Source of the DNA: Gemmatimonadota bacterium
GTDB taxonomy: Bacteria > Gemmatimonadota > Gemmatimonadetes > Gemmatimonadales > Gemmatimonadaceae
Length of the DNA: 64,000 nucleotides
Direction: 5' to 3'
NCBI GenBank assembly: GCA_026387935.1
Contig: JAPLKU010000019.1
Span: 186,001-250,000, forward strand
The notes beneath the pieces are model-generated. The model did no database searches. It was not told the origin of the DNA and was given only the letters and a program-made list of their open reading frames with translations. Position 1 is the stretch's first letter; each line of letters starts with the position of its first letter. Below, in pieces: positions 1 through 64,000 of the stretch. The position numbers and the translations under genes were made by a program.

Positions 1-234
1 ACGGCCGATTCGACCGAGTATGTCGATTGGTCGAAGGCCCGAATGGTGCGGTTCCCAAACTTGCGACCGTCGTCGACGGCAATTTCCGTGCGCCTGCCGG
101 AAACGTTGCTCACGGAGTTGAAGTTGCTCGCCAATGAGCAGGACGTCCCGTATCAGAGCCTCCTCAAGGTGTATCTGTCGGACCGCGTGCGCGCCGAGCG
201 GCGACAGCATCCTCGGCAGCGGGCAGGGGCCTAA
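1..234 (+). CDS. BrnA/CopG-type antitoxin, 5' end outside window
   Basis: The frame is open through base 1, so the true start lies to the left and 77 codons are visible. The protein reads EYVDWSKARMVRFPNLRPS, then SVRLPETLLTELK and PYQSLLKVYLSDRV. That layout (DW-KA-V-FPNLKPS, RLPE, PYQSL) is typical of the BrnA/CopG antitoxin family, with a ribbon-helix-helix DNA-binding strand in the RLPE segment. Such proteins neutralise a cognate toxin (BrnT) and repress their operon. The toxin gene is normally just upstream, so it would lie outside this window. The C-terminal tail (RQHPRQRAGA) is basic. The family call is fairly firm; toxin partnership is inferred. Confidence 0.8.
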   Translation, partial: TADSTEYVDWSKARMVRFPNLRPSSTAISVRLPETLLTELKLLANEQDVPYQSLLKVYLSDRVRAERRQHPRQRAGA

Positions 235-293
235 CCATGCGCCGCGAGGATGCGGGGGTCGATGTCTCAATTCAGCATTAAAGGACGAATCTA

Positions 294-782
294 ATGAAGC
301 GTTCGCTTTGGTTACCCCTGATGGCAGCGGCAGTGATCGCTGTGGTTCTCGTTCGCGCGACGGCAGATCGCGATGCCCCGCAATCGGAGAAGGCGAGGCA
401 CATTGCTTCCCTAGTGGATAAGGCGGCCGGCTTGATCCAAGAGCAAGGACGGGCCGCTGCTTTCGCCGAGTTCCGGAAGAAAGGGACCATGTGGTTCACG
501 GGGGATATTTACATCTTCGCCGATGACATGGCTGGGAATGTCCTGCTGAACCCCCCCTCCCCCCAGAACGAGGGGAAGAATGCCATCGACCAAAAGGACG
601 CGAACGGAAAGCTGTTGCAGAGAGCCATGGTCGAGCTTCTGAAAGAGAAGGAAGCTGGGTGGGTTGACTACATGTGGCCCAAGCCAGGTCAGACCAAGCC
701 ATCTCTTAAGTGGAGCTACGTTCGGCGGGTAAACTTCGATGGTATACCCGGGCTGGTCGGTGCCGGTTTCTATCCGGAGTAA
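294..782 (+). CDS. Exported single-Cache-domain protein
   Basis: A 162-residue protein with an N-terminal hydrophobic helix (WLPLMAAAVIAVVLVRA), a signal peptide or anchor, followed by one sensor-type domain. GTMWFTGDIYIFADDMAGN, then NPPSPQNEGKN, then a C-terminal WSYVRRVNFDGIPGLVGAGF resemble single Cache (sCache_2) domains of bacterial chemoreceptors and some cytochrome-associated proteins. No transmitter, HAMP or kinase domain follows, so it is a free-standing periplasmic ligand-binding domain rather than a complete receptor. A C-rich run near 551-563 sits inside the gene but the frame stays open. It lies between two toxin-antitoxin loci, which fits accessory DNA. The ligand is unknown. 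Confidence 0.75.
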   Translation: MKRSLWLPLMAAAVIAVVLVRATADRDAPQSEKARHIASLVDKAAGLIQEQGRAAAFAEFRKKGTMWFTGDIYIFADDMAGNVLLNPPSPQNEGKNAIDQKDANGKLLQRAMVELLKEKEAGWVDYMWPKPGQTKPSLKWSYVRRVNFDGIPGLVGAGFYPE

Positions 783-826
783 TGGGGTCCAACAAACGCA
801 TCAGCAAGCGCGAACGGGCTTCGGTC

Positions 827-1087
827 CTACCGCCGGTAGACCTCACGGCGATTCCCGACGCGGACGACAGTCACGATCAGCTCGGCGTCCACGATCTCGT
901 ACAGGATGCGATAGTCGCCCTGGCGGATCCGGTACTTCTCATCCCCGCTGAGCTTCTCGACGCCGACCGGTCGCGGGTTGCGAGCGAGGCTTCCGATCTT
1001 GGTGACGATGCGCTGCCGGTCCTTGGTCGGTACGCTTTCAAGCTCCTTTGCGGCCGACTTCGTCAGTAGGACGCTATAGCTTGCCAC
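827..1087 (-). CDS. RelE/ParE-family toxin
   Basis: An 86-residue protein of typical RelE length. It starts SYSVLLTKSAAKELESVP, has KLSGDEKYRIRQGDYRILYE in the middle and ends VVRVGNRREVYRR. The Arg pair in YRIRQGDYRILY and the C-terminal RVGNRREVY are the signature of RelE/ParE-fold toxins; RelE members cleave ribosome-bound mRNA. It is the second gene of a two-gene operon: its ATG lies 14 bases inside the 3' end of the antitoxin gene, so translation is probably coupled. Nothing looks broken. RelE or ParE activity cannot be told apart by eye. Confidence 0.88.
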   Translation of the reverse strand: MASYSVLLTKSAAKELESVPTKDRQRIVTKIGSLARNPRPVGVEKLSGDEKYRIRQGDYRILYEIVDAELIVTVVRVGNRREVYRR

Positions 1088-1304
1088 GCTTCTTCAGATC
1101 GCGGACGACCGCCTCGAACGATACGCGGGGTTCTTTCGAGCGCTCATGGAACGCCGCAAGATCTTCAGCATCTTCGGCCAGGCTGTGCCGAACCGCCGTG
1201 TTCACGAGTTCCGAAATACTGGCTTCGGTTTCGGCGGACTTCAGTCGAAGCGCGCGGTGCAGTGGCGCATCGAGGTATACGGTGGCGCGTTTTGTCGCAG
1301 GCAT
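1074..1304 (-). CDS. Ribbon-helix-helix antitoxin of the RelE-type pair
   Basis: A 76-residue protein. The N-terminus RATVYLDAPLHRALRLKSAE followed by ASISELVNTAVRHSL is a ribbon-helix-helix (CopG/RelB/ParD-like) DNA-binding domain: a TVYLD strand, then two helices. The C-terminal half (EDAEDLAAFHERSKEP and VRDLKKRGKL) is charged and would wrap the toxin. It precedes and overlaps the RelE-type toxin gene by 14 bases, the usual antitoxin-first order. Three 8-base-spaced copies of TAACGT directly upstream are the probable autoregulatory operator. The RHH fold is clear; subfamily naming is uncertain. Confidence 0.87.
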   Translation of the reverse strand: MPATKRATVYLDAPLHRALRLKSAETEASISELVNTAVRHSLAEDAEDLAAFHERSKEPRVSFEAVVRDLKKRGKL

Positions 1305-1314
1305 AGTGTATGTG

Positions 1315-1338
1315 TAACGTTATAACGTCATAACGTCA
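1315..1338 (-). promoter_or_regulatory. Candidate operator of the toxin-antitoxin operon (three TAACGT repeats)
   Basis: TAACGT occurs at 1315, 1323 and 1331, exactly 8 bases apart, and the first copy forms the palindrome TAACGTTA. The array begins 10 bases upstream of the antitoxin ATG. RHH antitoxins bind tandem or inverted half-sites of this kind, so repression of the relBE-like operon is inferred. Confidence 0.65.
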
Positions 1339-1499
1339 AGACGCCTTGCTAACTAAGCGTTGCTGCGGTCGGGGCGCTCAACGGCATCATGGCTTGCGCT
1401 CGGCGCCATCCAGCACAACCATCAATGGATGCGCTTAATGATCGCCCCGCAGCAGAACGCCAATTCGTGAGCCGGACGAAACGACAGAGGACACCGATA

Positions 1500-2351
1500 A
1501 TGGATCCCATCAGACGCAAGATACTGAAAGCGGGCGCCCTGGCGACGGTGATGGCCGCAGCGCCGCGCGTGTTTGCACAGCAGACTGGGCAACGAGGAGC
1601 TGCCATGTCCTACTACGAAAGGGGCCCTGTTCGCATTCACTATGAGGAGGCCGGCTCCGGTTTCCCATTGCTGCTCATCGCCGGCGGAGGGCTGAATTCG
1701 ACGATCGCCGCCTTGGCGAGTCCCTTCAACCCGATAGAGGAGTTCAAGGGCGAGTACCGCTGCATCGCGTCGGATCTGCGCAACGCCAACGGTGGTCAGT
1801 CGTCGGGCCCGCTCGAAGTCGACCGGCCGTGGGATGCATTTGCCGATGACCATCTCGGTCTGATGGACCACCTTGGCATCGACAAGTTCATGGTGATGGG
1901 CTTCTGCATTGGCGGCCCCTTTATCTGGAACCTGTTGAAGCGGGCGCCCGATCGTGTTGTCGCAGCTGTGATAGCGCAGCCGAGCGGGTTTCGGCCGGAG
2001 ATGCCGACCCTCTTCTACGACGGCAACATGACCGGCTGGGGGCCGGAATTGGTCAAGCGCCGGCCCGACATCACCATGCCGATGGTCGAGAAATTTCTGA
2101 CCAGGATGTACCGCACCGACGCCGACTTCGTCTTCACCGTGACGCGAGACTTCGTGCGCACGTGCCAGACGCCAGTGCTGATCCTGCCGGACGATGTCCC
2201 GTCGCATCCGTATGCCGTCGCGATGGAGGCTGCGATGCTCGCGCCGAAGGCCGAAGTAAGCGTGTTCCCGTGGAAGGAACCCAAGGAACGGATTCCCCTG
2301 GCGGTGCGCCAGATACGTTCCTTCCTCAGGGCGCATCGGTCGACCGTGTAG
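1500..2351 (+). CDS. Tat-exported alpha/beta hydrolase with Cys nucleophile motif
   Basis: The ATG at 1500 is chosen because AGAGGA at 1486-1491 is well spaced and it opens a Tat-type signal, RRKILKAGALATVMAAAP, ending at VFAQQ. The 283-residue precursor then has an alpha/beta hydrolase fold: FPLLLIAGGG (oxyanion region) and MVMGFCIGGPFIW (nucleophile elbow). The elbow has Cys where most relatives have Ser (G-x-S-x-G), a pattern known in dienelactone-hydrolase-type enzymes and one hydrolase subfamily. An acidic/His pair is not obvious near the C-terminus. The substrate is unknown. It is followed by a second hydrolase on the same strand after 73 bases. Confidence 0.8.
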   Translation: MDPIRRKILKAGALATVMAAAPRVFAQQTGQRGAAMSYYERGPVRIHYEEAGSGFPLLLIAGGGLNSTIAALASPFNPIEEFKGEYRCIASDLRNANGGQSSGPLEVDRPWDAFADDHLGLMDHLGIDKFMVMGFCIGGPFIWNLLKRAPDRVVAAVIAQPSGFRPEMPTLFYDGNMTGWGPELVKRRPDITMPMVEKFLTRMYRTDADFVFTVTRDFVRTCQTPVLILPDDVPSHPYAVAMEAAMLAPKAEVSVFPWKEPKERIPLAVRQIRSFLRAHRSTV

Positions 2352-2424
2352 ACCTGCTCGCGCCGTCTAACGATGCTCGCTGCAGAAGCTACGCGTTCGG
2401 TAGCACTCCCCACACCGGATCGAA

Positions 2425-3378
2425 ATGAACTTTTCCCGACTGCTGTGGATCGGTGGAATCGGGCTTGTCTCCAGCTTCGAGTTGTGTGCACAAGCTGTAG
2501 CACCCATGAATCCTGGAAAGCACCGTGTCGAAATTCTGAGCTCGGCGGATGGCAGCATGCAACCGTCCTACATCACGGTGCCGGTGCTCCGCCCAGCTCC
2601 GGAGCGGTCACCGCTCGTCGTGGTGCTGCATACGTGGAGCTTCGACTTGGAGCAGCGGCAAGTCGAACTGGAGGCCGAGGCTGCGGCTCGAGGATGGCTG
2701 CTCTTGGCGCCAAACTTTCGGGGCCGAAACGACCATCCAGAGGCGTGCGGATCGCCGCTCGCACAGCAGGATATCCTCGATGCAGTCTCGTGGGTTCGCA
2801 GTCGCTATCCCGTCGATGATCGGCGGATTTATGTGCTTGGCCTGTCTGGCGGCGGATTCATGACCATGTTGATGGCGGCGCGGCGCCCGGATCTATGGGC
2901 CGCCGCCAGCGCGTGGGTTGGCATCAGTGATCTCGGCGATTGGTATTCCGCGCACCGCGAAGACAACTTCGGGCGAATGATCCGCTCGTGCTTCGGTGGA
3001 ACACCTGAGGGCAACCGCGCCATCGCAGATGAGATGGCTACTCGGTCGCCGCTTCGCTACATCAGCCCACAGTTGAAGGTGCCGATCGATCTGGCAGCTG
3101 GGCGATCCGACACCGTCGTCTCAATTCGGCACTCGCTGCGGGCAATGCAGGCGCTTGCTCCTCAAGCTGTTGGTGACGACGAGATCGCGCTGCTCTTGGG
3201 TTCGGGGCCAGGTCTCACGCGACCAGCACCCAGCGACACCGCGGCCGACCCAGTGCTTGGTCGCCGCATCTTCCTTCGCCGACAGGCGGGAAGCTCGCGC
3301 ATCACGATCTTTGATGGCGGTCACGAGTGGATTGCGCGCGCTGCCGTGGCCTGGCTGGCACAACACCAGAGGCCGTAA
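2425..3378 (+). CDS. Secreted prolyl-oligopeptidase-like / esterase-type alpha/beta hydrolase
   Basis: A 317-residue protein with an N-terminal signal (LLWIGGIGLVSSFELCAQA). SPLVVVLHTWSFDLEQ begins the alpha/beta hydrolase core, RIYVLGLSGGGFMTMLMAAR holds the nucleophile Ser (GLSGG), VPIDLAAGRSDTVVSIRHSL is a plausible Asp region, and FDGGHEWIARAAVAWL holds the catalytic His. The family includes peptidases and carbohydrate esterases (S9/LpqC-like), so the substrate cannot be fixed. No strong ribosome-binding site precedes the ATG. It is probably co-directional accessory cargo with the preceding hydrolase. Confidence 0.8.
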   Translation: MNFSRLLWIGGIGLVSSFELCAQAVAPMNPGKHRVEILSSADGSMQPSYITVPVLRPAPERSPLVVVLHTWSFDLEQRQVELEAEAAARGWLLLAPNFRGRNDHPEACGSPLAQQDILDAVSWVRSRYPVDDRRIYVLGLSGGGFMTMLMAARRPDLWAAASAWVGISDLGDWYSAHREDNFGRMIRSCFGGTPEGNRAIADEMATRSPLRYISPQLKVPIDLAAGRSDTVVSIRHSLRAMQALAPQAVGDDEIALLLGSGPGLTRPAPSDTAADPVLGRRIFLRRQAGSSRITIFDGGHEWIARAAVAWLAQHQRP

Positions 3379-3502
3379 AGGCGTTCGACGTGCTACCGAA
3401 CCAGCGAGTTGGAGCTGACGCGGTGTGCGGTTGCATCACGATTTTTGCTTCACGCCGTCATCGCGCATCCTACTGACCGCCCCGATCGACCTATCAAGCG
3501 CG

Positions 3503-3946
3503 CTACCGCGCGGGCGGCTTGCGCGGCGGCGGCGCCGTCTTCTGGAGTGCGGCAGCCCTCTGGAGTGCGGCAGCCTTCGTCGCCTTGGCGATCCCTACGG
3601 CGTCGCGCATCGACTGCCCCTGGGTCTGCATCGACCGCCCCTCGGTATCGGTGCGGCGAGTCGGCACCTTCACGGGCAGAGGCATCTTCCACAACGTCCG
3701 CTCCGCCAGTGAACTATCGAGAGCAGCGCGCGTTGGCGCGGTGCTGTCGGTGCCCGCTCGGGACGCCGGTGTCTTGGCTCGGAGACCGGCGGGCTGCGTG
3801 ACCTGCGCTCCGGCGGGTGCGGCGAACGCGAGAAGCGCCGCGAATGAACAGACGCACGCCAACCTGGGCGAGACACGCGTGACGGGTCCGGCGTCATCGA
3901 GCCGTCGCACTGCGGGATCCAACACGTCGTCGATTTTCCGTCGCAT
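3503..3946 (-). CDS. Hypothetical exported protein, basic and Ala/Pro-rich
   Basis: The frame reads through an N-region to RLACVCSFAALLAFAAPAGAQ, a convincing Sec signal with an A-x-A-Q cleavage site. The mature part is about 100 residues, low in complexity, with SMQTQGQSMRDAVGIAKA and a duplicated AALQ-type stretch, ending in PPPRKPPAR. The duplication corresponds to a near-perfect 18-base tandem repeat at about 3540-3575. No family is recognised. A competing frame on the other strand has no signal or domain. The start at 3946 is a guess; in-frame starts exist further upstream. It may not be a real gene. Confidence 0.4.
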   Translation of the reverse strand: MRRKIDDVLDPAVRRLDDAGPVTRVSPRLACVCSFAALLAFAAPAGAQVTQPAGLRAKTPASRAGTDSTAPTRAALDSSLAERTLWKMPLPVKVPTRRTDTEGRSMQTQGQSMRDAVGIAKATKAAALQRAAALQKTAPPPRKPPAR

Positions 3947-4301
3947 AAGGTGCCTTGCGGTGCAGGACGTCAAGGGTACGGTGATCCGCGGTTGCGCGCG
4001 GTTGCGCGCGGGGGAACCGGAAACGAAGCAGGCCAAGTATGTGTTCGGCGAAAGCTTATGTCCAGCTTGCCCACACGAGGTGGGAGCGCGTCACGCCGAG
4101 CGGGAGAGGAATTTCAATCGGGGTCGGTCTGACGTGACCCCCAACTCTGTACCGAGGATTATGCCGGTCCGGTGGATGGGGTGAACGACGCTTGTTGCAG
4201 ACGGGCGCGTTGGGCAGACATCGGGACCCGCTAGTGCTTCCTATCGTTGAGGTATTGATGCACACTGCCTGTTCGGCGCCCCACTTGTGAGGGAGTTCAC
4301 C

Positions 4302-5414
4302 ATGCGTCAGTTCTTTGCGGCAATCGCGGCGGTGTTGGTCGTCTCCTCCTCAGGCACTGCGTACATGCAGGGCCAGAAAACCCTAGACATCTACTTAATC
4401 GATGTGGAAGGCGGGCAGTCGACGCTCTTTGTCTCGCCTTCTGGAGAGTCGCTCCTGGTCGATGCGGGCAGTGCCGGCGAACGCGACGCCGGTCGCATCG
4501 TCGCCACGGCGAAGCAAGCGGGCCTCACGCAATTGGACTACCTCGTCGTCACCCACTACGACGGTGATCATGTTGGTGGTGTAAAAGATGTGTCGGACAG
4601 GCTGTCCATCCGCACGTTCATCGACCACGGTCCGAGAGTGAGCCCGGCCGGAGCCGCTCCACCGACGCCGCAGCAGCAGACCAACTTCGATCGGGTGGAC
4701 GCCGCCTATGCCGAAGCGCGCGCCACAGGGCGCCACGTCGAGGTCAAAGCCGGCGACAAAGTGCCGATACAGGGACTCGACGTCCAGATTGTGTCGAGTG
4801 GCGGCCAGGTGATCACCACGCCGGTTGCCGGCGCCGGTGCATCGAACCCCCTGTGCCGCGACTTCGTGTCGCACCCCCTGGACACGAGCGAAAATATCAA
4901 TTCGGTGGGCATGGTTATCAGCGCTTTCGGCCGCTTCCGAATGCTGGACCTCGGCGATCTGACCTGGAATACTGAGCACGACCTGGTCTGCCCGAACAAT
5001 TTGCTCGGCACCATGGACGTGTACCTGACCACGCATCACGGATTGGCCCGGTCGGGCCCGCCGGTGCTGGTGCACGCCATCGGTCCGAGAGTCGCGGTCA
5101 TGAACAACGGGCCGCGTAAGGGCGGCTCAGCTGAGACGTGGGATACGCTGAAGAGGACCCCGAGCCTGGAAGACATCTGGCAACTCCATTACTCCGTGCA
5201 GCGGCCACCCACTGCGGCATTCGAGGAGCAGCGGGAGCCTGGTGGCCCCGCTCTCAATTCTCCAGAGGAGCGTATTGCGAATCTCGACGAGACGACGCCG
5301 GCGCACACGCCAGCGTACTTTCTGAAGATCTCGGTACGGCAAGACGGCAGCTTCCTCGTGCTGAATCCTCGTAACGGTTACAGCAAGGAGTACAAGGCGA
5401 GGTTGAAGCGTTGA
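4302..5414 (+). CDS. Secreted MBL-fold hydrolase, ComEC/Rec2 C-domain-like
   Basis: ATG 4302 has GGGAG six bases upstream; an in-frame GTG at 4287 is the alternative. The signal segment FFAAIAAVLVVSSSGTAYMQ is followed by a metallo-beta-lactamase fold: LDIYLIDVEGGQSTLFVSP, LLVDAGSAGERD, and the metal motif VVTHYDGDHVGG, the ComEC-type version of THxHxDH. Later TTHHGLARSGP supplies another His pair. In ComEC the domain acts on DNA, but stand-alone exported relatives with VEGGQ are mostly uncharacterised hydrolases. Its TGA overlaps the next gene's ATG, so the two are probably translated together. Confidence 0.85.
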   Translation: MRQFFAAIAAVLVVSSSGTAYMQGQKTLDIYLIDVEGGQSTLFVSPSGESLLVDAGSAGERDAGRIVATAKQAGLTQLDYLVVTHYDGDHVGGVKDVSDRLSIRTFIDHGPRVSPAGAAPPTPQQQTNFDRVDAAYAEARATGRHVEVKAGDKVPIQGLDVQIVSSGGQVITTPVAGAGASNPLCRDFVSHPLDTSENINSVGMVISAFGRFRMLDLGDLTWNTEHDLVCPNNLLGTMDVYLTTHHGLARSGPPVLVHAIGPRVAVMNNGPRKGGSAETWDTLKRTPSLEDIWQLHYSVQRPPTAAFEEQREPGGPALNSPEERIANLDETTPAHTPAYFLKISVRQDGSFLVLNPRNGYSKEYKARLKR

Positions 5415-6550
5415 TGCGTGAAGTTCCCGGTTACTCTCGTTGGCTGCCCGCCACCCTTTTCGTTGCGGCGCTCGTCAGCGTCGTCTTGGCCGAGCAACTC
5501 GCGGCCCGCTCCGCCAACCCGGCGGCGCCCCGGGCGCCCACCTACGAGGTTGATCCCACGTGGCCGAAGGTCCCGAAGCAATGGACGCTCGGACAAGTGT
5601 CGGGCGTCGCCGTCGACGAACGGGACCACGTGTGGATCATTCAGCGTCCGTGGTCGTTGGGCACGGACGAAGTCGCGCTCAATCGCGAAGCGGAGTGCTG
5701 CACGGCCGCACCGCCGGTGATGGAGTTCACGGCGGAGGGCGAGTACGTCCGGGGCTGGGGCGGCCCGGGCGCCGGGTTCGAGTGGCCGGCCGACGAGCAC
5801 GGAATTCACGTCGACTATAAGGGCAACGTCTGGCTGTCCTCAGCCGGCGGACCTCGGCTCCGCGAGAAGGCCGAGAACCAACTCCTCAAGTTCACGCGGG
5901 ATGGCACGTTCCTGCTGCAAATCGGGCATCGCGGCGCCAGTCGCGGGAGTCTCGATACCGCGAATCTCAACAACGCCGCGGACATGTTCGTGTATCCGCG
6001 CACGAACGAAGTGTTCGTTGCGGACGGGTATGTGAACCGTCGCGTTATCGTCTACGACGCCGACGCGGGGACGTTCAAGCGCATGTGGGGCGCGTACGGG
6101 AATCGTCCGGATGACCGGGCCGACAATACGCCGCAACCGACCGGACCCGGTGCATCGCAATTCAACACGGTCCACGGGATCCGGGTGTCGAACGACGGCC
6201 GGGTCTACGTCGCGGATCGCCTGAACAATCGCATTCAGATATTCTCGCTGGCCGGGAAGTTCGAACGCGAGTTCTTCATCGAGCGGCGCACGAAGCTGCT
6301 CGGCACGGCATTTTCCATTGCGTTCTCCGAGGATGCGGGGCAGCGCTACCTCTACGTGGCCGACGCAGGGAATGGGCGGGTCCACCTGTTTGATCGGCAA
6401 ACGCTCGAGGAGGTCGGCGCGTTTGGCCGCATCGGCCGCTACGCCGGACAGTTTGTCTTCCTCCACAATGTCGCGGTCGATTCCCACGGCAACGTCTACA
6501 CATCGGAAGTGGGTGGGGGTCGCCGTGTGCAGAAGTTTGTCCGTCGGTGA
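5414..6550 (+). CDS. NHL-repeat beta-propeller protein, exported
   Basis: The ATG at 5414 overlaps the previous stop (TGATG). After a membrane or signal helix (LPATLFVAALVSVVLAEQLA) come six blades of NHL type: VSGVAVDERDHVWIIQRP, GIHVDYKGNVWLSSAGG, FVYPRTNEVFVADGYVNRRV, HGIRVSNDGRVYVADRLNNR, and LHNVAVDSHGNVYTSEVGGG. A Cys pair lies between blades 1 and 2 (ECCTA). Such propellers are binding scaffolds; some are peptidyl-hydroxyglycine lyase-like. Coupling to an MBL hydrolase suggests the two act in one periplasmic process. A creatininase gene fragment follows directly. Confidence 0.85.
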   Translation: MREVPGYSRWLPATLFVAALVSVVLAEQLAARSANPAAPRAPTYEVDPTWPKVPKQWTLGQVSGVAVDERDHVWIIQRPWSLGTDEVALNREAECCTAAPPVMEFTAEGEYVRGWGGPGAGFEWPADEHGIHVDYKGNVWLSSAGGPRLREKAENQLLKFTRDGTFLLQIGHRGASRGSLDTANLNNAADMFVYPRTNEVFVADGYVNRRVIVYDADAGTFKRMWGAYGNRPDDRADNTPQPTGPGASQFNTVHGIRVSNDGRVYVADRLNNRIQIFSLAGKFEREFFIERRTKLLGTAFSIAFSEDAGQRYLYVADAGNGRVHLFDRQTLEEVGAFGRIGRYAGQFVFLHNVAVDSHGNVYTSEVGGGRRVQKFVRR

Positions 6551-6551
6551 T

Positions 6552-6668
6552 CGGAAGAACTTCCCGCCCCACATGACGTGGCCGGAGGTCCGCGATCTCC
6601 TGACGCGTACCGATATGGTGTTGACTCCGATGCCCGCCCTCGCCGCGCGGGTAGTAGTGACCACCTGA
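6552..6668 (+). pseudogene. 5' fragment of a creatininase-family (creatinine amidohydrolase) gene
   Basis: An ATG at 6573 opens MTWPEVRDLLTRTDMVLTPM, which matches the N-terminus of creatininase-family amidohydrolases (LTWPEVRDLLKRTDMV-I-P-G-EQHG). Homology stops where the family would continue with the metal-binding EQHGPHLP motif, and the frame ends at 6666-6668. Only about 20-30 of the usual roughly 250 residues remain. It lies directly after the NHL gene on the same strand. Match is by memory of the family. Confidence 0.55.
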
Positions 6669-6703
6669 TCGAAATAGTCGGCCACGCACGCAAGAAGTGG
6701 AAA

Positions 6704-6731
6704 GGGTCGCCCCCATGATGCGGGGCGACCC
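6704..6731 (+). terminator. Hairpin downstream of the NHL gene
   Basis: GGGTCGCCCC (6704-6713) and GGGGCGACCC (6722-6731) form a perfect 10-bp stem with an 8-base loop. There is no T-tract. It lies between the two gene remnants and could end transcription from both sides. Confidence 0.6.
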
Positions 6732-6860
6732 TCGAACGATTTCGCCCGCAACTTCGCGGACCGATGTCAGCGGGATTCCGGTGCGCTTGCTGTGTTCGTG
6801 AATCAGCTCGGGCGATGACGCGTTGTAGACGCAAAAAATGTCATCGCCGCCGCCCCGGGT
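6732..6860 (-). pseudogene. Internal fragment of a DUF4242-family gene
   Basis: Reading the minus strand in the same frame as the SnoaL-like gene, past its TAA stop, gives GGGDDIFCVYNASSPELIHE and HSKRTGIPLTSVREVAGEIV. DUF4242 proteins have DDKIYCVY-AP-EE-IREHA and GFPA-RV-EV in the same order and spacing. No start codon or N-terminal half is present, and the match ends at the adjacent hairpin. It is a non-coding relic of a roughly 90-residue gene. Confidence 0.55.
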
Positions 6861-6920
6861 AGAGAGTCCTGCGAATCGCGTGAACTGCCAGTGCGTCCAG
6901 GCCAGTGCGGCCGGACTGTG

Positions 6921-7397
6921 TTACTTCGCTGCAGCCGGCGGATGGTCAGGGCCCCAGGCGTCGCGTGCGACGCGCCAGACACCATCGGCTTCGCGGCGGA
7001 ACACGATAAAGCCCCAGCCTGTGTCGACCACCGGCTTACCACCGGCCACCGGAACGTCCGTTGACGTGTAGTGGTAGCGCTCGTACGCGACATCGCCAAC
7101 AACCACGAACTCGTCGACCGGCTTGTCCCACGTGGTGTGGAAGGCTTTGAAATAGCCGTCGATCCAAGGGCGGACGACCGATTTTCCAACGTATGGCTTG
7201 GCACCAGCCTCGAGGTAGACCACGTCCTCAGTCACCATCGACATGAGGGAGTCGGTGTTGTTCGAGTTGATGACGCGCAGGTAGTTCGCATGTGCTTGCT
7301 TCGCGGCGGCATCACTGGCGGCGGAGTCTGGCTTTCCTGACGGAGCGCACGCGCCAAGGGCGAGCATGCATGCGGCAGCATAAAGACTAGAACGCAT
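6921..7397 (-). CDS. SnoaL-like / DUF4440 nuclear-transport-factor-2-fold lipoprotein
   Basis: Starting at 7397 the protein has MRSSLYAAACMLALGACAPS, a classic lipoprotein signal with lipobox LGAC. The mature part (about 140 residues) is a NTF2-like domain: HANYLRVINSNNTDSLMSMV, EDVVYLEAGAKPYVGK, VGDVAYERYHYTST, and WRVARDAWGPDHPP. The last segment (W-IARD-WN type) is characteristic of DUF4440/SnoaL-like proteins, some of which are isomerases or small-ligand binders. In-frame ATGs at 7409 and further up are alternatives. Same-frame DUF4242 relic DNA follows its stop codon. No catalytic function can be assigned. Confidence 0.82.
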   Translation of the reverse strand: MRSSLYAAACMLALGACAPSGKPDSAASDAAAKQAHANYLRVINSNNTDSLMSMVTEDVVYLEAGAKPYVGKSVVRPWIDGYFKAFHTTWDKPVDEFVVVGDVAYERYHYTSTDVPVAGGKPVVDTGWGFIVFRREADGVWRVARDAWGPDHPPAAAK

Positions 7398-7671
7398 CTG
7401 GTTATCCATCCTGTGAAGAGGGCGTAAGAACTGCAGGCCAATGTACAACTAATCTCGCGGCGTGGACTAGGGCTTCTTTGGTGCGGCCAGTCAAAGGCGA
7501 TCTGAAGCAGTTATGATTCAGCGTTCCCGCTGTCTCGGCGGCGCTGCAGACGCTTGGCGTGAGCCAGCCAAGTCCGGCCTTGTGTATGTTCGCCGAGATG
7601 TTCGTGCATTTCCGCTCGGGCCCCCACGAAGGCGTCCCGGTCAGCATTCCAGATTTATCAAGAGGTCCGTC

Positions 7672-10881
<3,210 letters not shown>

Positions 10882-10969
10882 GCGCCGCGACAGAGCAAAC
10901 TACGAGACGTCCTCCGCTTGCTCACCGACGCTACGCTCCGCCGGTGTTCGTGGTTGCCAACGCGCCGCC

Positions 10970-13336
10970 CTACTGCGTCGCGCCCTTCGTCGCCTTCTTT
11001 TCGAAGTGATCGTTGAACCAACTGAACATCCGCGACCAGTGATCGCGGAAGTCCGCCTCGCTGCCGTTGCGTCCCGCGCCATGCCCCGCCCCGGCATACT
11101 GCACCCACACCGCCTCGCGGCCCAGGCGGCGTAGCGCGTAGTACATCTCGCGCTCGTTCGTGTCCGGCACGTTGTAGTCCTGCTTGCCAGTGAGCATCAG
11201 CAGCGGCGTATGGATCCGGTCGGCGTACATGATGGCCGAGTGCGCGATGTACTTCATCGGCGCTTCCCACAGGGTTGCGCCAATCCGGTCCTGCCCGCGT
11301 TCGGCCGCGTTGTAGTTGCGCGTGCCGATCTTCGGGCTGTCGCCGAGGAACGAAATCATATCCACCTTGCCTGAGATGTTGACCGCGGCCGCGAACCGGT
11401 TGGTCTGCGTGATCAACAAATTGGTGGCGTAGCCGCCGTAGCTCGTGCCGAACACGCCGAGTTTTTTCTCGTCGACGATGCCGCGCTCGATCAACGTATT
11501 AATCGCGGACAGCGCGCCCTTCTCCCACGCTTCGCCAGGATACCCGGTCTCGAAGCTGACCGACGGATGCAGCACGAAGTATCCCTGCGCCGCGAGCAGG
11601 TCCATTTGTTCGAGGTAACCGTTGTCGAAATAGTTCTCGTAGATCTCCATCACGAGGGGATACTTCTTGCCCGCCTGATAGTTGTGCGGATAGTAGAGCA
11701 CGCCGTTGAGCTTCTTGCCATCGGCGTCCATGTAATGAATGAGCTCGGTGCGCGCGAGCGCGACGCCGGCGAGCTGCGGATTGACCTGCGTCAGCGCGCG
11801 CGCGTCCTTGAGATCCGCACCCGCTGTGTACACTTCCGGCGGGTGCTCGCCGTCGGAGCGCTCAAAGGTGAATCGCTTGCCGTCCTTCGACAGGCGCCAC
11901 GCCGAGTAGAGGTTGGCGTCCTGCGCGAGTGGTGTGGCCTGTCGCGTGGTGAGATCATACTTCTCGAGCCCGCGCGCCCACGTATCGCGCGCCGACCGCG
12001 TGAGATACACACTCCGCCCATCTTCACTGAACGCAAGGAAAGCCCGCGTGGGCCGCAGTGCCGTGTCCGCTTCGAACGGATACACCATCTGCAGCGAATC
12101 ACTCTTCACGTCGAGTGTGTACCAGCCATCGCGCCCGCTCACCAGGAGCGCTCCGCCATCCGGCCGCCAATCCACCATCGTGTACGTCGGGCGATTCGCC
12201 GTGTCGGCGCGCGCCGCCGCAGTGGCCGCAGGCGTGGCGCCGGTGGGTGAAGCCGCCGGCCGACGGTACTTCGCCGTGAGGTTCAGCGCGCTGTCCTGGC
12301 CGAGCGTCTTGAGCATGATGTTGCCGCGATCGTCATACGTGTACGCCGTCATCGCCTTGTTCCACCGCGCAGCCACTCGGCGTTCTGTCGGCTTCACGAG
12401 GGTGTCGGGCTTTGCGCCCGCGGCGAGCGCAAGCTTGTAGAGCGCGAAGTCGCTGCCGCCGGCGTTGTCGTACGTCGTCGTCTTCGGCACGGACGTCGAG
12501 TACACGATGGAAGAGCCGTCGGGCGTGAACTCGACACCGGCGCCACCGCCGCGCCCACCGCCACCCGCGAGCTGCGTGACGCCGAGCACTTCGCGCACCG
12601 ATCCGTCGGCCAGGTTCACGATGGCCGGAATCTGCTGGTCGCTCATGTTGCGGACGCGGTCCCACGAGAGGAACGGATCCTTCGAATCCTGAACGGTGAT
12701 CGGGCCGGCGTCCAGATTCAGGAACGCCGCGCGCGCCGCCGCGGCCCAGCCGTCGGGCCGGAGGGTGACGAGCAACGACTTGCCATCCGGCGACCAGACA
12801 AGCGGTGAGTTTGACGCGACCTGCTTGCCCGTCTTGAGCGGAATCGCGCGGACTTTCGCCGTGGCGACGTCGTAGACGTTGAGCGTTGCGTTGTCCGCGC
12901 CCTGGACGAAGAAGGCGAGGCTCTTATCGTCCTTCGAGAACGCCGTGCCTCGCACCTGCGATTTTCCCGGGAGGATCGCCGCCGCTTTGCCTGTCGTGGC
13001 GTCAAGCAGCTGGAACTCCGCCAGCGCCGGCGAGACGTACGTCGGGTCGCCGTAGCGGGCGTTGTCCACGACGAGGGCGTCACGGCGAACGCGGATGGTC
13101 AGCGCAATCCAGCGTCCATCGTCGGAGACGTCCTGGATCTGCGGCGTGCGAATGTTCAGCGCGTCGTCCATGTTCATCGCGCGTCCGCTCGGACCAGCGG
13201 GCTGCTGGGCGGATGCGGCGTTCGGCGCGATGACCGCCGCGACAACCGCCGCGACAACCGCAGCGACAACGACGAGTGATGCGATGCGCGAAGCGCAGAT
13301 GGAACGGACGAACACCGGGCGAAGCAGGCGGACCAT
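10970..13336 (-). CDS. Exported S9 prolyl oligopeptidase-family peptidase
   Basis: A 788-residue precursor. The signal contains VVAAVVAAVVAAV, encoded by a 12-base tandem repeat (13232-13267), and ends NAASAQQ. A WD40/PD40-like propeller (IQDVSDDGRWIALTIRV and similar) is followed by a C-terminal alpha/beta hydrolase: KLGVFGTSYGGYATNLLITQ carries the Ser, LLMLTGKQDYNVPDTNERE the Asp, and YAGAGHGAGRN the His. This is the DPP-IV/acylaminoacyl-peptidase arrangement, acting on short peptides in the periplasm. It converges with the sortilin-type gene. A glycine-rich loop (GGGGRGGGAG) sits in the propeller. Confidence 0.9.
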   Translation of the reverse strand: MVRLLRPVFVRSICASRIASLVVVAAVVAAVVAAVIAPNAASAQQPAGPSGRAMNMDDALNIRTPQIQDVSDDGRWIALTIRVRRDALVVDNARYGDPTYVSPALAEFQLLDATTGKAAAILPGKSQVRGTAFSKDDKSLAFFVQGADNATLNVYDVATAKVRAIPLKTGKQVASNSPLVWSPDGKSLLVTLRPDGWAAAARAAFLNLDAGPITVQDSKDPFLSWDRVRNMSDQQIPAIVNLADGSVREVLGVTQLAGGGGRGGGAGVEFTPDGSSIVYSTSVPKTTTYDNAGGSDFALYKLALAAGAKPDTLVKPTERRVAARWNKAMTAYTYDDRGNIMLKTLGQDSALNLTAKYRRPAASPTGATPAATAAARADTANRPTYTMVDWRPDGGALLVSGRDGWYTLDVKSDSLQMVYPFEADTALRPTRAFLAFSEDGRSVYLTRSARDTWARGLEKYDLTTRQATPLAQDANLYSAWRLSKDGKRFTFERSDGEHPPEVYTAGADLKDARALTQVNPQLAGVALARTELIHYMDADGKKLNGVLYYPHNYQAGKKYPLVMEIYENYFDNGYLEQMDLLAAQGYFVLHPSVSFETGYPGEAWEKGALSAINTLIERGIVDEKKLGVFGTSYGGYATNLLITQTNRFAAAVNISGKVDMISFLGDSPKIGTRNYNAAERGQDRIGATLWEAPMKYIAHSAIMYADRIHTPLLMLTGKQDYNVPDTNEREMYYALRRLGREAVWVQYAGAGHGAGRNGSEADFRDHWSRMFSWFNDHFEKKATKGATQ

Positions 13337-13414
13337 GGGACGGCTCCAGATTGTTGGAAAGCGACTTCCTTAAAGGTTGCGACAGGTCGGGCCCGCGCGC
13401 GAGTCTGAGTCGGC

Positions 13415-14302
13415 CTATTCCGGTTGCCGGCGCCACCCCGTCCAATTCACGATCAGCACTCCCGCCGCCACGGCAACGAATCCCACGACGAATGCCGGTG
13501 TGAGTCGTTCGCCCAACATAGCCGCGGCGAGGAGCGACGCGGCAATCGGGTTCAGGTTGATGTACACCGCAACCTCGGTCGGCGAGAGGCGCCGGAGGGC
13601 AACGGTCCAGAGCGTGAACGCGACAGCGCCGCCCAGCACGCCGAGGAATGCCACGAGGGCGAGCGTTTCGCGCGAGAGCAGGTTCAGGTGCGAGCCGACG
13701 AGCGACGGCATGAGGAGCAGCGACCCGGCAAGCATGGCATAAAACGTCACGGTGACGCCGTTGTACTTCGCCAGTGCGCGCTTGGCGAGCACGTTGTAGA
13801 TGGCGCCGCTGAGCGCGGTGGTGATGAGCAGCAGCACGCCGATGACCGACACTTGACCAAGTCCGCGGTCGGTCATCACGATCGCGACGCCTGAGATGCT
13901 CACGATGACGCCGACGATCTGGCGCGTGGCGAGCCGTTCACGCGTCACGGCGCGGGCGAGTAGCAGCGTCCAGAGCGGCGTGGTCGCGAGGAGGAGCGAC
14001 GCCTGCGACGCCGGGAGGTACTGCAGGCCGGCGTTGAAGGAGACCGGGAAGATCGTGTAGAAGATGACGCCGAGCAGCGCGAGGTACGGAAGGTCGCGCC
14101 GCGCGACGTGAAAGAGGTCGCGTCGAAAGAGCGCCAGTCCGGCGGCCAGCAGCATGGTGCCCTGGCCGAATCGGAGGAACGCCAGCGTCAGTGGCGGCAC
14201 ATCGCGCACCGCGATCTGCACGGCCACGACCGACGCGCCGAAGAGGAGCGCCGCTGTCGCCGCCGCGGCGTTGGCTTTGGCGGAGCTGAGTTGTCGGGTC
14301 AT
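13415..14302 (-). CDS. EamA/DMT-superfamily transporter
   Basis: A 295-residue membrane protein with ten hydrophobic segments arranged as two EamA repeats. The first begins AAAATAALLFGASVVAVQIA with VPPLTLAFLRFGQGTMLL. The second has VSVIGVLLLITTALSGAIYN and ends FVVGFVAVAAGVLIVNW. Repeat signatures such as PASQASLLLATTPLWTLLLA and SPTEVAVYINLNPIAASLLA are typical of drug/metabolite exporters of the RhaT/YdcZ type. Substrates cannot be told from sequence. The stop is ten bases from the end of the divergent-order AHSA1 gene on the same strand. Confidence 0.88.
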   Translation of the reverse strand: MTRQLSSAKANAAAATAALLFGASVVAVQIAVRDVPPLTLAFLRFGQGTMLLAAGLALFRRDLFHVARRDLPYLALLGVIFYTIFPVSFNAGLQYLPASQASLLLATTPLWTLLLARAVTRERLATRQIVGVIVSISGVAIVMTDRGLGQVSVIGVLLLITTALSGAIYNVLAKRALAKYNGVTVTFYAMLAGSLLLMPSLVGSHLNLLSRETLALVAFLGVLGGAVAFTLWTVALRRLSPTEVAVYINLNPIAASLLAAAMLGERLTPAFVVGFVAVAAGVLIVNWTGWRRQPE

Positions 14303-14312
14303 CCGCCCGAAG

Positions 14313-14714
14313 CTACTTCATTGCCATCACATGCTCTACGAACTGTTTGACGGCGATCTCGGAGCCCTCGTAAAAGCCCGAGGTTTTGTTGGTGTCGAGG
14401 TCGGCTTCGCTCCGGTGCAGCGCCGTGAAGACGTAGCGCGTGCCGGTTCCGACCGGTTCCATCGTCATGATCGCGGTGATCGGAATGTCGTCGAACACGG
14501 CCGGCCGATATCCGGGAAACAACATGGAGGTCCAGACGAGTCGCTCCATCGGAATGACTTCCAGAATACAGCCGACGTTGGGAACCTCGGGGCCGTCTCC
14601 CACCGCGATATCAATGCTGACGATGCCACCCGGCCGCAGGTCCAGTTCTGCTCGCGCCACACGCCCCCACACCTTGGGCATGTACCACTCCTTGAGATGC
14701 TCAGGCTTCGTCAA
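14313..14714 (-). CDS. AHSA1/SRPBCC-family protein, apparently 5'-truncated
   Basis: MTKPEHLKEWYMP, AELDLRPGGIVSIDIAVGDG, VGCILEVIPMERLVWTS and TRYVFTALHRSEAD follow the AHSA1-type START-fold order. Only a TTG at 14714 can serve as start. The open frame continues upstream to a TAG at 14769-14771 and reads TFCLPPGRLVWDALTKPEH across the TTG, so the family's conserved PxxLVWDALTxPEHL segment extends before any plausible start codon and the first beta-strand region is missing. It is either started unusually or, more likely, a decaying gene. Function of intact relatives: hydrophobic ligand binding, often undefined. Confidence 0.6.
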   Translation of the reverse strand: MTKPEHLKEWYMPKVWGRVARAELDLRPGGIVSIDIAVGDGPEVPNVGCILEVIPMERLVWTSMLFPGYRPAVFDDIPITAIMTMEPVGTGTRYVFTALHRSEADLDTNKTSGFYEGSEIAVKQFVEHVMAMK

Positions 14715-14904
14715 CGCATCCCAGACGAGCCGCCCTGGCGGTAGGCAGAACGTAGCAGGCGCCCTGCCCTACCGCTGGGTACGTTACCCGCCGTTCCCCC
14801 AGAATAACTTTGACGTCAGCCCGCCCCCTACCCCCCCCCATGCCCATTCCCCGCCTGGTGCCAGCGTCTTGCATCTCCTCGCCGCAAGCGTTTGCACGGC
14901 GCCT

Positions 14905-14926
14905 GATTCAGTGTTGATTCGGTGTT
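14905..14926 (+). repeat. 11-base tandem repeat upstream of tgt
   Basis: GATTCAGTGTT (14905-14915) is followed directly by GATTCGGTGTT (14916-14926), one mismatch, ending 9 bases before the tgt GTG start. The spacing equals one helical turn, so a protein-binding site is possible but unproven. Confidence 0.5.
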
Positions 14927-14935
14927 AATGCACTC

Positions 14936-16129
14936 GTGACCGCATTCTCCTTTTCAATCTCCCACGAGCGCGGCTCCGCCCGCGCCGGGGTCTTCACGAC
15001 ACCGCATGGACCGGTAGAGACGCCGGCGTTCATGCCCGTCGCGACGCATGGCACTGTTCGTGGACTCACGATGGATGAGGTGCGCGCGAGCGGCGCGCAG
15101 ATGGTCCTCGCGAATGCGCTCCACCTTTACTTGCGACCGGGCGACACGGAAGTGGGCGATGCAGGCGGTGTGCAGGAGTTCTCGCGCTGGCGCGGGCCGA
15201 TGCTCACGGATTCCGGCGGCTTTCAGGTGTTCTCGCTCGCCAAGCAGCGCACGGTGAGCGAAGCGGGAGTGCAATTCCGCAGCCCACTCGAGGGTGCGAT
15301 GCACGACTACACGCCGGAGAAGGCGATTCGCGTGCAACGCAATCTTGGCGCCGACGTCATCATGCAGCTCGACGAGCTCATTGCGGGCGAGTCTGATCGC
15401 GACGACTATCACCAAGTCGCGCGCGCGGCGATGGAGCGGAGCCTGCGCTGGCTGGATCGTTGCTCCACCGAGTTGAAGCGACTCGAGGCCATTGACACAT
15501 CCGAGCGCGGACCGGAACAGGCACTCTTCCCTATTGTGCAGGGCGGAACCGACGCCGAGCTGCGCCGCAGTTCAGTCACGGGCATTCTTGCTGCAGGAGA
15601 TTGGAGAGGCATTGCCATCGGCGGCGTGTCCGTGGGCGAGCCGACGGCAAAACTCTATGAAGTGCTCGAGACGGTTGATCCGGTGTTGCCGCGCGCGCTG
15701 CCGCGCTACCTCATGGGGGTTGGGCATCCCGACAACATTATTGAAGGAATTCGCCGCGGCGTTGACCTCTTCGACTGTGTGGCGCCCACGCGGCTCGGGC
15801 GCCATGGCACGGCCTTCACGCCCGACGGCACCGCGCAGATTCGGCAGAGTGGATTTCGCTCCGATCGCCGGCCAGTTGTGGAAGGGTGTGGGTGTCCGTG
15901 CTGCACCGACTACGACCGCGCGTACATTCGGCACTTGTTCGTGAGCCAAGAGATGCTCGGCCCTCGCCTGCTCGCGCTGCACAATGTCTGGTTTCTCACG
16001 CGGCTCGCGAGTGACGCTCGCCATGCCATCCGCGATGGCTCGTTTGAGACGTGGAGCGATGAATGGCTACGGCGGTACGCATCACCTGAACCCGAGAGCC
16101 ACCTACATGGTTCCTTTCCCGGGCAATAG
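14936..16129 (+). CDS. tgt: Queuine tRNA-ribosyltransferase (tRNA-guanine transglycosylase)
   Basis: A 397-residue cytosolic enzyme that swaps the wobble guanine of GUN-anticodon tRNAs for preQ1. The start is a GTG; the nearest ATG (14928) is out of frame. TPAFMPVATHGTVRGL opens the TIM barrel. LTDSGGFQVFSLAKQR has the proton-acceptor Asp (about residue 92). LFDCVAPTRLGRHGTAFT has the nucleophilic Asp near residue 280. CGCPCC with a downstream HNVWFL supplies the CxCxxC/His zinc site. Length is slightly above the usual 370-380. No queA or preQ1 biosynthesis gene is in the window. An 11-base tandem repeat precedes the start. Confidence 0.97.
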   Translation: MTAFSFSISHERGSARAGVFTTPHGPVETPAFMPVATHGTVRGLTMDEVRASGAQMVLANALHLYLRPGDTEVGDAGGVQEFSRWRGPMLTDSGGFQVFSLAKQRTVSEAGVQFRSPLEGAMHDYTPEKAIRVQRNLGADVIMQLDELIAGESDRDDYHQVARAAMERSLRWLDRCSTELKRLEAIDTSERGPEQALFPIVQGGTDAELRRSSVTGILAAGDWRGIAIGGVSVGEPTAKLYEVLETVDPVLPRALPRYLMGVGHPDNIIEGIRRGVDLFDCVAPTRLGRHGTAFTPDGTAQIRQSGFRSDRRPVVEGCGCPCCTDYDRAYIRHLFVSQEMLGPRLLALHNVWFLTRLASDARHAIRDGSFETWSDEWLRRYASPEPESHLHGSFPGQ

Positions 16130-16205
16130 GCGCGACATATCTCCTGGTGACGGAACGCCTAACTTCTCTGCGCTGGCACCACTCAACCCGTTCATCGGTA
16201 TTCGC

Positions 16206-18176
16206 ATGACACTCGATCATTCGCGCCGCGCCTTCGCTACGGCCTTCGCAATGGCATTCGCGGCCTCGTCCATTTTTGCCGGAGCGGCAATCGCCCAGGG
16301 CCGAGGCGGCCCCGCTGGCCCGCCGCCGGTGTCGGGCATCGGTGCCAACGGGAAACTCGGCGCGGTCGTGCGGGACGGCATGATGCAGCCGGTCCTCGAG
16401 TTTGCCGACATCACGCAGCTCATCCGGCAGTCGCTCTGGGTGGAAACAAACTTCGACAGCGACCGCGATGGCAAGCTCGATCGCGTGCACGTGCAGGTCG
16501 CGCGCCCTGGCGCCGCAGAGAAGGCAGGCTTCAAGATTCCGACGCTGATGCTTTCGTCGCCATACATCGGCCCCACCAACGCCGACTCGCCAGTCTGGGA
16601 TGTGAATCAGGAACTCGGCGCGCCGCCGCCACTGCGCAGCGTCCCGGCGTTCCGTCCGTTCTCTGATACCATGCGTCTCAAGTCCGGTCCGGTGCAGTGG
16701 ATCGCGCGCGGATTCGCGGCGGTCGCCGTGGAGAACGCCGGCACTGGGCTCTCCACCGGTTGCCCCACCGTCGGTGACTCCATTGAGAACGTCACGCCAA
16801 AGTTTGCGATTGACTGGCTCAATGGACGCGCGAAGGGCTTCACCACGCTCGAGGGGAACGTGGAAGTGACCGCCGCGTCGTGGTCGAACGGCAAAGTGGG
16901 TATGACCGGCACTTCATATGAAGGGACGATGCCGCTCGCCGCCGCCGTGACGGGCGTGAAGGGGCTCGAGGCGATCATCCCGATTTCGCCGAACACGTCG
17001 CAGTACCGCTACTACCGCTCCTACGGGCTCGTCCGTTCGCCCGGCGGATACATCGGCGAAGATGTGCAGGCGCTGTACGATTTCGTGCACTCGGGACGTG
17101 TGCGCGAGCAGTGCGACAAGATCTGGCGCGACGGCATTTTCAATCAGGCCGATCGAGCGAGTGGCGACTTCAATCAGTTCTGGGCCGACCGCGACCAGAC
17201 GCCGCTCGTGAAGAACATTCATGCGGCTGTTCTCTTTGCGCACGGCTTCAACGATTGGAACGTGATGCCGGATCACACGACGCGAATGTGGGACGCGCTC
17301 AAGAAGATTAATCCGTCGGCCAAGATCTACCTGAGCCAGGGCGGACATGGCGCGCCGCCGCCAGCCGACATTCAGGCCAAGTGGTGGGCACACTACTTGT
17401 ACGGCGTGGAAAACGGAGTGGACACGCTGCCGCGTGCGATGATCGTGCAGTCGAACGCTGTTGTTGCTGCGCCCACCCCAGGTGCGGGCGGGCGAGGCCA
17501 GGCGCCGACGCCAATGCCTGTGTTTTTCGCGGACTATCCGATTCCGGGTGCGGCGCCGGTGAAGGTGTATCCCGCAAAGGGCGGCAGCGCACTTGGCGCA
17601 CTCGACTTGTCGGCCGCAGGAAAACAGGGCAGCGAGAAACTGGTCGATGACTTTCATATCTCGCCCGCGATGATGGCCGTCGCCGCTTCGTCGCCGAATC
17701 GTTTGCTCTATGCGCTGCCGGCACTCAAGGATTCGATCCATCTCTCGGGGCGCACGGTCGTGACGCTCAGGCTCGCCGCGAGCAAGCCGGCCGTGAACCT
17801 CTCCGTCTATCTGGTGACGCTGCCCTATGACTCCGCGCGCATTGGTAGCGCGGGACAGATTGGTGTGGTGACGCGCGGCTGGGCTGACCCGCAGAACTAC
17901 AAGTCGCTCACCGGCGAGGGTGACTATGTCTCGATGGCGAAGAGTGAACCGCTCAAGCCCGGCCAGTTCTACACGATGACCTTTCCGCTGCAGCCTGACG
18001 ATCAGGTCATCGCGCCCGGGCAGCAGCTCGCGATCATGATTCTCTCGAGCGACAACGGGTTCACGTTGCGGCCCGCGCCGGGCAGCGAACTGACCATCGA
18101 TCTCGACGGATCGTCATTCACGCTTCCCGTCGTTGGCGGGAGCGCAAAGCTGAAGTCGGCGCTCGGGATGAAGTAA
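16206..18176 (+). CDS. Exported CocE/NonD-family (X-Pro dipeptidyl-peptidase S15-like) hydrolase
   Basis: ATG 16206 is chosen because it opens the signal AFATAFAMAFAASSIFAGAA. Earlier in-frame starts would overlap tgt. The 656-residue precursor has SLWVETNFDSDRDGKLDRV, typical of the family's N-terminal strand region, then KVGMTGTSYEGTMPLAAAVT with the nucleophile Ser in GTSYEG. Asp lies around AVLFAHGFNDWNVMPDHT and His in YLSQGGHGAPPPADI. The C-terminal part is a jelly-roll PepX_C-type domain. Known activities are peptidase, cocaine esterase and acylase, so the substrate is open. A glycine-rich linker GAGGRGQAPTP lies before the C-terminal domain. Confidence 0.87.
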   Translation: MTLDHSRRAFATAFAMAFAASSIFAGAAIAQGRGGPAGPPPVSGIGANGKLGAVVRDGMMQPVLEFADITQLIRQSLWVETNFDSDRDGKLDRVHVQVARPGAAEKAGFKIPTLMLSSPYIGPTNADSPVWDVNQELGAPPPLRSVPAFRPFSDTMRLKSGPVQWIARGFAAVAVENAGTGLSTGCPTVGDSIENVTPKFAIDWLNGRAKGFTTLEGNVEVTAASWSNGKVGMTGTSYEGTMPLAAAVTGVKGLEAIIPISPNTSQYRYYRSYGLVRSPGGYIGEDVQALYDFVHSGRVREQCDKIWRDGIFNQADRASGDFNQFWADRDQTPLVKNIHAAVLFAHGFNDWNVMPDHTTRMWDALKKINPSAKIYLSQGGHGAPPPADIQAKWWAHYLYGVENGVDTLPRAMIVQSNAVVAAPTPGAGGRGQAPTPMPVFFADYPIPGAAPVKVYPAKGGSALGALDLSAAGKQGSEKLVDDFHISPAMMAVAASSPNRLLYALPALKDSIHLSGRTVVTLRLAASKPAVNLSVYLVTLPYDSARIGSAGQIGVVTRGWADPQNYKSLTGEGDYVSMAKSEPLKPGQFYTMTFPLQPDDQVIAPGQQLAIMILSSDNGFTLRPAPGSELTIDLDGSSFTLPVVGGSAKLKSALGMK

Positions 18177-18190
18177 GCGCACGCGGGAAG

Positions 18191-18393
18191 GGTCTCGGCG
18201 GATCGCTGGGAGCGGACAGGGACCGGAAGTACGTCCGGAGTCTCAGCGGCTGGCATAGGTACTACAACGACTTGGGGGACTACGACGACGGAGCGCGCCG
18301 TCGTTGCAGTCCCCCAAGTATTTGCAGTTGTCGAGTTCACGAGACTTCCGACTCGTCCGGCGGTGTTCCGCTCCCCGCGCTAGCGCCGAGACC
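18191..18393 (+). repeat. Intergenic repeat element, copy A (complete)
   Basis: Bounded by GGTCTCGGCG (18191-18200) and its complement CGCCGAGACC (18384-18393). Inside is a long hairpin: ACTTGGGGGACT (18270-18281) pairs with AGTCCCCCAAGT (18308-18319), and the stem continues inward to 18291/18298 around a six-base loop. The right third reads GTCCGGCGGTGTTCCGCTCC then CGCGCTAGCGCCGAGACC. It fills the gap between the convergent CocE-like and quinoprotein genes. Similar sequence is found at six or more other gene ends in the window. It encodes nothing visible. Confidence 0.75.
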
Positions 18394-18407
18394 TCAGCGG
18401 ATCGCGC

Positions 18408-19661
18408 CTACTTCGGCGTGACCTTGTACAACGCGCCTGGGCTTGCGTCCTCGATCATCCAGAGCGCGCCATCGGGCCCAACCGCCACGTCGCGAATTCG
18501 CTTGCCGACGTTCCAGCGTTCGGCCGACTTGGCGCCGCCCTTTCCATCGAACGTGATGCGGTTGAGCGACGTGGTGGCCATGCCACCCATGAGCGCTGAA
18601 CCATTCCACTGCGGAAACATCGCGCCGTTGTAAAAGGTGAGGCTGCCGGGCGCGATGATCGGCGTCCAGTAGATGACCGGCTTGGTGAGGTCCGGCCGCG
18701 TATCCGGGCTGGCGATCGGCACGCCGTCGTAGTTGGTGGAGTACGACACCAGCGGCCAGCCGTAGTTCTTGCCCGGCTCGATGAGGTTCAGTTCGTCACC
18801 GCCCTTCGGGCCATGCTCGACTTCCCACAACCGACCGTCGGGCGCGAACGCGAGACCGTACGGCGTACGGAACCCCGTGCTCCAGGTCTCGGACAGCGTC
18901 ACGTTCTGGCCAGGAAAGTTGTACGTGCTCACGGGCGCTGCGGTCTTCGCGAGCTCCGTGTTGCGCGGCGGATTGATCACGGCGAGGCTTTTTGCGCCGG
19001 TCTTGCCCGCCATCGGATTGCCGGGTGCCGGTTTTCCGTCGAGCGTCAACCGAAGAATTTTTCCGAGTGGTGAGTCGGGTTCCTGCGCAGGCGTCATGCG
19101 CTGGCGATCACCAACCGTCAAATACAGGAATTGTTTATCAGGTGAAAACGCGACCGCTGCGCCGAACTGTCCACCGCGGCCACGTTCCGCGTCGCGCCAG
19201 ATGACCTGAAGTCCCTCGAGCGTGGCCCATCCGGCGCCTATCACCAGCTTCGCCTTCGCGAGCGCGAGGCTCGAGCCGGCGGCGCTGTCGCCAGGCTCGG
19301 AATAGGTGAGGTAGATGCTCTTGTCGGTCGCGTAATTCGGCGAGACGTACACGCCGAGCATGCCGCCCTGACCTTGGGAAAGCACCGTCGGCACGTTGCC
19401 GATGGAGATCTTCCGCATCGTGGGCCCGCCACCGCGTCCGGCCGGGGCGTCGGATACCAGCCACACCGGTCCGACCTTCTCCGTGATCAGCATCTGCCCG
19501 TCAGGCAGAAACGCGATGCGCCAGGGGAGGTTGAACGTTCCCATCTGCGTCATCGTGAATGGCAGGCTGGCTTCGGGGGCTTGCTCGCCCGCGTTGACCT
19601 GTGCCGCCGCCGCGGTAGATACGACCGCCATCAAGAATGTCGCGCGCGCAATCATCTGCAT
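18408..19661 (-). CDS. PQQ-dependent aldose sugar dehydrogenase-like beta-propeller, exported
   Basis: A 417-residue precursor with signal MIARATFLMAVVSTAAAAQ. The soluble glucose dehydrogenase (GDH-B/YliI) pattern is clear: LPWRIAFLPDGQMLITEKVG (first blade), GGMLGVYVSPNYATDKSIYL, WSTGFRTPYGLAFAPDGRLW and EVEHGPKGGDELNLI. The last contains the His/Lys/Asp region that contacts PQQ and calcium in the family. It ends IRDVAVGPDGALWMIED. It probably oxidises aldoses or other sugars in the periplasm. No PQQ synthesis genes are in the window, so cofactor origin is unknown. It lies 74 bases downstream of the PEBP gene on the same strand. Confidence 0.87.
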   Translation of the reverse strand: MQMIARATFLMAVVSTAAAAQVNAGEQAPEASLPFTMTQMGTFNLPWRIAFLPDGQMLITEKVGPVWLVSDAPAGRGGGPTMRKISIGNVPTVLSQGQGGMLGVYVSPNYATDKSIYLTYSEPGDSAAGSSLALAKAKLVIGAGWATLEGLQVIWRDAERGRGGQFGAAVAFSPDKQFLYLTVGDRQRMTPAQEPDSPLGKILRLTLDGKPAPGNPMAGKTGAKSLAVINPPRNTELAKTAAPVSTYNFPGQNVTLSETWSTGFRTPYGLAFAPDGRLWEVEHGPKGGDELNLIEPGKNYGWPLVSYSTNYDGVPIASPDTRPDLTKPVIYWTPIIAPGSLTFYNGAMFPQWNGSALMGGMATTSLNRITFDGKGGAKSAERWNVGKRIRDVAVGPDGALWMIEDASPGALYKVTPK

Positions 19662-19705
19662 TGAATAGCCCTCGCCTGAGTTCGTTTGAATATTCCGAAA
19701 AACTT

Positions 19706-19738
19706 GCGGACGCCTGGCGGACGCCTGGCGGACGCCTA
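19706..19738 (-). repeat. Three tandem 11-base repeats spanning the PEBP stop codon
   Basis: GCGGACGCCTG occurs at 19706 and 19717, with GCGGACGCCTA at 19728. The third copy contains the stop codon of the PEBP gene (19736-19738 on the minus strand). Copy-number change here would alter only the 3' untranslated region. Confidence 0.7.
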
Positions 19739-20374
19739 CTTCGGCATCGCCTGTCCGAGTCCGATCACTTCACCGCTCGCAAGCACGTGGCCCTTCATGG
19801 CGCTCAGCATCGTCGTAAAGGCCGCGGCGCCATCGGCACCCCCCATCGAATCGCCACCCACTGTGTTGTCGAGGGCGAACACCTGGAGGTGGTAGCGGTG
19901 CTTCGGGCCGGCCGGAGTGCGTGGGCCCATGTAGGCCTGCATCATGCCGCGCATGTTCGGGCCATGCATCGTTCCGGTTGGCGCGTCGGTCATGCCGGCG
20001 GGAAGCGATGTCATTGCTGCGGGAACGTCTACCATGGTCCAGTGCAGAATGGGCGCACCATTCCGCATGGCGTCGGTGTCCTGCATGATCACCACATAGC
20101 TCTTCGTTCCCGCGGGGCCGGCGGTCCACGTAAGCCCCGGGAACTTGTTCCCGTTGTACTGCGTGTTTTCGAAGGGGATGTCGGCCATCTGCGTGAACGC
20201 CGGCGACGTCACCGTGAGCTTGGCACCGCCCTTCGCGGGGGCGTTGGTGAGCGCCAGCTGCGCGATGCCCACTTCCGGGTCCGTCGGCGGCGCAGCCTGC
20301 GCGAGAAGTGCGGGCGCGACCGCGGGCGCGGCGATCATCGAAAGTGTGGCGATTCGGAGGAACGTCTTTCGCAT
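19736..20374 (-). CDS. YbhB/YbcL family PEBP protein, exported
   Basis: ATG 20374 begins RKTFLRIATLSMIAAPAVAP, a signal ending LLAQA; longer in-frame starts lack features. The mature domain is phosphatidylethanolamine-binding/Raf-kinase-inhibitor-like: PFENTQYNGNKFPGLTWTAG, SYVVIMQDTDAMRNGAPILH, HWTMVDVPAAMTSLPAGM, MGPRTPAGPKHRYHLQVFAL and MKGHVLASGEVIGL. The DxD, PxGPxHRYxxxVFALD and GHVLA-GE motifs are family hallmarks of a ligand pocket. The biological ligand of bacterial members is mostly unknown. A Gly-Gly-Asp loop replaces part of the usual C-terminal helix. Confidence 0.9.
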   Translation of the reverse strand: MRKTFLRIATLSMIAAPAVAPALLAQAAPPTDPEVGIAQLALTNAPAKGGAKLTVTSPAFTQMADIPFENTQYNGNKFPGLTWTAGPAGTKSYVVIMQDTDAMRNGAPILHWTMVDVPAAMTSLPAGMTDAPTGTMHGPNMRGMMQAYMGPRTPAGPKHRYHLQVFALDNTVGGDSMGGADGAAAFTTMLSAMKGHVLASGEVIGLGQAMPK

Positions 20375-20563
20375 GCTGAATCTCCCGGCGCACAGAGCGC
20401 CTTCGTTGTGTACCGCTCGTATACCGAATTGTAGCCTCCCGCCGGTGTCGCAGCCCAGTCCTTGACCCACGCTTCACCAAACAGCGGTGCATTGCCACCG
20501 AGCCCACTCCGTCTGCATACTCTAGGCAAGATCCCCTGCAGACTTCCACCTTCGGAGCACCTC

Positions 20564-21817
20564 GTGAGCGACGCTTCCCACCTGTTCAGTGCGTACGACC
20601 GCGGACTCATGTCCCGCCGGCAGCTTCTTCAGGCCCTTGGGATCGCGGCCGTCGCGACCCCGTTCGCCGGATCATTTTCCCGCGCGTTCGCGCAGGGAGG
20701 GTGCGCGGGACGTCCCGCCGACACGACAGCCGCCTGTGGCAAGGCGCAGATGAAGGCGCCCTTTGCGCCCACCGGCTGGAAGACGACCCTGCTCGACCAT
20801 TTCTCCATGAAGGTCACGGACGCCGAGAAGGAAGCGGCGTTCTACGCGGCGTTCGTGGGCTGGAAGGTTCGCAGCAACGACGCCAACGGCATCTATATGG
20901 ATATCGGTGACTGGGGCGGCGTGATGATCAAGGGTGGATACACGCCGCCGCCGCCGGGCGCGCGCGGTGGACGTGGCGGTGGTGGTGCCGGTGCTGGTGC
21001 TGGTGGCGGTGCTGGTGGCGGCCGCGCGGGCGGTGGCGCGGGCGGTGGCGGTGGCGGAGCCCCGGCCAACCCGAGCAACATGGCCGCGTGTGCGACGCCG
21101 AAAATCGACCTCAGCATCCCTGGTGCCGGTGCGCTCTGGGACGGCTTCTGCTGGGGTATCACGCCGTGGGACACGAAGAAGGTGGAGGCGGCACTCAAGG
21201 AGCGCGGCCTGAACCCCGTCGCCGATCACGATGGAAAAGATTTCTACAGCTTCCATGTGAAGGATCCAGACGGTCTGGACGTGCAGATCAGCAACGGCAC
21301 GAAGAAGAACCGCCGCCAGGGTCCGGCCAACGGAAAGCTGAATGCACCGCTGCCCTTTGAACCCATGGGGCTCAAGTCGATGTACCTCGACCACATCTCC
21401 TTCCAGTGCACGAGCTACAAGGAGACGGTCGCGTTCTACACTGCCCTGCTCGGCTGGAAGGGACTCGGCGATGAAGGGAGCCAGAACGAAACGGAGATTT
21501 CGAAGGAGATCGGCGGCCTGCTCATCCGTGGCGGCAATGCAACGTCACCCACGTTCGTGATGCCCGCTGAGCGGCGTGCAGTGATGAACCACATCTCGTT
21601 CGGCGTGTCGCCGTGGGATTCGGACAAGATCTGGGAGGCGATGTGTAAGCGCGGCCTGACTGGCCGCGTGGACACGGGCGCGATTGCGACGTCGGCGGAA
21701 AAGGAGAAAGACATCCACACGGCGACGTACAAGAGCTATCACACGCGCACGCCGAACAACTACGATCTGCAGTTCAGCTCGAAGATCTCGGCCGATCAGT
21801 CCACCGGACCTCAGTAA
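20564..21817 (+). CDS. Tat-exported two-domain VOC (glyoxalase-fold) protein
   Basis: GTG 20564 is preceded by GGAG at 20554-20557 and leads to the twin-Arg signal SRRQLLQALGIAAVATPFAG. An ATG at 20609 is the alternative. Two VOC domains follow. The first begins LLDHFSMKVTDAEKEAAFYA and resumes with FHVKDPDGLDVQISN. The second begins YLDHISFQCTSYKETVAFYT and ends YDLQFSS. A glycine-rich insert of about 45 residues (21000-21070) splits the first domain. Metal-ligand His/Glu positions are only partly kept, so dioxygenase or isomerase activity is not assured. It is followed by a strong hairpin. Confidence 0.82.
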   Translation: MSDASHLFSAYDRGLMSRRQLLQALGIAAVATPFAGSFSRAFAQGGCAGRPADTTAACGKAQMKAPFAPTGWKTTLLDHFSMKVTDAEKEAAFYAAFVGWKVRSNDANGIYMDIGDWGGVMIKGGYTPPPPGARGGRGGGGAGAGAGGGAGGGRAGGGAGGGGGGAPANPSNMAACATPKIDLSIPGAGALWDGFCWGITPWDTKKVEAALKERGLNPVADHDGKDFYSFHVKDPDGLDVQISNGTKKNRRQGPANGKLNAPLPFEPMGLKSMYLDHISFQCTSYKETVAFYTALLGWKGLGDEGSQNETEISKEIGGLLIRGGNATSPTFVMPAERRAVMNHISFGVSPWDSDKIWEAMCKRGLTGRVDTGAIATSAEKEKDIHTATYKSYHTRTPNNYDLQFSSKISADQSTGPQ

Positions 21818-21829
21818 GATTGCGCGAAA

Positions 21830-21868
21830 GCGTGGCGACGGCGCGCTGTTCGTGCGCCGTCGCCACGC
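21830..21868 (+). terminator. Strong hairpin terminator after the VOC gene
   Basis: GCGTGGCGACGGCGC (21830-21844) and GCGCCGTCGCCACGC (21854-21868) form a perfect 15-bp stem around a nine-base loop, 12 bases after the stop codon. There is no T-tract. Confidence 0.7.
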
Positions 21869-21904
21869 CGATCGGCTGGGCCGTGAACGATAGAGCGGAG
21901 CCCC

Positions 21905-22009
21905 TCAGGGCTTCGCTTTTTTCTTGGCGGACTTCGCGAAGAGCTTCTTGGGACCCTTGAGCGACGCGCCCTTGGCAAAGGTGAGTTTCACCACATCGGT
22001 ATACACCTG
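21905..22009 (-). pseudogene. 3' fragment of a DUF1801-family gene
   Basis: Between two in-frame stops the minus strand reads QVYTDVVKLTFAKGASLKGP, then KKLFAKSAKKKAKP and TGA. DUF1801 (YdhG-like) proteins end with the same VKLTF-KGA-L-DP--LFN segment. About 34 of the usual 110-150 residues remain, with no start codon, and the normal C-terminal end has become a lysine-rich tail. The remaining 150 bases up to the next gene show no further structure. Confidence 0.55.
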
Positions 22010-22165
22010 TCACGGCGTCACTCCGTTCCTCCTCGTTGCCGATCCCGGCAATGCCTGGCGTGACATGCGAACGCGCATCGAGTAGCGTTCGGCATGAGCG
22101 TATGAAGGGGCGCTGCGATTTTCGGTACGCCAACCACCCTCCACCTGAACCGAAGCGAGTCCTCC

Positions 22166-23152
22166 ATGCGCGCACTCATTGTTGCGGCTGCCATCGTAGC
22201 ACTGCCGGCGTCGGTCGCCGCGCAGTCGCATGTGGTCGTCGCGCTCAGTCACGCCGATCACACGGTGTACGAACTGGATCCCGTGACAGGCACGATCCTT
22301 CACCAATTCAAGGCGGCCGACGAGCCGCACGAGGGAATCGGTTCGCCCGACGGCAAGACGTTCTACGCCGCGGTTCCAAACGGACCGCACGTCGTGATTC
22401 TCGACGGCACGACGTTCAAGGAGATTGGCCGAATCGAGTCGGAGTATTTCACGTCGTCGCGCCCGAACGGCTCGGCGTCACCGCATGGCATCGCGCTGAC
22501 GTCGGACGGGAGCAAGCTGTATGTCGGCCTCGAGAACGCCGACATCCCCGGCATCGTCGTGTACGACACGAAGACCCGGAAGGTGATCAGGAAGATCCAT
22601 GTCGTGCTGCGCGGCGGACACTTCCTCGCGATCCAGCCGGGCACTGACAAGCTCTACTACCCGATGCGCGAGGACAATCGCGTGCTGGTGATCGACACCA
22701 AGACCGACGCGATCACGAAGATCATCACGATTCCCGGCGGACCGGTTGGCGTTGGCTTCGCACCGAACGGCGACGTGTGGATCCACAATGATGGTGACGG
22801 TACCGTGCACGTGATCGACAGCAAGCGGGATTCGGTCGTGAAGATGTTGAAGGACCTGGGACAGGGCGCCGGCCGAATGGCGGTATCGCGTGACGGAAAG
22901 TGGGCAGCATCCACTCATGGCACGTCACAGGACGTGGCGCTGATCAATGCGGTGACGAAGGAAGTCGCCGCGACAATCAAGGTCGGTCGCGGGCCGGCAT
23001 TTCCGCTCTTCTCGCCCGACGGCACGAAGCTCTATGTCATGAATGTCGGCGAGGGTGATGTCGCCGTGATCGACACGAAGACGATGGCCGTCACGGCGCG
23101 GCACAAGGTTGGTGTCAATCCGTTTGGCGGGGCTATCGTCACGCGGAAGTAG
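22166..23152 (+). CDS. YVTN-family beta-propeller protein, exported
   Basis: A 328-residue precursor with signal RALIVAAAIVALPASVAAQ. Seven blades of YVTN type follow: HGIALTSDGSKLYVGLENAD, IVVYDTKTRKVIRKIHV, KLYYPMREDNRVLVIDTKTD, VHVIDSKRDSVVKML and KLYVMNVGEGDVAVIDTKT. These propellers resemble surface-layer and cytochrome-D1-like domains but lack haem-binding residues, so this is likely a structural or ligand-binding periplasmic protein. A terminator hairpin and a DUF1801 relic lie upstream, so it has its own promoter. Confidence 0.88.
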   Translation: MRALIVAAAIVALPASVAAQSHVVVALSHADHTVYELDPVTGTILHQFKAADEPHEGIGSPDGKTFYAAVPNGPHVVILDGTTFKEIGRIESEYFTSSRPNGSASPHGIALTSDGSKLYVGLENADIPGIVVYDTKTRKVIRKIHVVLRGGHFLAIQPGTDKLYYPMREDNRVLVIDTKTDAITKIITIPGGPVGVGFAPNGDVWIHNDGDGTVHVIDSKRDSVVKMLKDLGQGAGRMAVSRDGKWAASTHGTSQDVALINAVTKEVAATIKVGRGPAFPLFSPDGTKLYVMNVGEGDVAVIDTKTMAVTARHKVGVNPFGGAIVTRK

Positions 23153-23308
23153 GGGGGCAGCCTCGTGGATGAAGCACTGCTCCTGTCGCTTACGGCGGAG
23201 TTGGGTGGTGACCTCGCCGATTCACTCAAGACGACGGTCGTGCAGGGGCTGCGGTGCATGACGACATGGGTAGTCCGCAAAGGCCGGTAGGGCGTACTAT
23301 TGTCCTCC

Positions 23309-25258
23309 ATGAAACCGAAAGAACTCACCATCCGCGGGCTGCTCCTCGGCGTATTGATCACCGTCGGGTTCACGGCGGCCAACGTCTACCTCGGCCTCAA
23401 GGTCGGCCTCACCATCGCGTCGTCGATTCCCGCGGCCGTGATTTCGATGGCGGTGCTGAAGGCCGTGAAGGACGCGACGATCCTGGAGCACAACATCGTC
23501 CAGACCGTCGCCTCCGCGGCGGGCACACTCTCGGCGATCATCTTCGTGCTCCCCGGTCTCGTGATCGTGGGCTGGTGGACGGGATTCCCCTTCTGGCAGT
23601 CGTTCCTCATTTGTCTCTCGGGCGGCGTCCTCGGCGTGCTCTTCACCATTCCGCTGCGGCGCGCGCTCGTCACGAACTCCGACCTTCCGTATCCGGAAGG
23701 CGTTGCGGCGGCAGAAGTACTCAAGGTTGGGTCCGGCACGCGTGATGGCGCGAAAGACGAGACCGGTGAAGCGAGCGAAGGACTCAAGGCTGTCATTCTC
23801 GGTTCGGTGGCGTCGGCGGGACTCGCGATTGTGACGTCAACGCGCATCGCCGCGGCCGAAGTGGCCGGGACGTTCGGGATCGGCAATACAGGCGCATCGA
23901 GCGGGTACACCGCCGCGTGGAGTCTCGCGCTGCTTGGCGCCGGGCATCTTGTTGGTCTCTCCGTTGGTATGGCGATGCTGGCGGGTTTTGTGATTGCGTG
24001 GGGCGTTGCCGTGCCGGTCCTCACGAGTCTCGGGCACGCGGCGGACGGCGTCAGCCTTGCCGCCTACACCACGGGTATCTGGCGCACACAGGTGCGATTC
24101 ATCGGCGCCGGAGCGATCGCGGTTGCGTCGGTGTACACGCTGCTGAAGCTTGCAAAACCGGTGATCGGTGGGCTGGTGAGCACTCTTGCCGCGTCGAAGG
24201 CGGTCGCAACGGGTGACGACACCGACCGCGACATGGCACCGGGATGGATCGTGGCGTTGACGATCGCGTCGCTCGCGGTGAGTGGCTGGCTCGCGTTCAC
24301 CTTTGCGCGCGCGACGGTGCTCTCGGCCGATGCCGTCATGCTGACGCTGATCGCCGTGCCCTTCGTGCTGGTTGTCGGCTTCGTGATCGCCGCGGTGTGC
24401 GGCTTCATGGCGGGACTCATCGGCGCGTCAAACAGTCCGGTGAGCGGCGTCGGCATTCTCTCGATCGTGATCTGCGCGTCGATCCTCGTGCTGGCCATCA
24501 CCCCCACGGAGGCCAATCGCACCGCGCTCGTGGCGTTCGCCTTGTTCATCACGGCGATTGTGTTCGCCGGCGCGACGATCGCGAACGACAACCTGCAGGA
24601 CCTGAAGACGGGCCAGCTCGTCGGCGCGTCGCCAATGCGACAGCAGGTGGCATTGATCGTTGGCGTCGCGGCCGGCGCCGCGGTGATTCCGCCGGTGCTC
24701 AACCTGCTTGCCAAGGCATACGGCTTTGCCGGCGCGGCGAACATCGGCGTCGTGGCGCCGAATCCATTGCCGGCGCCGCAGGCGACGCTGATCTCGGCGC
24801 TCGCGCAGGGCGTGATTGGCGGGAACCTCGAGTGGAAGATGATCGGCATCGGCCTGCTCGTCGGCGTGGCGCTGATCATCATGGACACGCTACTCGGCGC
24901 GATGAAAAAGCTGCGCATTCCGCCGATGGCCGTGGGGATCGGGATTTACCTGCCGATGAGCGCGACGTTCGCCGTCGTCGTCGGCGCAGTGGTCTCGCAC
25001 TGGTACGACGGACGCGTGAAGAACGCACCGCATCCCGCGCGAGCTGCGCGACTCGGGACGCTCGTCGCGAGTGGATTGATCGTAGGCGAGAGCCTGTGGG
25101 GCGTGATCAACGCCGGACTGATCGTGGCGTTCAACACCGACGCGCCGATCGGTCTCGTGCCGGAGAGTTTCGCGCCGGCGCCTTGGCTCGGCGTGCTCGG
25201 GTTCGTCGGCTCGATCGTCTGGTTGTACGGCTGGATGCTCAAGCGCGCGCGCGCCTGA
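23309..25258 (+). CDS. OPT-family oligopeptide transporter
   Basis: A 649-residue polytopic membrane protein; ATG 23309 is preferred to the in-frame TTG at 23300. The N-terminus ELTIRGLLLGVLITVGFTAA with NVYLGLKVGLTIASSIPAAV and TNSDLPYPEGVAAAEVLKVG matches the bacterial OPT family (NPY-EG-A motif). Other landmarks are VAGTFGIGNTGASSGY, GLIGASNSPVSGVGILSIV and RIPPMAVGIGIYLPM. Relatives import peptides or metal chelates; the substrate is not predictable. It is likely monocistronic, with the following GNAT gene starting about 60 bases later on the same strand. Confidence 0.93.
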   Translation: MKPKELTIRGLLLGVLITVGFTAANVYLGLKVGLTIASSIPAAVISMAVLKAVKDATILEHNIVQTVASAAGTLSAIIFVLPGLVIVGWWTGFPFWQSFLICLSGGVLGVLFTIPLRRALVTNSDLPYPEGVAAAEVLKVGSGTRDGAKDETGEASEGLKAVILGSVASAGLAIVTSTRIAAAEVAGTFGIGNTGASSGYTAAWSLALLGAGHLVGLSVGMAMLAGFVIAWGVAVPVLTSLGHAADGVSLAAYTTGIWRTQVRFIGAGAIAVASVYTLLKLAKPVIGGLVSTLAASKAVATGDDTDRDMAPGWIVALTIASLAVSGWLAFTFARATVLSADAVMLTLIAVPFVLVVGFVIAAVCGFMAGLIGASNSPVSGVGILSIVICASILVLAITPTEANRTALVAFALFITAIVFAGATIANDNLQDLKTGQLVGASPMRQQVALIVGVAAGAAVIPPVLNLLAKAYGFAGAANIGVVAPNPLPAPQATLISALAQGVIGGNLEWKMIGIGLLVGVALIIMDTLLGAMKKLRIPPMAVGIGIYLPMSATFAVVVGAVVSHWYDGRVKNAPHPARAARLGTLVASGLIVGESLWGVINAGLIVAFNTDAPIGLVPESFAPAPWLGVLGFVGSIVWLYGWMLKRARA

Positions 25259-25321
25259 CCTCGCGCGCCATGGAAACACAGAGCCCCGCGCCAGTCGGCG
25301 CCTGTGATGCGGGATAAGCGC

Positions 25322-25804
25322 ATGCATACTCCGCCAGCCGCCGGACCGGCCGAGGGACACGAGCTAGCGGCTCTCGCGGAGCTGATGCGAGAAACCATCC
25401 AGGCGCTCACCTATTACAACGACCGCGCGATTGCCGCGGAGCTGGTGAAATACAACGTCGACGGGCTTCGCGCGTTGTTCGCCGGCGATCCGCACGCCAT
25501 CCTTGTCGCACGCGACGACACCGGACTCATCGGGTTTTGCGTGAGCCGCTTCGACGACGGTACCATCTGGCTGTCCTGGTTCGGCACGGCGGCCGGCGCT
25601 CGCGGCCGCGGCGTCGGCGCGGCTTTGCTCGCGGCGCTCATGGATACGCTGCCGAGTCGTCACGCGCACAAAATCTGGTGCGACTCGCGCACGGACAACG
25701 TCGAGTCGAAATCCGTACTGGAGCGGGCTGGGTTTCGGTGTATCACCACGCTCGCAAATCACTGGTACGAACAGGACTACTTCCTGTGGGAGTGGTACCC
25801 CTGA
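25322..25804 (+). CDS. GNAT-family N-acetyltransferase
   Basis: The ATG at 25322 is chosen because GCGGGA lies about ten bases upstream; in-frame starts at 25304 (GTG) and 25307 (ATG) would add five or six residues. The 160-residue protein has the GNAT fold: ILVARDDTGLIGFCVSRF (beta 4), WLSWFGTAAGARGRGVGAAL with the acetyl-CoA-binding R-x-x-G-x-G/A loop (ARGRGVGAAL), and VESKSVLERAGFRCITTLAN. It ends HWYEQDYFLWEWYP. The substrate is unknown. The stop codon lies inside the left arm of a 14-bp perfect hairpin, so transcription probably ends there. Confidence 0.9.
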   Translation: MHTPPAAGPAEGHELAALAELMRETIQALTYYNDRAIAAELVKYNVDGLRALFAGDPHAILVARDDTGLIGFCVSRFDDGTIWLSWFGTAAGARGRGVGAALLAALMDTLPSRHAHKIWCDSRTDNVESKSVLERAGFRCITTLANHWYEQDYFLWEWYP

Positions 25805-25831
25805 GGTCTCGGCGCCAGCGCCGAGACCTCA
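25802..25831 (+). terminator. Perfect 14-bp palindromic hairpin; minimal repeat-family copy
   Basis: TGAGGTCTCGGCGC (25802-25815) and GCGCCGAGACCTCA (25818-25831) with a two-base spacer. It contains the GNAT stop codon and lies between convergent genes. Its arms equal the terminal inverted repeats of the intergenic repeat family with the centre missing, so it can serve as a bidirectional terminator. Confidence 0.7.
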
Positions 25832-25841
25832 GCCGACCGCG

Positions 25842-26981
25842 CTACAGATTGACGTGAACGACTTTCGCGGGCGAAAACCCGTTGAACGTCGTCGCGGACG
25901 CGTAGGTGTACGCGCCGATCATTTCGCTGTACACAAAATCGTCGCGATTGAGCGCCGGCAGGTCTTCCGCCATCGAGATGACATCGAGCGCGTCGCAGGT
26001 GGGGCCGAATACCGCGGACAGTTTCGTCTTTCCGCGCTTGAACGCCTTCACCGGATACTTGGCGTGGTCGAAGATCTGGCCCGAATAGGTGTGGTACACA
26101 CCATCGTTGATGTAGTACGACGGCTTTCCGTCGCGCACGGCCTTGCCGATGATCTTCGCGACCGAATACCCGGCCGTCGCCACGAAGAACCGTCCCGGCT
26201 CCGCGAGAATCTCGATATGCTTCGGGAAGAGCCGCTTGAGCTCGGAATTGATGATGCGCGCGAGTTCGCGAAACGGGCGCACCGATGAATCGTACGGCGC
26301 CGGAAAGCCGCCGCCGATGTCCACGAGTTTCATCTTGTCGTAACCGCGCGACTTCGCCTCGCGGAAAATGTCCGCCGTGAGGTTCAGCGCCTCGACATAA
26401 TTCGTATAGTTGGTCGTCTGGCTTCCCACGTGGAAGCTGACGCCCTCCACGACCAGTCCCTGCCGGTCGGCCTCGAGAATCAGGTCAACCGCCTCGCCGG
26501 GTGATGCGCCAAACTTCGACGACAACTCCACCATCGCGCCGGTATTCGGCACCTTCAACCGCAGGCAGAGGCCCGCGTGCGGCGCGTGCTTCTTGATCTT
26601 TTCGATTTCGTCGAAGTTGTCGAACGTCACCAGCGGCTTGTATTCGTCGAGCACTTCGAGGGTCTCGACCGGCTTGATCGGGTTGGCGTAGATGATCTTG
26701 TTCCAGATCCACGCCTGCCGCTTCTTCGCGGCCATCCCCTTGATGTTCTCGTACACGAGCTCGAACTCGGGCATGGAGGCCACGTCGAAGCTCGCCCCTT
26801 CCTTGTACAACGTGCGCACGATCGCAGCGTCGGCGCCGGCCTTCACCGCGAAGTACGGCTGCACCCGCGGCAGGAAACGACGGAACGTGCGGAAGTTCTT
26901 CCGCAGCTCGTCGTGGTCAACCACCAGCAGCGGCGTGCCGTGCTTTTCCGCCAGCTGTTTCAGCCGGGCCTTCGAAATCAT
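25842..26981 (-). CDS. PLP-dependent ornithine/arginine-type decarboxylase (fold III)
   Basis: A 379-residue enzyme of the alanine racemase/ODC fold. FAVKAGAD (K47) is the PLP Schiff-base lysine. VSFHVGSQT, VDIGGGFP, LAEPGRFFV and VYHTYSGQ form the PLP phosphate and substrate pocket. GPTCDALDVI holds the catalytic Cys seen in ornithine decarboxylases. It makes putrescine from ornithine in this model; lysine is an alternative substrate. Its ATG overlaps the TGA of the upstream homospermidine synthase gene (ATGA), so the two are translationally coupled. Carboxynorspermidine decarboxylase is less likely because those lack GPTCD. Confidence 0.85.
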   Translation of the reverse strand: MISKARLKQLAEKHGTPLLVVDHDELRKNFRTFRRFLPRVQPYFAVKAGADAAIVRTLYKEGASFDVASMPEFELVYENIKGMAAKKRQAWIWNKIIYANPIKPVETLEVLDEYKPLVTFDNFDEIEKIKKHAPHAGLCLRLKVPNTGAMVELSSKFGASPGEAVDLILEADRQGLVVEGVSFHVGSQTTNYTNYVEALNLTADIFREAKSRGYDKMKLVDIGGGFPAPYDSSVRPFRELARIINSELKRLFPKHIEILAEPGRFFVATAGYSVAKIIGKAVRDGKPSYYINDGVYHTYSGQIFDHAKYPVKAFKRGKTKLSAVFGPTCDALDVISMAEDLPALNRDDFVYSEMIGAYTYASATTFNGFSPAKVVHVNL

Positions 26982-28435
26982 TCGCCGTCCTTCACCAGGA
27001 AGTTCTTGAATCCCCACGGATCCTTCATGTCGAAGTTCGGCTTGTTGTAACCCGGAAACACATTCTTGTAGTTCTTGAGCGGATGCCAGTCGCTCGGCGT
27101 CGAAATGAAGTTGCCGAGGTATGGCTTGGACATGCCAAGGATGAACTCGTGCGGAATGTCGTCCGGCACGACGACACCCATCTCCGGGTTCTCCACCATC
27201 CAGACCGTCGCCGAGACGACCGAGATCGCGACCTGCATCGTCGTGGCGTTCTGGTTTGGCACGAGACGGCGCGATTCCTCGATGCTGAGGTCGCTGCCGG
27301 TCCACCACGACTTGTACGGGTGTCCCATGATCAGCGCGCCGAGGATGTCGGCGCCCTGGGTGATTTCGTCGCCCATGATGCGCTGGTTGTCATTCAGCTT
27401 GTAGTCGTAGCCGCGCATTTCGTTGAGCGAGGCAATCGCCGCGTCGCTCGGGCAGTAGGCGTAGTGCACCGTAGGACGGTACACGGCCTTCCCCTTCTCC
27501 CACACGGTGAGGTGGTCGGAGATCGTGAACGCTTCGCCGTGACGCACGACCATTCCCTGCACCGCATAGTTCGGCACCCAGGTGCGCACCCAGGTGTTCA
27601 TGCCCATGCGCGCGAGGCAGATCTGGTTCTTCGGGCCTTCCTTGTGCTTGTAGGCGTAGGGCGGCAGCCACTTCTCGTGCGTGCCCCAGCCGAGCTCGGC
27701 CGTGGTCTGGCCCTCTTCGCGGAAGCCTTCGATGCTCCAGGTGTTGACGAACTCGTCCACCTGCTTTGGCTTGTCGGAAATCTGCGTGTCGCGCTCCGAG
27801 CAATGGATGACCTTCACGCCCAGCTGGTGCGCGAGGTGGTTCCACTGCTGCGTTTTCACGAGGTCCGCAATCTGCTCGGCTTTCTTCGCCTTGAACTTCT
27901 TGTCGGCGAGCGAGGCGGCGGCGATGTCCAGCAGGCCCTGCTTGGTGAAATGCGAAATGAGACCGGGGTTCGCGCCATGCTCCATCACGGCGGTCGGGCC
28001 CTTTGTCTTCCACTTCGCCATCATCCGCCGGACGTTCATGTGACGCCAGTAGAGCGTCTTCTCTGTCGGGTGCTGCTTGGGGCCGGCGGCGTACGGATCC
28101 CAGAGCTCGGTGGACGTGTTGATGTACATCACGCCCTTCTTGTGGCACCAGTCAAGGATTTCGCATGCGTCAATGTTCCAGGCGAGGTCAATGACGATGT
28201 CCCCTTCGCCGACGTACTTGCCGAGGAGCGAGCCCATGTTCTTTTCGGTGATACGGTCGCGCACCCAATGCACGCCCTTCGCCGTGAACTCCTTGAGCTT
28301 CGCGGAGCGATCCTCGAAATCCATCACCGTAATGTTCTGCGGCTTCACCTCGAGAAGGCGGAGGAGGATGGGAAGCGCGCATTCGGCGACGGCGCCGTAG
28401 CCGACAAAGAGGATTTTGTTGTTGAATCGGGTCAT
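26978..28435 (-). CDS. Homospermidine synthase
   Basis: A 485-residue cytosolic NAD-dependent enzyme. FVGYGAVAECALPILLRLL is the Rossmann nucleotide motif. Family landmarks are NTSTELWDPYAAGP, EHGANPGLISHFTKQ and HCSERDTQIS, with MKDPWGFKNFL close to the C-terminal end. Length and motifs agree with bacterial homospermidine synthase (about 470-480 residues), which joins two putrescines into sym-homospermidine, rather than with carboxynorspermidine dehydrogenase (about 400). The following coupled gene, an ODC-like decarboxylase, would supply putrescine. Divergent from the M24 peptidase gene with about 140 bases of shared promoter space. Gene symbol hss is used elsewhere for this enzyme. Confidence 0.87.
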   Translation of the reverse strand: MTRFNNKILFVGYGAVAECALPILLRLLEVKPQNITVMDFEDRSAKLKEFTAKGVHWVRDRITEKNMGSLLGKYVGEGDIVIDLAWNIDACEILDWCHKKGVMYINTSTELWDPYAAGPKQHPTEKTLYWRHMNVRRMMAKWKTKGPTAVMEHGANPGLISHFTKQGLLDIAAASLADKKFKAKKAEQIADLVKTQQWNHLAHQLGVKVIHCSERDTQISDKPKQVDEFVNTWSIEGFREEGQTTAELGWGTHEKWLPPYAYKHKEGPKNQICLARMGMNTWVRTWVPNYAVQGMVVRHGEAFTISDHLTVWEKGKAVYRPTVHYAYCPSDAAIASLNEMRGYDYKLNDNQRIMGDEITQGADILGALIMGHPYKSWWTGSDLSIEESRRLVPNQNATTMQVAISVVSATVWMVENPEMGVVVPDDIPHEFILGMSKPYLGNFISTPSDWHPLKNYKNVFPGYNKPNFDMKDPWGFKNFLVKDGE

Positions 28436-28578
28436 GAGATTTCTGATGATGGACGCCGGGGCAGTTCACCTACGGCCACACCGGCGAATGACCGCGAGCA
28501 GTGCCCGCGAGAGGAGAATTCTAGCACTTCGGAGGCGCTTTGTCAGCGTTCGCCACCGTGGGCTGCTAGGTTATTTGA

Positions 28579-30072
28579 ATGCCTATCAAACAGTTCAATA
28601 CCCTCGTGGCGGGCGCCCTCTTCTGGGCCGCGCATCCGGCATTGGCACAGCAACGAGCGGGACAACCCGCGGCTGCGGCCGTAATCACCGCGCAGGAGTT
28701 CGCCGCGCGACGCGACGCGCTCGCCGCGCGTGTAGAGAACGGCGTGATCGTTGCCTTCGGCGGCCGGTCACTGGTCCATGACTTCGGCACCTTCTTTCAG
28801 CTGCCAAGTTTTCACTATCTCACGAACTACGACGAGCCGGATGGCGCGATGGTGATGGTCGTGCGGGCAAAGAAGGCCACCGGCACGCTCTTCATCACCC
28901 GGCTGAATGAACGCACGGCGTTCTACTACGGGCAGCGGTCTGACACGGCGGCTAGCGTCGCGCGCTACGGCTTGCCAGCGCGATCGTTTGCCGCGCTGAA
29001 CGCGGTGGTCGACTCACTATCGAAGTCGGACCTGCCCTTCTATATGATGACCGACGTCGAGGACCTCGACTTCGCCAGCGCGGACTCCGTCACGCGCGGA
29101 CAGTTGTTCAAGACGGCGTTTGCCGCGACGCACCCGTCGGTGAGCGTACGCGACGTTCTGCCGCTCGTACTGGAGCTGCGGGCCAAGAAGAGCGCCGCCG
29201 AACTCGCGCTGCTCAAGCAGGCCGTCGAAATCAGCTCCGAGGGACACCGCGCCGCGATGCTCACGGCCGACCCGATGCACGAATACGAACTGCGCGCTTC
29301 CATCGAGTACACCTTCACCAAGATGGGCGCCGAACGTCCGGCCTACGGTTCCATCGTCGGGTCGGGCATCAACGGCACGCAGCTGCACTATATGAAGGAC
29401 ACCGACCCGGTAAAGGCGGGCGATGTGGTTGTGATCGACGCGGCAGCCGAGTTCCACGGATATGCTGCGGACATCACGCGCACGATTCCGGTGAGCGGCA
29501 AGTACAGCCCTGAGCAAAAGCAGCTCTACCAGCTCGTGCGCGACGCACAGGACATCGCCGAACGGAACTCGAAACCCGGCATGCGCGCCTCGGTGGCGCA
29601 GGACTCGTCAGTGGTCGTGCGCGCACGCGGCCTCGCAGCGCTCGGGCTCATCGAAAGCGTGGACGCGACCTTCGATCCGCCCTGGCCCGTGGACTGCGCC
29701 CGCCAGCCCGGCGCGTGCCAACAATCGAATCTGTGGATGATCCATGGCATCTCGCACGGCCTCGGACTCGCCGTGCACGATCCGGTGCAGGCATCGTTCG
29801 GCGAGCGCACGTATCAGATTGGCGACGCGTTCACCATCGAGCCGGGCATCTATGTCAGCACGCGCGCACTCGACGCGTTGAAGGACACTCCGAAGAATCG
29901 CGCCTTCATTGCCGCCGTGCGCGCGAAAGTGCTGAAGTACCAGAACATCGGCGTCCGCATTGAGGACGATTACATCATCACCGACAAGGGCCTCGAGCGG
30001 ATCAGCCTCGTGCCGCGCGAAATTCCCGAGATCGAAGCACTGATGTTGCAGCGGCGCAGGATCGTTCCCTAG
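28579..30072 (+). CDS. Exported M24 Xaa-Pro aminopeptidase-like metallopeptidase
   Basis: A 497-residue precursor with signal FNTLVAGALFWAAHPALAQQ. The N-terminal creatinase-like half (FHYLTNYDEPDGAMVMV, YYGQRSDTAA) precedes the pita-bread catalytic half. VVIDAAAEFHGYAADITRTI supplies both metal-binding Asp residues, HGISHGLGLAVHD the His, FTIEPGIYV the first Glu and NIGVRIEDDYIIT the second. All five metal ligands of aminopeptidase P are present. It would remove N-terminal residues before proline from peptides in the periplasm. A Cys pair (CARQPGAC) may form a disulphide. Start chosen at the first ATG after the divergent promoter region. Confidence 0.92.
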   Translation: MPIKQFNTLVAGALFWAAHPALAQQRAGQPAAAAVITAQEFAARRDALAARVENGVIVAFGGRSLVHDFGTFFQLPSFHYLTNYDEPDGAMVMVVRAKKATGTLFITRLNERTAFYYGQRSDTAASVARYGLPARSFAALNAVVDSLSKSDLPFYMMTDVEDLDFASADSVTRGQLFKTAFAATHPSVSVRDVLPLVLELRAKKSAAELALLKQAVEISSEGHRAAMLTADPMHEYELRASIEYTFTKMGAERPAYGSIVGSGINGTQLHYMKDTDPVKAGDVVVIDAAAEFHGYAADITRTIPVSGKYSPEQKQLYQLVRDAQDIAERNSKPGMRASVAQDSSVVVRARGLAALGLIESVDATFDPPWPVDCARQPGACQQSNLWMIHGISHGLGLAVHDPVQASFGERTYQIGDAFTIEPGIYVSTRALDALKDTPKNRAFIAAVRAKVLKYQNIGVRIEDDYIITDKGLERISLVPREIPEIEALMLQRRRIVP

Positions 30073-30087
30073 CTCGGCAGCGACCTC

Positions 30088-30393
30088 GTGACGACAACAC
30101 CCTGGGTGCCATATCGCGAGCCGTTGCTCATCACGTTGCGACGCACGATTGTGATCGCGATGGTGCTGGGCGTGGTGGTGCTTCGGTTTTGGGGCGGCGG
30201 CTTTGCGCGCTGGCCCATGGCAACGCTGCTCGCGTTCGGGATGTTCGCCACGGCGACAGCGCTCGCGAGCTACCCGCGAGAACAGTGGCCGGCGTGGTGG
30301 ATGGGCGGCGCGGCGTTCATCGGCGTGGAACTCATCGCCCACGCGGCGATTCAGCTACGTGGAACTCCGAGCTTTTACAACGGACGTGGATAG
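30088..30393 (+). CDS. Hypothetical small membrane protein
   Basis: A 101-residue protein starting at a GTG 16 bases after the M24 stop. It has three hydrophobic segments: IVIAMVLGVVVLRF, ATLLAFGMFATATALA and WWMGGAAFIGVELIAHAAIQ. The N-terminus is basic (REPLLITLRR). No recognised domain. Probably cotranscribed with the M24 gene and the next small membrane protein; function unknown. Confidence 0.55.
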   Translation: MTTTPWVPYREPLLITLRRTIVIAMVLGVVVLRFWGGGFARWPMATLLAFGMFATATALASYPREQWPAWWMGGAAFIGVELIAHAAIQLRGTPSFYNGRG

Positions 30394-30399
30394 ACTCCG

Positions 30400-30729
30400 A
30401 TGAGGCCCGCGAGCACTGGCACCGCCGTCGGGGAAAGCGCGACGGCCGAGCTCTTCCGGCTTCGGAGGATCGCCGTTGTGGATGGCGCCTGGCACTTGGG
30501 GTTCATCACCGCCTTCGGACTCACGGGCATCATCGCGCTCGACTCGCTCTCGACCAACCTCGGCCGCTCACCGGGGCGGGCAATGGCGCTGTACATCCTG
30601 CTCATCTGCGTGGCGGGGTTGATAGGCGGCTTAATCGGCGCGGCATGCGGGCATGGGATTGCCACTGTACGGGAGCGATTGGATTTGCGGCGCAATCCTA
30701 GGCATTTTGAGGCGGATGGTGGTACATGA
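30400..30729 (+). CDS. Hypothetical small membrane protein
   Basis: A 109-residue protein with two hydrophobic segments, WHLGFITAFGLTGIIALDSL and MALYILLICVAGLIGGLIGA, and a basic C-terminal tail (RERLDLRRNPRHFEA). It starts seven bases after the preceding membrane protein. No domain recognised; the gene is plausible because of its position and hydrophobic pattern, but an alternative frame overlaps its whole length. Confidence 0.5.
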   Translation: MRPASTGTAVGESATAELFRLRRIAVVDGAWHLGFITAFGLTGIIALDSLSTNLGRSPGRAMALYILLICVAGLIGGLIGAACGHGIATVRERLDLRRNPRHFEADGGT

Positions 30730-30863
30730 CTTTCCACGTGGCGGCACGCAACGCGGATGAACTCACTGTCGCGCGGCACCGCAGTGGATTCGGCAGTTTC
30801 GCCCTGGATGCTTGCGGGCCTCACGGCCGACCATACTGACCCCACCCGCTAGCTTTCACGCAC

Positions 30864-31049
30864 ATGCAAAAGAAACGTGCCACCGCGCTCCAGCTCGAAT
30901 GGGGCGGCAAGCCCTGCGATCACCCCGCGCTCGCGAAGGAATACGACGAGGGAGCCCGGACCGGGAACTACGTCTGCACGCAGTGCGGGGCGTTCATCTC
31001 ATTCCGTGAGCGCGCCGAGATCCTCAAGAAGCGGCCGCCGAAAGCCTGA
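30864..31049 (+). CDS. Small zinc-ribbon-like conserved hypothetical protein
   Basis: A 61-residue protein: LEWGGKPCDHPALAKEYDEG, then TGNYVCTQCGAFISF and a basic end. CDH followed by CTQC gives a four-ligand (C-H-C-C) zinc-ribbon-like set. The same layout (rCdHP-EY--G-TGDyVC--CG) recurs in small hypothetical proteins of several phyla, as far as I recall. It ends 13 bases before the convergent glycosyltransferase-like gene's 3' end. Function unknown; nucleic-acid or protein binding is possible. Confidence 0.65.
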   Translation: MQKKRATALQLEWGGKPCDHPALAKEYDEGARTGNYVCTQCGAFISFRERAEILKKRPPKA

Positions 31050-31062
31050 GCGTTCGACGGCG

Positions 31063-33252
31063 TCATGGGTGTGCCGCGGACTGTTTCCACGCGAGCGCAG
31101 GCGCAGGGTCGATTGCCAGGCGCGCATGAAGTCGCGCCGCCTCCGCGAGCACCCGGTCCGCATCGGCCGGCCGTTCAAGGATGAGCAGCGCATGACCAGC
31201 AATAATGAGCGGAGCGGGATCGTTCCCCGCGCGCTGCGCACCCTCGTACGCGGCCTTCAGCCCTTCGTCCAGCCGGCCGACCTGCGCGTAGGCGAGCCCG
31301 AGCGACGCGTAGACAAAGGCGCTACCGAGCCCGTGCGCGAGCGCCTCTTCGAGCACCGGCACTGCTGACGCGGGATCGCCGGCCTCGGTCAACGTCGCAC
31401 CGAGATACGACATCGCATCGGCACGATCAGGGTTCATCTGAATCGCGCGGCGCAGAGCGACCACCGCATCAACCGGCCGGCCAAGCGACTTGTACACCGT
31501 CGCGAGTGCGATAAATCCTTCGTCACTCGGCGCCTCTGCAGAGAGTTGCTCAAGTGGCACGAGCGCCTCGGCTGGCTTGTCCAGCGAAACGAGCAGGTAC
31601 CCCAACTGCTGCATCGCCTGCACGTAGTGCGGCGACTTCTTCAACACCTGCTCGAGGAGCCGGCGCTCTTCAGCGGTGTTGCCCTGAATACCGACGACGG
31701 ACGCGAGGTTCGGCCAGGCGGGCAAATAGGTGGAGTCGATTTCAATCGCGTGCCGGAGCGCGGCTTCGGCCTCCTTGTCTCGCGGAGGATCCTGTTCGAG
31801 CAGGGCCATCGCGAGATTGTGCTGGGCGCGCGGATTGGTCGGCACCTTGGCAACGGCGTCGCGCCAGAGCGCCTCGGGATTGGCGAAGAGCGTGCTCCGC
31901 TGGAATGTCAGCGCCGCCAGCGCAAGGCACGCCACGATCAACGCAATTCGCCGGTTGGCCGGCGAGAGACGGGCGCGCCACGTCGCCCCACGGTCGTGGT
32001 CGTGCGTGAGGCGGCGCGCGAGGGTGATCGCACCAACGGCCAGCGCCACGAGCACCGCGGCGAACGCGAGGTGAAAGCGGCGCTCCGCGGCGATCTCGGT
32101 TCGAATCGGGACGAAACTCGACGACGGCGCAAGAATCAGGAAGAACCAGGCGCCAAGGAACCCGAGTTTCGGGTTCCTGCGCCATGCAATGATCGTCGCG
32201 ACGAGCAGCGCCGTCACGATGACGGCACCGGGCACCGCGCGCAGTACGCTCACCGGATCGCGACCGTAGTCAATCACGAATCCGAATGGAACGAGCGTGA
32301 GTTGCAGATAGTGGGTGATGGCCCATGCTTGACTGTAGAGATACTCGTACCAGGGTACACCGAGGTTGAACCCGACGGTCTCGGCGCGCGCGCCGGTGAC
32401 GATGTGCCAGAGGCCCCAGAGCCCCGTAGCCGCGAGGAGCAGGTAGTACGCGAGCCGTTTTCCGCGAAGGCGGAGCGCAGTACGCCAGTTCTCCTGCCGG
32501 AACGCGCGATCGTAGAGGAACACCACGAGCGGCGCCGAGATCATTACTTCCTTGCTGCCCATCCCAAGGAGCGAGGCGGCAATCGAGCACGCAAACCAAC
32601 CGAGTCGCGCGCTGCGATCGGTGGATTCCCACCCGCGAATGGCACCGTAGAGGGTGGCGAGGTAGAACGCCGAGACGAGCAGCTCGGTGCGCTGCGTGAT
32701 GTAGTTGACGGCGTCGGTCTGGATTGGGTGCAGCAGCCAGAGCGCAGTGACCACCCACGCGAGGGTGTCGCTGTGTTCGATCCAATGCTCCGCGATCCCT
32801 GTTCCGCGAAAGGTGCGGCGCACGATTCCGAAGAGGAGGGCTCCGCTGGCGAGGTGAATCAGGAGATTGAAAAGGTGATAGCCGAATGTCGTGTTGGGAT
32901 CCGGTTCGCCCGGCCGGCGGTTGGCACCGAGCCGCTCGTTGATCGCGTGATTGACCGCGAACGAGAGGTTGGCGACGGGGCGGCCTGTCGTGGCAATGTC
33001 GGCCGGCGGAGTGAGCGGAATGCTGAGCGGCCAGAGACGCCTGATGGAGGCGTTGCCCGGAATGGTGTCGATGTCGTCGAACTGAAATGGCGCGCGGAGC
33101 GCCGGCGCGAACGCGGCGAAGGTCAGGATGGCCAGCACGAGACCAAGCCCCCAACGCGAAGGGAGCGCGCGACCGGCTTTAGCGGCGACACTCGCGTGGT
33201 GGCTTGCCTGATGCCGTCGGCGGAGGAACCGACGCTGCCCGTGCGAACTCAC
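31063..33252 (-). CDS. TMTC/PMT-like GT-C membrane glycosyltransferase with C-terminal TPRs
   Basis: The GTG at 33252 (VSSHGQRRFLRRRHQ) gives a 729-residue protein whose first helix is LGLVLAILTFAAFAP; upstream in-frame starts would overlap the divergent sortilin gene. APFQFDDIDTI is the acidic motif in the first periplasmic loop of GT-C enzymes. NYITQRTELLVSAFYLATLY and further helices follow. From about residue 490 there are tandem TPRs (PRAQHNLAMALLEQDPP, YVQAMQQLGYLLVSLDKPAE and MNPDRADAMSYLGATLTEAG). This is the TMTC O-mannosyltransferase architecture, so protein mannosylation at the membrane is a reasonable guess. Confidence 0.75.
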   Translation of the reverse strand: MSSHGQRRFLRRRHQASHHASVAAKAGRALPSRWGLGLVLAILTFAAFAPALRAPFQFDDIDTIPGNASIRRLWPLSIPLTPPADIATTGRPVANLSFAVNHAINERLGANRRPGEPDPNTTFGYHLFNLLIHLASGALLFGIVRRTFRGTGIAEHWIEHSDTLAWVVTALWLLHPIQTDAVNYITQRTELLVSAFYLATLYGAIRGWESTDRSARLGWFACSIAASLLGMGSKEVMISAPLVVFLYDRAFRQENWRTALRLRGKRLAYYLLLAATGLWGLWHIVTGARAETVGFNLGVPWYEYLYSQAWAITHYLQLTLVPFGFVIDYGRDPVSVLRAVPGAVIVTALLVATIIAWRRNPKLGFLGAWFFLILAPSSSFVPIRTEIAAERRFHLAFAAVLVALAVGAITLARRLTHDHDRGATWRARLSPANRRIALIVACLALAALTFQRSTLFANPEALWRDAVAKVPTNPRAQHNLAMALLEQDPPRDKEAEAALRHAIEIDSTYLPAWPNLASVVGIQGNTAEERRLLEQVLKKSPHYVQAMQQLGYLLVSLDKPAEALVPLEQLSAEAPSDEGFIALATVYKSLGRPVDAVVALRRAIQMNPDRADAMSYLGATLTEAGDPASAVPVLEEALAHGLGSAFVYASLGLAYAQVGRLDEGLKAAYEGAQRAGNDPAPLIIAGHALLILERPADADRVLAEAARLHARLAIDPAPALAWKQSAAHP

Positions 33253-33382
33253 AACCGTATTACAGGTTGCGAGGTCAATTCGTTGGCTTCCGGAAGGCGG
33301 TAACTTCCAGCCTGAGTCGCCCTCCACCCGTTGCGGGATGGCCACACCAGCCCGCACGGACTCACTGCTCAAGGAAAACGAT

Positions 33383-36300
33383 ATGCGCTTCCCCTTGCCC
33401 CACATCGCGATCGCCTTCGCCGGCATATCGCTTTCGGCTGCCGCACCGCAGGAGCGTTCGTTCGACGCCGCCTCGGCGATGCATTGGCGCCAGATCGGCC
33501 CGCCGCGCGCCGGCCGCGGTCGAGCGCTCTCGGGAGTGGCCACGCAGCCGAACACCTTCTACATCGGCTTCGACAACGGCGGTGTCTGGCGCTCCACCGA
33601 CTACGGGAACAACTGGGAACCGCTGTTCGACAAGGAATCGACGGGTTCGATCGGTGCGATCGCTGTAGCGCCGTCAAATCCAAAAACGATCTACGTCGGC
33701 ACTGGCGCGGGCATCATCCGCCCGGACCTCGCCACGGGAAACGGCATCTACAAGTCCATCGACGAGGGAAAAACCTGGACGCGACTCGGGCTGTTTGATT
33801 CGCAGATGATCGCGATGATCGACGTGGACCCGCGCGACGAGAATCGGTTGTTCGTGGCGGTGCTCGGACACCCGTACGGCCCCAACGCCGAGCGCGGGAT
33901 TTTCCGTTCGGTCGACGGCGGCAAATCGTTCCAGAAGGTGCTGTACAAGGACGAGTACACGAGCGCCAACGATGTGCGTATCGATCCGAGCAACCCAAAC
34001 ACGATCTACGCGAGCCTCTGGCAGCAACAGCAAGCGTTCTGGGAAGGCGGCGCATTCGGCAGCGGCGGCAACGGCATCTATAAATCCACCGACGGTGGCT
34101 CGACCTGGAAGCAGTTGACGGAAGGGCTGCCGTCGGTGCAGCAGGCGAACATCGCGGTCGCACCGTCGAATCCCAATCTGTTGTATGCCGTGGTCGCGCC
34201 GGCAACCGGCGCGGTTGGATTCTACAAGTCGGAGGATGGCGGCGAGCACTGGAAGCTCGCCGTGGCCGGTGCGAATGGCACGAACGTGCGTGCGCCGGAC
34301 AACCGGCCGATGAATCGCATCGGCGGCGGCGACCTGCCCACGATCGTCGTGGACGGCAAGAACCCGGCCGTGGTCTATAGCGCGAGCACGGTGATGTGGC
34401 GAACGGAAGATGGCGGCCTGAATTGGTCCGCGGTGCGCGGCGCCCCGGGCGGCGATGACTATCAGCGCGTCTGGGTCAACCCGAACAATCCCGACATCCT
34501 GCTCGTGATTTCTGACCAGGGCGGCGTGGTGAGCGCGAATCGCGGCAAGTCGTGGAGCAACTGGTACAACCAGCCGACGGCCGCGATGTATCACGTGACC
34601 ACCGACAACGCGTTTCTCTATCGCGTCTGCAGCGGCCAGCAGGACTCCGGTTCGGCGTGCGTGGACAGCCGCTCGATGGACGGCGAGATCACCTTCCACG
34701 ATTGGCACCCCGTTGGCATTCAGGAGTACGGTGTCGCCGCACCCGACCCGCGTGATCCCGACATGGTGTTCGGATCGGCGCGCACGAATGTATCGATCTA
34801 CAATCGCAAGACGGCGCAGAAGACCAACGTTGGGCCCGATCTTTCGGTGCGCGGTCCCAAAGGCGAGAACTACGGTCGCAACGTGCGCACGATGCCCATT
34901 CAATGGTCGCCGGTGGATCCGTCGATGCTCGTGTATGCATCGAACGCCATCTGGAAGACGATGGACAAGGGCAAGAGCTGGACGCGCATCAGTGGCGACC
35001 TCGCGAAGCAGACCTGGACGGCTCCCGCAAGCGCCGGCAAGTACGCGAGCACGGTGACCCCATCACCGCTTGGCGCGATTACCGGCCTTTCACTCTCGCC
35101 GCGCGATGTGAAAGTGATCTGGGCCGGCACGGACGACGGCAATGTGCAGGTCACGATGGACGGCGGCGCCAAGTGGAGCGATGTCACGCCCGCCGGCATC
35201 AAGCCGTGGACACGCATGTTCAACATCGACGCGGGCCACTTCGACACGCAGACCGCGTACGTCGCGGCGAACACGATGCGTATCGACGATCGCAGCCCGC
35301 ACTTCTGGCGCACGCACGACGGCGGCAAGACCTGGACCGAGATCAACACCGGCATCACCGGCCCGGGAGAGAGCAACGCCATCCGCGAAGACCCGCGCGT
35401 GAAAGGACTACTCTACGCCGCCACCGAAACACAGGTGTGGGTCAGCTACGACGATGGTGATCACTGGCAGTCGCTGCGACTCAACATGCCGGCGATTTCG
35501 GTGCGCGACATCCAGGTGAAGGACGACAGCACCTGTCTCTGCTCCGACCTCGTCGCGGGCACACACGGCCGCGGTTTCTGGATTCTCGACAACCTGACGC
35601 CGCTCCGTCAGCAGGCGGCGCTCAAGGCCGCCGAGTCGGCTCGCAGCGCCTATCTCGTGAAGCCGGCGACCGCAGTGCGCGTGCGCCACGGCACCAATGA
35701 TCCGACGCCCTGGCCACCGGAGCTTCCAGCCGGAGAGAACCCGATGCCTGGGGCGATCCTTGACTACTTCCTTCCGGCGAACGCCTCCGGCGAAGTGCTC
35801 ATCGAGGTTCTGGATCGTGCGAGGAAAGTCGTGCGCTCCTATTCGAGCAAGGACGCAATGCTCGACCCGCATCCGGCCGTCGACATGGTGGCGTACGACA
35901 AAATCTGCCGCGCGCGTCCGACGGCGACGTTCTGCGGCCTCCCGCTCTACTGGCCCGGGCGCCCAATTGGCGTCGCCACGACGGCAGGCATGCATCGGTT
36001 CAGCTGGGACATGCACCTCGAGCCGTTCGAGATCGAGGACATTGAGAATTCCGGCGACGAAGGCGCAACGGGTGCGGTGCCACACAACACGTACGACGAA
36101 CCCAACGCGCCATGGGCAGCCGCAGGCAACTACACGGTGCGTCTCACGGTCGAGGGCAAAACGTACACGCAACCAATCACGCTGCGGCTGGATCCGCGCG
36201 TGAAGACCTCGGCCGTCGGCATGCAGCAGCTCGCATTGCTCTCGCGCGAGATGTGGGATGCGAGCTGGGCCGCGCACGAGGCGTTTGAATCTGCGCGCAA

Positions 36301-36670
36301 GTTCTCCACTGAGCTCGGCAAACTCAGCGGTGCTGATGTGGCCGCGTTCAAGGCGAAGGTAGATTCGCTCGCGCCAGCCCCAGCTGCCGGAGGTCGCGGT
36401 GGTCGTGGCGGCGGATTCGGCGGTCGTGGTGGTGCACCCGCCGGGCCGCTCACACTCGATCGCGCGAGCACCGCGTTCATGGCGGCGGCAATGGGGATGC
36501 AGGGTGCCGACGTTGCACCAACGGATCGACAGGTGGCGACCGTCGCTGCGGCGCGCACCCAGGGCGCACCGGTGACCGCAAAGTGGAAGGCCCTGTCCAC
36601 CATCGGACTCGCCGCAGTCAACGCGAAGCGGAAAGCGGCGGGTGACGCTGCAATCGTGATTCCGAAATAG
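33383..36670 (+). CDS. Second large sortilin (VPS10)/BNR beta-propeller protein, exported
   Basis: ATG 33383 has AAGGA eight bases upstream; an in-frame ATG at 33338 would add 15 residues ahead of the signal PHIAIAFAGISLSAAAPQ. The 1095-residue precursor shares the architecture of the protein at 7672: Asp-box blades (VWRSTDYGNNWEPL, YKSIDEGKTWTRL and YKSTDGGSTWKQL), then GTHGRGFWILDNLTPL, an Ig-like module, and a helical C-terminus with a GGRGGRGGGFGGRGG linker. Cys pairs (STCLCSD, CRARPTATFC) may form disulphides. Probable extracellular or periplasmic binding protein. It is divergent from the glycosyltransferase-like gene. Confidence 0.88.
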   Translation: MRFPLPHIAIAFAGISLSAAAPQERSFDAASAMHWRQIGPPRAGRGRALSGVATQPNTFYIGFDNGGVWRSTDYGNNWEPLFDKESTGSIGAIAVAPSNPKTIYVGTGAGIIRPDLATGNGIYKSIDEGKTWTRLGLFDSQMIAMIDVDPRDENRLFVAVLGHPYGPNAERGIFRSVDGGKSFQKVLYKDEYTSANDVRIDPSNPNTIYASLWQQQQAFWEGGAFGSGGNGIYKSTDGGSTWKQLTEGLPSVQQANIAVAPSNPNLLYAVVAPATGAVGFYKSEDGGEHWKLAVAGANGTNVRAPDNRPMNRIGGGDLPTIVVDGKNPAVVYSASTVMWRTEDGGLNWSAVRGAPGGDDYQRVWVNPNNPDILLVISDQGGVVSANRGKSWSNWYNQPTAAMYHVTTDNAFLYRVCSGQQDSGSACVDSRSMDGEITFHDWHPVGIQEYGVAAPDPRDPDMVFGSARTNVSIYNRKTAQKTNVGPDLSVRGPKGENYGRNVRTMPIQWSPVDPSMLVYASNAIWKTMDKGKSWTRISGDLAKQTWTAPASAGKYASTVTPSPLGAITGLSLSPRDVKVIWAGTDDGNVQVTMDGGAKWSDVTPAGIKPWTRMFNIDAGHFDTQTAYVAANTMRIDDRSPHFWRTHDGGKTWTEINTGITGPGESNAIREDPRVKGLLYAATETQVWVSYDDGDHWQSLRLNMPAISVRDIQVKDDSTCLCSDLVAGTHGRGFWILDNLTPLRQQAALKAAESARSAYLVKPATAVRVRHGTNDPTPWPPELPAGENPMPGAILDYFLPANASGEVLIEVLDRARKVVRSYSSKDAMLDPHPAVDMVAYDKICRARPTATFCGLPLYWPGRPIGVATTAGMHRFSWDMHLEPFEIEDIENSGDEGATGAVPHNTYDEPNAPWAAAGNYTVRLTVEGKTYTQPITLRLDPRVKTSAVGMQQLALLSREMWDASWAAHEAFESARKFSTELGKLSGADVAAFKAKVDSLAPAPAAGGRGGRGGGFGGRGGAPAGPLTLDRASTAFMAAAMGMQGADVAPTDRQVATVAAARTQGAPVTAKWKALSTIGLAAVNAKRKAAGDAAIVIPK

Positions 36671-36727
36671 CGCGCACAGTTCCGGTTACACGACAGCGCC
36701 GGATGGATCGGAGACCCGCCGGATCCG

Positions 36728-36865
36728 GCAACTGACTGGGGACACTACACCGACGGTGCCACGGTGCGATCCGTGGTGATTTCAACCCGTCGTTGCAGTC
36801 GTCTTGCACGCGAAACATCCGAATCATCCGGCGGTGTTCCGCCCACGCGATAGCGCCGAGACCCC
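36728..36865 (+). repeat. Intergenic repeat element, copy B
   Basis: AACTGACTGGGGACACTACA (from about 36730) is nearly the same as the matching part of copy D (56254 on). CCGTCGTTGCAGTC (36787-36800) is the degenerate right arm of the hairpin. ATCCGGCGGTGTTCCGCCC and GATAGCGCCGAGACCCC (36849-36865) are the conserved right end. The left terminal repeat is not found. The remaining gap to 37262 holds a reductase relic and nothing else visible. Confidence 0.65.
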
Positions 36866-36921
36866 TGTCGATCGCGCAGTGCCTCGATGCATGAAGCGTC
36901 AAGCCGGGTTTGAAACCACTT

Positions 36922-37020
36922 CTAGTGCAGCAACGTGAACGCGTTGGTCCACTCGGTCTTCTGGAAGCCCGCGCCGAGCGTCTTCGCCACCGCGCCGGAT
37001 CCGAGTATGCCGAAGTTCAT
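36922..37020 (-). pseudogene. Internally deleted remnant of a COG2085-type NAD(P)-binding reductase gene
   Basis: An ATG-to-TAG frame of only 32 codons: MNFGILGSGAVAKTLGAGF joined directly to QKTEWTNAFTLLH. The first part is the Rossmann motif (GILGSG-VAKTLGAGF) that opens F420-dependent NADP reductase-like proteins. The second resembles their extreme C-terminus (-W-HAFKLL-). The roughly 170 residues between are absent, so both ends of one gene survive with the centre deleted in frame. It has no strong ribosome-binding site. Confidence 0.55.
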
Positions 37021-37262
37021 TGGACCCTCTGAAAAGAAGTGGCGTATATCTCAGCAGCAAGGCAATAAGGCGCGCAAATGGACCCGGTGCGGACCGTTGT
37101 TGGCCACGATCCCGGGGAAGGTGCCGGCTCTGGCGGGGGGCTGGCGGGTCGCCGCCGGCCGGTGCGTGCGCCAGATTCTCACGATCAGCACTGCCGGTCG
37201 TTGCCAGGTTGGACGATCCCGCAGACCCCCCGCCCAGCGCTTCCTTCAGGAGAGAGCAAGTG

Positions 37263-40200
37263 ATGCTCCGCATTTCGTACGCCGTTGCTGTTGCCGCGCT
37301 GTTCTCCGTCCCGACGACCGTCGACGTTACCGTGCACGAAGGCACGTCGATGTCCGTGACCGCGTCTCCCGACGGGCGCACGCTCGCGATTGACCTGCAA
37401 GGCGGCATCTGGACGCTGCCGGCCGCCGGCGGCACGGCGAAACGGGTGACCGACGAATACAACGACGCGCGCGAGCCCGTCTGGTCGCCTGACGGAAAGT
37501 GGATCGCCTTCCAGGGCTATCGCGACGGCGGCTGGGATATCTGGGCCGTGGCGCCGGATGGCACCGGCCTGCACCAGATCACGAGCGGCCCGTACGACGA
37601 CCGCGAGCCGGCCTGGTCGCACGATGGAACGCGCATCGCGTTCTCGTCCGACCGCGGAGACGGCGCCAACTACAACGTGTGGGTTCTGGACCTCGCGTCT
37701 GGCAAAATGACTCAGGTGACGACCGATCCGGGCGACGACTACATGCCCACGTGGGGCCCGGGCGACGCCGAGATCGCCTTCGTGGGGACGCGCGCCGGCG
37801 CACTCGCGATCTATGCAGCCTCGCCGGCCGGCACGAACGAACATCGGGTGGCCGGCGGTGGCCGTGTCGACGCGCCGTCGTGGGGACCGGGCGGGACGAT
37901 CGTCTACAACGTCGCCGCAACAGGATCGAGCCGCCTTGAAGCCGACGGCAAACCACTGACCGGCAGTGAGAACGCCTTCCCGTTCAAGGCCTCATGGGCC
38001 TCGGCGACGGACTTCTATTATGTGTCCGACGGGAAGATCCGCCGGCGGTCGACCACCGGTGGAGAAGCAAAGACCATCGAGTTCTCAGCGACGTTCACCG
38101 TCACGCCGGCGAGCTACGTGAAGCGCCGCCGCGACTTTGATTCACGTGCGCCGCGCAAGGCGCTCGGCGTCGTGCGGCCGATGATTTCACCGAATGGCCG
38201 CTACGTCGCGTTCGCAGCGCTCGGCGACATCTATATGATGAGTGTGGGCGGCAAGCCGACGAAGCTCACGAACGATGCCGCCTTTGACACTGATCCCTCC
38301 TGGTCGCCCGACGGCGCGCAGCTCGCATACGCGTCCGACAAGGGCGGGCCGCTGATGAACATCTGGGTGCACGACGTAAAGGCCGGCACCACACGAAAAA
38401 TCACGGCGCTGACGACGTCGGCACTCGGGCCGAGCTGGTCGCCCGACGGAAAACGGATCGCCTTCCTTGATGTGGACGGCGTCTGGGGCCAGGCGACGCC
38501 GTCGGTGATCGACGTCGCCACGGAAGTGATCACGAAACTGCACGAGCCGATCTTCGCGCCGGGGAACCCGACCTGGTCACCCGACGGAAGCCGGATCGCC
38601 ATGGCGGTGCTTCAGCCGTACTCGAAGCGATTCCGCGAGGGGACGAACCAGATTCTCACCTTCTCGTCCACAGCGGGTACCGCGCAGAGCGCGGACGTGT
38701 GGATGACCCCGGTAAAGCACCTCTCGATTGACTCGCGTGTTGGGGGTGGCCCGGCGTGGTCGCCCGACGGTACGAAGATGGCGGTGATCTACGAAGGGAT
38801 GATGAGCCTCGTCCCTGTCGGCGCCGATGGCACGCCACTCGGTCCGCCGCGGCGGGTAACGAGCGAGATCGCGCATGCGCCGAGCTGGACGGCGGACTCG
38901 AAGCACGTCCTGTACCAAGCCAATGAGAAGTTGCGCCTGCTCGACGTGGAGTCCGGGAAGGCGAGCGATGTCCCACTCGACCTGTCGTTTACGCCGGCGA
39001 TCGCGACCGAACGCGTGGTGGTGCACGCGCCGCAGCTCGTGGATGGCAAGAGCGAGACCCTGCGGAAGGACGTGGACATCATCGTGGTCGGCAACCGAAT
39101 CAAGTCGGTTGGCCCGCACAGCACGGCGAACCACACCGGGGCGAAGGTCGTTGACGCCACCGGCTATACCGTGATGCCGGGTCTCGTGGAGCATCACGCG
39201 CACCTGCAGAAGGATTTTGGCACGGTGAGCGGCCGCGCGTACCTCTCATTCGGCATCACGACGATGCGGAGCCCGGGCGGGTCGCCGTACGAATCGGTGG
39301 AATACAAAGAGGCCGTCGAGGCCGGCGTGCGCCCCGGCCCGCGCATCTTCTCGACGGGCTACCTGATGGAATGGAATCGCGTCTACTACAACATGGCCGT
39401 GGCCGTGTCGTCACCGGCGCATCTCGAACTCGAGATGGAACGGGCGAAGGTGCTTAAGCACGACATGATCAAGAGTTATGTGCGCATGCCCGACCTGATG
39501 CAGAAGCGCATCATCGAGTTTGCGCACGCGGCCGGGATTCCGGTGTCGTCGCACGAGATTTTTCCGTCGTCCCTCTCCGGGATCGACATGACGGAGCACA
39601 CCGGTGCGACGTCACGGCGCGGCTTTTCGCCCAAGCAGGGCCCGCAGCAGGCGACGTATGAGGATGTGATCGAACTCTTCCTTGCGGCGAAGATGCCGAT
39701 TACGCCGACCTTCTCGCTCGGGGGCGCGGGGCTGCGCGAGCTGGCCGCGAAGGACACGTCGCTGCGCACGGATCCGCGGTTTGCGATATACCCGCCCTGG
39801 CTCGTGGCGGCTGTCACCGGTGGTGGTGACGGAGGTGGACGCGGCGGGCGTGGAGGACGTGGAGGACGTGGTGGCGGTGGCGCAGGCGGTGGCGCAGCTC
39901 CTGCGGCCGCGCCCACGGCGCCGGCCAATCCACTCGCCGGACAGGATCCGAGCGGCGGCTACAAGTTCGTGATGCAGCTCCTCAAGCGGGGCGGCACGGT
40001 GCTCGCAGGCACGGACACGCCGCTCGCCGCAAATCTCAATGGCGAACTGCAGACGTTCGTGAACGCCGGAATGTCGCCCTATCAAGCGCTGCATTCAGCA
40101 ACCGTCGACGCGGCACGCGTGCTTGGCGTCGACGCCGGGAGCATTGAGGCCGGCAAGCTCGCCGACCTCGTGATCGTGGACGGCAATCCGCTCGCGGACA

Positions 40201-40283
40201 TTTCGGTCACGACGCGGGTAAAGCAGGTGATGGCAAACGGAAAGGTCTTTAGGCTTGCCGACTTGTTGAAGCAGGACCGCTGA
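37263..40283 (+). CDS. Exported TolB-like propeller fused to amidohydrolase
   Basis: ATG 37263 follows AGGAGAG at a good distance and opens LRISYAVAVAALFSVPTTV. The 1006-residue protein first has two PD40/TolB-like propellers (EPVWSPDGKWIAFQGYRDGG, EPAWSHDGTRIAFSSDRGDG, DPSWSPDGAQLAYASDKGGP and others). From about residue 585 it has a metal-dependent amidohydrolase barrel: MPGLVEHHAHLQ (HxH), VSSHEIFPSS, DMTEHTGATS and VLAGTDTPLAANL (Asp). It ends with SIEAGKLADLVIVDGNPLAD. A Gly/Arg-rich loop of about 20 residues is inserted near 39820-39895. Known relatives include dipeptidase-like and imidazolonepropionase-like enzymes; the substrate is open. Confidence 0.9.
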   Translation: MLRISYAVAVAALFSVPTTVDVTVHEGTSMSVTASPDGRTLAIDLQGGIWTLPAAGGTAKRVTDEYNDAREPVWSPDGKWIAFQGYRDGGWDIWAVAPDGTGLHQITSGPYDDREPAWSHDGTRIAFSSDRGDGANYNVWVLDLASGKMTQVTTDPGDDYMPTWGPGDAEIAFVGTRAGALAIYAASPAGTNEHRVAGGGRVDAPSWGPGGTIVYNVAATGSSRLEADGKPLTGSENAFPFKASWASATDFYYVSDGKIRRRSTTGGEAKTIEFSATFTVTPASYVKRRRDFDSRAPRKALGVVRPMISPNGRYVAFAALGDIYMMSVGGKPTKLTNDAAFDTDPSWSPDGAQLAYASDKGGPLMNIWVHDVKAGTTRKITALTTSALGPSWSPDGKRIAFLDVDGVWGQATPSVIDVATEVITKLHEPIFAPGNPTWSPDGSRIAMAVLQPYSKRFREGTNQILTFSSTAGTAQSADVWMTPVKHLSIDSRVGGGPAWSPDGTKMAVIYEGMMSLVPVGADGTPLGPPRRVTSEIAHAPSWTADSKHVLYQANEKLRLLDVESGKASDVPLDLSFTPAIATERVVVHAPQLVDGKSETLRKDVDIIVVGNRIKSVGPHSTANHTGAKVVDATGYTVMPGLVEHHAHLQKDFGTVSGRAYLSFGITTMRSPGGSPYESVEYKEAVEAGVRPGPRIFSTGYLMEWNRVYYNMAVAVSSPAHLELEMERAKVLKHDMIKSYVRMPDLMQKRIIEFAHAAGIPVSSHEIFPSSLSGIDMTEHTGATSRRGFSPKQGPQQATYEDVIELFLAAKMPITPTFSLGGAGLRELAAKDTSLRTDPRFAIYPPWLVAAVTGGGDGGGRGGRGGRGGRGGGGAGGGAAPAAAPTAPANPLAGQDPSGGYKFVMQLLKRGGTVLAGTDTPLAANLNGELQTFVNAGMSPYQALHSATVDAARVLGVDAGSIEAGKLADLVIVDGNPLADISVTTRVKQVMANGKVFRLADLLKQDR

Positions 40284-40371
40284 CCCGAGGTTCGGTAAGG
40301 GGTTCGTGTTCGAGGATGTGCACGTCAAGGTGTCCAGCTCGCGCGGCCGGATTCGGGACCGGTAGACTGGG

Positions 40372-41003
40372 CTAGGCGGGCGGCGCAGCCGGAGGAGCAA
40401 TCTCCGGTGCAAGCGGTGTGTGCGCCGCCGCCTCATGCTTGGGTGTCATCGGTACCGGGGCAATCGTAGACACCCGCACCATCGTCGCGAACGCACGACT
40501 CACGTCGGGATCCACTTCGGTGCCAGCGCGCCCCTCGATGTCGTGCAGCAGGCTGGCCACGCCGAAGGCGCGCACTTCGGTGCGCGAGCACCCGATTCCC
40601 TCCGCCAAGCCCATCGCGAGCACCGAGACATTGCAGGCGTGCGTCATGGTGTACTCGTCGAAATCCTTCATCAGGACGAGCGGAAGCAACATCTGCTGGT
40701 TGGACCGCATCGCGATCGCATCCTGAGCAGCGGCGTCAGCTGGAGACTCGGCGGCCGTCACATCGGCGCCTTCTTCATCGGCGTCATAGAAGTCTTCATC
40801 GAGCGCGAGTCCATCGTACGTGAGGCGATGTCGAACTCTTCCTCGGTGACCCTGAGCGCATCGTGATCGTGCATCGTCGGATGGGCATACCGCCGATGCA
40901 TCACCACAGAGAATGCTTTCAGCCATGCCAGACGGTCCACCGGCAGGCGCTCGGTAATCGAGGTGGTTACACGTTTATGTGCGGAGGTAGGGCGCGGTTC
41001 CAC
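40372..41003 (-). pseudogene. Broken HD-GYP domain gene (frameshift plus internal deletion)
   Basis: From 41003 one minus frame reads VDRLAWLKAFSVVMHRRYAH and DALRVTEEEFDIAS. Coding then continues in another frame from about 40810: LALDEDFYDADEEGADVTAA, MKDFDEYTMTHACNVSVLAM, VRAFGVASLLHDIE. Directly after LLHDI, where HD-GYP proteins continue G-K-IP...GYP, the text jumps to GRAGTEVDPDVSRAFATMV, the usual C-terminal end of the family. The cyclic-di-GMP phosphodiesterase core between is gone. So the gene has one frameshift and lost roughly 100 residues. No activity is expected. Confidence 0.7.
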
Positions 41004-41019
41004 ACCTCAAAAATGCCTC

Positions 41020-41406
41020 TTACGGCACGTAGGCGATACAGTCGATCTCCACCCGGAGACCTTCGCCCGGGAGCCCGGCAGCCTGGATCGTGGTACGGGC
41101 CGGGCGGTGATCGCCGAACATGCGGGAATAGACCGCATTCATCTGCGGAAACTCCTTCATGTCGAGAAGGAACACGCCGCAGCGGAGCACGTGCTGGAGA
41201 TCCGTGCCCGCAGCCTTCAGGATGGCCTCGACATTCTTGAGGCACTGCTCAGTCTGCACGCCGGGGTCGGCGCTCAGAATCTTGCCGGTCGCGGGGTCGG
41301 TCGAGCCCTGGCCGGAGACAAAAACGAGGCGTTCGAACCCCATGCCGGGCGAGTACGGGCCGACCGGCTTGGGAAGGTTCTCAGCGTGAATTGGGCGGTG
41401 TGTCAT
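41020..41406 (-). CDS. RidA/YjgF-family enamine/imine deaminase
   Basis: ATG 41406 gives a 128-residue protein of normal family length. IHAENLPKPVGPYSPGM is the N-terminal signature. LVFVSGQGSTDPATG and VEAILKAAGTDLQHVLRCGV follow. FGDHRPARTTIQAAGLPGEG carries the conserved Arg in ARTTI that binds the carboxylate. It ends LRVEIDCIAYVP. RidA hydrolyses reactive 2-aminoacrylate-type enamines in the cytosol. Longer upstream in-frame starts have no family similarity. Divergent from the DoxX gene. Confidence 0.93.
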   Translation of the reverse strand: MTHRPIHAENLPKPVGPYSPGMGFERLVFVSGQGSTDPATGKILSADPGVQTEQCLKNVEAILKAAGTDLQHVLRCGVFLLDMKEFPQMNAVYSRMFGDHRPARTTIQAAGLPGEGLRVEIDCIAYVP

Positions 41407-41624
41407 TGGTATCGCGAGGTAAATGTTGCGGTACCGAGCAAACGGCCACCCGCAGAGCAGCCGCGCCGTACCAGAGTCCGTGAGTATGCCGTTTGGCGTG
41501 GGGGCCACGCAAGCGGTACATCACATCGCGCGGGAGAAATGGTGGCAGCGTTCGCGCACGCCCATACCTTAGTACACGCAACGCGCGCAAAGCGGCTGTG
41601 TTCACACCCTCCACCGGAAAGACG

Positions 41625-42044
41625 ATGACGAGCAAATTCGGCGCGACGGCGAAGTGGCAGTCCTGGACGCCATACCTGCTGAGCGCGCTCCGCATCATCA
41701 CGGCGTTCTGCTTCATGCAGCACGGCATGATGAAGCTGTTTGCGTTCCCCAAGGGGATGGGTCCGGAGAACAGCACCGCGGTGATGTGGACGCAGATCTG
41801 GTTCGCGGGCGTGTTCGAGGCGTTCGGCGGTGGGTTGATGTTGCTCGGACTCTTCACGCGGCCAGTGGCGTTTCTGCTCTCCGGTGAGATGGCGGTCACC
41901 TATTTCCAGTTCCACGCGTCGCGCGGCTTCTGGCCCGCCATGAACGGCGGCGAAGTGGCCGTGCTCTTCTGCTTCATCTGGCTGTTCATCTCGGCGGCCG
42001 GCGGCGGACCGCTCAGTGTTGACGCCATGCTGAAGAAGAAGTGA
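41625..42044 (+). CDS. DoxX-family membrane protein
   Basis: A 139-residue protein with four hydrophobic helices. YLLSALRIITAFCFMQHGMM with KLFAFPKG is the DoxX start (R-x-x-G-hhF--HG--K-F). MWTQIWFAGVFEAFGGGLML, FTRPVAFLLSGEMAVTYF and GEVAVLFCFIWLFISAAGGG follow. GGAAAG lies five bases before the ATG. DoxX members are linked to respiratory or redox functions and to membrane stress. The next gene, a cytochrome c, begins at the base after this stop codon. Confidence 0.9.
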   Translation: MTSKFGATAKWQSWTPYLLSALRIITAFCFMQHGMMKLFAFPKGMGPENSTAVMWTQIWFAGVFEAFGGGLMLLGLFTRPVAFLLSGEMAVTYFQFHASRGFWPAMNGGEVAVLFCFIWLFISAAGGGPLSVDAMLKKK

Positions 42045-42818
42045 GTGCCTGACCGTCGGTCACGCCGCGCCGCTGCGCTGAAGTCGGCGCCGTCTCGCGG
42101 GACGGTGATCGCCGTCCTCATCGCGCTGCAGGTGCACATCATGGTCGTGGCGTGGATCACGATCAAGCCACGCGACATGACGAAGGCTCCACCGAACGTC
42201 ACGGGGTTTGCCGGGGCTACGAAGTCGGCCGCTGTCGGCGGCCTTCCGATGACAACCCAGCGCGTACTGCACCGCTTCGCCGTGCGCGACGACCCCGAGG
42301 GGAACCCGATTCCGCGCGCGCGTGTGCGCAGCGTGCTCGACGCACAGGAAGCGACAACGGACGATCACGGCATTGCGCTGCTCTCCGTGCGGCCGGTCGC
42401 GAAACTCCTGGTGCAAGTGGAGCGGCCGGGATTCGCCATGCACGCCGCGCAGCTTGAGAACTCGCATGTTGGCGCTGAGCGTCGGCACACAATCCTGCTC
42501 AAGCGGGCCGACGTGCCGTACTCCATCATTGACACGATCTTCATGATTCGCTGCAATCACTGCCACGGGAACGAATCGGCGAGCGGTGGCGTGAATCTCT
42601 CCACCTACGAGCGCGCGGTGCGCAGCCGGTTCGGCGCGCTCCCGATCATCAGGCCCGGAACGCCGGACTCGAGCCTGTTGATTCATGCCCTGAACGACAC
42701 CGTGGCGAACCCGGGTGCATTGAAAGCACACGTGAAAGCAGTGGGGCGGTTTCCGGAGTTCGAGATCGAGACGCTCGCCGAGTGGATTCGGGAGGGCGCG
42801 AAGAAAGTCGTGCCGTAA
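42045..42818 (+). CDS. Membrane-anchored c-type cytochrome with one haem site
   Basis: A GTG directly after the DoxX stop (TGAGTG) opens a 257-residue protein. One N-terminal helix (VIAVLIALQVHIMVVAWITI) anchors it. RVRSVLDAQEATTDDHGIAL to LVQVERPGFAMHAAQL is a carboxypeptidase-regulatory/Ig-like domain. FMIRCNHCHGNESASGGVNL contains the haem-attachment CNHCH. LPIIRPGTPDSSLLIHALND and FPEFEIETLAEWIREGAKKV complete a planctomycete-type cytochrome c fold, where a Met sixth ligand is not obvious. Likely coexpressed with DoxX; it could pass electrons in the periplasm. Confidence 0.82.
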   Translation: MPDRRSRRAAALKSAPSRGTVIAVLIALQVHIMVVAWITIKPRDMTKAPPNVTGFAGATKSAAVGGLPMTTQRVLHRFAVRDDPEGNPIPRARVRSVLDAQEATTDDHGIALLSVRPVAKLLVQVERPGFAMHAAQLENSHVGAERRHTILLKRADVPYSIIDTIFMIRCNHCHGNESASGGVNLSTYERAVRSRFGALPIIRPGTPDSSLLIHALNDTVANPGALKAHVKAVGRFPEFEIETLAEWIREGAKKVVP

Positions 42819-42868
42819 GGACAGTGCCGCTGCGGTGCGTGCCGTTCCTTCACGAGTCCCGCGCACTG

Positions 42869-42920
42869 AGCCTCCGGTTCATCCGGCGTCTGTCCGCACC
42901 CGCGCTAGCGCCGAGACCCC
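42869..42920 (+). repeat. Intergenic repeat element, copy C (right end only)
   Basis: CGGTTCATCCGGCGTCTGTC then CGCACCCGCGCTAGCGCCGA and GACCCC (ending 42920) matches the right end of copies A, B and D. It lies between convergent cytochrome c and SET-domain genes. The internal hairpin and left end are not present. Confidence 0.65.
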
Positions 42921-42932
42921 AGCAGTACGGCT

Positions 42933-43394
42933 CTACCGTTTTGGCTTGAGAATCGTCCCGCGGCACTTCTTCGCACCGCAGTGGCACGGGTACTCGCGCT
43001 TCGCCGCAGGAGTGTGCCGAGTGGTCAGCGCATACGCGTAGTCGTACGCGAGCTCTTCGCCCGGCTCGATACGCCGAATCGTATCAATCCAGATGCGGCC
43101 ATCCTCGACCACCGCATCGCAGTTCGGATCGCAAGAATGGTTGATCCACTTTGCGATGAAGTTGTCTACGCCGGCATCAATCACCACATCGTCATCGATT
43201 GCAAACAAGAACGTGTGGTGCCGCTTGCCGTCATTCTCCGGATAGCGAGCATCCGCCTCGGCCGGCGTCAGCCGCTCGCCGCCGTACTCGCACAGCCGCA
43301 CACCGGCGGCGAGGACGCGCGTCGCAAAGGCGCCACGCCCCTGCATGGGCGAGCCGCGAATCTCGAAGGGGCGCGTGGTTTTCTTCGGGGGCAC
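42933..43394 (-). CDS. SET-domain protein-lysine methyltransferase
   Basis: A 153-residue cytosolic protein with a compact SET domain. RGSPMQGRGAFATRVLAAGV binds S-adenosylmethionine. INHSCDPNCDA is the hallmark NHSCxPN pseudoknot motif, and EPGEELAYDYAYA supplies the catalytic Tyr region. YPCHCGAKKCRGTIL is a post-SET Cys cluster (CxCxxxxC) that with the Cys of NHSC could bind zinc. Bacterial SET proteins of this size methylate lysines of unknown targets; a chromatin-like protein is possible. It has its own promoter region after a hairpin. Confidence 0.9.
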   Translation of the reverse strand: MPPKKTTRPFEIRGSPMQGRGAFATRVLAAGVRLCEYGGERLTPAEADARYPENDGKRHHTFLFAIDDDVVIDAGVDNFIAKWINHSCDPNCDAVVEDGRIWIDTIRRIEPGEELAYDYAYALTTRHTPAAKREYPCHCGAKKCRGTILKPKR

Positions 43395-43418
43395 GACCTG
43401 AAGGTATTAAACAGTTCC

Positions 43419-43453
43419 GGCGCCGGAAGGAGCGATTCGCTCCCGCCGGCGCC
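43419..43453 (-). terminator. Hairpin between the LVIVD gene and the SET gene
   Basis: GGCGCCGGAAGGAGCG (43419-43434) pairs with CGCTCCCGCCGGCGCC (43438-43453) with two mismatches and a three-base loop. It follows the LVIVD gene's stop and precedes the SET gene on the same strand; no T-tract. Confidence 0.6.
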
Positions 43454-43481
43454 GGCCCTACCGTCTACTCCCTACCGACTG

Positions 43482-45506
43482 CTACGGAACAATCACGTTC
43501 TGGAGGCCGGTGACCGCATCCTTCAACAGGTTGACCTTGTTCGGGTCGCACGAGTTGCGGGCATCGCCCTGCAGCGCGGTTGCGAGCGTCGAGAGCGCCG
43601 TCGTGCGCGTCTGGCCCGACGAACCCTCAGCCGCCGCGAGCGACTGGCGGACCGCCGCGATGCGCGGAGCCGACAGACACTTGTTGCGTTCGAGCTGGTC
43701 CACATACGATTTGGCCAGCGGGAAGCTGTTCGGCCAATCGATCTTCGGCTGGCCCTGCGCGTTGAGGTAGGTCCAACGCACCGTCTTCGCCGCATCAATC
43801 TCGTTCTGCGAGATGAACTCGCTCGGGATCAACTCGGCCACATCGAGGCCGCGGGCGATTTCCGAGCTCACGATCGAGCCGTTGTACCAGTACACCGACC
43901 ACGAGCCGCCCATCGTGAAGCGAGTCGAGTCTACCGGACCACGGTCGAAGAAGGCGATTTCCTTCGGGTTCTTGGAATCCGTCCAGTCGAACACCGAGAT
44001 ACCGCCCTGGTACCAGGCCTGCACCATGACGTCGCGTCCCGGAATCGGGATGAGCGAGCCATTGTGCGCGACGCAGTTTTCCTTGTCCGTCTGTGCGGCG
44101 GGCAGCTTGTAGTAGCCCTGGAAGACGAGCTTCTTGTTCACGATGTTGAAGATCGCGTCCGAGCCCCATTCCTTCTTGTCGGTGTCGCGGCACTTCGGTG
44201 CGCCACCGCCGCCCCATTCGTCGGAGAAGAGGAGCTTCGTGCCGTCGTTGTTGAACGTGGCCGAATGCCAGTAGGCGAAGTTCGAGTCGGCGACAGCGTC
44301 GATACGCGTGGGGCGCAGCGGGTCGCTGATGTCGAGGAGGATGCCATGGCCTTCGCAGGCGCCACCGGCGAGACCGCGCGCCGGATAGACCGTGATGTCG
44401 TGGCACTGACGGCTCGCGGAAATGGGATCCACGCCCGGCTTCGGAGCGGCTGCACCCGGCCCGGCGCCAAACATTTTGGCGACGATGCCGGGGAGCGCGG
44501 CGCGCAACGCCGCCGAATCTGCCGTGGAAATCGTCGCGGCGCCATGCGACTTGGCGATGCTGTCGAGGATCGGCTTCGTGAACTGCGGCGGTGCGACCAT
44601 CACCTGGCCCTGGAACTCAATGACAAAATCACCACGAGCGCGGGCGGCGTCCGCCTGCTTCTTGGCGCTTTCCTTGTCGAATTCGGATTCGCCGTGCGAC
44701 GCCGGGGCCTTGAGGCCGGTGAAGATGTCGGCGCGGTTGGCGACGGCAGCCGCAGCGGGATTCGCGAGCGGGACCTTGATGATCTCGATGCGCATCAGCG
44801 ACGAATTCTGGTTCTTGTCCGGCGTGGCGCTCACACAGCCAGGCATTTCGTTCGGCGAACGGACGGCCGACGAACCGCTGACATAGATGTAGACGTTGTC
44901 CTTGTCCTTCGGGTCTTCGAGCACGGTGTGCGTATGCGAGCCACGGCAGGTCTGGACGTTGGCGAGGAGCTTCGGGTTCTTGATGTCCGAGATATCGAAC
45001 ACGCGAACACCGCGCATGCGCTCCTTGCTGACCGTGTCCGGCACGCCGCCGGGCTTGCAGTCCACGCGGCCGTTATTCGCTTCGGCCGACATGAACATCA
45101 AATTCTTGTACACCGAAATGTCATTCTGCGACGCCGGGCAGGTGTACGCCGTCACCATCACTGGCGCGTTCGGATTCGAGATGTCCCAAATCACCGGGCC
45201 ATTGTAGTTGCCCTGAATCGCGTACTTGCCCGTGAAGGCGATGTCCGAGTTCGTGATGCCGAGGAATCCCGGCGGCGACACGGCCTTGGCGTTGATCTTG
45301 AGATTCGAGACTGCCTCACCGGCGTTCATGAGACCGCCCTTGAGACCGACGCGCGGATCGGCCTTCGCGGCGGGCTTTGGCAGTCCGCTTGGCACGGGCG
45401 CGCCGGCGCATGCGGCGACGCCAATCAACGCTGCGGCGAGCGACAATCGCATCGCCTGGTGGCGCAGGCCCTCTGTAAACACGGCTGCGTGATGCTCACG
45501 TGGCAT
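43482..45506 (-). CDS. LVIVD-repeat beta-propeller lipoprotein
   Basis: ATG 45506 has AGGAG about eight bases upstream. A lipoprotein signal, MRLSLAAALIGVAACAGAPV (lipobox VAAC), starts at internal residue 19, so the N-region is long. The 674-residue protein carries repeats of GPVIWDISNPNAPVMVTAYT type, GVRVFDISDIKNPKLLANVQ, HGILLDISDPLRPTRIDAVA and GGISVFDWTDSKNPKEIAFF, all close to the LVIVD/DISNP motif. Cys residues in CRGSHTHTV and CEGHG are notable. Such propellers are periplasmic or outer-membrane binding proteins. The DUF305 gene upstream is probably the first gene of its operon. Confidence 0.85.
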   Translation of the reverse strand: MPREHHAAVFTEGLRHQAMRLSLAAALIGVAACAGAPVPSGLPKPAAKADPRVGLKGGLMNAGEAVSNLKINAKAVSPPGFLGITNSDIAFTGKYAIQGNYNGPVIWDISNPNAPVMVTAYTCPASQNDISVYKNLMFMSAEANNGRVDCKPGGVPDTVSKERMRGVRVFDISDIKNPKLLANVQTCRGSHTHTVLEDPKDKDNVYIYVSGSSAVRSPNEMPGCVSATPDKNQNSSLMRIEIIKVPLANPAAAAVANRADIFTGLKAPASHGESEFDKESAKKQADAARARGDFVIEFQGQVMVAPPQFTKPILDSIAKSHGAATISTADSAALRAALPGIVAKMFGAGPGAAAPKPGVDPISASRQCHDITVYPARGLAGGACEGHGILLDISDPLRPTRIDAVADSNFAYWHSATFNNDGTKLLFSDEWGGGGAPKCRDTDKKEWGSDAIFNIVNKKLVFQGYYKLPAAQTDKENCVAHNGSLIPIPGRDVMVQAWYQGGISVFDWTDSKNPKEIAFFDRGPVDSTRFTMGGSWSVYWYNGSIVSSEIARGLDVAELIPSEFISQNEIDAAKTVRWTYLNAQGQPKIDWPNSFPLAKSYVDQLERNKCLSAPRIAAVRQSLAAAEGSSGQTRTTALSTLATALQGDARNSCDPNKVNLLKDAVTGLQNVIVP

Positions 45507-45586
45507 GGACGACTCCTCTGTGGTGACGAACTGGAAAGGGGGGACGGCGGTAGTACCCTGCGAAGTACGACTTCAAAAACGATGAA

Positions 45587-46258
45587 CTACGGCGCGCGAA
45601 CCGGACCGCCGATTTCGAGCACCATCTGCGCCATGCGAACGATTTCAGTGGACTGATCCACCTGCACATCGTTGGCGAACTTGAAGATTGTTTCATCCTG
45701 ACCAGCGCCGGTGGATGCAAAAAGTGTCTCGACCATGCCCACGGCGCCGCGGTGATGCTGAATCATGTAGGTGAGGAAATGGCGATCGAACTCGACGCCG
45801 CGCGCGGACTCGAGCTTGGCCATCTGGTCGTCGGTGAGCATGCCCGGCATCGTCATGACATGCGCCATGCCGTTCATCATCATCGTCATGCCCTTCGGAT
45901 TCGGCGCGGGCACCGGCTGGCGACGGTCCTCGAGCCAGCGCGACATAATGGCGATTTCATCTGTCTGCGCATTGATGATGCGTTCCGTGAGGCGAATCAC
46001 GGACGCACTCGCGCCATGCGTCGGCGCCCACTTGGCCATGACGATGGCCTGCGCGTGGTGGGCAATCATGCCCGTCATGAAGTCGATATCGGCGCGAGTG
46101 TAGGCGTAGCGAACGCTGTCGCGCTTGGCCTGAGCCATGCTGCCGGCCAGGCCAGTCAGGGGCCCGGGATTCCGGGCGCATGCCGCGACGGCGAGTGCCG
46201 TCGCGAGCGCCGTCGCGAGCGCCGCGATTGTCCGTGGAATGGCAATCCTCATCACCAT
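45587..46258 (-). CDS. DUF305-domain (CopM-like) lipoprotein
   Basis: The ATG at 46258 or the one at 46252 opens the signal RIAIPRTIAALATALATALA ending VAAC, a lipobox. The mature part is a DUF305 four-helix domain: YTRADIDFMTGMIAHHAQAI with the HH pair, MAKWAPTHGASASVIRLTER, then MMMNGMAHVMTMPGM and FLTYMIQHHRGAVGMVE. The HxHxxA and M-rich segments resemble copper-binding CopM-type DUF305 proteins. Stop codon TAG at 45587-45589. It lies 80 bases upstream of the LVIVD lipoprotein gene on the same strand, so they likely form an operon. Confidence 0.87.
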   Translation of the reverse strand: MVMRIAIPRTIAALATALATALAVAACARNPGPLTGLAGSMAQAKRDSVRYAYTRADIDFMTGMIAHHAQAIVMAKWAPTHGASASVIRLTERIINAQTDEIAIMSRWLEDRRQPVPAPNPKGMTMMMNGMAHVMTMPGMLTDDQMAKLESARGVEFDRHFLTYMIQHHRGAVGMVETLFASTGAGQDETIFKFANDVQVDQSTEIVRMAQMVLEIGGPVRAP

Positions 46259-46377
46259 GGATTCTACCACAAACAGAGGCGCGGGGGCATTGAGGCGGGG
46301 AACGAACTACCGGGCGGAGCTGGGGTAACTTTCAGGAACATCGGGGCGGCACAGACATCGGAAACCAAGGCATGCGC

Positions 46378-47124
46378 ATGGCAGAACAGGTCGTCGTGGT
46401 CACGGGGGCAAGCGGAGGGATTGGAGCGGCGACGGCCGAACTGCTGGCGGGTCAGGGCCATTCGGTCGTGGTCGTGGCTCGACGGGCCGACGCCCTCGCC
46501 GCCGTCGCGGTACGGTGTCAGGGGCGCGCCTTCAGCATCGTCGCGGACTGCACGAAGCGCGACGACGTGGCCCGCGTGGTGAGCGAGTCCATCGCACAGT
46601 TTGGCCATGTGGACGTCTGGGTGAACAACGTCGGCCAGGGGATCTCGCGGCAGCCCACCGAGCTCACTGACCAGGATATCGACGACATGATCCGCCTGAA
46701 CGTGAAGTCGGCGCTCTACGGGATGCAGGAGATCCTTCCGCACTTCAAATCGCAGGGCCGCGGACAGGTCATCAATGTGTCGTCTATGCTGGGCCGGATC
46801 CCGTTCGCGCGCTTCCGGTCCGCGTACGTGGGCTCGAAGCACTTTCTCAACGCGCTCACGGCGATGGTGCGTGAAGAGGTCCAGCAGAGCCACCCCGACA
46901 TCCAGGTGTCGCTCGTGTCGCCCGGCGTGGTGCGCACGGACTTCGGCGTGAACGCGATCCACGGTGGGCCCGACTCGCGTCAGTTGCCACACTCGCAGAG
47001 CGCCGAGGAAGTGGCTGCGGTGATCGCAGGGGTTATCGACTCGCGAAAACCGGACGTCTACACGCGGGCCGGAGCGCAGGCGCGCATCGCGGACTACTAC
47101 GCTTCGGTGGGGGTCGATCCATGA
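46378..47124 (+). CDS. Short-chain dehydrogenase/reductase (SDR)
   Basis: A 248-residue classical SDR. AAGG lies seven bases before the ATG at 46378; an in-frame ATG at 46372 is also possible. EQVVVVTGASGGIGAATAEL is the TGxxxGIG cofactor motif, ADCTKRDDVARVVSES the D-x adenine site, WVNNVGQGI the NNxG motif, INVSSMLGRIP the catalytic Ser, and YVGSKHFLNAL the Tyr-x-x-x-Lys. The R in VVVVARR favours NADP. Substrate unknown. Its stop codon sits in a small palindrome (47112-47130). Confidence 0.9.
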   Translation: MAEQVVVVTGASGGIGAATAELLAGQGHSVVVVARRADALAAVAVRCQGRAFSIVADCTKRDDVARVVSESIAQFGHVDVWVNNVGQGISRQPTELTDQDIDDMIRLNVKSALYGMQEILPHFKSQGRGQVINVSSMLGRIPFARFRSAYVGSKHFLNALTAMVREEVQQSHPDIQVSLVSPGVVRTDFGVNAIHGGPDSRQLPHSQSAEEVAAVIAGVIDSRKPDVYTRAGAQARIADYYASVGVDP

Positions 47125-47130
47125 TCGACC
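47112..47130 (+). terminator. Short perfect hairpin over the SDR stop codon
   Basis: GGTCGATC (47112-47119), loop CAT, GATCGACC (47123-47130): an 8-bp perfect stem that includes the stop codon TGA at 47122-47124. The short stem alone is weak; the repeat-family fragment just after may add to it. Confidence 0.45.
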
Positions 47131-47151
47131 TGACTGCAACAGCCGCGTGGC

Positions 47152-47184
47152 TGCCGTCCCCCTGAGTATTTAGTTGCTGCAGTA
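47152..47184 (+). repeat. Degenerate copy of the intergenic repeat hairpin
   Basis: CTGCCGTCCCCCTGAGTATT (47151-47170) followed by TAGTTGCTGCAG resembles the hairpin right arm plus tail of copy A (CAGTCCCCCAAGTATTTGCA then GTTGTCG) and of copy D. No left arm or terminal repeats. It lies between the convergent SDR and quinohaemoprotein genes. Confidence 0.4.
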
Positions 47185-47232
47185 TCCCATTTCTCAAGCG
47201 AATATCCAGGTTATCTCACGCCCGTCGTAGAC

Positions 47233-49344
47233 CTAAGGCAGCGCGAACGCCACGTACGTCCCGCCGCTCGGCGCGTCGTTCTTTCCGCCGCCGCAGCCGA
47301 TGACGATGTACTGCTTGCCGTTGACCATGTACGTGGACGGCGTCGCGTTCCCCGCAGCCGGCAGCTGCCCTTCCCAGAGCAGCTTGCCGTTTGACTTGTC
47401 GAACGCACGGATCTTGTTGTCGTAGGTCGTCGCGGCAATGACCAGCAGCCCGTTCTGCGTGACAATGGCGCCGCCGTAGCTGTCGGTGCCCGTGTTCTTG
47501 ATTCCCTGCGCGGCCAGCTTCGGATACTCGCCGAACGGAATCGTCCACTTGATCGAACCCTTGTTCAGGTCGATCGCGTTGAGCGTGCCCCAGGGCGGCT
47601 TGATGCCCGGGTAGCCCTCGTGATCGAGGAAGATGTCGAACGCCGTCTGCCGGTACTTGAGGAAGAACGGATTCGCCGTCGCCGTCGTCGCGACGTCCTT
47701 CCCGGTCATCAGGAAGTTGGCGAGGTCGTTGATCGCGACATTGTCGAGCGCCGTGGCAAACGCCGGCATGCGACCCGTGCCTTCACGAATTGTCTTGATG
47801 ATCTGCTCGCGCGTCAGGCGCGTGCCGACGCCCTCGAGCGTCGGTGCCACCGGTGTGTTGTTCGGTCCATGGCACTCGGCGCAGTTGGCGCCGAACACCG
47901 ACTTGTCCTCGCGCGGCAGCATCTTGAGGATCCACGCCATCTCGTTCGAGTTCACGTAGAGCAGACCCGTCGCCGGATCGAACGCGGGGCCGCCCCACTC
48001 GCCGCCGCCGTCGACGCCCGGGAAAATGATCGTGCCCGTCAGGTTAGGCGTCGTGAACGGATGCGGCGTCGGATTGGCATTGAAGATCTTGAGTGCCGCG
48101 GCGTGGGCCTCGGGTGTGCGATTGGTCAGGCCGTCTTCCGTGAGTTGCTGGCGCGCGAAGGGCGGCGGCAGCACGGGAAAGCGCTGCGAATCGGCGGCGA
48201 TGTCGCCGTCGAGCGTGGCTTTCGGCATCTGCTTCCACTCACTCGGGAAGAGTTCCTTTCCCGTCATGCGGTCCAGCAGCCATACGTGGCCCGTCTTCGT
48301 GATCTGCGCGACCGCGTCCACCTTTTTGCCATCGCGTGTCACGGCGACGAGCGTGGGCGCGGCGGGAAAATCGCGGTCCCAGAGGTCGTGCTTGAGTCCC
48401 TGAAAGTGCCAGATGCGCTTGCCCGTGTTGCCGTCGAGCGCGACGACCGAGTTGGCGAAGAGATTGTCGCCGACTCGATTGGCGCCGTAGAAATCAAATG
48501 ACGCGGAGCCCGTCGCGAAGAAGATCATGCCGCGCTTCTGGTCCACTGTGACGCCCGACCAGGCATTGGTACCACCCGCGATCTTCCAGGCGTCTGGCGG
48601 CCACGTGTCGTAGCCGAACTCGCCCGGGTGCGGAATGGTGTGGAAGGTCCAGCGGATCGCGCCCGTCTTCACGTCGTAGGCGCGAATGTCGCCGGGAGCG
48701 GACGGCAGCGCTTCGGGCACCGACGTGCCGATGACCAGCATGTCCTTGTAGACGACACCGGGCGTGCTTGCGCTGACGGAGAGTCCTTCCACCGGGCGGT
48801 CGACCCCCGCGCGCAGGTCCACCCATCCGCTGTCGTTGCCCCAGCCCGCGGCCTTCTGGCCGGTTTTCGCATCGAGCGCGAAAAGGCGATAGCGATGGTT
48901 GAAGTACACACGGCCATCGTGCACGACGACGCCGCGATAGCGGATGCGCGGACCGGTGAACCGTCCGCCGGTGGGATCGAAACTCCAGAGTTCCTTGCCC
49001 GTGGCCGCATCGAGCGCGAAGGCGCGCTGTTTGGGTGACATCGCATACATCACGCCACCGACAATGATCGGATTGGACTGCATCTCCGATCCCTTGAACT
49101 CGTCGTGGGTCTCGTACGTCCACGCGACCTTCAAGCTGGCGACGTTCTTCGGCGTGATCTGCGCGAGTTGTGTGTAGTGCGTGTGGTCGTCGTCGCCCTG
49201 ATAGACGGGCCAGTCGGCGGACTGTCTGTTGGACTGCGACGCGGCCGGTTTTGCCGGTGGCTTGGCCCCCGGTTTTGCCTGCGCAATGAGCGCAGCGGGG
49301 ACGAGAAGACAGGTGACGGCGGCGGCGCGCAGGGAGTTTCGCAT
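47233..49344 (-). CDS. PQQ-dependent quinohaemoprotein dehydrogenase, exported
   Basis: ATG 49344 opens the signal RNSLRAAAVTCLLVPAALIA; a longer in-frame version would run into the minisatellite. About 703 residues. The propeller W-motifs of PQQ enzymes are present: QNGLLVIAATTYDNKIRAFD, NKIRAFDKSNGKLLWEGQLP, ALDAATGKELWSFDPTGGR and DAKTGQKAAGWGNDSGWVDL. A cytochrome c domain with CAECH lies at about residue 475, in the middle rather than the end. It would oxidise alcohols or sugars and pass electrons to the haem. It sits downstream of the kinase across 485 bases that hold only the heptamer array. Confidence 0.9.
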   Translation of the reverse strand: MRNSLRAAAVTCLLVPAALIAQAKPGAKPPAKPAASQSNRQSADWPVYQGDDDHTHYTQLAQITPKNVASLKVAWTYETHDEFKGSEMQSNPIIVGGVMYAMSPKQRAFALDAATGKELWSFDPTGGRFTGPRIRYRGVVVHDGRVYFNHRYRLFALDAKTGQKAAGWGNDSGWVDLRAGVDRPVEGLSVSASTPGVVYKDMLVIGTSVPEALPSAPGDIRAYDVKTGAIRWTFHTIPHPGEFGYDTWPPDAWKIAGGTNAWSGVTVDQKRGMIFFATGSASFDFYGANRVGDNLFANSVVALDGNTGKRIWHFQGLKHDLWDRDFPAAPTLVAVTRDGKKVDAVAQITKTGHVWLLDRMTGKELFPSEWKQMPKATLDGDIAADSQRFPVLPPPFARQQLTEDGLTNRTPEAHAAALKIFNANPTPHPFTTPNLTGTIIFPGVDGGGEWGGPAFDPATGLLYVNSNEMAWILKMLPREDKSVFGANCAECHGPNNTPVAPTLEGVGTRLTREQIIKTIREGTGRMPAFATALDNVAINDLANFLMTGKDVATTATANPFFLKYRQTAFDIFLDHEGYPGIKPPWGTLNAIDLNKGSIKWTIPFGEYPKLAAQGIKNTGTDSYGGAIVTQNGLLVIAATTYDNKIRAFDKSNGKLLWEGQLPAAGNATPSTYMVNGKQYIVIGCGGGKNDAPSGGTYVAFALP

Positions 49345-49471
49345 CGTGTTTCGGGGGGTGGACAGTCGTTCAAGCTTACTCGGCCAGCCGGAAATGGCGA
49401 ACAGATGGAGGCGGTCGTGGAACGGATGGGGCGCGGCGACGGGCGGCAGCAGTGAGCCGCCAAAGGGCACG

Positions 49472-49733
49472 AGCGAGACGGCAGACGACAAAAGCGAGAC
49501 GACAAAACGACAAGAGCGAGACGGCAGGCGACAAAGACGAGACGGCAGACGGCAAAGACGCGACGGCAGACGGCAGACGGCAAAGACGCGACGGCAGACG
49601 GCAAAGACGCGACGGCAAAGACGCGACGGCAAAGACGCGACGGCAGACGACAAAGACGCGACGGCAGACGGCAAAGACGCGACGGCAGACGGCAAGGACG
49701 CGACGGCAGACCGCAAGGACGTCGACGCCGCCC
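49472..49733 (+). repeat. Heptamer-based minisatellite
   Basis: Units built from GACGGCA, plus AAGACGC, occur in blocks of 14, 21 and 28 bases: the usual block is GACGCGACGGCAGACGGCAA plus A. Block lengths are multiples of seven. Degenerate units occur at the left edge (49472-49540). The array lacks stops in several frames on both strands, so long spurious frames run through it. It lies between the kinase gene (3' end) and the quinohaemoprotein start. The flanks 49345-49471 and 49734-49829 show nothing else. Confidence 0.8.
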
Positions 49734-49829
49734 ATATTCGCTCAGCACGCGACGCCAGCACCGCACACCTGAGGGTCGAATGTTCGTCCGTGGGCGTGGG
49801 CCGCGGACAAGCGCGCGCCCGCGCACTAG

Positions 49830-53039
<3,210 letters not shown>

Positions 53040-53220
53040 CGAAGTTAAGCTTGGAGGTGCGGACTGGATAGCACGTCGGGAGGCGCAATCCTCCGGCCAA
53101 CCCGACCGGCGCCTCTGCTGGTCACCCCCTCCTCCCGACTCGCCGCCGAAGCGCCATATTCTCCGGCTTGGCCCCTCCTAGAGCTGGGCCAGCGAACTTC
53201 CCATTTGCAGGAGTGGACCC

Positions 53221-56200
53221 GTGCACAGAACACCGCTCGCGCTTCGCCGGACTGCCGCCATCGTCCGGTCAGTCGCGTGCCTCCTCGCCTTTCCCGTGTT
53301 GGCGCTCACCGCGCAGACGCCGGCAACGCAGACGCCGGCGACGCAGGTCGCCAAGAAAGTCTTGTCGCCGGCCGACTACACGCGCTGGCGCAACATCGAA
53401 GGCTCACAGATTTCCGCCGACGGAAAATGGGTGAGCTACGGACTGCGATTCGCAAACACGCTTCCGGTGGACTCGAAGCCGGAGCTCCATGTCCTGAATC
53501 TCGAGACCAATACGGACGTCACCGTACCGCGTGCGTCGAACGCGACCTTTTCCGCCGATTCGCGCTGGGTCGCCTATCAGGTCGATTCCATCGCGGCGGC
53601 CGGCGGACGTGGCGGGCGTGGTGGCGCTGCTCCCCCAGCCGGCGCGGCGAACGGACGTGGCGCCGGTGGCGGCCCCGCCCTCCCGCGACGATTTGAACTG
53701 CGCGAACTCGCTACCGGCCGTGTGCAAACGTGGCAGGACATGCAGCAGGCGATCTTCGCACCAACGTCCACGCACCTCGTGCTGCGCCGCCGCGGACCTG
53801 GCGTCGGCACGGGCGGTGGCGGTCGCGGTGGCCCCGGAGGCGGAGGCGGCGGAGGTGGCGGAGGTGGCGGTGGCCAGCAAGACGCTGCCGGCGCCCTCCC
53901 GACCGGGCCGCGCGGCTCCGATGTGCTCATCGTTGATCTGCGCAATGGACGCAACCAGTTCGTCGGCAGCGTGGGCGACATTGCGTTCAACGCCAAAGGA
54001 GACCTGCTCGGCTACACGGTCGACGCCGTCGTGAAAGACGGAAACGGTCTCTATGTGATGGACCTCGCGAGCGGCGGCACGCACACACTCGACAACGACG
54101 CGCGCAGTTACAGCCGCCTCGCCTGGAACGACGCCGGCACCGCGATCGCCGTGCTGAAGGGCAGCGAAGTGCCGCGTATGCGCGAGCGTGACAACCAGCT
54201 GCTCGTCGTCACCGATGTACGCGCTGCGTTGACCAAACCCGACGTCGCAACGGCGAAGCTCGAACGAACCGTCGCCCCGGGTTTCCCACAGGGATGGGTG
54301 GTCAGCGATCGCGCAACGCTCTCCTGGAGCGAAGACAACCAGCGCGTGATGTTCGGCATCATCGGCCAGTCGCCGGCCGCCGACACCGGCCGCCGCTCCA
54401 GCACCGACTCCACCGCCGACGTGGATGTCTGGCGCACGCAGGACGAGCGGATCCAGTCCGTGCAGATGATTCGTGCGAACGCCGACCGAAACAACACGTT
54501 CCGCGAAGCCTTCGTGGTCGCGACCGGCAAGTACGTCTCGCTCTCCGATTCCACGATGCGGGAGCTGGAAGTTTCGCTCGACGGCAAATGGGCCGTGGGC
54601 CGCGACGCCCGCGCATACATGTCGGATTACAAGCGCCCGGCGGCGGACATTTATCGCGTGAACATGTCAACGGGCGAACGCACGCTGATGCTCAAGGGGC
54701 AACTCACCGCCCAGCATGTGTTCGGCATTTCGCCTGATGGACGCCAGTTCGTCTACTGGAAGGACAGCAAGTTCCAGGCGTACGATCTCGATGCCGGCAC
54801 GTCGAAGACGCTCGGCTCCGCCACGACGCCGAGTTTCGTAGACACCGAGTTCGATCATCCGGGCCCGAAGCCGTCTTATGGTGTGGCCGGCTACTCGAGC
54901 GACGGCAAGTCGGTCATCGTCGAGAACAAGTACGACCTCTGGACCCTCCCACTCGACGGCTCAGCCGGCGTGAAGAATCTCACCAATGGCGCGGGCGCCA
55001 AGGGTGAAATCCGCTACCGCTATGTGCGCATCGATCCGATCGATTCGACGATGGGGCGTCGCGTGCGCTCCGGCCGCGAGATTGATCTCGCCAAGCCGGT
55101 CACGCTGACGGCGTACGGCGAATGGACCAAGAAAGCGGGCTTCTCCGAACTCGCGAATGGTCAGCTGAAGGAACTCGTGTATGATGATGCGGCGTTCGGT
55201 CGACCGTCAAAGGCCGCCAAGGCCGACAAGGTCCTCTTCACACGCGAGACGTTCGCCGAGTTCCCGGATCTCCGCGTGTCGGGCGCCGGGTTTGCGAACG
55301 CAAAGAAAATCACGAACGCGAACCCGCAGCAGGCCGAGTTCTCCTGGGGCCGGCGCGTGCTGTTCGACTTCAAGAACAAGGCCGGCCGACGGCTGCAGGG
55401 GATCATCGCATTGCCCGACGACTACAAGCAGGGCGAGAAGCGGCCGATGATCGTGAACTTCTACGAGAAGAACTCGCAGAATCTGCACCGCTACACGTCG
55501 CCGTCGTTCATCACCGGAATGGGTTCGTCGCCAATCGAAGCGGTGAGCCGCGGCTACATCACCATGCTGCCCGACATCTTCTTCAATACGGGTTCATCGC
55601 ACAGCGACATGCTGGATTGCGTCGAAGCCGCAACAAAGAAGGTGATCGAGCTGGGGTACGCCGACCCGAAGCACATCGGCGTGAATGGTCACAGCTACGG
55701 CGGCGAAGGTGCCGCGTTCATCGGCACACGGTCCAAGCTCTTCTCAGCTGTGGGCATGGGCGCCGGCGTCACCGACCTCTACACCGACTTCAACCAGAGC
55801 TGGGGCTGGTCGTATCAGGTAACGGGCGGCAGCGGCGCGAATGGCAACGACTATTACCTCTACGGCCAGGGCCGTTGGGGCGTCTCGCCGTGGGACAATC
55901 CGGAACTCTTCCACTTCGAGTCCGCGCTGACCCATGTGCCCGAAGCCACAGCGCCATTCCTGATGATGCACGGCACCGCCGATCCGACGGTCTCGTTCAG
56001 CGAGGGAATGAACTTCTACAACGCGCTGCGCTACAACAAGAAGGAAGCGGTGCTGCTCGCGTATCCCGGTGAAGGCCACGGCCTTTCGGGGTTGGCCAAC
56101 CGTCGCGACCTGACGGTGCGGTTCTTCGAGTTCTTCGACCACTACCTGAAGGGGGCACCGGCGCCCAAGTGGATGAAGGACGGCGTTCCGTATCTCGTCA

Positions 56201-56235
56201 AGGAAGCGACGCGGGATATGCGCGTGGTGCCGTAG
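53221..56235 (+). CDS. Exported S9 prolyl oligopeptidase-family peptidase with Gly-rich inserts
   Basis: The GTG at 53221 (CAGGAG 11-16 bases upstream) opens a 1004-residue precursor: RTAAIVRSVACLLAFPVLAL signal, then a QTPATQTPATQ duplication. A WD40-like propeller has two large low-complexity loops, GGRGGRGGAAPPAG and a Gly run of 13 at about 53845-53880. The C-terminal hydrolase has KHIGVNGHSYGGEGAAFIG (Ser), MMHGTADPTVSFSEGMNF (Asp) and AYPGEGHGLSGLANR (His). Longer than typical S9 members (about 700-800) mainly because of the inserts. It probably degrades peptides outside the cytoplasm. Divergent from the kinase gene. Confidence 0.92.
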   Translation: MHRTPLALRRTAAIVRSVACLLAFPVLALTAQTPATQTPATQVAKKVLSPADYTRWRNIEGSQISADGKWVSYGLRFANTLPVDSKPELHVLNLETNTDVTVPRASNATFSADSRWVAYQVDSIAAAGGRGGRGGAAPPAGAANGRGAGGGPALPRRFELRELATGRVQTWQDMQQAIFAPTSTHLVLRRRGPGVGTGGGGRGGPGGGGGGGGGGGGGQQDAAGALPTGPRGSDVLIVDLRNGRNQFVGSVGDIAFNAKGDLLGYTVDAVVKDGNGLYVMDLASGGTHTLDNDARSYSRLAWNDAGTAIAVLKGSEVPRMRERDNQLLVVTDVRAALTKPDVATAKLERTVAPGFPQGWVVSDRATLSWSEDNQRVMFGIIGQSPAADTGRRSSTDSTADVDVWRTQDERIQSVQMIRANADRNNTFREAFVVATGKYVSLSDSTMRELEVSLDGKWAVGRDARAYMSDYKRPAADIYRVNMSTGERTLMLKGQLTAQHVFGISPDGRQFVYWKDSKFQAYDLDAGTSKTLGSATTPSFVDTEFDHPGPKPSYGVAGYSSDGKSVIVENKYDLWTLPLDGSAGVKNLTNGAGAKGEIRYRYVRIDPIDSTMGRRVRSGREIDLAKPVTLTAYGEWTKKAGFSELANGQLKELVYDDAAFGRPSKAAKADKVLFTRETFAEFPDLRVSGAGFANAKKITNANPQQAEFSWGRRVLFDFKNKAGRRLQGIIALPDDYKQGEKRPMIVNFYEKNSQNLHRYTSPSFITGMGSSPIEAVSRGYITMLPDIFFNTGSSHSDMLDCVEAATKKVIELGYADPKHIGVNGHSYGGEGAAFIGTRSKLFSAVGMGAGVTDLYTDFNQSWGWSYQVTGGSGANGNDYYLYGQGRWGVSPWDNPELFHFESALTHVPEATAPFLMMHGTADPTVSFSEGMNFYNALRYNKKEAVLLAYPGEGHGLSGLANRRDLTVRFFEFFDHYLKGAPAPKWMKDGVPYLVKEATRDMRVVP

Positions 56236-56252
56236 CGACACGGACAATTCGC

Positions 56253-56380
56253 GAACTGACTGGGGGAACTGCACCGACTTCACCTGTCGTGGCAGTTCCC
56301 CCATGTATTTGTCGTGGTCGCACTCAGGAATCATCCGATCCCGTCCGGCGCTGTTCCGCACCCGCGATAGCGCCGAGACC
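56253..56380 (+). repeat. Intergenic repeat element, copy D
   Basis: Hairpin: TGGGGGAACTGC (56261-56272) pairs perfectly with GCAGTTCCCCCA (56292-56303). GTCCGGCGCTGTTCCGCACC and CGCGATAGCGCCGAGACC (ending 56380) form the conserved right end. It lies between the convergent S9 peptidase and CdsA-like genes; no coding content. Confidence 0.7.
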
Positions 56381-56394
56381 CTTCAAGACCACAG

Positions 56395-57105
56395 CTACAG
56401 CCAGGCGCCCACGAGGGCCATCGCGACCACGAAACTGTTGAAGCGATCGATCACCCCGCCCTGTCCGGGGAGTATGGCGGAAAAATCTTTGATCCCCGCC
56501 TGGCGCTTGGTCCAGGAACCCGACAGATCGCCGACGAACGATGCCGCCGCGACCGCCGTGCCGAGCGCAGCGGCGCGACCGAGGTCGTAGCCGGGCAACG
56601 CGCGCAGCCAGACAGCGACAAGCAACGCACCAATCAGCGCACCGACGAATCCTTCAACGGTCTTGGCCGGACTGATTGATGGCACCAACGGCCGCCGGCC
56701 GATTAACTGCCCCACCACCTGCCCGAATCCGTCGAACGCGGCACAGACCATGAAGAGCCAGATGACGCCGCCCTGGTCTGCGCGCGCCGACACATAGACA
56801 AACACCACCGCGACAGCGAGCGCTACCGTGATCAACCAACTCGGTCGCGGTTCAGGAATCCGTGGCCACGCGCGCCGCGCTTCGAGGGCGCTTCCGATCA
56901 CGATGGCCGTCGCGATCGAGAGGAGTCCAGGGGTGCCGAGGAAGCCAAGCAGCACGACGGCGTGCGCGATGACGAAGAAGCCTATGAACTTGACGCCGCG
57001 CGCCCGTTGCACGTCGTGTGGCGTCTTGATGCTGCCGAGCACCATGATCACGGCGCCGATCGCACAGAGCAACGTGGTCCGGAAGAGCAGTGCGCCGAAC
57101 GTCAT
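56395..57105 (-). CDS. CDP-diglyceride synthetase (phosphatidate cytidylyltransferase)-like membrane protein
   Basis: A 236-residue protein with about seven hydrophobic helices. The family signature near the C-terminus reads DLSGSWTKRQAGIKDFSAIL then PGQGGVIDRFNSF. The usual motif is S-x-x-KR-x-x-x-KD-x(5-8)-P-G-H-G-G-x-x-D-R-x-D; here PGHGG is PGQGG and the last Asp is Asn. CDP-diacylglycerol supplies the next step of phospholipid synthesis. The ATG overlaps the upstream PgsA-like gene's stop (ATGA), indicating coupled translation. Whether the changed residues still support activity is uncertain. Confidence 0.75.
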   Translation of the reverse strand: MTFGALLFRTTLLCAIGAVIMVLGSIKTPHDVQRARGVKFIGFFVIAHAVVLLGFLGTPGLLSIATAIVIGSALEARRAWPRIPEPRPSWLITVALAVAVVFVYVSARADQGGVIWLFMVCAAFDGFGQVVGQLIGRRPLVPSISPAKTVEGFVGALIGALLVAVWLRALPGYDLGRAAALGTAVAAASFVGDLSGSWTKRQAGIKDFSAILPGQGGVIDRFNSFVVAMALVGAWL

Positions 57106-57668
57106 GTGTCGTGCCGTGCGTTGAGTACCCAGTACACGCCGCGCACATCAGCAGTCCACGTGGGAAGCAGCCAGAGCAGCACACACTCTTCAGTGGTCGC
57201 GAGCGCGAGCACACCGACACCGAGGTAGATCAGCCAGGGCTGGAGCGCGCCAAGGAAGAGCAGGCCTATGAAGAGGCCCATTACGTACGCGGTGATGCGC
57301 GAGAGATAGGTGTGAAAGCTCGACAGGCGACCGTAGCGGATAAGCGCCGCAAGATTCTCGGCGATCCACAGGCCGGGGATGAGTGAAAAGGCGACTGGGT
57401 GCGCGCGGATCACTTCGGGATAGAAGATCCATGCGCCAATGCCTGCGACGAGAAACAGGAGCGTATCGGCGATCGAGTCAAGCTGCGCGCCGAGTGGTGA
57501 GGTGGCGTTGAGGGCCCGCGCGAGGATGCCGTCGGCAATGTCGCCCACGAGGCAGAAAAGCATGAGTGCGGTAAACGCGTCGTGGCGCGCCATGAAGGCG
57601 AACCAGAGGAGGAACGGCATCGCCGCGATGCGGAGCGACGTGAGCGCGTTGGGGAGGCGCTTCAGCAT
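57102..57668 (-). CDS. CDP-alcohol phosphatidyltransferase family protein (PgsA-like)
   Basis: ATG 57668 opens a 188-residue membrane protein with a basic start (LKRLPNALTSLRI). The signature DGILARALNATSPLGAQLDS followed by IAD matches DG-x2-AR-x8-G-x3-D-x3-D completely; all three acidic residues are present. It transfers a phosphatidyl group from CDP-diacylglycerol to an alcohol; glycerol-3-phosphate (PgsA), inositol and others are possible. Its last four bases overlap the next gene, a CdsA-like protein that would make its CDP-lipid. Divergent from a small exported protein at 57810. Confidence 0.85.
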   Translation of the reverse strand: MLKRLPNALTSLRIAAMPFLLWFAFMARHDAFTALMLFCLVGDIADGILARALNATSPLGAQLDSIADTLLFLVAGIGAWIFYPEVIRAHPVAFSLIPGLWIAENLAALIRYGRLSSFHTYLSRITAYVMGLFIGLLFLGALQPWLIYLGVGVLALATTEECVLLWLLPTWTADVRGVYWVLNARHDT

Positions 57669-57809
57669 GGATGGACGTGAGCATATCCCCCACCTGCCCG
57701 CGTCGCAATGCAACCATTAGGAAGAGCGCCCGGGCCAACTGGCAGTTGCCCAGTGAGCGGGGTATAATCCGCAGGTAGGAAACAACCCCCCGAAACAGAG
57801 GATTTGCGC

Positions 57810-58229
57810 ATGCGCCGGTTCACCCTGCTCGCTGCCGGCGTCCTGCTCGCCGCCGCCACCACTGCGACCGCACAGGGCACGCCGCCCGACTCGACCAAGA
57901 AAGCGCCGGCAGCGGCGGCCAACCTCGAAGGCACGTGGACCGGCTCGCTCACGACGCCGCAGGGCGAAATGCCGGTCAATGCCAAGATCAAGAAAGAGAA
58001 GGACGGCTACGTCGGCACGGTGTCGGGACTCGAAGGCGACGTTCCGCTCAAGGAAATCACCGTCGTCGGCGACAAGGTCACTATGGGCGCGGTGATGTCG
58101 ATGCAGGGCCAGTCGTTCGAAGTGTGGTATGCCTTCGTCATCAAGGGCGATGCACTCAACGGTTCGCTTTCGGCGAACGTGCAGGGCCAGTCCATGGCGT
58201 TCGACCTGCTGCTGAAGCGCGCGCCGTAA
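57810..58229 (+). CDS. Hypothetical small exported protein
   Basis: ATG 57810 is preceded by AGAGGA. The 139-residue precursor has signal RRFTLLAAGVLLAAATTATA. The mature part, LEGTWTGSLTTPQGEMPVNA, GYVGTVSGLEGDVPLKEITV and QGQSFEVWYAFVIKGDALNG, looks like an all-beta, lipocalin-like or DUF-type small barrel common in this kind of genome. No catalytic residues seen. It may be cotranscribed with the rhomboid gene that starts 37 bases later. Confidence 0.72.
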   Translation: MRRFTLLAAGVLLAAATTATAQGTPPDSTKKAPAAAANLEGTWTGSLTTPQGEMPVNAKIKKEKDGYVGTVSGLEGDVPLKEITVVGDKVTMGAVMSMQGQSFEVWYAFVIKGDALNGSLSANVQGQSMAFDLLLKRAP

Positions 58230-58266
58230 CGACATACGGCGCCAGGCGCGCCACGCCTTGCGTTAT

Positions 58267-58845
58267 ATGGGCACGCTCACCACCACCACGCGCCGCACTG
58301 CGCTCGCGCTGCGAACACAGGCGGTAACCGTTGGCGGAAGTGTCGCCGCATTCTGGGGGGTCTTTGCGGTACAGTTTCTTTCAGGTGGCCTGCTCACACA
58401 GTTCGGAGTAATCCCGCGCACGGTCATTGGCCTGCGCGGGATTCTTTTTGGGCCATTCATTCACGGCAGCTTCGCGCACCTGGTGTCCAACACGGTACCG
58501 TTCCTGCTGCTGGGATGGCTGGTGATGCTGCGCGACTCGCGGCACTTCATGCGAGTCACGCTCGCCTCGATGCTTGGCGCGGGGCTGCTCGCATGGATGA
58601 TCGGCGCACCGGGGTCTGTTCACATCGGCGCGAGCGGCGTGATTTTTGGATACCTTGGATTTCTCATGCTCGCGGGATGGTATGAGCGAAGTTTCGTGAG
58701 CGTGATGCTCAGTGTGGCTGTTACAGGATTGTGGGGCGGGCTGGTGCTCGGAGTGCTGCCCGGTCAACCGGGGATCAGTTGGCAGGGACATCTCGGTGGA
58801 TTCATCGGTGGCGTGCTCGCGGCGCGATCGTTGCGGCGGCGATAG
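58267..58845 (+). CDS. Rhomboid-family intramembrane serine protease
   Basis: ATG 58267 is preferred to an in-frame TTG three codons upstream; the protein has 192 residues. Five or six helices. FGPFIHGSFAHLVSNTVPFL carries the HxxxN-type loop-helix motif. SVHIGASGVIFGYLGFLMLA carries the catalytic Ser in GASG. GISWQGHLGGFIGGVLAARS carries the catalytic His. All rhomboid protease residues are present. Substrates unknown; rhomboids cleave single-span membrane proteins. A stray copy of the repeat-family terminal sequence starts six bases after its stop codon (58851-58865). Confidence 0.92.
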   Translation: MGTLTTTTRRTALALRTQAVTVGGSVAAFWGVFAVQFLSGGLLTQFGVIPRTVIGLRGILFGPFIHGSFAHLVSNTVPFLLLGWLVMLRDSRHFMRVTLASMLGAGLLAWMIGAPGSVHIGASGVIFGYLGFLMLAGWYERSFVSVMLSVAVTGLWGGLVLGVLPGQPGISWQGHLGGFIGGVLAARSLRRR

Positions 58846-58958
58846 GCAACGGTCTCGGCGCTAGCACGATTGAGGACAACTGTCGGACTTGAACTGCGAC
58901 ACCTGCCGGATACTGCCAAATACTGACTGCCAACTACCGACTACTTCGGGGAACTGCA

Positions 58959-59894
58959 ATGACGATGCGAAACGTGACGGTCTGCGCGATACTCATGCTC
59001 CTCGTAGTGACGCCAGGGGCACAAGGACAAGGACTGCAGCGCGTGCTTGACGCAGAAATCGCACGGTTCCCTGGAAAGGCCGGCGTGTGGGTGAAGCATC
59101 TCACCACCGGTGAAGAGGCCGGGGTGCGCGCCGACGAGCTATTCAACACCGCCAGCGTGATCAAGATTCCGGTGCTCGTGCTCGCGATGCAGATGGCGGA
59201 CAAGAATCAGTTGTCGCTCGCGGAGCGCATCACGATCAACGCCGCTGATTTTCGCGGCGGGACGGGCGTGTTCCGCTACAACGATCCGGGACTGCAGCTG
59301 ACGTTCCGCGACGTGCTCCTGCAGATGATCATCACGAGTGATAACACCGCGACGGACATCGCCATTGGCAAAGTGGGCGGAACGGCGCGCGTGAACGGCT
59401 GGCTCGTCGTGAGCGGCTACGGCGGTACGATCAAACTGAACATGACCACCGCTGAGTTGTTCGCGAAGTACGCACCGCTGCAGGGAACAGCCCGCAACGA
59501 CAAGACCAACAACGACCGCAACTACTGGCTCGGCGAGATGACGCCGCGGGCGACGGGCAAGATGCTCGAGTCGATTCAGCGGTGCAGTGACGGTAACGCG
59601 CCGCCGCCGGCAGTGGCGAGCAAGGACGCGTGCACGGACATGATGCGCATGCTGCGCGGCCAGCAGGCAGGTGCTAGGCGGCTGCCACACTTCCTTAGCG
59701 TGCCCGTCGCGCACAAGACGGGCGACTTTCCGCCGGTGCTCGCGAATGACGTCGGGATCGTGTTTACGCGCTCGGGGCCCGTGGTGGTCTCGTTCTTTGC
59801 AAATGCTATCGACGGACCGTTTGCGGAGGCCGAAGATCGGATCGGTCGCATCGCGCAGCTGATCGTCGAGTATTTCGACGGGTCACGCCCCTAG
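58959..59894 (+). CDS. Class A beta-lactamase-like serine hydrolase, exported
   Basis: ATG 58959 has GGGGA six bases upstream. A signal (VTVCAILMLLVVTPGAQGQG) precedes a 290-residue domain: FNTASVIKIPVLVLAMQ (Ser-x-x-Lys), IITSDNTATDIAI (SDN), and VPVAHKTGDFPPVLANDVGI (KTG). These are the three class A motifs. The omega-loop Glu (E166 in R-x-E-x-x-x-N) is not evident between SDN and the TP motif, so efficient penicillin hydrolysis is doubtful and a D-alanyl or other peptidase/esterase role is possible. The gene ends at a repeat-family element. Confidence 0.8.
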   Translation: MTMRNVTVCAILMLLVVTPGAQGQGLQRVLDAEIARFPGKAGVWVKHLTTGEEAGVRADELFNTASVIKIPVLVLAMQMADKNQLSLAERITINAADFRGGTGVFRYNDPGLQLTFRDVLLQMIITSDNTATDIAIGKVGGTARVNGWLVVSGYGGTIKLNMTTAELFAKYAPLQGTARNDKTNNDRNYWLGEMTPRATGKMLESIQRCSDGNAPPPAVASKDACTDMMRMLRGQQAGARRLPHFLSVPVAHKTGDFPPVLANDVGIVFTRSGPVVVSFFANAIDGPFAEAEDRIGRIAQLIVEYFDGSRP

Positions 59895-59904
59895 CTCAGG
59901 GCCA

Positions 59905-60018
59905 GGGTCTCGGCTCTACCGGTGATCGGATGAACGCGAATGGAGCGAATGCACGCCGATTGATTCGCGTGTATTCGCTCCATTCGCGTTCATCCGATAA
60001 CAACCAACGCCGAGACCC
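59905..60018 (+). repeat. Intergenic repeat element, copy F, with a 32-bp stem
   Basis: Inverted ends GGGTCTCGGC (59905-59914) and GCCGAGACCC (60009-60018). Inside, 26 bases at 59925-59950 are perfectly complementary to 59973-59998, and the stem extends six more pairs (one G-T) to a ten-base loop at 59957-59966. It lies between the convergent beta-lactamase-like and M28 genes. The stem sequence differs from that in copies A and D. Confidence 0.8.
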
Positions 60019-60054
60019 CTGCCAAGCGCTGGCAGCGGCACTATCCGACCAGCA

Positions 60055-61863
60055 CTAGAGCCGCGGCTTCGTCTTCCGCGGTGCCTTGCCGCAGTTATTC
60101 GGCCAGCCTTCCGGCCACTGGCCCGGCGACTTCTCTCGCGAGATGAACTCCGGATCTTCCGACGCCTGATACACCATCAGCGCCGCCAGCGTCGCGTTGT
60201 GCTTGAGATCATCCATCACGACCTTGTCGTACGTGTCGCGGTTCGTGTGCCAGGTGTACGTGCTGTAGTTCCAGCCCACCGCACCCATGCCAAACGACGG
60301 CGTGCCGAAGCAAGCGAACACGGCACCGTCCGTACCGCCGGGGTTGCCCGTGGGCACGTCGTTGAAGCTCCACGACACGACGTTGCTGCTCATGCTGTCC
60401 GTATAGAACGACGGCAGCTTCGAGTACCAGTTCTTCAAGTGGCGCCCGATGTCGCTGAGGCCGGACGACGAAAGCGATTGTACGCGACCCGTACCGTTGT
60501 CCTGGTTGAACAGGCCCTGCAGGCCCTTTATGACTTCAGGGTGATCTTCAGTGAATGCCGTGGAGCCGTTGAGCCCCTGCTCTTCGCTCGCCCAGTGACC
60601 CACCATGATCGTGCGCTTCGGATTCGGATACGCCAGCTTGAGGATGCGCATCGCTTCCATCGCCATCATCGTGCCCGTGCCGTTGTCCGTGGCGCCCGAG
60701 CCACCGTCCCACGAGTCGAAGTGCGCCGAGAGCATCACGTACTCGTTCGGCTTTTCCGTGCCCTTGATGGTGCCGATGACGTTGAAGGTCGGCTGTTCGC
60801 CGAGGAGCGACGCATCGAGGTCGAGCTTCACGCGCGGGTGCTGGTTGTTGTCCGCGAGCCGGTACACGAGGCCGTAGTCTTCGCAGGTGAGCGTGACCGC
60901 CGGTGCAATCGTGTTGTACGTCTCAAAGATTTCAATGACACCCCAGCCGCCGGCGCCGCCCGGGCCGCCGCCGAATCCACCGCGACCGGCATTAGCTGCC
61001 GTGCCCGCTGCGCCAGGTCCGCCGCCGCGCGCGCTCGTGCCGGCCGGTGCGCCTGCACCGCCACGACCACCGCGACCACCACCGCCTGCGCCGCGTCCAC
61101 CACCACCGGCAGCGGCGAAGGGATTGTTGAATCCGCTGAGCTTGTTGCGCGACGAAATCATGCCGGCCACGCCGGCTTTCTCGAGACGCGTGCCGAGCGT
61201 GCCCGTGCCAAGCGCGAGCGAATAGCCCGTGCCGCGATAGAGCTTCGTGCTGTCAGGACGGCCCGTGGTGGCGTCGGTCATGACGGCCCACTCGCGCTGC
61301 ATGAGCGCGATGCTCGTGTCCATCCGCGCCATTGCTTCAGGCGTGGAGAAGCGGAGCCAGTCCTCGGAGGGACGGCAGGTCGGGAACGCGGGCGAGAGCA
61401 GGACAATCTTGCCCTTCACGGTCGGCAGCCACTTCACGAATTCGGTGCTGTCCTTGAACTTCGGGAGAATCACGGCTTCAGCGGTGACCGGCACACCCTT
61501 GGTGCCGGGGCTCCAGGCGAGCATCGTGCCTTCGAGCGAACGCACGCGCGGCTGCATCAGGTCGATGTGCGAGACGCCGCGACGCCAGCCGCGCCACGTG
61601 CCGTACTGTTCCTTTTTCGCATCAATGCCCCACGACTTGTACATCTTCGTGACCCAGTCGCCGGCGGCATGATGACCCGGGCTCGCCGTGAGGCGCGGGC
61701 CAATGGAATCGAAGAGCACTTGCGACAGCTGCGCGACATGCGAGCTGTCCATGCCGAGGCGGAAGATGCGCTGGGCGGTCGCGTCGCCCTGCGCATGCGA
61801 GGTGGCCGGGAGGGCCGCGCTGACGGCGAGGGCCGCGGTGAGAATCGTGCGGGCGAGTTTCAT
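60055..61863 (-). CDS. Exported M28-family zinc metallopeptidase
   Basis: ATG 61863 opens a 602-residue precursor with signal KLARTILTAALAVSAALPAT ending SHAQG. A PA-like region is interrupted by a Gly-rich stretch of about 60 residues (61110-60960). Zinc motifs: LSAHFDSWDGGSGATDNGTG (His and Asp), HWASEEQGLNGS (Glu), FNQDNGTGR (Asp) and YTWHTNRDTYDKV (His). All M28 ligands are seen, so aminopeptidase or carboxypeptidase activity is likely in the periplasm. It is divergent from the PadR gene; their intergenic region holds a PadR-type operator. Confidence 0.9.
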   Translation of the reverse strand: MKLARTILTAALAVSAALPATSHAQGDATAQRIFRLGMDSSHVAQLSQVLFDSIGPRLTASPGHHAAGDWVTKMYKSWGIDAKKEQYGTWRGWRRGVSHIDLMQPRVRSLEGTMLAWSPGTKGVPVTAEAVILPKFKDSTEFVKWLPTVKGKIVLLSPAFPTCRPSEDWLRFSTPEAMARMDTSIALMQREWAVMTDATTGRPDSTKLYRGTGYSLALGTGTLGTRLEKAGVAGMISSRNKLSGFNNPFAAAGGGGRGAGGGGRGGRGGAGAPAGTSARGGGPGAAGTAANAGRGGFGGGPGGAGGWGVIEIFETYNTIAPAVTLTCEDYGLVYRLADNNQHPRVKLDLDASLLGEQPTFNVIGTIKGTEKPNEYVMLSAHFDSWDGGSGATDNGTGTMMAMEAMRILKLAYPNPKRTIMVGHWASEEQGLNGSTAFTEDHPEVIKGLQGLFNQDNGTGRVQSLSSSGLSDIGRHLKNWYSKLPSFYTDSMSSNVVSWSFNDVPTGNPGGTDGAVFACFGTPSFGMGAVGWNYSTYTWHTNRDTYDKVVMDDLKHNATLAALMVYQASEDPEFISREKSPGQWPEGWPNNCGKAPRKTKPRL

Positions 61864-61966
61864 GGCGATGTGGTGGGCGTGAGAGCGGCAGGTGGATGAA
61901 AACCGGCCACATGAATGCTCCCTGAACTTACGCCGCGCCCCCCCGGCCCGCCAAGCGAGGCGTGTC

Positions 61967-61982
61967 ATGTTGACCCTCACAT
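61967..61982 (+). promoter_or_regulatory. Candidate PadR operator, ATGT-N8-ACAT
   Basis: ATGT TGACCCTC ACAT is centred in the intergenic region between the divergent M28 and padR genes, 66 bases before the PadR start codon. PadR-family regulators bind ATGT-N(8-10)-ACAT palindromes at their own promoters. TGTCA and TGACA flank it in inverted orientation. Confidence 0.55.
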
Positions 61983-62048
61983 CTTGACAATCAACAGGAA
62001 GCGAAACCATAGTGCCCGATCGCCCGTAGGAACCGCAACGGAGATTCT

Positions 62049-62393
62049 GTGGACCAGCCGAAACCGACCAACACCGACGTCATTCAGGGCACGCTCGACA
62101 TGCTCATCCTCAAGGCGCTGAGCCTCGAGCCGATGCATGGCTTCGGCACGGCGCGCCGAATCGAGGACATCTCGCGCGGCGTGTTCAAGGTGAACCCGGG
62201 CTCGCTCATCGTCGCGTTCCAACGGATGGAACGCGACGGCCTGATCGATGCCGAATGGCGGCAGACCGAGAATTCGCGCCGCGCGAAGTTCTACACCCTC
62301 ACCCGCGCCGGCCGAAAGCGTCTTGGTGAGGAAACGGCCGATTGGGCCCGGCGCACCGCCGCCGTCGCCCGCTTGCTCAGGACCGAAGGCTAG
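62049..62393 (+). CDS. PadR-family transcriptional regulator
   Basis: A 114-residue protein with a GTG start. QGTLDMLILKALSLEPMHGF with ARRIEDISRGVFKVNPGSLI and FQRMERDGLIDAEW is the PadR winged helix (the usual GYxI is HGFGTARRI). RRAKFYTLTRAGRKRLGEET closes the domain. It represses or senses through an ATGT-N8-ACAT site upstream. Small PadR genes sit directly before ADOP permeases in Acidobacteria and Gemmatimonadota. Three bases separate its stop from the next GTG, so it is cotranscribed with the ABC permease. Confidence 0.92.
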   Translation: MDQPKPTNTDVIQGTLDMLILKALSLEPMHGFGTARRIEDISRGVFKVNPGSLIVAFQRMERDGLIDAEWRQTENSRRAKFYTLTRAGRKRLGEETADWARRTAAVARLLRTEG

Positions 62394-62396
62394 ACA

Positions 62397-64000
62397 GTGC
62401 TCGATCCGCTCGTCGCGCTCTGGCGGCAACTCACACGGGGACTCAAGCGTCTCGTGCGACCGCAGGACGTGGACCGCGACCTCGCCGACGAGGTCAGCCA
62501 CTTCCTCGACCAGGCCACGCGCGCGAACATCGCCGCCGGCATGAACCCCGACGACGCGCGCCGCGCCGCACATCTCGCGCTGGGCAATCGCACCACCATC
62601 GAAGAGGGCGTCCGCATGGCGTTCTGGGAAAACACCGTCTCCTCCGTCATCACCGACATCAAGTACGCCGTCCGCATGCTCGGCCGCAGTCCGGTGTTCA
62701 CCATCGTCGTGGTCGCCGTGATCTCACTCGGGACAGGCGCCGTCACGACGATCTTCAGCGCCGTCAACGCCTTCGTGCTGCGACCCCTCTCCGGCGTCGC
62801 GGATCCCGAGCATCTCGTGGGCATCGACCGCATTGAACCCGGCGAGGCAGGCGGCACGCAGGCCACGGGACCGTACCATCGTTTCATCAGCGCGCGCACG
62901 CGGACACTCAGCGGCGTTGGCGCATACGGAAAGCTCGATCTCACGATCAGCACCGGCGGTGCCGGTCAGGCGGTGTACGCAAACATTGTCAGCGGCAACT
63001 TCTTCTCGATCCTCGGCGTTCGGCCGGCGCTTGGACGATTCTTCCTGCCGTCGGAAGATTCCGTTCCGTCTGCGCACCCCGTCGTCGTTGTCTCATACGA
63101 TTTCTGGCGCCGGCACTTGAATGCGGACAGCGCGTTGGTCGGCTCGATCGTTTCGGTAAACGGCCATCCATACACGCTCATCGGCGTGGCACCGCCGGAC
63201 TTTCGCGGCACACAAACACCGCTCGTGACGTCCGCGTGGGTGCCGCTCATGATGCAGCCACAGCTGCGTCCGCGCGCCGACATGAACAGCGTGTCGGGCT
63301 CGTTCCTTTGGCAGTTTGGCCGCTTGAAGGAGGGCATGGATCGCGAGACCGCGCGCCGAGAACTCGTCGCGCTCACGGCGGAGCGCGCCGCCGAAGGCGT
63401 TGAACCGCCATGGATGAAGAAGAACAGTGAGATCCGGTTGATCAGCATGACCGGCCTGCCGGACGACGCGCAAAAGGTGATGCTCGCGTTCACCAGCGCG
63501 CTGCTGGCCGCGGCCTTTCTCGTCCTGCTCATCGCGAGCGTGAACGTCGGCGCGATGCTCTCCGCGCGCGCCATGGTCCGTCGACACGAGATGGCCATTC
63601 GTATCGCGCTCGGGGCAGCGCGCTCGCGCCTCGTGCGACAGCTGCTCACCGAAACACTCGTGCTCTTCCTGCTCGGTGCGTTCGGCGGCATCGCGATCGC
63701 GCTCGCAGCGACGCGCGCGCTCGAAGGTCTGCCGTTGCCGATGGTCATCCCGATGGCCCTCGATCTCTCGCTCGATCTGCCGGTCCTCGGATTTGCGCTG
63801 CTCACGTCGCTCGTGACCGGCGTGGTGTTTGGATTGGCTCCCGCGCTGCGCGTCGCGCGCCAGGACATCAACTCGCGCCTGCGGGACGATTCGCGCACGG
63901 GAACGGGCCGCCGCTCATTGGTGAGCAACGGGCTGGTGATCGGCCAGATGGCGCTCTCGCTCGTGCTGCTGGTTTCCGCGGGACTCTTGCTGCGCGCGCT
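62397..64000 (+). CDS. ADOP-family ABC transporter permease, 3' end outside window
   Basis: GTG 62397 opens a frame that stays open to the window's end (534 codons visible of about 800-880). The N-terminal soluble PadR-associated stretch (LADEVSHFLDQATRANI, DDARRAAHLALGN, TIEEGVRMAFWEN) is typical of the ADOP permease family. TDIKYAVRMLGRSPVFTIVV is the first helix (MacB-like FtsX core). SYDFWRRHLNAD and LIGVAPPDFRGTQTPL form the periplasmic MacB_PCD domain. FLVLLIASVNVGAMLSARAM and RRHEMAIRIALGAARSRLVR follow. Export of an unknown substrate is inferred. Coexpressed with PadR. Confidence 0.92.
   Translation, partial: MLDPLVALWRQLTRGLKRLVRPQDVDRDLADEVSHFLDQATRANIAAGMNPDDARRAAHLALGNRTTIEEGVRMAFWENTVSSVITDIKYAVRMLGRSPVFTIVVVAVISLGTGAVTTIFSAVNAFVLRPLSGVADPEHLVGIDRIEPGEAGGTQATGPYHRFISARTRTLSGVGAYGKLDLTISTGGAGQAVYANIVSGNFFSILGVRPALGRFFLPSEDSVPSAHPVVVVSYDFWRRHLNADSALVGSIVSVNGHPYTLIGVAPPDFRGTQTPLVTSAWVPLMMQPQLRPRADMNSVSGSFLWQFGRLKEGMDRETARRELVALTAERAAEGVEPPWMKKNSEIRLISMTGLPDDAQKVMLAFTSALLAAAFLVLLIASVNVGAMLSARAMVRRHEMAIRIALGAARSRLVRQLLTETLVLFLLGAFGGIAIALAATRALEGLPLPMVIPMALDLSLDLPVLGFALLTSLVTGVVFGLAPALRVARQDINSRLRDDSRTGTGRRSLVSNGLVIGQMALSLVLLVSAGLLLRA

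Follow-up and report, generated by a model that had tools for sequence, protein, structure and literature searches.

Genes and features at the locus

The window, i.e. the whole stretch of 64,000 nucleotides analysed here, carries on its minus strand an open reading frame of 32 codons that encodes the peptide MNFGILGSGAVAKTLGAGFQKTEWTNAFTLLH. The earlier note had described a 32-residue frame with its own ATG and stop, and this description was borne out. The frame, its parts and the adjoining features are as follows:

36922..37020, minus strand: 32-codon ORF from ATG to TAG, read here as the probable remnant of a COG2085-type (PF03807) reductase gene with an internal deletion
36958..37020, minus strand: N-terminal part, residues 1-21, glycine-rich dinucleotide-binding start followed by QK, delimited by profile score and by the fit of K21
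36922..36957, minus strand: C-terminal part, residues 22-32 and stop, TEWTNAFTLLH; intact counterpart [ED]WTHAFKLLH-stop
36958..36969, minus strand: junction zone, codons 18-21 (GFQK), in register with the GF-L-[KR] of both intact ends
37025..37030, minus strand: AGAGGG, Shine-Dalgarno-like, directly upstream of the remnant ATG (read by eye)
36695..36922, plus strand: dispersed element, left-truncated copy with short imperfect terminal inverted repeats and tip GAAGTGGTTTCAA; a neighbour, outside the remnant gene

On the left, the short frame is flanked by a plus-strand gene with a Sortilin-Vps10 match (33338-36670). On the other side lies a plus-strand gene with PD40 and amidohydrolase matches, whose listed ORF opens with a TTG at 37020. 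Since matches of its homologues begin only at residue 80-101 in one comparison (one split piece being left out) and at residue 71-103 in another, the true start of this gene is probably the ATG at 37263 (residue 82), which has GGAGAGAG just before it. With this start, the amidohydrolase gene would not overlap the short frame. No family was matched by the 32-residue peptide in Pfam (E<=10) or in NCBIfam (E<=1). Promoter and terminator patterns were not found either, which carries no information given the low expectation from shuffled sequences (0.2 and 0.4, respectively).

Two termini of a single reductase

The best match of the peptide outside its own genome, in a search of that genome and 40 relatives, is the N-terminus of an intact protein of 212 residues (67% identity over 21 residues) encoded by G024, a genome from the same family as the window. 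This intact protein matches PF03807 (F420_oxidored, 4.3e-18). When three intact relatives were combined into a profile, the structure 3dtt, an NADP oxidoreductase, was hit at 8.5e-38, and STEAP and FNO structures were hit as well. We take COG2085 to be the appropriate label for this reductase family, which is consistent with the PF03807 and structure matches. At least 551 relatives were confirmed in a scan of contigs, and the best 80 of them, as judged by their closeness to one protein, were retained; their records name many phyla. The 78 loci analysed (L159 and L163 being left out) encode intact proteins of 208-215 residues, ~212 being typical.

Most of these intact relatives end with GF-xxxx-W-x-HAFKLL followed closely by the stop codon. 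The short frame has the same spacing and the same stop position, with the H and the K replaced: L106, L137 and L141 end with EWTHAFKLLH-stop, whereas the fragment ends with EWTNAFTLLH-stop. At its other end, it has the glycine-rich loop starting at residue 4. The earlier note had attributed both ends to one NAD(P)-binding reductase of COG2085 type and had proposed their alignment with an intact protein as a check. This alignment supported the attribution: the two parts match the corresponding ends of intact COG2085/PF03807 proteins, correctly ordered and in register, and the centre is absent. Hence, the fragment resembles the small NAD(P)-binding reductases of this group (3dtt, 1jax that is an FNO, and the metalloreductase domains of STEAP) over their first ~21 and last ~11 residues but lacks ~180 of their 212 residues. 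Having retained 32 of ~212 residues, without the full PF03807 domain (94 positions), it is not a working enzyme.

Each part was scored with profiles built from 75 intact homologues (three of the 78, devoid of the strict tail motif, were left out), the background being all stop-free positions in the six frames of the window, and 200 shuffled windows (one strand, three frames, only base composition being kept) were scored as well. Residues 1-19 reach 52.9 bits, the top of 92,612 positions, with a runner-up at -3.7 and a shuffle maximum of 6.0. This score lies inside the range of the intact proteins, whose minimum is 45.7. Residues 20-31 reach 14.8 bits, the top of 103,730 positions (runner-up 4.7, shuffle maximum 12.4), which is below every intact protein, the lowest of them scoring 31.5. 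Taken alone, the C-terminal part is thus only modestly above chance. However, the C-terminal part directly follows the N-terminal one, in the same frame and with the register of the intact proteins preserved, which makes chance a poor explanation; a chance match was rejected on the profile scores and the shuffles.

The fusion of two termini proposed in the earlier note thus stands, whereas the boundary it gave (first 19 and last ~10 residues) has to be moved. K21 fits the N-terminal side of 63 of 76 intact proteins and the C-terminal side of only one, and neither Q20 nor T22 fits either side. Therefore, the split appears to be nearer 21 + 11 than 19 + 10, the exact join not being assignable, and K21 suggests that the N-terminal side runs to codon 21. 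Overall, ~19-21 residues can be attributed to the start of the reductase and ~11-13 to its end.

The join, the missing centre and the adjoining element

The sequences corresponding to the two sides of the join were compared in 76 intact genes (the 78 minus L146 and L171). In the encoded proteins, the N-terminal and C-terminal sides share G (76/76 and 76/76), F (70/76 and 70/76) and L (55/76 and 56/76), and the residue that follows GF-L is K on the N-terminal side (63/76) and R on the C-terminal side (51/76). The GF-L-[KR] codons are in the same phase at both ends, and intact relatives thus have a short in-phase repeat at both ends of the part that is missing here. At the DNA level, in the register of the remnant, the maximum length of an identical run close to the join is at least 6 nt in 17 of the 76 genes and shorter in the other 59. 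When ten shifted registers were examined, such a run was found in 1/76 genes for one of them and in 0/76 for the nine others. When the count begins at the GF codons, 34 of the 78 intact genes have a run of 2 nt and 18 have one of at least 5 nt. Among six genes viewed singly, a 6-mer repeated at GF is present in G024 (CGGCTT, at both places) and in G100 (CGGGTT) and absent there from G128, G111, G149 and the broken gene of G188.

These data are consistent with the following scenario. An ancestral genome would have carried, on the minus strand, a full gene of ~212 codons for an NAD(P)-binding reductase of COG2085 type. About 180 of these codons would then have been lost in frame, through replication slippage or recombination at microhomologies, between two short direct repeats, namely the GF-L-[KR] codons around codons 18 and 198. 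Because both repeats are in one codon phase, the reading frame would have been kept, together with its start and the original position of its stop. What is left lacks almost the whole Rossmann fold as well as the remainder of the protein and cannot act as the enzyme; the sequence would now be drifting. Bacterial pseudogenes resulting from deletions between short direct repeats are a known class, and deletion hot spots have been described in lacI. The fragment resembles this class by the in-phase GF-L-[KR] that, in intact relatives, flanks on both sides the segment missing here, its assignment to the class being inferential.

The earlier note had already invoked such a deletion, and had suggested that relatives be searched for the full gene next to the amidohydrolase gene. 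The in-phase repeat agrees with the proposed deletion, and the search did not provide the parental allele: no such reductase gene was found in the 4.4-5.0 kb fetched upstream of five amidohydrolase loci from four congeners (two loci from G005 and one each from G003, G002 and G010, a second G010 piece, C175, being left out). There is therefore no before/after pair for this locus. This weighs against the reading in terms of repeats, which were judged from other intact genes and not from the parent, and so does the shortness of the DNA identity at the join in most intact genes. The deletion event, the repeats used and its timing are thus what we infer from comparisons between sequences.

A join of this kind could also be produced during assembly, a chimeric contig concealing a full gene. 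The host assembly is indeed a draft (28 contigs, 95% complete), and the join sits at a short repeat of the intact genes. However, a repeat of only 6-10 nt would not normally be long enough to cause a misassembly, and the intact protein from G024 matches nothing else in this assembly at E<=1e-5, even if small pieces could escape such a search. Furthermore, substitutions at conserved sites of the C-terminal part fit an old loss, so that we regard an assembly artefact as extremely unlikely.

The dispersed element that adjoins the fragment has to be considered as well, since the last base of its truncated copy is the third base of the TAG. This copy, which lacks its left end, shares 93% identity with the C17 copy. 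With 36800-37150 as a query, at least 47 matching pieces were found in the genome, self included (40 of 76 candidates scored). The C17 copy used as a query gave 53 matching pieces, the arms of one copy being counted apart and some of the pieces being divergent pairs. Three copies are complete (281, 274 and 274 bp). Their tips are GAAGTGGTTTCA[AT]-like, 14-17 of the 25 bases at the tips are complementary, and no target-site duplication was visible by eye in their 20-bp flanks. Among the 18 genomes of the genus, the element was found only in the host genome, G013 and G005, the latter two harboring two partial pieces each. Its closest known counterparts are the MITE-like interspersed inverted repeats: it resembles such elements by its size (274-281 bp), its short terminal inverted repeats and its many partial copies, and differs from them in that no target-site duplication could be seen by eye in the three complete copies. 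A single match to a known RNA family, inside the element, was far below the gathering score and was discarded. Each complete copy also has a frame that is open over 78-93 codons, i.e. nearly its whole length, which a high G+C content may explain. Further partial matches to the element are present in the window near 18322-18408, 42872-42921 and 56328-56381.

This element could have carried the fragment to its present location, or its insertion or excision could have taken the middle of the gene. Besides ending exactly at the stop codon of the fragment, of which it gives the last base, it has a tip identical to a heptamer, GAAGTGG, that lies 15 bp upstream of the remnant ATG (37036-37042, the heptamer). 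However, this match ends after 7 bases and is probably due to chance. Moreover, the peptide search detected the peptide only once in the genome, as opposed to three complete and many partial copies of the element, and the missing part is internal to the gene, away from the element. We see no reason to consider the element as the cause of the deletion, and any link between the element and the fragment is very unlikely.

Probable decay of the fragment and distribution of the reductase gene

Four residues of the remnant are absent at their positions from all 75 intact proteins. When each of these proteins was left out in turn, no unseen residue was found in 53 of them, one in 19, two in one and three in two. 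Two of the four replace the H and the K of HAFK, which are invariant in the 75 intact proteins, an invariance biased by the choice of the best 80 of at least 551 relatives according to their closeness to one protein. In further relatives, the H is kept (G128, G111 and G149) and the K position differs in G149. The C-terminal part thus looks decayed, and the four unseen residues suggest decay. On the other hand, the 32 codons have remained free of stops and frameshifts and the AGAGGG is still present before the ATG, so that the frame may still be translated; the score of the N-terminal part is, in addition, within the intact range. These features count against a dead fragment.

These latter features would be expected for a genuine microprotein, i.e. 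a fused peptide of 32 residues that is made and selected, for example because it keeps the dinucleotide-binding loop. Its N-terminal half indeed scores like those of intact proteins, and start, stop and upstream AGAGGG are all present. However, among 179 genomes of the family (host included), of which 26 gave some match at E<=0.5, residues 1-32 were covered only in the host genome. The same was true of 395 genomes of the phylum, a set that overlaps the former and in which 10 gave some match at E<=0.1. No orthologous short ORF was thus found elsewhere in these genomes, whereas a 32-residue form conserved in many genomes would, according to the earlier note, have spoken against a remnant. Weak matches to the peptide in G046, G014 and G013 were attributed to chance: they are ungapped with 54-57% identity, one of them has an internal stop and none combines the glycine loop with the W-x-HAF tail. 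Furthermore, the C-terminal half has diverged at positions that are invariant in the 75 intact proteins. We consequently find a selected microprotein hardly credible. A more specific version, in which the in-frame collapse yielded a translated peptide that kept the dinucleotide-binding loop and was recruited to a small regulatory role in one species, is extremely unlikely.

Hence, we consider the 32-codon frame, with a probability of about 0.9, as a pseudogene fragment, derived from a reductase gene whose centre was deleted in frame between short direct repeats. The interpretation given in the earlier note is supported.

The distribution of the intact gene was also examined. The G024 protein used as a query (E<=1e-5) revealed no intact copy in the host genome or in 17 congeners, although several of the latter are incomplete drafts (61-83% complete for four of them), which makes the absence there less than certain; the only match among these 18 genomes is a middle fragment (residues ~124-185) in G008. 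A paralogue in the host genome was considered and rejected: 20 matches to PF03807 were obtained at E<=1, but none to the intact G024 protein at E<=1e-5. Of the 179 genomes of the family, 72 have a match to this protein at E<=1e-10. Since many of these matches have 28-45% identity, many of them probably belong to other subfamilies. Three other copies of the gene look broken:

L082 1692-1910: middle piece, in G008 (same genus)
L088 2173-2526: C-terminal piece, in G186, starting from residue 104 or later among the matches listed
L089 731-1220: frame-changed copy without C-terminus, in G188, with a frame change near residue 75 and nothing past residue 167 among the matches listed

The spread of the intact relatives over phyla, together with these broken copies, suggests that the reductase gene was gained by transfer and lost repeatedly.

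The remnant is a real but ordinary gene fragment; a literature search, in which listings and the opening lines of abstracts were consulted, provided nothing specific to this gene among the entries listed. Of little weight on its own, it neatly illustrates how a gene can be lost through an in-frame internal deletion while a short frame from start to stop persists. Such short frames can be mistaken for small proteins, which makes it a useful warning case.
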